From: a virus
Direction: 5' to 3' (one strand)
Virus record (IMG/VR): IMGVR_UViG_3300034044_000061
Span: 1 to 33,047 of that record
Length of the DNA: 33,047 bases
Shown here: positions 1 through 33,047 of the stretch, in pieces
Layout: each line of letters starts with the position of its first letter
Numbering within the stretch: the stretch's first letter is position 1
Translations under genes and position numbers: made by a program
Notes under the pieces: model-generated
The model's input: the letters and a program-made list of their open reading frames with translations, nothing else
Told to the model about the DNA's origin: nothing
Database searches by the model: none

Positions 1-549
1 AGTCACGAAAACTCTTTTGATGGGGTTTACACTGATGTTGGTTATTTAGGTAATGTGATACCAGAATCAGTTAACCTAGCTGCTGGTTATGTAAATCAGC
101 ACACAAGCAAAGAAACTTCGGATGTGTTTTATCTAGAAACCCTTGCGAAGCAACTGGTTAATTTAGACTGGTCAGCGCTTATAGCAGAGCGTACTTGTGG
201 GGATTTTGAAAGCGAAAATCCTTATTTTGATGACTATAACTACAATTATGGGCAGGACTTTTATGATGACGCCCCAGTCTATGACAACGAAAGTTTTGAT
301 TCAGTACAGTTGGATTTAGTTGAAAATTGGGTACTCGAGAATTTCAAAGCAGTAGCCATAATGCTTCAAGATATGAGCCTAACTCCAGAAGATATTACAG
401 GGGAATTAAACAACCCCTTGCCTACAAATTTTGTAGGGAAAAGTAGTTACACTACTAAGAAATCTTTTGATAATTCTTCTGATGATATGGAGTTAAACGA
501 ATTGTCTGACGACTACCCATTAGATTATAACGACGACCTTGATGATTAA
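1..549 (+). CDS. Acidic phage protein of unknown function, 5'-truncated by window edge
   Basis: The frame is open from base 1 with no upstream stop, so the GTG at 55 is probably an internal valine and the true start lies outside the window. The visible 182 codons are strongly acidic and Tyr/Asn/Asp-rich, with a YFDDYNYNYGQDFYDD stretch and an Asp-rich tail ending DYNDDLDD. No domain, membrane segment or signal peptide is recognised. The acidic, low-complexity ends suggest a small interaction or DNA-mimic-like protein, but this is only a composition argument. The gene is followed by a weak G/C hairpin (578-594) and the next early gene. Confidence 0.6.
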   Translation, partial: SHENSFDGVYTDVGYLGNVIPESVNLAAGYVNQHTSKETSDVFYLETLAKQLVNLDWSALIAERTCGDFESENPYFDDYNYNYGQDFYDDAPVYDNESFDSVQLDLVENWVLENFKAVAIMLQDMSLTPEDITGELNNPLPTNFVGKSSYTTKKSFDNSSDDMELNELSDDYPLDYNDDLDD

Positions 550-597
550 TTTCAGGTCACCCAGTAATTATTAACTAAGGGATCAATGACCCCTATA

Positions 598-617
598 AAT
601 CGACGAAAGGTACTTAC
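598..617 (+). promoter_or_regulatory. Displaced AATCGACGA motif plus RBS
   Basis: AATCGACGA at 598-606 is the same motif that abuts start codons elsewhere in this genome, but here it lies 12 nt upstream of the ATG at 618 and is followed by a separate AAGG Shine-Dalgarno (607-610). This shows the motif is conserved independently of its position as a spacer before the start codon. Confidence 0.6.
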
Positions 618-974
618 ATGAACAAACACTTTTATATCCAAGAACTTCCTAGACACAATGCTTACATTGATGAATTTAATGATTTAGAGTCTAGCAAAAA
701 AACATTAGAAACCTGTGTCCCACAAGCCTTTTTAGGAAGAAAACATAACTTTTGTAAACAAGTGACGGGTGAAAAATTCACTATCACTTATTTATCTTCT
801 AGTTATACAAAACCCAGCCCGATATTGTCTTGCAAAATAAAATATGCAGACAAAATCTTGCAGGATAACGTCTACCCACTGCCATTAATCATTACACCAA
901 ACGCTGATGTTGATGATTTTGACCCTAATAACACTAATCATATTATTTATGATGAATTAATTAAGAACTTATAG
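618..974 (+). CDS. Hypothetical phage early protein (118 aa)
   Basis: A soluble protein of 118 residues with no recognised domain; it has three cysteines in the first 80 residues and an Asp/Asn-rich segment near the C terminus. The start at 618 is supported by AAGG eight bases upstream and by the AATCGACGA motif at 598. It is followed after 8 nt by the next gene, so the two are probably co-transcribed and translated together. It lies in the block of small, fast-evolving early genes where phages commonly keep host-takeover and anti-defence functions, but nothing in the sequence assigns such a role. Confidence 0.6.
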   Translation: MNKHFYIQELPRHNAYIDEFNDLESSKKTLETCVPQAFLGRKHNFCKQVTGEKFTITYLSSSYTKPSPILSCKIKYADKILQDNVYPLPLIITPNADVDDFDPNNTNHIIYDELIKNL

Positions 975-982
975 GAACTATT

Positions 983-1399
983 ATGACTACTTTAACTTTA
1001 AAAAATTTAATAACAACAAATGAAATTGCTTTTAACGAGATCGCAAAAGAGTATTTAAAAGCTGAAAATAATAACAAAGAAACTTTGATTTATGTCCTAT
1101 CTGAGGGGAATAACCTAATTCAAAAACTAACTAGGTCACTAGCATTGCTTAGTTATTTAAAATTCACACAAGCCACGAGAGATTCAAAAGAATCTGTAAC
1201 TCAGACTATGGAATATATGGATGCTGTCTTTACTGATGCTGCCAAATATTATAAATCCCAAATAAATTTGGTAGCCAAGGATGACCTACTCCATAAAGTT
1301 TTAGACATGAATGATCTCCCAGAGGGTGACTTAAAGACAGCTTTAAAAAGCGCGAAAAATTTAGATGATTTTCGTGCAATCCTAAAAGATTTAGTCTAA
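983..1399 (+). CDS. Hypothetical phage early protein, helical (138 aa)
   Basis: A charged, predominantly helical 138-residue protein without recognised domains. The start at 983 has GGA about 8 bases upstream (GGAACTATTATG). It begins 8 nt after the previous gene and is followed by an intergenic hairpin (1424-1440) and a new TCGACGATG-type start. The region around residues 110-135 (DLPEGDLKTALKSAKNLDDFRAI) looks like a small C-terminal helical module, but no family is assigned. Confidence 0.6.
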   Translation: MTTLTLKNLITTNEIAFNEIAKEYLKAENNNKETLIYVLSEGNNLIQKLTRSLALLSYLKFTQATRDSKESVTQTMEYMDAVFTDAAKYYKSQINLVAKDDLLHKVLDMNDLPEGDLKTALKSAKNLDDFRAILKDLV

Positions 1400-1423
1400 G
1401 CAAACAACCTTATTTTTAATAAC

Positions 1424-1440
1424 TAGGGGATAGCCCCCTA
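1424..1440 (+). other. Intergenic hairpin without U-tract
   Basis: TAGGGG and CCCCTA form a 6-bp perfect stem around a 5-nt loop, directly upstream of a GGAATCGACGATG start. No T-run follows, so it is more likely an mRNA-stabilising or processing hairpin than a terminator. Similar hairpins precede other genes (2242-2258, 15039-15058, 17368-17385). Confidence 0.55.
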
Positions 1441-1451
1441 AGGAATCGACG

Positions 1452-1712
1452 ATGAAAACTAAAAAAACTGTAGGTGTTTCTCTTCAACGAAAAGGTGATT
1501 TTGAAACTCCTGAAACGGGCACAATTTATACCTTTATAACCTATGAGGATATTCCACTAAATAGCCTTGTAGTTGTCCCTCTGGCTGGGAATCTTAAAGT
1601 AGGCAAGGTTGTGGTACTTCACGACCAGCCCAAAGACACCAACCCTGATTTAACCTATCAAGAAGTAATGGGTGTTGTTTCTCAACTAGAGGGAGAAATT
1701 ACCCATGTCTAA
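1452..1712 (+). CDS. Hypothetical protein with small beta-rich domain (86 aa)
   Basis: An 86-residue protein, mostly beta-strand in character, of unknown function. The start at 1452 is a model example of the genome's start signal: AGGA, then ATCGACG, then ATG. The C-terminal half (VVVPLAGNLKVGKVVVLHDQP) reads like a small beta-barrel with a KOW-like rhythm, but this is not a family assignment. It overlaps the next gene by 8 nt (ATGTCTAA), which suggests translational coupling. Confidence 0.6.
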   Translation: MKTKKTVGVSLQRKGDFETPETGTIYTFITYEDIPLNSLVVVPLAGNLKVGKVVVLHDQPKDTNPDLTYQEVMGVVSQLEGEITHV

Positions 1713-1890
1713 ATGTAAACCCAGCGAGGGTTGTCGCAAATATGCTAATGGCGAGTGTCAAGGGCTTTGTGGTTTATCTGATAAATTATTTCTGAGTAGA
1801 TTCCAGATGAAACTTAATCAAGAAAAACAACCAAGCCAAGAACGTACTTGGTCACTACCAAAAGGACAGGCTGATGTTGTAATTTCTTAG
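1705..1890 (+). CDS. Small cysteine-rich protein, possible zinc binding (61 aa)
   Basis: A 61-residue protein whose first 22 residues carry four cysteines in the order C-x5-C-x7-C-x3-C, compatible with a small metal-binding knuckle or a disulphide-bonded peptide; no signal peptide is present, so metal binding in the cytoplasm is the simpler reading. The start codon overlaps the end of the previous gene. The reading frame stops at 1888-1890, but the +1 frame continues open and protein-like to 2023 (see the short ORF there). Confidence 0.55.
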   Translation: MSKCKPSEGCRKYANGECQGLCGLSDKLFLSRFQMKLNQEKQPSQERTWSLPKGQADVVIS

Positions 1891-1927
1891 TCTGTGTGAA
1901 GAAAACCATATAAATCAGGATCTTATT

Positions 1928-2023
1928 TTGTACGAAGATTTAGGACGTACCAGTTATATTCTGGACGAACACAATCTTGAGGTACTACAAGATCCTGAAA
2001 CTATTAATTATTACTTGGAGTAA
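1928..2023 (+). CDS. Short ORF, TTG start (31 aa), not certain
   Basis: Frame 2 is open from 1883 to the stop at 2021-2023 and encodes an acidic, protein-like sequence. The best start is TTG at 1928, because AGGA lies at 1917-1920 with a 7-nt spacer. This gives a 31-residue peptide beginning MYEDLGRTSY. Alternatively the open frame from 1883 is the C-terminal part of the 1705-1890 gene reached by a +1 frameshift near its TAG stop, or by an ancestral frameshift mutation. The next gene starts 2 nt after its stop, with the GGAG of this ORF's last codons serving as RBS. Confidence 0.4.
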   Translation: MYEDLGRTSYILDEHNLEVLQDPETINYYLE

Positions 2024-2025
2024 CT

Positions 2026-2235
2026 ATGTCTAGAATAAACCAAATTGGTTTAAATGGTGGTGAGGGTTTGCACTATCTCATTAAGCTTGATGGTATGTTT
2101 TACAAAAACATAAAAGGCATCATCTATTATTACCATAAATATTCATGGCGTGAAGCTATGCGCCAAGATTGGGATTATTACCTAACCAACGGGGAAATCG
2201 TTATAGACTACCCTGAGGAATTACTTGATTTATAA
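2026..2235 (+). CDS. Hypothetical phage protein (69 aa)
   Basis: A 69-residue protein rich in aromatic residues (KGIIYYYHKYSWREAMRQDWDYY), with no recognised family. The start is supported by TTGGAG seven bases upstream. It is followed by a strong G/C hairpin (2242-2258). It is probably cytoplasmic and part of the small early gene block; nothing further can be said from sequence. Confidence 0.55.
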   Translation: MSRINQIGLNGGEGLHYLIKLDGMFYKNIKGIIYYYHKYSWREAMRQDWDYYLTNGEIVIDYPEELLDL

Positions 2236-2241
2236 CTTATA

Positions 2242-2258
2242 GGGGGTCAGTGACCCCC
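2242..2258 (+). other. Strong intergenic hairpin
   Basis: GGGGGTCAGTGACCCCC is a near-perfect inverted repeat between a stop codon and the RBS of the antirestriction gene. No U-tract follows. It may stabilise or process the transcript, or attenuate it partially. Confidence 0.6.
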
Positions 2259-2276
2259 CACACTTGGAGACATATT

Positions 2277-2732
2277 ATGTCAAAACAAACAAAATTATTA
2301 GCCAGAAAAAACCTAAGACAGTTGACAGCTAGTGAATCAGAAATTGAGAATATAGCTAAGCGCTTAGGTTACTCGGTATTCAGAGTTTTATATACTGTAG
2401 ATAATATGACGTATTCTATCGCTGATCGCTTTGCAGATAATTACACAGGTGGTATGTGGACATACTATACCTCGGAAGAAAACCCTGCGATTTTTCTGAT
2501 GGAAGCGCCAACTAATGTTGACGCCTATAATGTGAGTGTCTATTTAAATTGCTATGAGGGGCAAATGACGCCTAGAGCCTTTGGTTTTGGCATAACGCTC
2601 ATGGTGCTAAATATGATGCTTGGAGAAGACCCCTCAGAGGAAAAAATTGCTGCTTATTATCAAACAAGAGATTTTGCACTCGATGTTTTGAGTCCTGATG
2701 AAATAACACAATTTCTAGGTTTTATTGACTAA
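2277..2732 (+). CDS. ardB: ArdB/KlcA-family antirestriction protein
   Basis: ArdB/KlcA proteins relieve type I restriction in vivo, and ArdB is not thought to be a simple DNA mimic. The 151-residue product matches the family in length and in its diagnostic blocks: FADNYTGGMW around residues 53-63 (family form: HHFADxYxGGxWxFY), the YTSEENPAIFLMEAP strand, the NCYEGQMTPRAFGFGITL block near 105, and a C-terminal RDFALDxxxPDE segment ending in FID. The start at 2277 is chosen over 2250 because TTGGAG lies 7 nt upstream of it. It sits early on the + strand, where an anti-restriction protein would be made soon after DNA entry. Family assignment is confident; activity is inferred. Confidence 0.85.
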   Translation: MSKQTKLLARKNLRQLTASESEIENIAKRLGYSVFRVLYTVDNMTYSIADRFADNYTGGMWTYYTSEENPAIFLMEAPTNVDAYNVSVYLNCYEGQMTPRAFGFGITLMVLNMMLGEDPSEEKIAAYYQTRDFALDVLSPDEITQFLGFID

Positions 2733-2749
2733 GAATTACTAAGTCGACG

Positions 2750-2866
2750 ATGAACAAGCATTATTACAAACTACAACGCCTATGTATGACAATAATTGGT
2801 TTAGTAGTTGGCGTTTTTATTTTATTAATTAATTACTGGGTAGATGTATGTCTAACAACAATATAG
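2750..2866 (+). CDS. Small single-span membrane protein (38 aa)
   Basis: A 38-residue ORF begins exactly at the TCGACGATG start motif (2744-2752), which supports it as a real gene despite its size. A short basic N terminus (MNKHYYKLQR) is followed by one hydrophobic segment (MTIIGLVVGVFILLINYW), giving a small inner-membrane protein with the N terminus probably inside. It overlaps the start of the coiled-coil gene at 2848 by 19 nt, so the two are likely translationally coupled. Function unknown; small membrane proteins of this type in phages often act in exclusion or host takeover, but there is no direct evidence here. Confidence 0.6.
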   Translation: MNKHYYKLQRLCMTIIGLVVGVFILLINYWVDVCLTTI

Positions 2867-3192
2867 ATAGAATGCTCCTGTTGAGCCAAACAAACGCAAA
2901 GTTAGCCGCTGAATTAGCTCAAGCTGAGCAAAAAATAAAACGTTTAGAAACAAGAGTTAACAATTTAAACAAACAACTCAAGGACGCTAAATCAATAGTA
3001 CAGTCATCAACATTGTTGGATTTTAGAGAGAACGCAAAAAAATCCGCTATTGCAATGATACACGTTAGACAGTTGGGTTTAATAAGAGATGGCAACAAGG
3101 CTATTGCTGACTTCTCAGGGATGTCAGCCTCTTACGTTTGTGCCTTGACAAAGCAATATTGTGAGTTAAACGTTGAATACGCAACCGCTTAA
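2848..3192 (+). CDS. Coiled-coil protein with C-terminal HTH-like region
   Basis: Residues 8-50 form a clear coiled coil (repeated LAAELAQAEQKIKRLE-type heptads). The C-terminal half contains DGNKAIADFSGMSASYVCALTKQY, which reads like a helix-turn-helix (turn at GMS, recognition helix ASYVCALTK). A coiled-coil dimerisation arm plus an HTH would suit a DNA-binding regulator, but this is inference. It overlaps the upstream small membrane gene and its last 20 nt overlap the next gene's start. Confidence 0.55.
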   Translation: MSNNNIDRMLLLSQTNAKLAAELAQAEQKIKRLETRVNNLNKQLKDAKSIVQSSTLLDFRENAKKSAIAMIHVRQLGLIRDGNKAIADFSGMSASYVCALTKQYCELNVEYATA

Positions 3193-3790
3193 ATTAGCTA
3201 GGCATACTCTAGATTATCAAAAAGGGTATGCTGCCCCATATCCCAAAGATTTACACCGCGCAATTCTAAGGTGGTATCAAAACACGAATAAAGGTGCTAA
3301 CTGGGTAAAGAGAATTGAGGCAGCTAGACAGGATTTTAGTACGGTTAGAACTTGGGGGGATATTTATTACCCTGACACAAAAGTTCTATTAACCTGTGGT
3401 AAATATCCAGATAAAACTAGACGAAGACTATCTAGGAGCTTTATGGCTTGGGGTTTGATTTACCCTGATTATGTCCTGTGTGCCTACCCTGTAGTTCCTT
3501 TAGGAAATGTTGTAGATTTGACGGGTCAAAAAAAGCCTTATAATTTTAATCCTTATTATCTTAGACCTAGCGAATGGTGGAAATTACCTCAAGCTGTTTA
3601 TGATAATTTTACGATACGTTGTGGGGAGAGAGAAACACCAGTACGACACAACCATAGCCGAATTACACAATTTGAAAAAGAAAGGAGAAAATATATAGAA
3701 TACTTTTGTAAACAAGCCAAAATTAGTGTGAAGTTTTTTGATTCTTTAGAATCTAAACCAACACAAATGACTATAATTAAAACTGAATAA
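3173..3790 (+). CDS. Hypothetical phage protein, basic and aromatic-rich (205 aa)
   Basis: A 205-residue protein rich in Tyr, Trp and Arg. No domain is recognised. The start shown is a TTG at 3173 overlapping the previous gene; there is no ATG in the next 50 codons that would retain the N-terminal protein-like sequence, so a TTG start coupled to upstream translation is the best reading. The motif PxYxPSEWW-like segment (YYLRPSEWWKLPQAVYDNF) is distinctive but not assigned. Basic C terminus suggests nucleic-acid contact; this is only a composition argument. Confidence 0.55.
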   Translation: MNTQPLKLARHTLDYQKGYAAPYPKDLHRAILRWYQNTNKGANWVKRIEAARQDFSTVRTWGDIYYPDTKVLLTCGKYPDKTRRRLSRSFMAWGLIYPDYVLCAYPVVPLGNVVDLTGQKKPYNFNPYYLRPSEWWKLPQAVYDNFTIRCGERETPVRHNHSRITQFEKERRKYIEYFCKQAKISVKFFDSLESKPTQMTIIKTE

Positions 3791-3814
3791 CTATGTTAAT
3801 AGTTAAGGATATAT

Positions 3815-4114
3815 ATGCCTAATAAAGAAGTATCTAACGACCCATTGCTATTTGAACTGGGTGATGAAAAGCGCTCTGAACTTTTAAATCAAGCACTTAC
3901 ATTAAGCCAAGAGATAGTTAAATTAACTTCTGTTCCTTGCGTTGGTGAACGTGCCTCAGATTATGAACCCATCATAGACAAGATGGAGACAGCTGACCAA
4001 ATATTTTTAAGACTGGGGCTTAAACTTAGATATGATAAGGTGTTACCAAAAATGAAAAAACAACTGGCAAACCAACAATATTATGAAAGAACTGGCTTTA
4101 AATCAGGACAATAG
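3815..4114 (+). CDS. Hypothetical phage protein (99 aa)
   Basis: A 99-residue, largely helical protein of unknown function, with start supported by AAGG seven bases upstream (AAGGATATATATG). It overlaps the next, HTH-like gene by 32 nt, indicating coupled translation. No motif of known function is visible. Confidence 0.55.
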   Translation: MPNKEVSNDPLLFELGDEKRSELLNQALTLSQEIVKLTSVPCVGERASDYEPIIDKMETADQIFLRLGLKLRYDKVLPKMKKQLANQQYYERTGFKSGQ

Positions 4115-4337
4115 GTTCTCAAAAACACATAATATCATAGGTTCAAGGTTAGAATTCCACCGCTTATTCACCTATGACGATATGCCACCAGATGAATACT
4201 CGGTTTTTCTAGGTTTTCCTCAGACGAGTTGGAACACCCTCAGACAGGGTAAGCGCGAGTTTACCTTGTCTGAATTACAAAACTTAGGTAAAATTTTTAA
4301 CACTGGTATAGCGAAAATTATATCAGGAAACTTTTGA
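4083..4337 (+). CDS. Small helix-turn-helix (Cro/C1-like) protein
   Basis: An 84-residue protein whose second half fits an XRE-type HTH: YSVFLGFPQTSWNTLRQGKREFTLSELQNLGKIF, with a turn at GFPQTS, a recognition helix TSWNTLRQGK and the following amphipathic helix. Such small proteins regulate phage transcription. No strong RBS precedes 4083, and it overlaps the previous gene, so coupling is assumed; a start a few codons later cannot be excluded. It could be a Cro-like regulator, but no cognate divergent promoter is seen next to it. Confidence 0.5.
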   Translation: MKELALNQDNRFSKTHNIIGSRLEFHRLFTYDDMPPDEYSVFLGFPQTSWNTLRQGKREFTLSELQNLGKIFNTGIAKIISGNF

Positions 4338-4356
4338 TAACTAGACAGGATCGACG

Positions 4357-5082
4357 ATGACAACTTTTACTGCTCAAACAACGAGCCAAGCTGCGCCTAG
4401 CAGCCGAAATCACAAACTGACGCGATATGGTTTATATACTGACCAAAATCAACTCTCTTATTTATTTCAAGACACTTGCCCACAGGGTTGGAATTTTTAC
4501 GGGTTATCTGACCCATCAAATATGTCTGTCAAACATTTAAGAAATGGTTGTAGTCATATTATGCAACCCTCACTAGCCTTGAGAAGTATACCCATTAAAC
4601 ACTGGGAAAGATTCTCTATGCTCCTAAATGACCCTTTAGTTCAGGCTATGTTGCCAATCCCAAATGGAAACACTTATTTCTTAGATACCAAAACCTTAGA
4701 AAACAGTAGTGAATGGCTCTCTTGCTTAGAACGCTTAAATTCACCACTACATAAATGGGTAAGACCGTTGTGGATAATTAACAAGTTAAAATTAATTAAT
4801 CAATTTTCACTTACCAATTTACATCCCATAGTCTTAACTGACATAACTGAAAACCAGATGTTAACTGTTAACCAAATTATTCAAGCTAAGGTTGGAACGC
4901 CTAGAACGTTAATTTTAGCAGGAAATTCTCAAGTAGTATTACCAAAATCAGTTATAAAAATTAGAACCAATATTAACAAACTTATTTCGTTATCTGATTT
5001 AATCAGCCTACCTCTAGAGCATATCGGGGTACATATTTTATCTGAATACTGTCTAGGTAATTTTAATATTGGAGACTACTAA
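4357..5082 (+). CDS. Hypothetical phage protein (241 aa)
   Basis: A 241-residue protein of unknown function starting at an AGGATCGACGATG motif. The N terminus is Thr/Ser/Ala-rich and unstructured, followed by a mixed alpha/beta region (HLRNGCSHIMQPS, VLPKSVIKIRTNINKL). The stop codon shares its last base with the start of the following HTH gene (TAATG), so the two are translationally coupled and probably work in the same process. No catalytic motif is visible. Confidence 0.55.
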   Translation: MTTFTAQTTSQAAPSSRNHKLTRYGLYTDQNQLSYLFQDTCPQGWNFYGLSDPSNMSVKHLRNGCSHIMQPSLALRSIPIKHWERFSMLLNDPLVQAMLPIPNGNTYFLDTKTLENSSEWLSCLERLNSPLHKWVRPLWIINKLKLINQFSLTNLHPIVLTDITENQMLTVNQIIQAKVGTPRTLILAGNSQVVLPKSVIKIRTNINKLISLSDLISLPLEHIGVHILSEYCLGNFNIGDY

Positions 5083-5417
5083 TGAACACCACTGAATACT
5101 GTTTAGTTAACCTAAGTGTATGGCTAAAAAAGAAACGTATCACACACCGAATGCTAGCTAGTCAGCTTGGTGTTACTAGTGCAACGATTGGGTTGTTATT
5201 AAAACAAAAAAGTTTAGCAACACCCGATGTGTTGAGATTAATAAAAATTTTAGAATACGCTAATTTGCCCTTAACAATCTTATTCCCCAACATTGAAGCT
5301 AACACACATAAACTATTAGAATCACTTGAGAATAAACCTTTATCTAGTGCGGGTTTTCTCCTTAGCTTATTAACTATTGGAACTAATACTAATGAAAATA
5401 CCAAACCAACCAATTGA
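5082..5417 (+). CDS. XRE-family helix-turn-helix regulator
   Basis: A 111-residue protein with a textbook Cro/C1-type HTH at residues 9-60: VWLKKKRITHRMLASQLGVTSATIGLLLKQK, followed by the stabilising helix TPDVLRLIKILEYANLPLTILFP. The C-terminal 45 residues are of no known family and could mediate dimerisation. It likely binds an operator in the phage early region. It starts on the last base of the upstream stop codon and overlaps the helicase gene downstream by 26 nt, so it is embedded in the replication operon rather than facing a divergent promoter as a classical CI would. Confidence 0.7.
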   Translation: MNTTEYCLVNLSVWLKKKRITHRMLASQLGVTSATIGLLLKQKSLATPDVLRLIKILEYANLPLTILFPNIEANTHKLLESLENKPLSSAGFLLSLLTIGTNTNENTKPTN

Positions 5418-6867
5418 CAAAGGTTACATAGATTTAGACCAAATTATTGAAAAGCGAAAAATCTTAACTCTGAGAGATTATCAACAAAAGAATTTAGGTT
5501 ATCTATTAAATAATAAACGGGCTGGTGATTTGAGTGAAGCTGGTACAGGTAAAACCCCTACCGCTTGTCTCTGGAACTATGCCCAAATCCAAAATGGTGA
5601 CCGTGTGATATTCACCATGCCCAAGTCACTGCTTATAAAAAACTATGAGGAACAGCTGTTATGGTCAAATCTAGATCCAAGTGAAGTGGTTATTATTGAC
5701 GGGACTCCAGAGCAACGAAAAAAGCAAATAGCCAATAGTAAGGCTAAAATCTTTTTGATGGGCTTTACAATGTTTGCTGATAGTTGGGGTTATATGCGTG
5801 ATAAATATCCCAATTTAAGTCACTTATCCGTTGATGAACTTCACTTAGGGTTCAGCACTCACGGTCAGCGAGATTTTAGAAACCCTAATAAATATCATGG
5901 GACTAAACGTACTGCCATGATGTATGACTACATGAAAAAAGGGGGTAATTTTTTACCTATGACAGGAACGCTAATAAATGGGCGATTGTCCTCAGCCTAT
6001 CCCTTTTTACACGTAATTGAACCAAAGTATTATGTAACGTATGACCAGTTTCTAAATTATCATGCTTTGCTAGATGACTATGGCAGTCCAATCTATTGGA
6101 AAAATCACGAGCGCTTACAAACCTGTATTGACAGACACTCAGTTAGAACAACCTTTGAAGAAGCTTATGGGTCAGAGCAAAAACAAATATTTATTGAATA
6201 TTGCACTATGTCAAAAGCTCAGCGTAGAGCCTATTCAGAAATGGAAGTAAAAGCCGTTGCTGAACTTGAAGACGACCAATTGCTTGAAGCAGCTAATTCT
6301 GGGGTAGCAACTAGACGTTGTTTAGAAATAATGCAATGTCCTGAAAAATATGGTTTAAAGGCTGATGCTGTTGATGGTAAAGACGCTCACTTAACTAATT
6401 GGTTATTAACTATTAAAGACTCTGGTGAGGCACTACTAATTTTTGAACCTATAGTAGAATCACATCCACGATTAATGGAACTCTGCAACCATTTAGGTAT
6501 TACAGCAACCCACATCAACGGAAAGGTCATAAATGACGCCAGAGCGAAAGCTGACGCTGATTTTAGGTCTGGCAAGGCACAAGTGATGATTTGTAGCCCT
6601 GCGACCGCTGGTGTTGGTTTTAACTGGGCTCATGTAGACACGTTGATTTTTTATAGTTTGGATTATCAAGACACAACATTTATCCAAAACTATCGACGAG
6701 CAATGAGGGGTGTTAGAGAAACAGTTTTAAAAATATATCTTTTCTTTTATAGAAACTCACTAGATTTACATATCGCCAAAAAGCTAAAACTTAAATCAGA
6801 AGATAGAAATAAAATAGAAGACGGAATTCATATTGATATTATGAAAGAAGCCACTGAAATTAACTAA
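5392..6867 (+). CDS. SF2 (SNF2-like) DNA helicase
   Basis: An ATP-dependent SF2 helicase or translocase of phage replication or recombination. Visible motifs in order: Walker A EAGTGKT (residues about 49-55), motif II DELH (about 147) in place of DEAH, motif III MTGTLING (about 190), a C-terminal RecA lobe with motif V AGVGFNWAHVDTLIFY (about 406) and motif VI QNYRRAMRG (about 432). At about 491 residues it is the size of compact phage SNF2-like helicases such as those near phage PolA genes. The start at 5392 (ATG) is preferred to the TTG at 5377, because GGA lies 12 nt upstream and the extra five residues add nothing. It is co-directional with the replication genes. Confidence 0.85.
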   Translation: MKIPNQPIDKGYIDLDQIIEKRKILTLRDYQQKNLGYLLNNKRAGDLSEAGTGKTPTACLWNYAQIQNGDRVIFTMPKSLLIKNYEEQLLWSNLDPSEVVIIDGTPEQRKKQIANSKAKIFLMGFTMFADSWGYMRDKYPNLSHLSVDELHLGFSTHGQRDFRNPNKYHGTKRTAMMYDYMKKGGNFLPMTGTLINGRLSSAYPFLHVIEPKYYVTYDQFLNYHALLDDYGSPIYWKNHERLQTCIDRHSVRTTFEEAYGSEQKQIFIEYCTMSKAQRRAYSEMEVKAVAELEDDQLLEAANSGVATRRCLEIMQCPEKYGLKADAVDGKDAHLTNWLLTIKDSGEALLIFEPIVESHPRLMELCNHLGITATHINGKVINDARAKADADFRSGKAQVMICSPATAGVGFNWAHVDTLIFYSLDYQDTTFIQNYRRAMRGVRETVLKIYLFFYRNSLDLHIAKKLKLKSEDRNKIEDGIHIDIMKEATEIN

Positions 6868-6882
6868 CCAAGTATAGAGGAT

Positions 6883-7230
6883 ATGATGCCAAGAAAAAAA
6901 GTAACAGCTAAGCCAGCCACCACGACTAAGCTTAAAGAGAGTAAAAAAAAGGAGAACATCTCAGATGACCTTTTGTTGCCAGCAGCAACAATGTTATGGG
7001 GTGTTTTAGAATCACTAAAACCAGAACAGGGGGGCAATGTTAAAGCTAGCCTCGAAAATGACACGTTAACCTATAATTTGTGGAAACTACGCCAACAGAT
7101 AGAGCAATTATCTGGCGAACAGCTTACAGATTTTTACGCTGATGCCTTAATAATTATAGAAGACCTAGAAACATTTACGAGCGATTGCAAAAAAGCACTT
7201 AAAAATTTACTCGGTGATGTTGACGAATAA
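6883..7230 (+). CDS. Hypothetical phage protein with Lys-rich N terminus (115 aa)
   Basis: A 115-residue protein with a Lys/Thr/Pro-rich, probably disordered N terminus (residues 1-28) and a helical, acidic C-terminal domain. GAGG at 6877-6880 favours the second of two adjacent ATGs (6886). It sits between the helicase and the abundant-looking 7307 gene, suggesting a replication-accessory role, but no family is recognised. Confidence 0.55.
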   Translation: MMPRKKVTAKPATTTKLKESKKKENISDDLLLPAATMLWGVLESLKPEQGGNVKASLENDTLTYNLWKLRQQIEQLSGEQLTDFYADALIIIEDLETFTSDCKKALKNLLGDVDE

Positions 7231-7252
7231 ACAACATAGTGATAAGGTTACA

Positions 7253-7272
7253 TATGATACCAACGTATCATA
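7253..7272 (+). promoter_or_regulatory. Inverted repeat, possible operator or leader hairpin
   Basis: TATGATAC-CAAC-GTATCATA is an 8-bp perfect inverted repeat with a 4-nt loop in the leader of the 7307 gene. There is no U-tract, so it is not a standard terminator. It may be an operator for a dimeric regulator such as the HTH proteins encoded upstream, or a translation-controlling stem. Confidence 0.5.
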
Positions 7273-7287
7273 ATCATTTAATTTAAT

Positions 7288-7306
7288 AATCGACGAGAAT
7301 CTAAAT
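7288..7306 (+). promoter_or_regulatory. Displaced AATCGACGA motif
   Basis: AATCGACGA at 7288-7296, eleven bases upstream of the ATG at 7307; its final GA together with the next G provides a GAG Shine-Dalgarno-like element. This is the second case where the motif is not fused to the start codon. Confidence 0.55.
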
Positions 7307-8044
7307 ATGTCAAACAATATTAATACTTTAATCCAAAACGCACAACAAACTGGTCAACAAGCTGTAGAAGCTCAACAACAAGCAGCAACACAAGCTGTAG
7401 TTCAAGACCAAGGTGTTCAACCACAAGTCCAAGAAAACACAGCCCTAGCTACTGTACCAGCACATATTGCTGCCTTAGCTCAGCCCAAAAAAATGTCAAT
7501 GGCGACTATGCAACAAGCAAGCTTACAAGCAGATGCTTGGTTGAAATTCAGTTTCTATGGTATTACAACCAACGTAGATGACAAAACGTTGTTAGACGAG
7601 GTTGAGGTTGAAATCAATATGACTGAAAACTCGGGGGATGGTTATTTCCTTTGCGAAATGGTTAAGTGGGGAAATCCATCTACATACGTTCACACTTATG
7701 ATGGACTAACTGGTAGTGACGGACGCCCTTGGGTTGAATCTGTGCAAACAGCTTATAATAATAATAACCCACAAGCTAAAAAACCAAACACCCCTTATCC
7801 AGCGGTACAACTTCCTATGACATTAACAAAAGATATTGTTAATAAAAAAGGTGAAGTAATAGTTACAAAAGGCTCAGTAGTTGGTTATACAACTGCTAGA
7901 ACAGCATGGTATAACTGGCAACGATTTTATACTGCTGTTGGACAAGCTGGAAAACTTGGTCAACGTGTGCAAGTTAAAATTACTAACGATGCCACTGAGT
8001 TTAATACTAATAAATGGGGTGTACCTAAGTTTGAACTTCTTTAA
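7307..8044 (+). CDS. Conserved-looking phage protein, possible ssDNA-binding protein
   Basis: A 245-residue protein with a Gln/Ala-rich disordered N terminus (residues 8-50) and a beta-rich body rich in aromatic residues (WLKFSFYGITTNVDD, YFLCEMVKWGNPSTYVHTYDG, YTTARTAWYNWQRFYTAVGQ). It lies between a helicase and a flap nuclease, has its own leader with an inverted repeat, and is followed by a strong terminator, all consistent with an abundant single-stranded DNA-binding protein. The acidic tail typical of SSB is absent, and no SSB family is recognised by sequence, so the role is an inference from context. Confidence 0.5.
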   Translation: MSNNINTLIQNAQQTGQQAVEAQQQAATQAVVQDQGVQPQVQENTALATVPAHIAALAQPKKMSMATMQQASLQADAWLKFSFYGITTNVDDKTLLDEVEVEINMTENSGDGYFLCEMVKWGNPSTYVHTYDGLTGSDGRPWVESVQTAYNNNNPQAKKPNTPYPAVQLPMTLTKDIVNKKGEVIVTKGSVVGYTTARTAWYNWQRFYTAVGQAGKLGQRVQVKITNDATEFNTNKWGVPKFELL

Positions 8045-8074
8045 GTTTTAACTTGATAACTAACTCATAGTTAA

Positions 8075-8100
8075 AGTCGGGGTATATCCCCGACTCTTTT
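8075..8100 (+). terminator. Rho-independent terminator
   Basis: Perfect 8-bp stem AGTCGGGG/CCCCGACT (8075-8082 and 8088-8095), loop TATAT, followed by CTTTT. It closes the 7307 gene; the genes that follow probably depend on read-through or an unseen promoter. Confidence 0.8.
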
Positions 8101-8119
8101 ATTACTTACAATTTGGAAT

Positions 8120-8917
8120 ATGACGATGACTGTTAAAATATTTGACGGAAATAATATCCTAAGACGAAAATTTGAAGTTTTAGGTCTGCAAACTCTACCA
8201 CAACTATTTTTCGACGCCTGTTCAGCCCCCTATGGAACGCAAATTTGGGTTTGGGATGGAAAGAATGGTAAATCAAAAAGAAAAGCTTTATACCCTGAAT
8301 ATAAAGGGGATTCTAAACCACCAACAGATGAATTCTATCAAACTATAGACTTGCTCAAAGAACTACTAACTCACTCTGGTGTTTTGCAAATTGAAGTACC
8401 AGAGTATGAAGCTGATGATATTATTGCCTGTTTATGTAAAAACCACGATAACCAATCAATAGTAATTGAAAGCAACGATGCCGATTTTCTACAATTAGAA
8501 AACGATTTTGTTACGCTTAATTATGAGCACAAAAATAAACAAGCTATTAAAGCTTTGGATATACGATTATATAAAACGCTAGTTGGTGACCCTGCCGATA
8601 ACATTAAAGGCTTAAAAGGTTTTGGTGCAAAAACATTTGAGCAATTAACGGACGCTGCTAAACAATATTTATGTTTGGGTTTTGAGAATCGCTTAACTTT
8701 TGATGACGAAGTGCTACTCAGTGATTGTGGATTCACTCCCAAGAAACTTGAGGATTTTAAATCTCATTTAGCGTTGTTGAAAATCTACTATCAAATAATT
8801 GATTTTTTACCACTGGAAATAACCCAGATACAACAACACGTTACATCGGGTATGAAAAACGTAGTCAAAGCCCAAGTGTTATTTGATAAATATGCGCTTA
8901 ATTTGGGGGATTTATGA
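8120..8917 (+). CDS. 5'-3' exonuclease / flap endonuclease (PIN and H3TH)
   Basis: A FEN-type 5' nuclease, as in T5 D15 or the N-terminal domain of Pol I, that removes RNA primers and flaps. Residues seen: FDGNN (9-13), KRKALYPEYKG (near 51-61), the acidic cluster EADDIIA (about 97-103) and ESNDADF (about 116-122), and the helix-3-turn-helix GDPADNIKGLKGFGAKT (about 156-172). Together these supply the two-metal acidic site and DNA clamp. Its separate coding fits the downstream family A polymerase, which lacks a 5' nuclease domain. Two in-frame ATGs exist; 8126 matches the GACGATG start motif best, with GGAAT upstream, and is probably the true start. It overlaps the next gene by 4 nt. Confidence 0.9.
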   Translation: MTMTVKIFDGNNILRRKFEVLGLQTLPQLFFDACSAPYGTQIWVWDGKNGKSKRKALYPEYKGDSKPPTDEFYQTIDLLKELLTHSGVLQIEVPEYEADDIIACLCKNHDNQSIVIESNDADFLQLENDFVTLNYEHKNKQAIKALDIRLYKTLVGDPADNIKGLKGFGAKTFEQLTDAAKQYLCLGFENRLTFDDEVLLSDCGFTPKKLEDFKSHLALLKIYYQIIDFLPLEITQIQQHVTSGMKNVVKAQVLFDKYALNLGDL

Positions 8918-9303
8918 AACTAGAACCTAAGTTAGTCTTTATTGAACTCCCAGAGTTAACAAGTGACTTACATAAATCTTATTTTGCTTTTGTTATAGCC
9001 GATAGTTTAGCTCTTGGTGAAGTTCCAATAGCTAGACAAAGCCTAGTTTCTCTATTTGAGTCTGAGGACTTAATTAATAAAGCTACACTAGCTAGTTGGA
9101 GTTATTTAAAGCATACCTCTAAATTGGTCTGTTACGTTAACTTCGGATTATCACCCCTAATGTTAGAAGCTATTTATCAAGCAACTAAATTAGAAATCCC
9201 TGTTGAATACCGCAGATTAAAACCAGAGCAATGTAATGATAACCAAGAACTCTTTGAGCTTTTACTAGAGATACAAGAGAGTCAAAGACTCGATTGTGCT
9301 TGA
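8914..9303 (+). CDS. Small phage protein, possible DUF4406/DUF7768-type fold
   Basis: A 129-residue alpha/beta protein. Its C-terminal half (VCYVNFGLSPLMLEAIYQATKLEIPVEYRRL) resembles the segment of phage nucleoside-deoxyribosyltransferase-like small proteins in which a D.G.S.GM..A...A....IP.EYR pattern is conserved. The resemblance is loose, and the catalytic residues are not clear, so no activity is claimed. It overlaps the exonuclease gene by ATGA, so translation is coupled. Confidence 0.5.
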   Translation: MKLEPKLVFIELPELTSDLHKSYFAFVIADSLALGEVPIARQSLVSLFESEDLINKATLASWSYLKHTSKLVCYVNFGLSPLMLEAIYQATKLEIPVEYRRLKPEQCNDNQELFELLLEIQESQRLDCA

Positions 9304-9310
9304 GGGACAT

Positions 9311-9493
9311 ATGAAAGACCTACGAAGTTTGCCAACACAAAAACTACTTCAAATAATACTAATCAAGCATCAATTGATTTTATTAGAAGAACAATTAGCG
9401 AGTCCTGAGGTTGTGGACTTTGACAAAACAAAGGCTTTACTTGTGGAGCTATCAAAAGTCTTTGATTTGGAAACCAAAAAACTAGTAGTATAA
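9311..9493 (+). CDS. Small helical protein (60 aa)
   Basis: A 60-residue Leu-rich helical protein. The ATG at 9311 is favoured over the GTG at 9296 because GAGGG lies 5-9 nt upstream of it. It starts just after the stop of the previous gene and is part of the same operon. It has a continuous amphipathic helix (LLQIILIKHQLILLEEQL) and no recognised domain. Confidence 0.5.
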   Translation: MKDLRSLPTQKLLQIILIKHQLILLEEQLASPEVVDFDKTKALLVELSKVFDLETKKLVV

Positions 9494-9522
9494 CTCGAAT
9501 TACGTGAACATAGGTGTGATTT

Positions 9523-9795
9523 ATGATTACTGTTTTAAGTGAAAGCGAGCCTACAGCAAGAAAAGATTACGATTGTGATGCGTGTGCCTGGGTTTTAAAT
9601 AACGGGATTTATGGTATGGGCTTTACTATGAAAGAAAAGCGAGCTTTAGTAAAAGCTAGAAGAAATAGATGGAAAATTATTAAAGGGCAAAAATACATTA
9701 AACAAGGTAATGTTCAAAATGGTGAGATTTATACTTTTAAAGCAATACCTGAAATACATGAAATTTGCTTAAAACACGATCTGTATTGTGAATAA
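9523..9795 (+). CDS. Small Cys/His protein, possible zinc binding; last gene before the attC array
   Basis: A 90-residue basic protein with CDAC at residues 18-22 and a C-terminal H-x2-C-x3-H-x4-C pattern (EIHEICLKHDLYC). This resembles the treble-clef-like layout of small phage zinc proteins (ARKxxxCDxC ... H.xCxxH). AGG lies 10 nt upstream of its start. Its stop (9793-9795) is only 4 nt from the R'' box of the first attC, the same spacing as for true cassette genes. It could therefore be the 3' part of a cassette whose left boundary is lost, or a native phage gene to which the array was joined. Confidence 0.6.
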   Translation: MITVLSESEPTARKDYDCDACAWVLNNGIYGMGFTMKEKRALVKARRNRWKIIKGQKYIKQGNVQNGEIYTFKAIPEIHEICLKHDLYCE

Positions 9796-9799
9796 TTCT

Positions 9800-9887
9800 T
9801 TCTAACCCTTATAAAAAAGGGCGCACACACCGAACTTAGAGGGACGTAGTCAACTGTTTTGTGTCCCATTTATTTATGTTGTTAGTA
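9800..9887 (+). repeat. attC site 1
   Basis: R'' TTCTAAC (9800-9806) and R' GTTAGTA (9881-9887) bound an imperfect palindrome; L'' GGGCGCACA pairs with TGTGTCCC. It is nearly the same sequence as attC site 5: 35 identical bases at the left (9793-9827 and 11372-11406) and 32 of 33 at the right (9852-9884 and 11432-11464). Confidence 0.85.
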
Positions 9888-9915
9888 AGCGACTAAAGGA
9901 AACAAAGGAAATAAA

Positions 9916-10107
9916 ATGACAGAATGGCATGCAACAAATACAGAACCACCAAAAAACAGACCAATAATCGCATTCTGCCCTGCCTGGTGCGATATGGGGT
10001 ATCAAATATGCAAGTGGAACGGTAAAGAATTTTATTATGATGAACAGCCTAATGATATGTTTCATGAAAATGTAGATTTGTGGGCGTTATTTATGGAGGC
10101 AGATTAG
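9916..10107 (+). CDS. Cassette A: DUF551-like small protein (63 aa)
   Basis: A 63-residue protein whose pattern TEWHATNTEPPKNRPIIAF ... WNGKEFYY ... VDLWALF matches the layout of the DUF551 family: W near the start, a PP[KE]xxxxI/V strand, an RW/KW-G-x-F/W hairpin, and a final W. DUF551 proteins are common in phages and mobile elements; their function is unknown. AAGGA precedes the ATG with a good spacer. The cassette runs from the cut in R' of attC1 (after 9881) to 10190, and the stop lies 2 nt before R'' of attC2, as in compact integron cassettes. Confidence 0.7.
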   Translation: MTEWHATNTEPPKNRPIIAFCPAWCDMGYQICKWNGKEFYYDEQPNDMFHENVDLWALFMEAD

Positions 10108-10109
10108 CG

Positions 10110-10196
10110 ATCTAACCATTAGCAACAGGTGCAAATTACTGCGCCTGTGAGGTACGAACCAGCTGTTATTTGTCGCGCTGATTGCAGTTGTTATAT
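10110..10196 (+). repeat. attC site 2
   Basis: R'' ATCTAAC (10110-10116) and R' GTTATAT (10190-10196). L'' GCAACAG pairs with CTGATTGC leaving a single unpaired A, the extrahelical base expected in a folded attC. A further stem ACAGG(T)GC.../GCGCCTGT lies inside. Confidence 0.8.
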
Positions 10197-10223
10197 TTGC
10201 CGATTACACAAAAAGAGAAACAT

Positions 10224-10505
10224 ATGAGCTACACGATTGATGAAAACGGAACAGCATTAACAGAAACACAAGAAGGCGTAACGATGCCAGCTGATTATAG
10301 CTTTGCGACAGTTAATGATTTTGTACACGCCACTGAAACACACTTTGAAGAGCTTCAGTATTTATGTTTAGGTATGGCTAATCATATTGAAAAGCTAACT
10401 AAAGCGTTGAATGACATCAAGAGCCACCAAGAAATTACAGGTGGGGAATTGGCTAAGCTTACCGCTGCATGGAAGATTGCACAAAAAGCAACAAAGGCAA
10501 TATAA
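10224..10505 (+). CDS. Cassette B: hypothetical helical protein (93 aa)
   Basis: A 93-residue protein with a short flexible N terminus and a long helical body (FATVNDFVHATETHFEELQ, LGMANHIEKLTKALNDIK). The ATG at 10224 is chosen over 10182 because it is preceded by AAAGAGAAAC, and because the longer reading would start inside attC2. The stop TAA (10503-10505) lies inside the R'' box of attC3, tight packing typical of integron cassettes. No family is recognised; the long helices recall small phage or anti-defence proteins only in a general way. Confidence 0.6.
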   Translation: MSYTIDENGTALTETQEGVTMPADYSFATVNDFVHATETHFEELQYLCLGMANHIEKLTKALNDIKSHQEITGGELAKLTAAWKIAQKATKAI

Positions 10506-10593
10506 CCTTTGCGTTAAGCGGTGAGTGAAAGTTGGGAACCAACTGTAACGAATCCGACGACCAAAGGGAGTGAATTTAAACGCGTTGTTAGGC
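10500..10593 (+). repeat. attC site 3
   Basis: R'' ATATAAC (10500-10506) is the exact reverse complement of the R' at the start of cassette B (GTTATAT at 10190). R' GTTAGGC (10587-10593) fits GTTRRRY perfectly. L'' GCGTT pairs with L' AACGC next to the R boxes. Confidence 0.88.
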
Positions 10594-10632
10594 GGTTTGC
10601 TTGGCAACTTAATCAAAGAAAGAGGAAACACA

Positions 10633-10857
10633 ATGGATAATCAACACAAGAAAATTAAAGGCTATCGCGATTTAAGTCAAGCCGAAATTAACGCAATGAA
10701 CGCTGTTAAAGCGAAAGCAGAAGAAGTAGGATTTTTAATCGAAGAATTACAGAGCAATAAACAGCTAGATCAGCGCTGGGTTTCAGTAGCTAAAACTGAT
10801 TTACAAAAAGGCTTTATGGCTGCTGTTCGTGCTATAGCACAACCAGAGAGTTTTTAA
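10633..10857 (+). CDS. acb2: Cassette C: Acb2-type cyclic-nucleotide sponge (anti-CBASS, Acb2/Tad1 hairpin domain)
   Basis: Acb2 proteins bind and sequester the cyclic di- and trinucleotides made by CBASS (and, for some members, gcADPR of Thoeris), so that host effectors stay inactive. The 74-residue product matches the Acb2/Tad1 hairpin family in full length: IKGYRDLSQAEINAMNAVKA at residues 8-27, an acidic helix turn, RWVSVAKTDLQKGFM at about 48-62, and the terminal AVRAIAQPESF. T4 Vs.4 (Acb2) shows the same blocks (IKGY, NAIK, IAKTKL, MWACRAVFQPE). The start at 10633 is supported by GAGG 7 nt upstream. Family assignment is strong; ligand specificity is unknown. It is the first gene of a two-gene cassette bounded by GTTAGGC (10587) and GCCTAAC (11067). 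Confidence 0.85.
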   Translation: MDNQHKKIKGYRDLSQAEINAMNAVKAKAEEVGFLIEELQSNKQLDQRWVSVAKTDLQKGFMAAVRAIAQPESF

Positions 10858-10860
10858 GTT

Positions 10861-11064
10861 ATGGCTACTGGTGATAAAGCTAGGATGCTGCAAAAGTTTG
10901 GCGAAGAACTTTGCAAGGTTGCTAATGACCGAACAAGACTGCAAATAGCTTTTGAACAAACGCTAAATAAGCTTGGTTTGCCAGATAGCCAAATAAATAA
11001 AATAGTAAAAGATGTCAGGGCGGCAGATTTTGACAGCTTGCACAAAACGTTGAAACTGGATTAA
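10861..11064 (+). CDS. Cassette C, second gene: hypothetical helical protein (67 aa)
   Basis: A 67-residue basic, helical protein starting 3 nt after the Acb2 stop codon, so probably translated by coupling. It contains FGEELCKVANDRTRLQIAFEQTLNKLG and a C-terminal amphipathic helix; no domain is recognised. Two-gene cassettes are less common than single-gene ones, and tight linkage with Acb2 raises the possibility of a related anti-defence role. The stop at 11062-11064 lies 2 nt before the R'' box of attC4. Confidence 0.6.
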   Translation: MATGDKARMLQKFGEELCKVANDRTRLQIAFEQTLNKLGLPDSQINKIVKDVRAADFDSLHKTLKLD

Positions 11065-11066
11065 CC

Positions 11067-11164
11067 GCCTAACCTTTACTGTTAAGCGGAAATAACGTTT
11101 TGTGAGCTAGCGAACTGTTATTTTCCGACGAGCAGAGCGAGAGTACTTGAACGAGTTGTTAGAA
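11067..11164 (+). repeat. attC site 4
   Basis: R'' GCCTAAC (11067-11073) is the exact reverse complement of R' at the start of cassette C. R' is GTTAGAA (11158-11164). L'' GTTAAG pairs with CTTGAAC leaving one unpaired G, and a long inner stem CGGAAATAAC/GTTATTTTCCG is present. Confidence 0.88.
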
Positions 11165-11189
11165 ATTTAATTAACAGGAGTGCATAGTT

Positions 11190-11384
11190 ATGGGAAATAG
11201 TGCGAAAAAGAAAGAAGCTGCACGTATTCACAACGAGACAATAAAAAAACGTAAGGCAGCAAATGAAGCTGAAAGAATTGACCGCATAGAAAATCCTGAC
11301 AAATACAGAAGTAGTAAGGCGGATTTACGTCAAGCCAGAATGTTTATGGCAGTAGCGGCAGGGTTTGGAGTTAATTCTTTCTAA
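11190..11384 (+). CDS. Cassette D: small highly charged protein (64 aa)
   Basis: A 64-residue Lys/Arg/Glu-rich, probably helical protein (SAKKKEAARIHNETIKKRKAA, IENPDKYRSSKADLRQARMFM) with a short hydrophobic tail. CAGGAG lies 11 nt upstream of the ATG. No family is recognised; composition suggests nucleic-acid or protein binding. Its TAA (11382-11384) lies inside the R'' box of attC5, and R'' and R' of this cassette are exact complements (GTTAGAA/TTCTAAC). Confidence 0.6.
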   Translation: MGNSAKKKEAARIHNETIKKRKAANEAERIDRIENPDKYRSSKADLRQARMFMAVAAGFGVNSF

Positions 11385-11467
11385 CCCTTATAAAAAAGGG
11401 CGCACAGTACAAAAGTTAACGAGGGGCGACAAACTGTTTTGCGTCCCATTTATTTATGTTGTTATAT
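11379..11467 (+). repeat. attC site 5
   Basis: R'' TTCTAAC (11379-11385), R' GTTATAT (11461-11467). L'' GGGCGCA pairs with L' TGCGTCCC with one extrahelical base. Nearly identical to attC1. Confidence 0.88.
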
Positions 11468-11494
11468 TTGCCATAAACACAGGAATATAAACGA

Positions 11495-11704
11495 ATGAAA
11501 ATAGAAGATTTATTAAAAATGGATATGGGCGAGTGTGTAGAGTGGTTAATTGAAAACCAATATGATTTCGATATAACCAAAAAACCCATGTTTGATAGAA
11601 TGCCAGTGATCAGATTCAACAGCGAACGAGAAAAGGACAACTGGATAGGTGATCACATACACGAATTCAACAAACCGCCTAACACTATAAATAAAAAGAA
11701 ATAG
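11495..11704 (+). CDS. Cassette E: hypothetical acidic protein with read-through of a decayed attC (69 aa)
   Basis: A 69-residue protein (KIEDLLKMDMGECVEWLIENQYDFDI ... EREKDNWIGDHIHEF) of unknown function. The frame reads through an R''-type box (GCCTAAC, 11677-11683) as Pro-Pro-Asn and ends shortly after in low-complexity Asn/Lys codons. In the intact cassette the stop was probably next to R'', so the last 8-10 codons here look acquired after loss of the rest of the attC. The ATG has AGGA about 12 nt upstream, a long spacer. Confidence 0.5.
   Translation: MKIEDLLKMDMGECVEWLIENQYDFDITKKPMFDRMPVIRFNSEREKDNWIGDHIHEFNKPPNTINKKK
11677..11683 (+). repeat. Remnant attC R'' box at the right end of the array
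   Basis: ACCGCCTAAC-type box (GCCTAAC at 11677-11683), preceded by AAACC, mirrors the start of cassette C (GTTAGGCGGTTT at 10587). No matching R' or L' follows in the next 130 nt, so this site is truncated and marks the eroded right edge of the array. Confidence 0.6.
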
Positions 11705-11819
11705 TCCATATTTTTAGATGAAATACAGAATAGTCAAAGTCTTGAAATATAAAACTAACGAATGAAAACCTAAAGGGACTTTCTAGCTTTCATACTAAAA
11801 TATAAATATTTACACCAAC
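11705..11819 (+). other. Spacer between cassette array and phage replication genes
   Basis: 115 nt of AT-rich sequence without an ORF. It holds a nested inverted repeat (ATGAAA ... AAAG GGA CTTT ... TTTCAT, 11762-11793) that could be a weak terminator or processing stem. No sigma70 promoter with good spacing is visible. Confidence 0.45.
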
Positions 11820-12113
11820 ATGAGAAATATAAATAAAATGCCAAAAATCGACGATATACTAGCTGAACGCGGAGCCAATTATGGCAGTTTCAAAGTAAAC
11901 TCAAAACTATCACAATCCTTAAAAGCTTCTGTATCCAAACATCCGAACTGGGTTAATCTCCCAGCCTACCAAAAGGAAGCTATTGAAATGATTTTGCATA
12001 AAATCAGTAGACACGTTAATGGAAATCCTCTTTATGATGACAATTTCCAAGATATTCAGGGTTATTCTAAGTTAGCCCTAGATATAATTAGAAAAGAAAA
12101 CAACCAGAGCTAA
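11820..12113 (+). CDS. DUF6378-like phage protein (97 aa)
   Basis: A small protein whose ERGANYGSF ... LPAYQKEAIEMILHKISRHVNGNPLYDDNFQDIQGYSKLAL pattern matches the DUF6378-type domain of phages: an ERGxxYGxF motif, a Q-x-E-A-x-E-M-I-x-x-K-I-x-R helix, and a D-x-x-D-I-x-G-Y-x-x-L segment. The acidic and Lys/Arg placement recalls all-alpha MazG-type NTP pyrophosphohydrolases, though no activity is established. Two starts are possible, 11820 and 11838; neither has a strong RBS. The sequence just after the second ATG (AATCGACGAT, 11844-11853) resembles the start motif but encodes KIDD, so coincidence is likely. Confidence 0.65.
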   Translation: MRNINKMPKIDDILAERGANYGSFKVNSKLSQSLKASVSKHPNWVNLPAYQKEAIEMILHKISRHVNGNPLYDDNFQDIQGYSKLALDIIRKENNQS

Positions 12114-12141
12114 TCTCTATTTTTTATAACTGGAATCGACG

Positions 12142-14994
12142 ATGATAACTATTGAAAATGAATACACAGGTATTCTACAAAAATTAATAACCAACCAAAA
12201 CCAACACCTATTACTAGATGTAGCAAATCATGCAGCAAGTTCAAAAGCGCTTGTTGGTTTCGATATTGAGACGGAAGACAGTAAACGTCACGATGGGTTG
12301 AATAAGTTTATGGTTATTGACCCAACGAGTGAAGCTTACAAATCACCAAAGAAACTCGTGTTTGATACTAACAGAACAGTCATTACAGGTTTTTCTATTT
12401 ATGTACGTGGAGATTCTGAGAATTACTATGTTAATGTTGCACATAAAGACAAACATAATAGAGTTGATTTATCAGTCGTATTACAAGCTTTAGAAATTAT
12501 AAAATCCTCTTGTACTTGGGTAATACATAATTATTGTTTTGAGCGTACTATGTGCTTAAAAACTTGGAACTTTGATTTAGGAAAGAATTATGTAGATACT
12601 ATGCAAATGGCTGTTAGTGCCTACAATGATGATGAATACTCAATCCAAACCTTTAAGAACTCAGATTTGCGCGGTATTTCAAAGCTTATACCTAACATCA
12701 AAAAACACTTCACTAACTGTACATGGGATAATAATTTCACAACCGAGCAGCAAGACCTAATCACCCAAGTTATTGCCAAACAATCAATAGCAGACCATAG
12801 CTATAATGGTTTTGTAAAAAGCATGACTTATGGTTATGGGTTAAAGAAAGCGGTTAAGTCTTTCTTCAATTATGAACAACAAGAATTCAAAGATTGCTTA
12901 GCTGGCAAAGCGCACATGGGGCTTTTAGACTCAGAACAAGTACTTCAATATGGTGCTGATGACGCTTACTGGTGTGTTCGCCTGTTTGATAGGCTTTGTC
13001 AATTCATGCAAGAAACCAACCCCAACTTAATACAAGTATTTTTTGAACAAGAAAATCCTATGCCTTATATTTGGTCAGATTGTTGGGCAACGGGTTGGCG
13101 CGTCAATGAAGCCGCAATCTATGAACGAGAGTTGGTTGAGAGAGAAAGCTACGTTGAAACGCTTAGAGCCTTAGCTAGGGTACTAAAAAAACTGAGCTTT
13201 AAACCAGAGCCAACGCCTAGATTGGTAGTTAAACAAGCCAAATGGTATCTAGGTAAAACCCTAAAAGGTTTTGAGAAAGCTAGAGCTAAGATAGTGGATT
13301 TTGTTGACGCTTACAACGATAGCTTGAGTGATTTTGAGGTTGCTCGTCTAGTCAATGGAGCTATAACAGAAAAGTGGGAAGCCCAAGAAGATGCCACGGT
13401 AACTGCTAAAGTTAAAGCAACTAGACCTAATTTACAGCATTACATGGTTCAAAGAGTCATTTTGCATGATTTGTGTGATTTGCCTTTTGTTTATAATAAA
13501 GGTGAGATAAGCACAGATGTTGAGGCTAGAGGAAAATTACTTGATGTTGCTAAGCTACTTGGAGAATCCCCTGCACAGCTTGGAAAGTCTGTAGAGCTTT
13601 GGGTAAAAGAACTCAGCAGATATAATAAAGATTTTAGAAATTTAGACGCTGAAAGTCAAAACAACATAGGCTCAGTATTAGTTAATGACTATGATTCAGA
13701 GAGTGTACTAGAAATAATTTCGCTATTAAACACGCTCACAAAAATAGACACAAGAATCAAACTCTATATAAACCCTTATTTATACTTGACTGACCCAGAT
13801 ACAAAACGGATGTACCCAATCATCAGGTCAACATTAAACACTAGACGTATGTCTTGTGAAAACCCCAACACCATGCAACTAAGTAAACGAGGCGAATCAA
13901 CATACGTTCGGGGTTTTTTCTTGCCAGAAAAAGATGACCATGTTCTAGTCTCAGTGGATTGGTCGCAAGTTGAGTTGGTTTTGATTGGTGAAGAATCCCA
14001 TGATCCAATGTTCTTTGAAGCCTATGGTAGCTTACCATATACAGACCTACATCTTGGCGCGGCAACCTCAGCAATTCAGGTTTACTACCCTGACTTTGGG
14101 GATGAAACCTTGAAAGAACTCGTTACCAGCAACGCACAACAGATAGCGGAGTTAAAAGCTAAGTTTCCGAGAGTCTTTATGCACCCTATAACACACCAAG
14201 AACTTGATGCTAAAAGTGCTTACAAATTCTGGCGTGGTGATGCGGGTAAACCCTCAAACTTTGGATATTGGTATTCAGGAAGTTTGATGACAGTCCAAGA
14301 AAAACTGGGTTGGACACTTGATGAAATGTGGCTCGGTACAGAGAACTATCGAAATACTTTCGAAGTTGCGGAGCATTGGCGTCTTACTACTATTGACGAA
14401 GCCAGAGATGCTGGTTTTGTTTGGGTGTTTGATGGTCATAGACGAACTCGATATGAAGCTACTCAAGATTGGTTTATGACTTTCACTGCAAAGTTTGATG
14501 CTTACCAACATCCTGCGGTATCAACATTTGGACAATTCGTGGCTAAAAAGATTCAACGCAGGGCTGGTAACCAAGTTGTAAACGCTAAAATTCAAGGTGG
14601 TTGTGCTACACTTGCTAAGCGGTCAATCAAAAAGCTTGTAGACGAAATAAGCTCTCCAGACACACAATGGGATGCTTACTTTAAAGTGCCAATCCACGAT
14701 GAATTAGTTTTTTCTGTTCACCACACACAAGCTGTAGCTTTTGGGAATAGAATTTTAGAAGTTATGTGTAGTCACCCTGACTTAGTTAAATGGTTAAAAC
14801 TAGATGGTACGGTTTCAGTTGGGTTAACATTGGAACCCTATCACCCAGTAAAAGCCCCTTTTGGTCAGATTGAGTTAGATGAAGCCCCTGTGCTAGAGGG
14901 TTATATACCAGAAGAACTCGCGGGGACTAAGTTAGATAAAAAACACAGGCAGTATGTTGTGGACTATTTACAACAAGTACCAAAGAGCCTTTAG
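12142..14994 (+). CDS. Family A DNA polymerase with 3'-5' exonuclease domain
   Basis: The phage replicative DNA polymerase, 950 residues. N-terminal DEDDy-type exonuclease: FDIETED near residues 40-46, WVIHNYCFER near 128-137, and YGADDAYW (exo III region) near 272-279. Polymerase domain: motif A DWSQVELVLIGEES near 605-618, motif B KPSNFGYWYSGS near 700-712 (with the preceding WRGD), motif C HDELVFSV near 850-857. No 5' nuclease domain is present; that function is encoded separately at 8120. A spacer insert (about residues 320-500) is longer than in E. coli Pol I. Its start carries the GGAATCGACGATG signal. It anchors the replication block. Confidence 0.92.
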   Translation: MITIENEYTGILQKLITNQNQHLLLDVANHAASSKALVGFDIETEDSKRHDGLNKFMVIDPTSEAYKSPKKLVFDTNRTVITGFSIYVRGDSENYYVNVAHKDKHNRVDLSVVLQALEIIKSSCTWVIHNYCFERTMCLKTWNFDLGKNYVDTMQMAVSAYNDDEYSIQTFKNSDLRGISKLIPNIKKHFTNCTWDNNFTTEQQDLITQVIAKQSIADHSYNGFVKSMTYGYGLKKAVKSFFNYEQQEFKDCLAGKAHMGLLDSEQVLQYGADDAYWCVRLFDRLCQFMQETNPNLIQVFFEQENPMPYIWSDCWATGWRVNEAAIYERELVERESYVETLRALARVLKKLSFKPEPTPRLVVKQAKWYLGKTLKGFEKARAKIVDFVDAYNDSLSDFEVARLVNGAITEKWEAQEDATVTAKVKATRPNLQHYMVQRVILHDLCDLPFVYNKGEISTDVEARGKLLDVAKLLGESPAQLGKSVELWVKELSRYNKDFRNLDAESQNNIGSVLVNDYDSESVLEIISLLNTLTKIDTRIKLYINPYLYLTDPDTKRMYPIIRSTLNTRRMSCENPNTMQLSKRGESTYVRGFFLPEKDDHVLVSVDWSQVELVLIGEESHDPMFFEAYGSLPYTDLHLGAATSAIQVYYPDFGDETLKELVTSNAQQIAELKAKFPRVFMHPITHQELDAKSAYKFWRGDAGKPSNFGYWYSGSLMTVQEKLGWTLDEMWLGTENYRNTFEVAEHWRLTTIDEARDAGFVWVFDGHRRTRYEATQDWFMTFTAKFDAYQHPAVSTFGQFVAKKIQRRAGNQVVNAKIQGGCATLAKRSIKKLVDEISSPDTQWDAYFKVPIHDELVFSVHHTQAVAFGNRILEVMCSHPDLVKWLKLDGTVSVGLTLEPYHPVKAPFGQIELDEAPVLEGYIPEELAGTKLDKKHRQYVVDYLQQVPKSL

Positions 14995-15038
14995 TAAATA
15001 AAATTACTAATAACTAAAATTAAATAGTAAAATAACTA

Positions 15039-15058
15039 GCGAGGGTAACAACCCTCGC
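15039..15058 (+). other. Intergenic hairpin
   Basis: GCGAGGGT-AACA-ACCCTCGC, 8 bp perfect stem and 4-nt loop between the polymerase gene and the next gene. No U-tract follows (CCAATAAC), so transcript processing or partial attenuation is more likely than full termination. Confidence 0.6.
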
Positions 15059-15084
15059 CCAATAACTTAGATTAGAGACTTATT

Positions 15085-15876
15085 ATGAATGAATCGACGG
15101 TAGACCAAGCACAACACACCCTACTAGAATCAATAGCCAAAATGGATTTAGGACTCTTAACCCAGCAATATATATTCAGAATGGATAATGAACTAAAAGA
15201 ATACAATATGCTTGTTGATGATTATGAAAAGTTGCAGGATTTATTAGTTACTGCGCGGTTGGAAATATCACAGCTTAAATACAATTTAAAAGAGGCTCTG
15301 AATGGTGTTGCTGGGAACCCACAACAACAAAATAGAAAGCTTTTGGAAGAAACAACTAAACGAGTTAAAGCTGAAAAAGAACTCAAGGCGCTTAAAGCTG
15401 AGGGTGACATAAAAGGCTTTAAACGACGATTAAAAGAAACCAAAATCAAACTCGACGAGAAGATTAGAAACTTCAACCTCCTAAGTAGCACTTACAACAA
15501 AGAGCATGAACAGTTCAAAGAGTATCAGTCCAAACTTGAACTATTAGAGGCTATACCTTTAAGAAAATTTGCTGACACAGGAGAAACTCTATATTTACAC
15601 CCTGAAAAAGTAGATGTTAAATATCAAAATAACACCACACAGGGAATAATTATAAAATACTGGAACCCTTTAGGTGTTGGTTGGTTAATCACATGGACTG
15701 GTTCAGAAATCCGTATCTCTGATGCTGGTTTAAGTGATATTCCAAGCCAGCTTAGACCAACGCAGAAAGTTATCGATTCATGCACTAATTGGTTTAAAAA
15801 GAACGTAACGATAATAAACAATAAACAATACCTTAAAGGAGCACTAGCTAATGCAACCATTCAAAAGTCTGCTTAA
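15085..15876 (+). CDS. Coiled-coil protein with C-terminal mixed domain (263 aa)
   Basis: Residues 38-155 form a long coiled coil (EYNMLVDDYEKLQDLL, EETTKRVKAEKELKALKAE, KLDEKIRNFNLLSSTYNKE). The last 95 residues are a compact alpha/beta segment rich in Trp (ITWTGSEIRISDAGL). The gene lies between the polymerase and an exonuclease and overlaps the latter by 26 nt. A replication-accessory or structural scaffold role is conceivable; no family is recognised. Confidence 0.6.
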   Translation: MNESTVDQAQHTLLESIAKMDLGLLTQQYIFRMDNELKEYNMLVDDYEKLQDLLVTARLEISQLKYNLKEALNGVAGNPQQQNRKLLEETTKRVKAEKELKALKAEGDIKGFKRRLKETKIKLDEKIRNFNLLSSTYNKEHEQFKEYQSKLELLEAIPLRKFADTGETLYLHPEKVDVKYQNNTTQGIIIKYWNPLGVGWLITWTGSEIRISDAGLSDIPSQLRPTQKVIDSCTNWFKKNVTIINNKQYLKGALANATIQKSA

Positions 15877-16417
15877 CCAAGACTACTTAGTCTTTGATAC
15901 TGAAACCACAGGGCTTAGTGATAATGCTGAAATATGCGAAATAGCCGTTGTAGATGGTAAAACTGGGGATGTGGTTTTAGATACGCGAATAAAACCTGTT
16001 GGCACTATAGAACTTGGAGCCTCACTTGTACACGGGATTTATGCCGAAGATATAAAAGACGCCCCCTCTTGGGCAGAGGTTTATAACGATGTGTTGCCAT
16101 CCCTCTTTAAGGACAAGCTACTTGTTGCCTACAACGCTGCCTTTGATGGTAGATTATTAATGCAAAGCTCTATAGCTAACAATCTTGGTGATGATGGTCG
16201 GCATTTTAGTGTGGGCTTTTACTGCGCCATGTTAGAGTTTGCACAGTATAAAAAAGTTTATGACCATCTTAGGGGTGGTTGTAAATGGTTTAAGTTGGCT
16301 GACGCTGCACAAAGCCTTGGGCTAGAGCCAGAGGGGGACTTACACGGGGCTAGAGTTGATGCAAGATTAACTTGGGCATTGATTAGAAAAATACAACAAG
16401 GACTTTACAATGAGTGA
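15851..16417 (+). CDS. DEDDh 3'-5' exonuclease (DnaQ-like)
   Basis: A DnaQ/PolC-epsilon-type exonuclease of 188 residues. Motif I FDTETTG (residues 14-20), Exo II YNAAFDGRLL (about 95-104), and Exo III HGARVDARLT (about 165-174, H and D spaced H-x4-D) supply the four acidic residues and the histidine. It could proofread, trim RNA or act in recombination; the polymerase already has its own proofreading domain. AGGAG precedes the start at 15851, inside the previous gene. It overlaps the following membrane protein gene by 8 nt. Confidence 0.88.
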   Translation: MQPFKSLLNQDYLVFDTETTGLSDNAEICEIAVVDGKTGDVVLDTRIKPVGTIELGASLVHGIYAEDIKDAPSWAEVYNDVLPSLFKDKLLVAYNAAFDGRLLMQSSIANNLGDDGRHFSVGFYCAMLEFAQYKKVYDHLRGGCKWFKLADAAQSLGLEPEGDLHGARVDARLTWALIRKIQQGLYNE

Positions 16418-16622
16418 ATCAGATACTTATTTAATGTATGCCAATTGGGTAGTTATTGGGTTAATAGTTTTTATCCTAATTATATTTGTAGGAACAGTTT
16501 TTGTAGCTTTTATCAAAGCTTTTGAATCTGCAAAGCAAATGGAAACTTACCGAAACAGTATTCCAAATTCAAAGCAAGAAATTTTTGAGGATAATTCATT
16601 TATCAATCATATAGATAAATAA
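16410..16622 (+). CDS. Small single-span membrane protein (70 aa)
   Basis: One hydrophobic segment (residues 12-36, WVVIGLIVFILIIFVGTVFVAFI) after a short acidic N terminus, followed by a charged C-terminal tail. Likely an inner-membrane protein with cytoplasmic tail. RBS AAGGA is 8 nt upstream (inside the exonuclease gene). Function unknown; the position between replication genes argues against a lysis role. Confidence 0.6.
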   Translation: MSESDTYLMYANWVVIGLIVFILIIFVGTVFVAFIKAFESAKQMETYRNSIPNSKQEIFEDNSFINHIDK

Positions 16623-16697
16623 TTCTACCCCAAACTACACAAAGCACCCCCTTGATTTACCTCTGTAATCTGAGGATTATATAACTACAACTTGGAG

Positions 16698-16707
16698 ATC
16701 GACGATG
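16698..16707 (+). promoter_or_regulatory. ATCGACGATG start motif with GGAG
   Basis: TTGGAG followed immediately by ATCGACGATG, one of the clearest examples of the shared start signal. Confidence 0.65.
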
Positions 16708-17358
16708 ACAAACAACACAAACACAGGAATCTTGGCTGAGACAAATAGTTATCCAACACTAACGGATTCTATGTACTTACGCTTCTATTCAGATATTCTG
16801 GATTTCAGACGAATATTTGACCTACCCTGCGAACAAAAAATTCTTAGTTATAAAGATGAACAACTTCACGCGGAGTTATTAAAAGAAGAACTAATAGAGC
16901 TTGCTACAGCCAAAACCAGAGCCGACAAAATAGATGCGATTACGGACAGTATTTATGTGCTTGTTGGTGACTTGGTTCATAGCGGCATAGTTTATCTAGA
17001 AGACTTACAAACGACTAGACCCGATGTTTATAACTTACTAAATACTTTGGTTTTAATGGCACAGCACTTACAGTTTAATATTCTAGATGCTTGGTTTTTG
17101 GTACACAAAAGTAATCTAAGTAAAGTTGTAACAAAAGAATATTATGAACAAACTTTGCAGCAGTACGAAAAACTAGGTGTTAGCATAAATCTAGACCCGT
17201 TAGACAAAAAGTTACAAACCCAACTTTATGGTGATGATTGTAGTGTTTGGATATGTTCATCAGCAAAACACACTGTTTGTGCTTCTGGAAAGATATACCC
17301 AAAAGGAAAGATTTTAAAATCCGCGGGATATACCCCTGTTGATTTAACACAGCTATAA
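16705..17358 (+). CDS. MazG-like nucleotide pyrophosphohydrolase domain protein
   Basis: The segment HAELLKEELIELATAKTRADKIDAITDSIYVLVGDLVHSG (residues about 52-91) has the EExxE ... DxxxD core of all-alpha NTP pyrophosphohydrolases (MazG/PRA-PH type), and the AWFLVHKSNLSKV element follows as in phage MazG-like proteins. These hydrolyse NTPs, possibly damaged or alarmone-related, during infection. The protein is 217 residues with a C-terminal extension (about 165-217) in which DDCSVWICSSAKHTVCASGKIYPKGKILKSAGYTPVDL is Cys/Gly-rich and unassigned. The metal-binding core is visible; substrate is unknown. Confidence 0.8.
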   Translation: MTNNTNTGILAETNSYPTLTDSMYLRFYSDILDFRRIFDLPCEQKILSYKDEQLHAELLKEELIELATAKTRADKIDAITDSIYVLVGDLVHSGIVYLEDLQTTRPDVYNLLNTLVLMAQHLQFNILDAWFLVHKSNLSKVVTKEYYEQTLQQYEKLGVSINLDPLDKKLQTQLYGDDCSVWICSSAKHTVCASGKIYPKGKILKSAGYTPVDLTQL

Positions 17359-17367
17359 TCTATTTAT

Positions 17368-17385
17368 GGGTGCTACAAAGCACCC
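17368..17385 (+). other. Hairpin in the leader of the primase-helicase gene
   Basis: GGGTGCT-ACAA-AGCACCC, a 7-bp perfect stem upstream of the ATTCGACGATG start at 17408. The right half, ACAAAGCACCCCCTT, recurs at 16638-16652 upstream of the MazG-like gene, where no partner half exists. Confidence 0.6.
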
Positions 17386-17407
17386 CCTTAAAAACAGGCA
17401 TTCGACG

Positions 17408-20400
17408 ATGACAAACAAACCTTTAGCTTATTCAGTTGTAACCTCTCATAACAGTAATTTAACTAAAACATTAAAACTCGAAAATGGGAAGATTCTATCA
17501 ACAAATCCAGCTTTATATAGAGGTTTTTCTGAGCATAGAACTACAACTTTAGCTGAGTTCCCATCAGTCATTAAAAATTTAAATAAAAACCAGTGTTTAG
17601 CTACTGGTTGGATGGATAGCAAAACATCTAAAGTCGAAGTATTAACTCGAAGTGAGTTTGAAGCTAGAAAACTATCTTATCCTGTTCACGAAGATGACTC
17701 AGGAATTTATGGTACACGAAGTAAATTATCAATGATTCAAAAGGGTTCTAGCCTAATCATGCTAGATTATGACCCAGACCCACAAAACCCAAACAAGATA
17801 GATAACCCAGAAGATTTTTTATATTTATTGAACAAAGCTCTACCCGAAGCTAATTTATCCAACGTTTCCTATGTTAGAGATTATTCAACGTCCACAGCGC
17901 TTTATGATAAAAAAAGTGGTCAGGTAATAAGAGAGCCAGAGGGTTTCCATATTTATATGCAAATCAACGCTGGTGAAAACTTAGAAGCCTTCGCAAAACA
18001 TTTAGAATTAGGTTGTTGGAGAGCTAATTTAGGCTATATAAAAATTGGGTCGTCAGCCAACAGATTAACTAGAACTATACTCGATTTAGCGGTATTCACC
18101 CCAGAACGCTTAATCTATGCAGCTGGTGCTGATATTGCTGAAACAGAAACTTTTTATCAAAATCTGCCAATGGCTGAATATGTTGAAAAAGATATTAAAG
18201 AAATAAATACCAAAACCTTTAAAAAGCTAACACCAAAACAAAGTGCTGAGTTGCTGTCTCTACAAACACAGCTAAAAGAAAGTGACTCGGTAATGGAGCG
18301 AGTACAAGCCAAAAAACAACAATTAGAAACGAGACTTGTAAGTAAAAATCACTTTACTAAACACCCGTTAACTGAACAGGAAGCCCAGCGAACAGTATCA
18401 GCTATGTCACGCTATATACTTCACCCTGAGCACATTATTTATTTTGAAGACGGACGAGAAATAACCGTAGCCGAATTATTACAACGAAGTTCAGAATTTG
18501 ATGGTGTTGGTGTACTAGACCCATTTAGACCTGATAAAGGTTTTAGTCGGGCTAAATTTTATGCCAACCTAACTGAACAAGCGCCCGTAATTAATTCTTT
18601 TGTTGAGGGTGGAAGAACCTTTAATTTAAATGATACATATAACGAGTTTATTCGTGTCAGAACAGTTGAACACTCGGATATTGAATTATTGACCTTAGAC
18701 CCAGTAATACTGAATGAACGTTACTTCCCAGAAATAACCCTAAAAAAAGGTATAACTTTATTGAAAGGTGAAAAAGGGACAGGTAAAACTACAGCTATTG
18801 CTAGAAAAATAAAAGCTTGTGAGGGGCGTGTACTAGCCATAAGTCATAGAATTTCTTTAGTAAGCACCCTATGTAAGGATTTTAACCTAACCAGCTACAA
18901 CACATTTAATAACGATAAAGCCCACTTGATACGCCCTGAACCAAGACTAGGTGTTTGTTATAACTCATTACATCGGGTTTCAGGACTTGTCTATGACTTT
19001 GTGGTAATAGATGAATTTGTACAGCTAATAAGAACGATAAAATCTGGAATAGTTAAACATAAATTTTTGTGTCTAAAGGTGTTAAGGCACTTATTGCAAA
19101 CAGCTAAATACGTAATTCTAATGGATGCTGATATGTCTAAAGATATAATTGTTTTTTTAGCTGAAGGTGAGTTCTCGCTGTTTCCAGAGAAACCAAATTT
19201 TCACGTGATAGTAAATAAATATCTTCCAGCTAAAGGCAAGAAATTAAATATCTATCGTGATGCCGTAGATATTAATAAACCTGACAGGCTATCATTTGTG
19301 TTAGATTTTAGAGAAGCAATAAAAGATTCAGGTGTGTTCTATGCTTCTAACTCAAGGAACAATATTCTTTTTATGGCAGCTCAAGCTGTTGAAGTTTTAG
19401 GCGGTGACCCTGAGCTATCAGAAGAACATTTTATAACTGACTTTGGGGATAAACGAGTAATCACAATTACAGCCCATAACAGCCAAACTAAAGATGTTCA
19501 ATATTTTATTAAAAATATAAACTCAGAACTAAGAGAGACTGATATTTTTATGTCGAGCCCCTCACTTGGCACAGGGGTTTCTATTGATTCAGTAGATGGT
19601 AAGCCGAAATTACAGAAAGTTTTTGCCTATTTCACTAAACGGGCTGAAAATTTACCGAGTGACTGTCTACAGCATCTCGCTAGAGTTAGAGACTGCACTG
19701 ACCTTAACTTAGTAATAACACATTACAATACTCACCTTGAGTTAGACCCCATTAAGATTGTTCAGACAGAAGTATTAGGAAACAAAGGAATACTTGATAA
19801 ACACCTTACTTCGTTAGCAGTTTTTAATTGGGAAACTGGGGCTATAACGTTTAATGACCAAGGGTGGACAACTTATTACGGTGAATTGACCGCCCGTGAG
19901 AACTTAGAAAAGAACTCCTTTTATCCTAACTTTATTCAGCAGATTGCTGTTGAGGGTTTTGAATTAGAAGACGCTAGTTCAGCACCAACCCAATTGTGCC
20001 AAGAGTTAAAGGTTTATGAACAAAACCTAAAAAAAACATTAAAACAAGTTGAACGTGAGACACTAATTAACACTCCGCTAATTACTGATAAAGAATTTGA
20101 AGAACTTAAATCAAAGCTTACGTTAACGGCTGACGAACAGAGACAGTACTTTAAAAAAGCTCAGGCTGATTTGTTCGGGTTCCCACAAGAGACTGATGAA
20201 CTAAATGATTTAATCACACTTTCATCAGCTAAACTTAAAGGACGTGCTACGAGTTTAATTATTGGTGCTAACGCTGACGACTTAGCGTTACTTGATGTAA
20301 TATCTCGCTTAGATAAAAAACGACACGCTTTTTACCTACGCGCTTTATTTGACAGACGAGAGTTACTTTTAGGGTTACTTGAACACTTACATATAACTGT

Positions 20401-20896
20401 TGATGATTTAGGACTGAGTTTTGACGAAACACCATTAACTGATTATGAGTTATACTTAACTTATGAGTATTTGTATTCACAAGCAGATAAAATTAAAATT
20501 ATCTTTGGCTCAGAAATAAAAGAAGTCGCTAATGAACGTGATTATAAGAAAGAAATAAGTAAGAGTTTAAAATGGTTGGGCTTGACTTGGGAAACAGGTT
20601 CTAGAATTTTTTCTCAAGTTAATGGTGTACGTAAACGTTTGGCTTCTATATCATTATCAAGCTTTGAAATTATGGTATCAGACATAAAACGCGCCCAAAA
20701 GAACTCAAAGTCTAGAATATTCACACCGCTTGTGCGTATTCCAGATAATTTGAGAAGCTATGTCTTCTCACTAGTTAACGGTGGTACTTATAGTGAGTAC
20801 AACTCGTTTTTTGAAGCTCTTGAGCCTAGCTACAGGCAGAGAGTTGATGCAGCATTATTAAGAATCTATGAGGGTATTTATAGAGCCGCTGCCTAA
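17408..20896 (+). CDS. Primase-helicase: AEP-type primase fused to SF2-like helicase
   Basis: A protein of about 1162 residues. An N-terminal archaeo-eukaryotic primase domain is suggested by LDYDPD (about 119-124, motif I), GFHIYM (about 178-183, motif II), and LDLAVFTPERLIYAAG (about 224-239, motif III). A C-terminal ATPase follows: Walker A GEKGTGKT (about 454-461), VIDEF (about 533), MDADMSK, and SPSLGTGVSID (about 717-727) with the LQHLARVRD element, as in Herpes_ori_bp-like helicases. It probably primes and unwinds at the origin. The start at 17408 has ATTCGACGATG; the ATG at 17366 lies in the hairpin and is rejected. The last third (about 820-1162) is helical and unassigned. Confidence 0.78.
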   Translation: MTNKPLAYSVVTSHNSNLTKTLKLENGKILSTNPALYRGFSEHRTTTLAEFPSVIKNLNKNQCLATGWMDSKTSKVEVLTRSEFEARKLSYPVHEDDSGIYGTRSKLSMIQKGSSLIMLDYDPDPQNPNKIDNPEDFLYLLNKALPEANLSNVSYVRDYSTSTALYDKKSGQVIREPEGFHIYMQINAGENLEAFAKHLELGCWRANLGYIKIGSSANRLTRTILDLAVFTPERLIYAAGADIAETETFYQNLPMAEYVEKDIKEINTKTFKKLTPKQSAELLSLQTQLKESDSVMERVQAKKQQLETRLVSKNHFTKHPLTEQEAQRTVSAMSRYILHPEHIIYFEDGREITVAELLQRSSEFDGVGVLDPFRPDKGFSRAKFYANLTEQAPVINSFVEGGRTFNLNDTYNEFIRVRTVEHSDIELLTLDPVILNERYFPEITLKKGITLLKGEKGTGKTTAIARKIKACEGRVLAISHRISLVSTLCKDFNLTSYNTFNNDKAHLIRPEPRLGVCYNSLHRVSGLVYDFVVIDEFVQLIRTIKSGIVKHKFLCLKVLRHLLQTAKYVILMDADMSKDIIVFLAEGEFSLFPEKPNFHVIVNKYLPAKGKKLNIYRDAVDINKPDRLSFVLDFREAIKDSGVFYASNSRNNILFMAAQAVEVLGGDPELSEEHFITDFGDKRVITITAHNSQTKDVQYFIKNINSELRETDIFMSSPSLGTGVSIDSVDGKPKLQKVFAYFTKRAENLPSDCLQHLARVRDCTDLNLVITHYNTHLELDPIKIVQTEVLGNKGILDKHLTSLAVFNWETGAITFNDQGWTTYYGELTARENLEKNSFYPNFIQQIAVEGFELEDASSAPTQLCQELKVYEQNLKKTLKQVERETLINTPLITDKEFEELKSKLTLTADEQRQYFKKAQADLFGFPQETDELNDLITLSSAKLKGRATSLIIGANADDLALLDVISRLDKKRHAFYLRALFDRRELLLGLLEHLHITVDDLGLSFDETPLTDYELYLTYEYLYSQADKIKIIFGSEIKEVANERDYKKEISKSLKWLGLTWETGSRIFSQVNGVRKRLASISLSSFEIMVSDIKRAQKNSKSRIFTPLVRIPDNLRSYVFSLVNGGTYSEYNSFFEALEPSYRQRVDAALLRIYEGIYRAAA

Positions 20897-20909
20897 CGTT
20901 GGATAACTT

Positions 20910-21329
20910 ATGAAAAAAGAACAAATAACCTTTGACACGCCTTACGAGGCGTGGCTTTGGATTCGTGATTATTGTGATAATCACAGCACATACAAAGTCA
21001 AATGGGTTTCACCTTTAAGTGTAAACATATTTAAACAAATAAGAGCTATTTTATCTCCAAAAGTAATTAGCTCTAGAACCTTGTTTGAGGCACTAAAATT
21101 CCACACACACAGCATTAAATATCTAAAGACTATTAGAACTGGAGCCCTACGAAAGAACCTCTGGGGAAAGGTTGATGGTGAGGTAACTGCTGAACAGTCT
21201 CGTTATGCTTTAGAGCAACTGCATAAACATCATGCCAGCTACATGGCTGAGGTTCGCAGAACAAAGAGAAATCGAAGTAACAAAAATAAAAACCTTGTGT
21301 TTAAAAAGCGAACACCAAGAAATAACTAA
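20910..21329 (+). CDS. ProQ/FinO-domain RNA-binding protein
   Basis: ProQ/FinO proteins bind structured RNAs and sRNAs. The central region fits the fold: LSVNIFKQIRAILSPKVISSRTLFEALKFHTHSIKYLK, then the diagnostic GALRKNLWGKVDGEVTAEQSRYALEQL (family: GAxRxDLxGxxxGEVxxxxxxxAxxxL). The C terminus is Arg/Lys/Asn-rich and probably disordered. At 139 residues it is close to a minimal ProQ domain. It sits between primase-helicase and nuclease, has no TCGACG motif (GGATAACTTATG), and could modulate host or phage sRNAs, or phage replication-control RNA. Confidence 0.75.
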   Translation: MKKEQITFDTPYEAWLWIRDYCDNHSTYKVKWVSPLSVNIFKQIRAILSPKVISSRTLFEALKFHTHSIKYLKTIRTGALRKNLWGKVDGEVTAEQSRYALEQLHKHHASYMAEVRRTKRNRSNKNKNLVFKKRTPRNN

Positions 21330-21349
21330 GCAATATCAGGAAATCGACG

Positions 21350-21793
21350 ATGAAAAATAATGGCAAGAACAGTGAGAACATCTTTGAAGCTTATTGGGGG
21401 AGACTACCAACTTTTGCAGATGTTTATAGGTTTGAAGACTATGCAGATGCTAATTTTAAAGCTTCAGGAAGAACTCGGAAGATAGTCGCTGCAAAACCAT
21501 CAGACTATATAATCACTATTTTAGGGCGAACTTTTTATGCAGAAGTAAAAAGCATTGCTAGTGGCAGTCGCTTCAACTTCTCGAATATAAAGGCTTCTCA
21601 ATGGCGTTCAGCAACCAAAGTTTCAAAAGCCTCAGGGGAATATTTCTTTTTTATTCATTTTCTAACTTCTGACCGCTGGTATAAAGTCCCTGCACAGGCT
21701 ATACTACGGGCAGAAAAAAAATCTTTATTAGAAAAAGATTTGTTAAAATACTACTGGGAACCAAGACAAACCAGCACTAAAACTAAAAACTAG
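21350..21793 (+). CDS. PD-(D/E)XK nuclease, Holliday-junction-resolvase-like
   Basis: A 147-residue protein with the PSDYIITILGRTFYAEVKSI core (residues about 50-69), where D followed by EVK fits the PD-(D/E)XK motif, and the following NFSNIKASQWRSATKVS and YFFFIHFLTSDRWYKVPAQAI elements resemble RecU-type resolvases (FNLxxI...HQ...; IV.F....YYV). It would resolve or nick branched recombination intermediates. Start at 21350 with GGAAATCGACGATG. Immediately upstream of the Mre11/Rad50 pair, so a recombination module is likely. Confidence 0.75.
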   Translation: MKNNGKNSENIFEAYWGRLPTFADVYRFEDYADANFKASGRTRKIVAAKPSDYIITILGRTFYAEVKSIASGSRFNFSNIKASQWRSATKVSKASGEYFFFIHFLTSDRWYKVPAQAILRAEKKSLLEKDLLKYYWEPRQTSTKTKN

Positions 21794-21801
21794 GAACGAC
21801 G

Positions 21802-22818
21802 ATGACAATATTAGAAAACGCAAACATCTCATTTATGGGTGATCCTCATTTAGGAAGAAAATTCACCTCAGGTGTGTCCCCAATTCGACGTGGTGAACGC
21901 GAAAACTTTGTTCACAACGAATTCAGAAATCAGTTGCTCAAACCAAAATCAGGCACAAAGTTACATATTTGTGTTGGGGATTTATTTGATAAATTTAGAG
22001 TCCCAGAAGAAATAATCTTATTTGCCTTTTTCAGTTATAAAGAAGCTGCTGAGCGTAATCCAAATATTAAATACGTAGTTTTGCGTGGGAATCACGATGC
22101 CTCAAGAGACACTGAATTAGTGTCTTCATTTGAATTGTTTGAGCAGTTATGTCGTGGAATCCCAAATGTCTCAGTAGTTAGTGAATTTCCTGAGTGGTTT
22201 ACTGTTGATGATACTGAGGTTCTAATTTGCCCTTGGCATCCTTACAAAACAGCCGAAGAAATCGTAGACTGTGGTTTGCATCTAACCAAAGAAAAGAAAC
22301 AAGACTATATAGCGGTAGGACATTGGGACATTAAAGACTTTGGTTTAATTTCTGGGGAGTCAAACACAAACATGATCCCTTATGAATTATTAAAAGACGC
22401 CAAACTTATAGTTTCAGGTCACTATCATAATAAAACAGAGTTTGAGTCAGAGTTCAAAACGCCTGTTATCATCACAGGTAGTCTGCAACCATATTCCCAT
22501 TCAGAAGACTCAGAAGAACTATGGTATGTGACTAGAACAAAAGACCAAGTTCTAGACCAACTAGATAAAAAACCCGATACTTACCATTTGAAGAACTTAC
22601 GCGTAATGTTAACTCAAGGTGATGTGTTTGATACCGAAGTAGATTGTTTATCTCTTACGGTCGGTAAAATAAAAACAGAACAACAACAAGTAGACCTTAA
22701 CATAGACATTGATGGTTTTGACCTAAAGAGCATTTTCTTTCAAACATTGACTGAAAATGGTGTAAGCCAAGAACTTACCTCAAACCTTTGGGAAACCACT
22801 CAGGGAGCCACTGAATAA
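21802..22818 (+). CDS. Mre11/SbcD-like metallophosphoesterase nuclease
   Basis: A calcineurin-like nuclease subunit of 338 residues. Visible metal ligands: GDPHLG (D14, H16), VGDLFDKF (about 53-60), RGNHD (about 95-99), GHWD (about 173), SGHYHN (about 205-210). This is the T4 gp47 / SbcD / Mre11 set. It processes DNA ends together with the Rad50-like protein encoded next, whose start shares the last base of this gene's stop (TAATG). GGAACGACGATG gives the start. Confidence 0.9.
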   Translation: MTILENANISFMGDPHLGRKFTSGVSPIRRGERENFVHNEFRNQLLKPKSGTKLHICVGDLFDKFRVPEEIILFAFFSYKEAAERNPNIKYVVLRGNHDASRDTELVSSFELFEQLCRGIPNVSVVSEFPEWFTVDDTEVLICPWHPYKTAEEIVDCGLHLTKEKKQDYIAVGHWDIKDFGLISGESNTNMIPYELLKDAKLIVSGHYHNKTEFESEFKTPVIITGSLQPYSHSEDSEELWYVTRTKDQVLDQLDKKPDTYHLKNLRVMLTQGDVFDTEVDCLSLTVGKIKTEQQQVDLNIDIDGFDLKSIFFQTLTENGVSQELTSNLWETTQGATE

Positions 22819-24842
22819 TGATTTCTTATTTACAATATGATATTACTTTTGCCAACCTAAAAACGCTAAGCCAAGAGCTTAATTTTGAAGCTGGTTCTAC
22901 CCTTATCACAGGAAAGAACGGTAAAGGTAAATCAATGACTTTTGAGATGATAGCTTATGCCCTGTTTGGGGCTAGTGCCTTGCGCGGAGTAGCAACTGAC
23001 TACAAAAGTATTGAACTCGAACTAGTAGTAGCTATAAAGGATAAAATCTACAACATTAAACGCACCAAAACTAAAGCCGCAGTATTTCTTAATGACGAAC
23101 AGATTGTTTCAGGGGCTAAACCAGTAAACACATGGGTCATTAGAACTTTAGGTTATAATTTTGATGTCTTCAAAATTGCTCATTGGTGTGCCCAAGGTGA
23201 TATTCAAGCTTTAGCTAATATGCGTCCAACCGAGCGCAAGGCTATGATCGATTCTGTAGCTGGGTTAACACAAATGGACAGCTTAATGGATAGTTTGAAA
23301 ATAACACTTAGAGAACAAAAAGCAGCTATTGAACAACAAGAATCTTTGATACAAGCTCCTAAAGAACCTTTAAAACCAGAACTAGCAAGCGAGTCTAAGA
23401 TAACACTTGCCTTAAAAGGTTTAGATGTTGAAGCTGAAAAACTAGCTAAAGCAACAGCCATTAGGCTACCCGTTGAACCTGTAGCACCAATAAAGCCTAC
23501 AGAGATTTTGCTCCCTGAGAAACCTGAAAAAGCTGAGCTTGTTCAAGAAGCCCCAAAACCCCCAGCAATTCCTGATTGGGTTGAGGGAGATTTTGAAACC
23601 TTTTTCAAAACTTTAGCGCTAAATTTACAGCAAAATGCCCCGCTATTTAATAACTGGGTAAATGCTCAAAATAAATATCAACCTGAGGTAAAACTTCCTA
23701 ACGACTACAAAACACAGGAAGCAATAGTGGCTGCGTGGGATAACTATGCCTTGCGCCAGAAACTAGACCGATTAGAATCTGGTGAGTTGATTAACTGCCC
23801 ACATTGCAAAAAAGGTTTTCATTTGGAGCATGATGAAATAGATACCTTACGAGCAATGAAGTTACCTAAGAAAGCACCAAAGCTAACAGTTCAAGAATGG
23901 TTAGCCATTGAAAAACAGCTTAACTTAAATGCTGAATATTTAACCTTAGATGAACAGATTCGAGAATTAAACCTAGTTGAGAACAAACGTAGATTTAACG
24001 AATTGAGCGACTTACGTGTTAAGTTACAGCAATATAAACAAGATCTAGCCCGTTACACTGAGTTGGTTACTAAGGCAGAAAATCGTTATGTTGCTCAAGT
24101 AAAAGCTTGGGAAGTTAACTGTGCTACGCTAGATAGTCAACGGGAACAATTAATGCAGCAATACCATATTGCTACAGCAAGATACTTAGACGCCAAAGAA
24201 CATTATATGGAAGACCTTACTACATATAATGAAGCTCAAGAAACCTTGAAAAGATTAATTGAAGATTATGGTGCCGATATACAAACAGCGCTTAATAATC
24301 GTCGTTCTGAGCTAAATCAACAATTATCGCAGTGGCGTGTGTATGACCGAGAACTTGATATTTACACTCAACAAGTAAAAAGTTTTGCTGAGCATCAGCG
24401 TGTGATTGATAAACAAAAAGCCTTTTACGATGAACACTTAAAGGCTAGAGCCGCAGTTAAAGAGGTTAAAGATAAAGTTCAAAACTTCTTAATTCCGTCA
24501 CTAAATAAAGTAGCTAGTTACTTGATGTATGAAATGACGGGTGGTTTAAATCAACGCGTAGAAATACAACCAGACTTTGAAGTTACCGTAGACAGTCAAC
24601 CATTAAGAACCTTAAATGGTTCAAGCAAAGATATAGCTAATTTAGCTTTACGTATTGGTTTGGGTAGAATTTTAACTCATAAGGTACTTCCTGTTATGAT
24701 GTTAGATGAAATAGACTCCGCTATGGATGAAGAAAGAGCTAATTATACTTGGGGTTGTATCCAAAAAATAACACCTCAAGTTGGTCAAGTACTTCAAGCT
24801 TCACACAAGGAGTTAGAGGCTGAAAGTCGCGTAGAGATTTAA
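22818..24842 (+). CDS. Rad50/SbcC-like SMC-type ATPase
   Basis: An SMC-family ATPase of 674 residues. N-terminal Walker A GKNGKGKS (about 33-40), two coiled-coil arms, and a zinc-hook-like CPHC (about 327-330) at the apex with short flanking coils, then GSSKDIANLALRIGLGR (signature motif, about 601-617) and Walker B MLDEIDSAMDEE (about 628-639). It is shorter than E. coli SbcC but like T4 gp46. With the Mre11-like partner it forms the end-processing complex used in phage recombination-dependent replication. The two genes are translationally coupled. Confidence 0.9.
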   Translation: MISYLQYDITFANLKTLSQELNFEAGSTLITGKNGKGKSMTFEMIAYALFGASALRGVATDYKSIELELVVAIKDKIYNIKRTKTKAAVFLNDEQIVSGAKPVNTWVIRTLGYNFDVFKIAHWCAQGDIQALANMRPTERKAMIDSVAGLTQMDSLMDSLKITLREQKAAIEQQESLIQAPKEPLKPELASESKITLALKGLDVEAEKLAKATAIRLPVEPVAPIKPTEILLPEKPEKAELVQEAPKPPAIPDWVEGDFETFFKTLALNLQQNAPLFNNWVNAQNKYQPEVKLPNDYKTQEAIVAAWDNYALRQKLDRLESGELINCPHCKKGFHLEHDEIDTLRAMKLPKKAPKLTVQEWLAIEKQLNLNAEYLTLDEQIRELNLVENKRRFNELSDLRVKLQQYKQDLARYTELVTKAENRYVAQVKAWEVNCATLDSQREQLMQQYHIATARYLDAKEHYMEDLTTYNEAQETLKRLIEDYGADIQTALNNRRSELNQQLSQWRVYDRELDIYTQQVKSFAEHQRVIDKQKAFYDEHLKARAAVKEVKDKVQNFLIPSLNKVASYLMYEMTGGLNQRVEIQPDFEVTVDSQPLRTLNGSSKDIANLALRIGLGRILTHKVLPVMMLDEIDSAMDEERANYTWGCIQKITPQVGQVLQASHKELEAESRVEI

Positions 24843-24862
24843 ATAACAATTAGGAATCGACG

Positions 24863-25084
24863 ATGGTATTAAAAAGCTACATGGTTCAATGTACAGTTGA
24901 GTTGTTAAACGAAGCTGATGAACAAGGTAACAGTATCAAGCGAACAAAAATCACCTGTGGCAAATGTGGTAAACGTATTTGTGCCAAAGGACACTCTCCC
25001 CAAGTCAAAAAGTGTATATTAAAAGCTTTTAATAAGCGCTGCCCTAAAGGAGAGAGAAACTATTATATAAGAGAACGTGAGTAA
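24863..25084 (+). CDS. Small zinc-finger protein (73 aa)
   Basis: A 73-residue basic protein with CGKCGKRIC (residues about 32-40, CxxC-x4-C) and two further cysteines downstream (VKKC, NKRC), enough for a treble-clef or zinc ribbon, and a Lys/Arg-rich body that could bind DNA. Its start at 24863 carries GGAATCGACGATG. It precedes the excisionase gene and might regulate integration or late transcription; no family is assigned. Confidence 0.6.
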   Translation: MVLKSYMVQCTVELLNEADEQGNSIKRTKITCGKCGKRICAKGHSPQVKKCILKAFNKRCPKGERNYYIRERE

Positions 25085-25099
25085 AATTAGGAATCGACG

Positions 25100-25384
25100 A
25101 TGACAAATGAAAACCAAGAGTTAACTGCGGTTGATAATGCAGCCGCCAACTTATTATTAACATCACCAATGCTAGCCTTAGCTGGGTCAATTAAAGCGTT
25201 ACCATTGCCAGTTTACTGTCAGACGTTTTTAGAAACAGAGGGGGCAGTAAAAAAACGTTTAGCTAAAGGAGTTTGGGTACATGGTGTTCATGCAAGTGTA
25301 CCTAATGGTGGTAAACGTTTGTGGATCAATTTAGAGGCTGTAAGTAAATGGGCGCTGGAAAACTCCCAAGAGGATTATATTTAA
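25100..25384 (+). CDS. Excisionase-like (Xis) protein
   Basis: A 94-residue protein located directly upstream of and overlapping the integrase (37 nt), as Xis genes usually do. The C-terminal half VKKRLAKGVWVHGVHASVPNGGKRLWINLEAVSKWALE fits the winged-helix excisionase layout: a helix followed by W-x-x-G, a beta hairpin, and a final W-helix (DUF1233-type). It would bend attP/attL/attR DNA to direct excision. Start with GGAATCGACGATG. Confidence 0.7.
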   Translation: MTNENQELTAVDNAAANLLLTSPMLALAGSIKALPLPVYCQTFLETEGAVKKRLAKGVWVHGVHASVPNGGKRLWINLEAVSKWALENSQEDYI

Positions 25385-26508
25385 GAGGTGAAACCTTGTG
25401 GATTCGTTTTAGTTATCGTGGTGTAAAATGCTACGAATCCACGAGAATCATTAACCCGACCAAAGCTCAGATTAAATATACAGCCAACCGCTTAGCTGAG
25501 ATACAACGTAAGATATACGAAAATATCTTTAGCTATGCGGAGTATTTCCCAGATAGTAAAAAGACACTTATTTTTGGCAACACGCCTAAATCACCCACCG
25601 TTGGCTATTACCTAGATAAATTCTATGAAAATGCTAGAAAGCGAGGTTTAGCTAAATCAACATTGCTCCCCCACCAAAGTAAAATTAACTCGTTCAAACA
25701 CTGGAAAACACTCCCTGTAAAACAGTTAACAACAAGCCATATTCAAACTTACATATCAACAAACAGTCACCTAACAACTGCTACATTGCGTGGTAGATTT
25801 TCAGTGCTTTCTTTAGCCCTAGATGAAGCCGTCTTAGATGGAATTATAGTTCAGAATCCAGCACGAGTTGTTAGTTTAGGAAACTACCTAAGAAAGGCTG
25901 ATAAAGTTGATAGAAATTTAATAAACGAAGACGTAAAACCATTTAGTAAACAAGAACAAGAAGCTATCTTAAATTCCGCTTCAACTAATATGAAATACTA
26001 CAACCTGATTAGTTTTCTATTTGAAACGGGTGTTAGAAGTTCAGAAGCTTGTGGGCTTCTCTGGTCGGATATAACAAAAAGCACAATTCATATTCGAGGG
26101 GCTAGGGTTTTAGGTGAAGACAAGAAAACCAAAACAGCCAGTGGTGCTAGACGAATCCCTATTTCAGATGCTTGTCGTTTAGCATTAGAAAACCAAGTAA
26201 TGATTTCTGGTTCACTACCAGATAAATATGTTTTTATAAATCGTGATAAACGACCAATCATCTTTGCAACCTTTAGAGAATCTTTTTGGAAGAATTGCCT
26301 TAAACGAGCCAATGTTGAATATCGCTACCCATACCAAACAAGACACACGTTCGCGTCACGATTAATTTCTCAAGGTATTAATCTTTGGAAGCTAACAAAA
26401 TTAATGGGGCATACTTCGCCAAAAATGCTTTATGAACATTATGGATATTACATCGAGGAATATGAAATTACCCACGGCAAAAACGAGGACGAGGATTCAT
26501 TTTTGTAG
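25348..26508 (+). CDS. int: Phage tyrosine recombinase (integrase)
   Basis: A 386-residue tyrosine recombinase. N-terminal arm-binding domain of the DUF3596/Arm-DNA-bind type (PRGLYLRGETLWIRFSYRG near residues 6-24), a core SAM-like domain (about 80-170), and catalytic domain with the first Arg in GVRSSEACGL (about 228-237), Lys in the SGARRIP strand, box II YQTRHTFASRL (first His of HxxR is replaced by Tyr, as in relatives of this subfamily), LMGHTSPKMLYEHYGYY with the nucleophile Tyr near 370. The extra alpha-helical I2 segment of integron IntI is absent, so this is not an integron integrase. The start overlaps Xis; GAGG lies upstream. Confidence 0.9.
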   Translation: MGAGKLPRGLYLRGETLWIRFSYRGVKCYESTRIINPTKAQIKYTANRLAEIQRKIYENIFSYAEYFPDSKKTLIFGNTPKSPTVGYYLDKFYENARKRGLAKSTLLPHQSKINSFKHWKTLPVKQLTTSHIQTYISTNSHLTTATLRGRFSVLSLALDEAVLDGIIVQNPARVVSLGNYLRKADKVDRNLINEDVKPFSKQEQEAILNSASTNMKYYNLISFLFETGVRSSEACGLLWSDITKSTIHIRGARVLGEDKKTKTASGARRIPISDACRLALENQVMISGSLPDKYVFINRDKRPIIFATFRESFWKNCLKRANVEYRYPYQTRHTFASRLISQGINLWKLTKLMGHTSPKMLYEHYGYYIEEYEITHGKNEDEDSFL

Positions 26509-26863
26509 TCAAAAGAATACAAAAAGAATACATTGAATTTTCGAGAGCTTTAAAAACTCAGAAAAAACACTAACTTAGAAGAAAACCTGCTTGCCTTGAT
26601 ATAACAAGACTCTTAATCCAGAGTCATCTCTGAGGGGCTTTATAGCTTTCATAAATCAATCAGTTATGGGGATAACTGTCCTAGTTAGTGCCTGAATAGT
26701 GCCTAAAAAAGAATACAATTTGGGGACAATTCAGTAAAAAAGCATACAAAAAGAATACAATTTGAATACAGTTAGTATGCAACCGAAAAATCAAAATAAC
26801 ACATCAGACCAGTAAAAAAAAGCCCCGTGGGTACGGGGCAAAAACCACAGGAGTGGCAGGGAG
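26509..26863. other. attP-like intergenic region with Int arm-type repeats
   Basis: 355 nt without an ORF between int and the lysis operon. AAAAAGAATACAATTTG occurs twice (26706-26722, 26748-26764), and related copies are AAAAAGAATACA at 26521-26532, AAAAGAATACA at 26511-26521, and AAAAAGCATACA at 26737-26748. These flank a 170-nt core candidate holding three small inverted repeats (CTTG-N6-CAAG; GACTCT-TAATCC-AGAGTC at 26608-26625; AGTTAT-GGGG-ATAACT near 26661) and a TAGTGCCT direct repeat. Repeats of this kind suit arm sites of a phage integrase on both sides of an attP core; the core itself cannot be defined without the host junctions. GACTCTTAATCC resembles part of a tRNA anticodon loop, but the stem does not fit. 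Confidence 0.6.
26814..26839 (-). terminator. Terminator of the lysis operon
   Basis: Read on the minus strand, GCCCCGT-ACCC-ACGGGGC is followed by eight T (complement of the A-run 26814-26821). It ends the transcript that runs from 30173 through the holin gene. Confidence 0.85.
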
Positions 26864-27382
26864 CTATAATTTGGTTAACGTGGCTCTATTTCTATCGCTA
26901 TTTTCTCTAGTTGTTCCATACCAATAGTGCATAGAACCAGCCCATTCTCGAATAATAATACCTAATAGTAGTTCTAGAATGGTTTTTGAATCATCGGGGA
27001 TATGTACAAAAAGAAGCGCGGCAATAATTAATCCTACAAATGCTGACAAACCCAAACACAGGATTGCTGGCATTTTAGAATCTTTGTTTTGGAGTCTAGC
27101 ATTACTTCTATCTTGAACCTCTAGTTTAAAAACATCTATATCAAGTGCTTGCATCTTAACGTTGTAATCATTATCAAGCTGTTTCAACTGAGCCATACGT
27201 TCAGGGGATAAGTTAGCCATGACTTTTGATAACTTAACTTCATCAGGTAACTTAGAATCGCGTTCGTCATCAGTAAGAAAATTATCAACAAGGAATTGAA
27301 CTGCGGAACCAATAAGGGGTGTTCCAGCGGTGGTTGCTAAAGCTGGGGCTACAGCCCCAATGATTTGTTTCCAGTCTGCCAT
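26864..27382 (-). CDS. Holin, GTA_holin_3TM family
   Basis: A 172-residue membrane protein with a hydrophobic N-terminal segment (IIGAVAPALATTAGTPLIGSA), a second span (ILCLGLSAFVGLIIAALLFV, about 107-126) and a third (ILELLLGIIIREWAGSMHYWYG). The layout and the DSKxPA-x-LxxG loop fit the 3TM holin of gene transfer agents and phages, which lets endolysin reach the cell wall. It is the last gene of the lysis operon; its start carries AGGTTATCGACGATG. The cluster of charge in residues 60-100 (SPERMAQLKQLDNDYNVKMQ) is a cytoplasmic coil. Confidence 0.8.
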   Translation of the reverse strand: MADWKQIIGAVAPALATTAGTPLIGSAVQFLVDNFLTDDERDSKLPDEVKLSKVMANLSPERMAQLKQLDNDYNVKMQALDIDVFKLEVQDRSNARLQNKDSKMPAILCLGLSAFVGLIIAALLFVHIPDDSKTILELLLGIIIREWAGSMHYWYGTTRENSDRNRATLTKL

Positions 27383-27401
27383 CGTCGATAACCTAATTTT
27401 A

Positions 27402-27959
27402 TTAAATATTGACTCGCTTCAAAAGCCAGCCATAAACGAATTGTTCGTTTTGTTTTCTTTTCTCTGCAAGTTCAATATACCTTGTACCTTGCAAACAATT
27501 CAAACCTTTTAACAAGACTTTTTCGCCTGTACCAGTCCTATAACCCAAGTAAGCATCTAAGGCATTCAGGCTCTTACTCCCCAACACACCATCAACAACT
27601 AAATCAGGAAAGAGATTCTCTTGCACGTTCATGGCGTTGAGTAATCGCTGTAACATCTTAATACTGGTTGAAACACCCATGTTTACCCCCGTATCAAATA
27701 ATTCTGCGGCAATAGGGAAGCTCAGTTCTGCAAGTTTATCGAGTTTTGGTTTAACCCAATAATCAGTTAGATATATTTGTTTAGCAACACCAAGAGGTAA
27801 GTCACGCATTTCTCCTGTGTAACCATGTTTAACAGCTATGGCTTTGGTTATTCCAAACGTAGTTTCAGAGCCTAAGTCATAAGCTTGGTTGCTATAACCA
27901 CCCTCAATTAATAGTAATTGCTCTAACATCTTAGAAACTTTTTTGCCTAAATTTAACAT
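27402..27959 (-). CDS. Endolysin, GH108-type N-acetylmuramidase
   Basis: A peptidoglycan hydrolase of 185 residues. EGGYSNQ (catalytic Glu near 19) and TTFGIT at about 32-37 fit glycoside hydrolase family 108; the C-terminal part (VVDGVLGSKSLNALDAYLG) is a PG_binding_3-like domain. No signal peptide is present, so export depends on the holin. The start at 27959 (MLNLGKK) is preferred to the upstream GTG at 28016, as TTGAGG lies 8-13 nt upstream and the extended version would overlap the previous gene with an odd Cys/Val-rich leader. Confidence 0.82.
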   Translation of the reverse strand: MLNLGKKVSKMLEQLLLIEGGYSNQAYDLGSETTFGITKAIAVKHGYTGEMRDLPLGVAKQIYLTDYWVKPKLDKLAELSFPIAAELFDTGVNMGVSTSIKMLQRLLNAMNVQENLFPDLVVDGVLGSKSLNALDAYLGYRTGTGEKVLLKGLNCLQGTRYIELAEKRKQNEQFVYGWLLKRVNI

Positions 27960-27976
27960 GTTGAAAACCTCAATAC

Positions 27977-29209
27977 TCAAAACATAAATGACCAGTTGAG
28001 TGCATACACATACCACATAGTATCATCGATATTAGATTTTGCTTGTGGGTCAGAAAAATAATTGTAGTGATTAGCTAGAACACCTTTACTTCTGTGTATC
28101 TCAAATGTAAGTGCTTGGTCATCTGTAAAGTCGTAACGAAAACCAAGCATCAAGTCTTCATTATACCTGAATTCCTTAGGATATTGGTATATTTCACCCT
28201 CTGGACGAACCGATTCCCAGTAGTCACCATGTGGTGATTCCGTATCGAAATAGAATAAGGAAATCCCCCCATACATAGTTACTCTATCCATAAGTAACTG
28301 ACTAACATAAACGTTGAAACCACTAATACCACCTTTAGCAAAAGGTGGCTGCTCAGGGGCATCCTCAGGTATAGGTGCTTTGTTAAAATCCGAACTACGC
28401 AGTGGGTTGGCGTTGCCAAGATAAAGCTCAGCTAGAAACTCAGTTCGTATACTCGCCCTGCGCACACTAGCAACCATTTGTCTAAAGTGTTTCTGCTCTA
28501 AATTATATGAATCAAAGGTATAGCCAATATCATCAATTGTTAAGGATAAATCCCAACGCCTAGTTTTTGCTTTAAGCTCAACTTGCCACTTACTGTCATA
28601 GGTTGGATAACCCTCAATCCAAGTCTCTTTTAGTAATGCTGATAAAATACTTTCAGATTCAGAGGGAGAAAAACGTGGCTCACCGTAAGTAGCTGATAGT
28701 GATAAGTTAGTAGCGAGTGCCGAAATATACCGCTTGTAACTAGCTCGTACACCAGTCATTAATGAAGCTACTCCGAGTGTCGTCGTAAACATGGTGCTTT
28801 GAATTGGAATTACTGAATATCTAGCGTAAGGATTTTGAATCCCAGAGCCTTGCAACCCCATATTGGCATCAAGCAACCCAACATCAAAACTAAAGTTTTT
28901 GCTGAACTCATAATTTAGATAAAACCAATCAAGACCTACCTTATTTTGTAGGGCTGGGCGTAAACTTGTCTGAGCCTTGAAACTGAGCCCAGAGGGATAG
29001 TTTTTTAATAGATTCACACCCAATTCAGACATTGGAGATTTAAATAAGCTTTCATGCTCGGAGTCAATGTGTGTCACCCCACCAAAAATGGTTATACGAG
29101 CACTAGTGTTATCAGTTACTTGTGTATATCTACTAGAAAAAACACTGAAACTTGCTGCAATTAATAGACACATCCAAATAAAAATTATCCTACTTGGTAG
29201 TCTTTTCAT
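27977..29209 (-). CDS. Phage-borne outer-membrane beta-barrel protein (YjbH/porin-like)
   Basis: A 410-residue protein with a signal peptide (basic KRLPSR, then FIWMCLLIAASFSVFS) and many alternating beta-strands rich in Tyr/Phe/Trp. It ends in WSFMF, the aromatic C-terminal signature recognised by the BAM machinery. The pattern fits a YjbH/porin-like barrel, though the exact family is uncertain. It overlaps the upstream periplasmic-protein gene by ATGA and lies 17 nt from the endolysin, so it is expressed with lysis proteins. Possible roles: outer-membrane disruption at lysis (no spanin is recognised here), superinfection exclusion, or receptor change in the lysogen. No experimental role can be read from sequence. 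Confidence 0.75.
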   Translation of the reverse strand: MKRLPSRIIFIWMCLLIAASFSVFSSRYTQVTDNTSARITIFGGVTHIDSEHESLFKSPMSELGVNLLKNYPSGLSFKAQTSLRPALQNKVGLDWFYLNYEFSKNFSFDVGLLDANMGLQGSGIQNPYARYSVIPIQSTMFTTTLGVASLMTGVRASYKRYISALATNLSLSATYGEPRFSPSESESILSALLKETWIEGYPTYDSKWQVELKAKTRRWDLSLTIDDIGYTFDSYNLEQKHFRQMVASVRRASIRTEFLAELYLGNANPLRSSDFNKAPIPEDAPEQPPFAKGGISGFNVYVSQLLMDRVTMYGGISLFYFDTESPHGDYWESVRPEGEIYQYPKEFRYNEDLMLGFRYDFTDDQALTFEIHRSKGVLANHYNYFSDPQAKSNIDDTMWYVYALNWSFMF

Positions 29210-29670
29210 GGGGTCACCTGTAAAAGTTTAATATCATCAGTTTCTAAGATAATGGTATTGCTTCTGACGAAGCTCAAGGCTCTAGGCTCAGAGCCAACTA
29301 CCAACAACATATCATAGGTATCATCAACGTAAATTGGTAGTTCTCCAAAAGAATCTTTTGATAGCCGCGCCAATTTACGTTTATAAATATACATAGGTAT
29401 ATTCAATTCATTTAAGAGTTCCTGTGTCGATATTGACCTTAATGGCAATAACACAAGAATAACTTTTTCACCATTATCCCAATAAGGTGTTCTCCCCATA
29501 AACAAGTCTTCGAGCTCTGCGCGTGTGACAAATTTAGTCGGGTTTTTCTTGTTCACAACAGGGTCAGCTAGACAAACTGACAACCATAAGCTGAGAACAA
29601 AAAAGAGAACAATTAACGAGATTTTTTTAAAAGTTCTACATCTTTTTGAGTTGTTCTCAGCATTTGCCAT
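29206..29670 (-). CDS. Periplasmic PstS-like substrate-binding-domain protein (short)
   Basis: A 154-residue exported protein: basic N terminus, hydrophobic segment LIVLFFVLSLWLSVCLA, then a mature domain with FVTRAELEDLFMGRTPYWDNGEKVILVLLPLRSIS. The LxxLFxGRxxxWxxGxxVxxVxxP pattern is the one seen in PstS/PBP-like domain proteins that bind phosphate-like or small anions, but the domain is only half length. It overlaps the upstream gene by 58 nt and the downstream barrel gene by 4 nt. Pairs of PBP-like and outer-membrane proteins also occur in bacterial genomes, so the two genes were probably acquired together. Confidence 0.7.
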   Translation of the reverse strand: MANAENNSKRCRTFKKISLIVLFFVLSLWLSVCLADPVVNKKNPTKFVTRAELEDLFMGRTPYWDNGEKVILVLLPLRSISTQELLNELNIPMYIYKRKLARLSKDSFGELPIYVDDTYDMLLVVGSEPRALSFVRSNTIILETDDIKLLQVTP

Positions 29671-30173
29671 GTAGTACCAGCCTTATCATTGACTTGAGTT
29701 AATTTTTTTTCTATATCATCACGGAGTTTGTAAATTTTGTTGTCGTTGTTTACCCGCAACTGGGTAATTTGATTTTCAACTACCTGAGAAACCTTAGCCT
29801 CTGCGTGAGCATTGGCTTCTTCTAAATTAGAGAGTCTTGAGTTGAAGCTTGCATAGAACAAGGTGGCAGCGATACTAACACCAACAAGAACAATCACGTC
29901 TTTTATGGTAACGGATAATTTTGAGTCTCGGTTAACGTCGAGAGTATTCAACCCTATAGGGGTATTAAGCCCATGATGAGACTGATGTAGGTGGGACTCA
30001 AGCGGCTGACCATGCTGAGCGTGATAGGCGTTTAGATTACTAAGCACCTCAGCAATATTTATAGCTTGTGGCTTTTCAGCATGACACCGATAATGAGGTT
30101 TTGACTCTAAAGCTTGGCTAAGTATTTTTTCAATACTTTCAAGTATTTCTCGGTCTGTTTTGTGGTCAGCCAT
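29613..30173 (-). CDS. Membrane-anchored coiled-coil protein of the lysis operon (186 aa)
   Basis: A soluble N terminus (about 1-85, His/Gln-rich, LHQSHHGLN), one transmembrane segment (VIVLVGVSIAATLFYASF, about 90-108) and a C-terminal coiled coil (SRLSNLEEANAHAEAKV ... KLRDDIEKKLTQVNDK). This layout is like XhlA-type or spanin-like accessory lysis proteins, though none is matched. It is the first gene of the lysis operon, with GGAATCGACGATG at its start and a sigma70-like promoter about 65 nt upstream. Confidence 0.6.
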   Translation of the reverse strand: MADHKTDREILESIEKILSQALESKPHYRCHAEKPQAINIAEVLSNLNAYHAQHGQPLESHLHQSHHGLNTPIGLNTLDVNRDSKLSVTIKDVIVLVGVSIAATLFYASFNSRLSNLEEANAHAEAKVSQVVENQITQLRVNNDNKIYKLRDDIEKKLTQVNDKAGTTWQMLRTTQKDVELLKKSR

Positions 30174-30196
30174 CGTCGATTCCTAATGAGATTTCT

Positions 30197-30220
30197 TTGT
30201 GTTTCAACATAAAAACACAA
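30197..30220 (-). promoter_or_regulatory. Leader inverted repeat of the lysis operon
   Basis: TTGTGTTT-N8-AAACACAA, 8-bp perfect stem, lies between the promoter and the first lysis gene. It is a possible operator or a 5'-UTR hairpin delaying lysis gene expression. Confidence 0.5.
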
Positions 30221-30238
30221 CTTCATAAATTACCTTTG

Positions 30239-30268
30239 AGTATACATAGAGTGCTACTTATTTGTCAC
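30239..30268 (-). promoter_or_regulatory. sigma70-like promoter of the lysis operon
   Basis: On the minus strand, GTGACA (30263-30268) and TATACT (30239-30244) are spaced by 18 nt; both are close to the consensus. The transcript would begin near 30231 and run into the 30173 gene. Confidence 0.6.
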
Positions 30269-30392
30269 CAAAATGTCTGAATTCATAATGGTTTATGACT
30301 TCTGGGTGAGTTTATTGTAGTAGTTATATTACCACAGGGATTATTGTGAAGACTTAGTGGTGACTTCGAGTAGAGTTACAAAGACAATAAAA

Positions 30393-30416
30393 AGCGCTAC
30401 TAAGTAGCGCTTTTTT
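30393..30416. terminator. Bidirectional terminator
   Basis: AGCGCTAC-TAA-GTAGCGCT with a T-run on the right and an A-run on the left, so it can work on both strands. It ends the tail-gene transcript just past its last gene and separates it from the lysis operon. Confidence 0.82.
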
Positions 30417-30756
30417 AATAAAATTCAACGGCTAGTCTAAAATCTGTTTTCTCAGTATATATTGGCTGCCCCAAAGGGGTTTGCGCTGTATATGAAAACA
30501 ACCTAACAGGGTATTTACCTTTAGTCATGCTAGGAATACTCCCCAGTTTAAACGTAATAACACCATTAGCATCATAGGTCATATAGCCATCAGTTGAAAA
30601 ATACTCAACACCATTAATTAGAATCCCAAGCTTTGTAACACCACTAGCAATAAAATCAACTGGGAGCCCGTCCTGAATGACAGTGAGTGTTTTTGGGTCG
30701 TTACGACCCAAAGCCACTTTAAGGGTTTTCTTAATAATCCCTACTGGAGACACCAT
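30415..30756 (-). CDS. Small beta-rich virion-associated protein (113 aa)
   Basis: A 113-residue beta-rich protein with a pattern typical of baseplate or tail accessory proteins: LPVDFIASGVTKLGILINGVEYFST, GVITFKLGSI, and a closing strand YPVRLFSYTAQTPLGQPIY. It probably sits on the virion. AGGAG precedes its start. It follows the 163-residue gene by 16 nt. No named family is recognised. Confidence 0.6.
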   Translation of the reverse strand: MVSPVGIIKKTLKVALGRNDPKTLTVIQDGLPVDFIASGVTKLGILINGVEYFSTDGYMTYDANGVITFKLGSIPSMTKGKYPVRLFSYTAQTPLGQPIYTEKTDFRLAVEFY

Positions 30757-30772
30757 ATTAAACTCCTATTAC

Positions 30773-31264
30773 TTAAAGACTTGGTGAGTCCATTTTCACA
30801 CGTAGAACCATATTGTCTAAGTTGATAGCTGGTGCCGCAGGGTCAACAACATATTTAACATGAATAGCTATGTAGTCTCCCGCTGCTAAATCAGGTGCAG
30901 TAAGTGAGTTAGCTTCATCAATAGCAGTTACAAAGGTAATGCCAGTGGGCGGTGTAGTGTCAGAGCCTATTGAGGGTTCTGTACTGTTAACACCAGCAGA
31001 ACCTAAACCAATAGTAAGGGCTGTAGCTGGACTAGGTGTGTTAGATTGAATCCAGACTTTGGTCGCTGAACCGTTATAGGTTGAGGTTTGTTTCACATAA
31101 AGCACACCAAAAAGTGTGATACCTGTTGCTGCCTCTGCTGACGTAATGTTGCGAAACATATTATTCATAGTTGCGGTAACAATTTCTGTTGCTGTAATTG
31201 CACCACCTAAATTGCCTGTTGACTCATAAAATTTAATATCAGTCGGTTGTATTGCTGTTGCCAT
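30773..31264 (-). CDS. Phage structural protein, possible decoration or appendage protein (163 aa)
   Basis: A 163-residue Thr/Ser/Ala-rich, beta-dominated protein (IKFYESTGNLGGAITATEIVTATMNNMF, ITLFGVLYVKQTSTYNGSATKVWIQSNTPSPATALTIGLGSAGV). The layout is like decoration or neck-appendage proteins of tailed phages. GGGGATCGACGATG at its start shows the shared start signal is used by late genes too. It lies between the large repeat protein and the 113-residue gene. Confidence 0.6.
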   Translation of the reverse strand: MATAIQPTDIKFYESTGNLGGAITATEIVTATMNNMFRNITSAEAATGITLFGVLYVKQTSTYNGSATKVWIQSNTPSPATALTIGLGSAGVNSTEPSIGSDTTPPTGITFVTAIDEANSLTAPDLAAGDYIAIHVKYVVDPAAPAINLDNMVLRVKMDSPSL

Positions 31265-31293
31265 CGTCGATCCCCAATTTTAAAATACGTAAA

Positions 31294-33047
31294 TTAATAC
31301 CCGTTAGATTTATCGCCTAGTATAAAGCCAAAAGACCCTGTTTGTAACTCCCCTGAGTAACTTGTTGAGTTTACTTCAAAGGCAAAAGGCATTTTCTTGA
31401 ATGCTGGTGCTGGTACACCATCAACAAACACTGAAATAGTTAAATCACTAAATGTTGTATCAAATATTTGAGTTCTCAACTCTACATCAGCACTAACCAC
31501 ATCAAGTATCTGAGTCTGTAACTCTAGACTCTGCTCAGTTGTGCCAAAGATAGACGTTTCTAGCTCAACCGTCTGATTTACAAAACTAAAGATTTGAGTG
31601 CTAAACATCAAATCGGTAGATACAAAGCTAAGTATCTGAGTCCTTAGTTCAGCGTCTTGAGTTAACGAATCGAGTAGTTGAGTTCTTAACTCTAAATCTC
31701 CTGCTATAACACCAAGAATTTGCGTCCGTAATTCAGCAAACTGAGATACTGAACCTAGTATTTGATTTCTAAGTTCTAAATCTCGATATACGGTTAATAT
31801 CGCGGATAACACCTTAGTTTGCAAGATTAAATCTTGCGAAACACTACCTAAGATGCTTGTTCGCAAATCTAAGTCGTTACTAAGAGAACCTAGAATTTGA
31901 GTTTGTAAACTCACATCATTAGTTAAACTTGAAAGTACCTGAGTCCGTAAGTCTAAAGTCTGCTGGGCAACACCTAGGACATACGTTTGCAACTCAACAT
32001 CACTAAACACAGCATTAAAAATTCGTGTTTGTAATTCAATGTCTTTGGTAAGCGGTGCAAGTATTTGATTTTGTAGTTCAATACTATTAAAAACAGAACC
32101 TAATATTTGGTTTTGTAATTCAAGGTCTGATGTTATTGAGAGTAAGCCACCACTTGCTACAGCATACGCCCAGCTTACAATATCTGTACCATTCCATCCT
32201 TGCCCTGCTAGTGCTGTTTGACCATCGGAGTTAATGGTGTAATCACCGTTGGCTGGGTCTGTGAAGTAAGTATTGAGTGCTGTGTCTTGTGTGCCTATGC
32301 CAAGCGTTGTTGCTGATGTGTCAGACGATATATTGTTAGAGCCTATTGTACCCTTAAAACAAGGTGGGGTAGTAACACCATAATTATATTGGTTAGTGGT
32401 TAATAGTGACAAACAATTGGTTGCTATTGCTCCATCATTTATGTTGCCAAAACTGGAATAAGTACCCGCACAATCAATGATAATGCAATCGTCTAATTGT
32501 GCCGCGCCGTTGTTTACAGAGACTTTATAATTACGAACAGTGCTATTTCTTACTTTTGGTAAACCATTTTCCCAACGAGAAGTTGACGCGAGAAGATGAT
32601 TCGTTGTAAACTGTCCGTCAATATCACAATGATCATACGTTAAATTAAACCCTGTACCTTGTCCGCTTGTTACCACTATATTACTTTGAACAAGTTTAAC
32701 TCGACTCACATTGATATCAGTATTTGAGCCAAACATTGACAACTTTAGCCCCTCGATAGTTGGATAATTTGCAATTATTGTTTCATTACTTGTAATGTTC
32801 CAATTTAGCTCTACAGCATTCGTATTATTAGGATATTGCTCGGTATTTTCAACTAATACTCCAGACACAATTAAGTTTCTTGTTTGCGCAGAGGTTGGGT
32901 TGTCTAGTGCTCGCATTGCTGTTGACACAAGCGGATAATCTTTCAACGAACCCACAGTAAACACTTGTACAGGCACAATCTCTTGCCACTTATCTGTACT
33001 TGCATTATTAATTACCGCATGGTTATTGCCGATAGTGTCGGGGAATT
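31294..33047 (-). CDS. Tail fibre or appendage protein with beta-helix and sixteen 14-residue repeats, 5'-truncated
   Basis: The frame is open to the window edge (FPDTIGNNHAVINNASTDKWQ... upstream of the GTG at 32976, which is therefore internal), so at least 24 residues are missing from the annotated start and more lie outside. The first ~270 residues look like a right-handed beta-helix (VSRVKLVQSNIVVTSG, VRNSTVRNYKVSVNNG) ending in the YFTDPANGDYTINSDGQ element seen in choice-of-anchor-type proteins. Then sixteen ELRTQILGSVSQDL-like 14-residue repeats (31441-32121) form a repeat stalk, followed by a short C-terminal beta domain. Beta-helix plus stalk suits a receptor-binding fibre. Confidence 0.75.
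   Translation of the reverse strand, partial: FPDTIGNNHAVINNASTDKWQEIVPVQVFTVGSLKDYPLVSTAMRALDNPTSAQTRNLIVSGVLVENTEQYPNNTNAVELNWNITSNETIIANYPTIEGLKLSMFGSNTDINVSRVKLVQSNIVVTSGQGTGFNLTYDHCDIDGQFTTNHLLASTSRWENGLPKVRNSTVRNYKVSVNNGAAQLDDCIIIDCAGTYSSFGNINDGAIATNCLSLLTTNQYNYGVTTPPCFKGTIGSNNISSDTSATTLGIGTQDTALNTYFTDPANGDYTINSDGQTALAGQGWNGTDIVSWAYAVASGGLLSITSDLELQNQILGSVFNSIELQNQILAPLTKDIELQTRIFNAVFSDVELQTYVLGVAQQTLDLRTQVLSSLTNDVSLQTQILGSLSNDLDLRTSILGSVSQDLILQTKVLSAILTVYRDLELRNQILGSVSQFAELRTQILGVIAGDLELRTQLLDSLTQDAELRTQILSFVSTDLMFSTQIFSFVNQTVELETSIFGTTEQSLELQTQILDVVSADVELRTQIFDTTFSDLTISVFVDGVPAPAFKKMPFAFEVNSTSYSGELQTGSFGFILGDKSNGY
31441..32121 (-). repeat. Sixteen tandem repeats of 42 bp in the fibre gene
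   Basis: The repeat unit encodes ELRTQILGSVSQDL or close variants; fifteen units are 14 codons and one is 17 (ILQTKVLSAILTVYRDL), giving 681 bp. The units diverge by substitution while keeping L2, I6/L7, V10 and L14, so copy number may change by slippage or recombination. Confidence 0.85.

Follow-up and report, generated by a model that had tools for sequence, protein, structure and literature searches.

A diverged porin and half-length PstS-like gene pair in a phage lysis operon and its putative late role at the outer membrane

Introduction

The two-component spanins are among the systems closest to the locus described here, and many i-/o-spanin gene pairs are known to overlap (PMC6139136). 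Around 13% of surveyed phage genomes are without a recognisable spanin; that an o-spanin might be an outer-membrane protein is a possibility mentioned in the same survey (PMC6139136). Other points of comparison are the porin gene of the prophage DLP12, which adjoins lysis genes, and a pair of neighbouring bacterial genes encoding a porin and a half-length PstS-like protein. The literature on this bacterial pair, or on phage porins with PstS, was searched and nothing useful was found.

The window analysed here is the whole virus record IMGVR_UViG_3300034044_000061 (positions 1-33,047; 33,047 nt). A preliminary description, made from the letters of the DNA, had pointed to an outer-membrane barrel (P1) and a PstS-like domain (P2) inside a lysis operon. 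This arrangement is real and unusual. P2-P1 is most likely a captured bacterial pair that has been put to use at the outer membrane late in infection.

The record and its kin phages

The DNA polymerase shares 52% identity with its counterpart in Pseudoalteromonas phage KB12-38 and 34-39% with the enzymes of Achromobacter phage JWF, Caulobacter phage Seuss, Xylophilus phage Lumi and Acinetobacter phages. The records of these kin phages are about 77-85 kb long, hence the 33-kb record is a fragment that covers half of the phage genome at most. Replication and recombination genes occupy the plus strand as far as an integrase, the presence of which makes the phage look temperate, while the minus strand carries the tail genes and then the P3-P2-P1 lysis operon. 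No prophage copy was found in genome contigs by a polA profile search. The record of KB12-38 (MF098558) runs from the tail genes to the integrase, and the region expected to carry the lysis genes is absent from it.

A second contig, IMGVR_UViG_3300034045_000073, is 99.9% identical to the window over 20 kb, and the reading frames of P1 and P2 are intact in both. Among the few differences between the contigs, those at P1 residues 381 and 398 are both amino-acid changes and none is silent, which is too few for a statement on selection. The tail-fibre frame (31294-33047, minus strand) is truncated by the end of the record, the second contig giving 1032 aa; its C-terminal half contains numerous degenerate copies of a short ELRTQILGS-like motif, which was not reported by Tandem Repeats Finder.

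Anatomy of the operon

The operon is transcribed in the order P3, P2, P1, GH108 endolysin and 172-aa membrane protein (Table 1).

Table 1. Coordinates of the lysis operon, its flanking signals and the integrase in the window
Feature	Coordinates	Strand	Basis
Terminator-like hairpin between tail genes and P3	30389-30415	-	12 pairs, T tail
Promoter-like site upstream of P3	30239-30268	-	10/12 matches; such sites no commoner than in shuffles
P3, 186-aa single-TM protein, TM about 88-106, C-terminal tail coiled-coil-looking	29613-30173	-	Hydropathy
P2, 154-aa exported half-length PstS-like (PBP superfamily) protein, diverged (predicted)	29206-29670	-	Profile, hhalign, signal segment
P1, 410-aa exported porin-type outer-membrane barrel, diverged (predicted)	27977-29209	-	Profile, hhalign, C-terminal strand, strand pattern
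GH108 endolysin, 185 aa from ATG 27959	27402-27959	-	Pfam PF05838 E 8e-19, PF09374 E 6e-18; GAGG ribosome site
172-aa membrane protein, possible holin, last operon gene	26864-27382	-	PHROG 1544 (unknown function) E 4e-24; TM-like segment 107-125
Terminator-like hairpin after last operon gene	26822-26839	-	GCCCCGT/ACGGGGC + T run
Integrase	25348-26508		

P3 overlaps P2 by 58 nt and P2 overlaps P1 by 4 nt, in agreement with the preliminary description, which had also proposed an overlap of P1 with the endolysin. The latter is not needed, as the endolysin ATG, with the GAGG ribosome site in front of it, begins 17 nt past the end of P1, whereas the alternative start that would overlap P1, GTG 28016, has no ribosome site. 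Two of the lysis neighbours claimed at the time, the single-TM protein upstream and the endolysin downstream, were recovered, but a holin was not demonstrated, since the 172-aa product belongs to a PHROG of unknown function. The proposal of a single promoter is plausible in view of the promoter-like site and of the terminator-like hairpins at both ends, but promoter-like matches are no commoner than in shuffled sequence.

Because of the 58-nt overlap of P2 with P3 and the 17 nt that separate P1 from the endolysin, expression of P2-P1 apart from the lysis genes looks unlikely. Late, lysis-coupled expression, as originally proposed, is well supported by the gene order, the overlaps and a gap between P1 and the endolysin that is too short for a terminator; furthermore, a separate promoter for P2-P1 would read through into the endolysin gene. 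From the tool results and the anatomy of the operon, lysis-coupled expression of the pair is considered probable, with good confidence.

A leader, ATCGACG directly 5′ of the ATG, occurs at 12 sites, that is at about 12 genes, on both strands (0.67 expected by chance), including those at 4350, 12135, 16698 and 25093 on the plus strand and 27378, 30169 and 31260 on the minus strand. Within the operon, it is present at P3 and at the last gene and absent at P2, P1 and the endolysin. Judging from one of these copies, the start of the large primase/helicase-like gene is probably at 17408 and not at 17366.

Identity of P1 and P2

The description of P1 as a 410-residue barrel with a signal peptide is supported. 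P1 starts with a hydrophobic, signal-like stretch and ends in WSFMF, within the C-terminal aromatic strand YVYALNWSFMF, and 1 of 1000 shuffles reached an alternating-strand score as good or better. P2 has a strong hydrophobic signal segment at residues 17-35 and no standard lipobox, LSVC being found instead. Searches with the single sequences of P1 and P2 in Pfam, PHROGs, NCBIfam, PDB, phages, plasmids and IMG/VR, and for P1 also in GTDB genomes, returned nothing or only their own virus population. The AlphaFold2 models, built without deep alignments, were too poor to use (pLDDT 49 and 32).

The half-PstS family was located with a consensus sequence as bait, which matched 24 plasmid records and one phage record. 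The bait was kept out of all profiles and every test was made on database sequences. Seventeen loci were retrieved, and two profiles were built from database sequences of these loci, with P1, P2 and the bait left out; both were run on a set of 414 open frames together with 4000 shuffles. The half-PstS profile matched P2 with 33.9 bits (E 5.1e-9, profile positions 5-130), the best of the 4000 shuffles reaching 10.9 bits, and the porin-partner profile matched P1 with 35.4 bits (E 1.7e-9; best of 4000 shuffles, 8.9 bits). A frame of DLP12 nmpC, a true porin, obtains 23.7 bits with the porin-partner profile, which hence also detects porins generally. Profile comparison with hhalign gave probabilities of 95.6% for P2 and 95.8% for P1, and, for the controls, of 0.1% for P3 and of 0.5% for YjbH against the porin profile. 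The likeness of P1 to YjbH that had been suggested was rejected on this comparison and for want of a significant BLASTP match, P1 being predicted to be a general porin-type barrel.

Phosphate-binding proteins of known structure are hit by the half-PstS profile, and several of the bacterial porin partners are assigned to Porin_4 by Pfam; P1 itself has no match in Pfam, and its link to Porin_4 runs via the custom profile only. P1 presents the traits of a Gram-negative porin, namely a signal peptide, barrel strands and a C-terminal aromatic residue, and its barrel character is supported by homology together with the alternating-strand scoring. P2, previously described as a half-length exported PBP-like protein, matches the half-length PstS-like family over most of the profile length, and its direct neighbour is the porin-type P1, as in the family. 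This adjacency is stronger evidence for the predicted identities than either profile score alone. Taking tool results and anatomy together, P2 is very probably a half-length PstS-like protein and P1 a porin.

The pair in bacteria and in phage NCTB

In 15 of the 17 loci examined, the half-PstS gene has a porin-type gene immediately next to it, in either order. The neighbour in Saccharobesus, which had been left out of the profile, scores 26 bits with the porin-partner profile. The pair occurs in many Gamma- and Betaproteobacteria (among them Pseudoalteromonas, Alteromonas, Pseudomonas, Vibrio, Massilia, Ideonella, Caballeronia and Halomonas), in which the half-length partner is annotated as 'phosphate ABC transporter substrate-binding protein'. 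In 11 of 16 bacterial loci, the surroundings of the pair include chemoreceptor, histidine-kinase, GGDEF or EAL (c-di-GMP) genes, and these neighbours suggest sensing as a putative role. The pair is also carried by phage NCTB (LT598654), a 258-kb jumbo phage from surface water, as BN7874_180/179, where none of the ten scanned neighbours matches a lysis family. The annotated start of BN7874_180 is too late, the full frame being 151 aa with a signal peptide. An IMG/VR search with a DNA pattern of the half-PstS motif gave one chance match.

In P2, the start of the domain (VTRAELEDLFMGR) and its end (SEPRALSFV, like NPGAIGYV) are kept. The mid-domain W and F-x-G, invariant in the family (YW-S-K-L-x-F-T-G-K), are missing, and YKRKLARLSKDSFGE stands at that place. 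In P1, the W-x-YL-x-YE strand and the C-terminal strand are preserved, but little remains of the conserved R-x-P ... W-x-RPP stretch. These losses indicate that the phage copies are old or changed in use.

P3 and the spanin question

P3 is composed of an 87-residue N-terminal part, one TM segment and a helical-looking tail. Its PHROG matches are weak, including the Rz-like one (PHROG 20984, E 7e-4; Rz-like PHROG 7686, E 0.003), and no relatives were found in phages or IMG/VR beyond its own virus population. The earlier statement that no spanin pair is recognisable holds for the 33-kb record, which represents less than half of the phage genome: a lipobox scan, which recovered 3 of 3 known o-spanins as a control, gave no credible o-spanin frame in the lysis region of the window.

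Relatives were searched for spanins, as the preliminary description had advised, and these were found in two lysis cassettes. The cassette of Seuss has an annotated, overlapping i-/o-spanin pair located 3′ of the endolysin, and that of JWF has an Rz-like protein with a lipoprotein frame embedded in its gene, which was found by the lipobox scan. This embedded frame (LSSC; KP202971, 35233-35454) is unannotated and is likely an o-spanin. L040, a more distantly related contig, lacks the P2-P1 pair and has a TM-tail gene in direct overlap with the gene for a 43%-identical endolysin, an arrangement that points to insertion of the pair between a gene of this type and the endolysin. The absence of the ATCGACG leader at P2 and P1 is in keeping with such an insertion.

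Possible functions of the pair

In the explanation that we favour, a bacterial pair consisting of a half-length PstS-like periplasmic protein and a porin would have been captured by the phage, have diverged and been built into the late lysis operon. Shortly before lysis, P1 would reach the outer membrane and P2 the periplasm, while P3 would sit in the inner membrane, its tail reaching into the periplasm. After the endolysin has acted, the three proteins may jointly help to breach the outer membrane, a job done by spanins in the kin phages. This explanation, taken as a whole, is held tentatively, with a probability approaching but not reaching an even chance. The profile matches of P1 and P2 count in its favour, as do the occurrence of the pair in bacteria and in NCTB, and the single operon with its 58- and 4-nt overlaps, 17-nt gap and bounding terminator-like hairpins. 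The presence of spanins in the Seuss and JWF cassettes, as against none found in the window, likewise favours outer-membrane disruption in place of spanins, one of the options first listed. On the other side, the bacterial pair lies by sensory genes and not by lysis genes, the NCTB pair is not beside recognised lysis genes, P2 is without a standard lipobox, cysteines are lacking and the resemblance of P3 to Rz is weak. In addition, the record covers less than half of the phage genome, and a spanin may be encoded in the remainder.

A spanin-like role is the leading guess at the function of P3-P2-P1, prompted by the lack of a spanin in sight, the TM-tail gene P3 that overlaps the gene of an exported partner, and the published remark on o-spanins (PMC6139136). 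Only working like a spanin is proposed: membership among the spanins fails, since it calls for an outer-membrane lipoprotein with a lipobox, and P2 has LSVC. The more specific proposal of a three-part spanin analogue, in which a porin barrel and a PstS-like periplasmic adaptor replace the lipoprotein o-spanin, is unlikely. If true, it would represent a new phage route through the outer membrane, derived from a bacterial sensory or uptake pair.

Masking of a receptor ranks next and is possible, if somewhat unlikely. Here, the barrel and its partner would remodel the outer membrane late by masking, replacing or blocking the receptor of the phage, so that progeny do not attach to the dying cell and its debris, or competing phages are kept out during the final minutes. 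In favour of this, P1 is of the porin type, porins often serve as phage receptors, and DLP12 has a porin gene adjoining its lysis genes, although on the opposite strand. The lipoprotein Llp of phage T5 blocks the receptor FhuA from the periplasmic side and, according to the title of reference 22 in the same paper, is made early (PMC9586334). However, receptor blockers pay off early or in the lysogen, and P2-P1 would be hard to make apart from the endolysin.

That the pair is cargo of benefit to the host, serving the lysogen or the infected cell in nutrient (e.g., phosphate) uptake or in sensing, as its bacterial relatives may do, is distinctly unlikely. The chemoreceptor, kinase and c-di-GMP genes that adjoin the bacterial relatives speak for it, as do the matches of the half-PstS profile to phosphate-binding proteins and the location of the operon close to the integrase, hence near one end of the prophage. 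However, the pair has no promoter or insulation of its own and its transcription would enter the endolysin gene, no sensory or transport gene is nearby in the phage, and the loss of the invariant W and F-x-G from a half-length domain makes the phosphate uptake originally listed a weak option. The least probable reading, in which the pair is a recent or neutral hitchhiker, inserted between the TM-tail gene and the endolysin and of no importance to the phage, draws on the leader found at P3 and the last gene but not at P2 or P1, on the L040 contig without the pair and on the strong divergence from the bacterial family, but against it stand the intact state of both frames in two contigs, the close coupling of the genes, the preserved signal segments and final barrel strand, and the endolysin, which lacks the leader as well.

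Comparison with known systems

The arrangement is new in its place and perhaps in its use, while its parts were already known. As in the two-component spanins (lambda Rz/Rz1; Seuss, JWF and Seifer), the lysis cassette contains a TM-tail gene in overlap with the gene of an exported partner. The window differs in that there is no lipoprotein, that the outer-membrane part would be a barrel, that the genes lie upstream of the endolysin and that there are two exported partners; moreover, the P3 tail, mature P2 and mature P1 contain no cysteine. The operon is a compact test candidate for outer-membrane opening in phages without a recognisable spanin.

The NmpC/Lc-type porin gene of the lambdoid prophage DLP12 is likewise a phage-borne porin gene adjoining lysis genes, but it lies on the strand opposite to them and is without a PstS-like partner; the contrast drawn in the preliminary description between P2-P1 and insulated morons holds. 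Both window proteins match the bacterial porin/half-PstS pair by profile and lie side by side as it does, whereas the bacterial loci are often by sensory genes and the window pair is in a lysis operon and has lost conserved residues. The pair of phage NCTB belongs to a jumbo phage, is without a recognised adjoining lysis gene and is nearer to the bacterial consensus, but it shares with the window the P2-P1 order, the 4-nt overlap and the export of both proteins. Two unrelated phages carry the porin/half-PstS pair as a block, a finding that is relevant to its function in bacteria.
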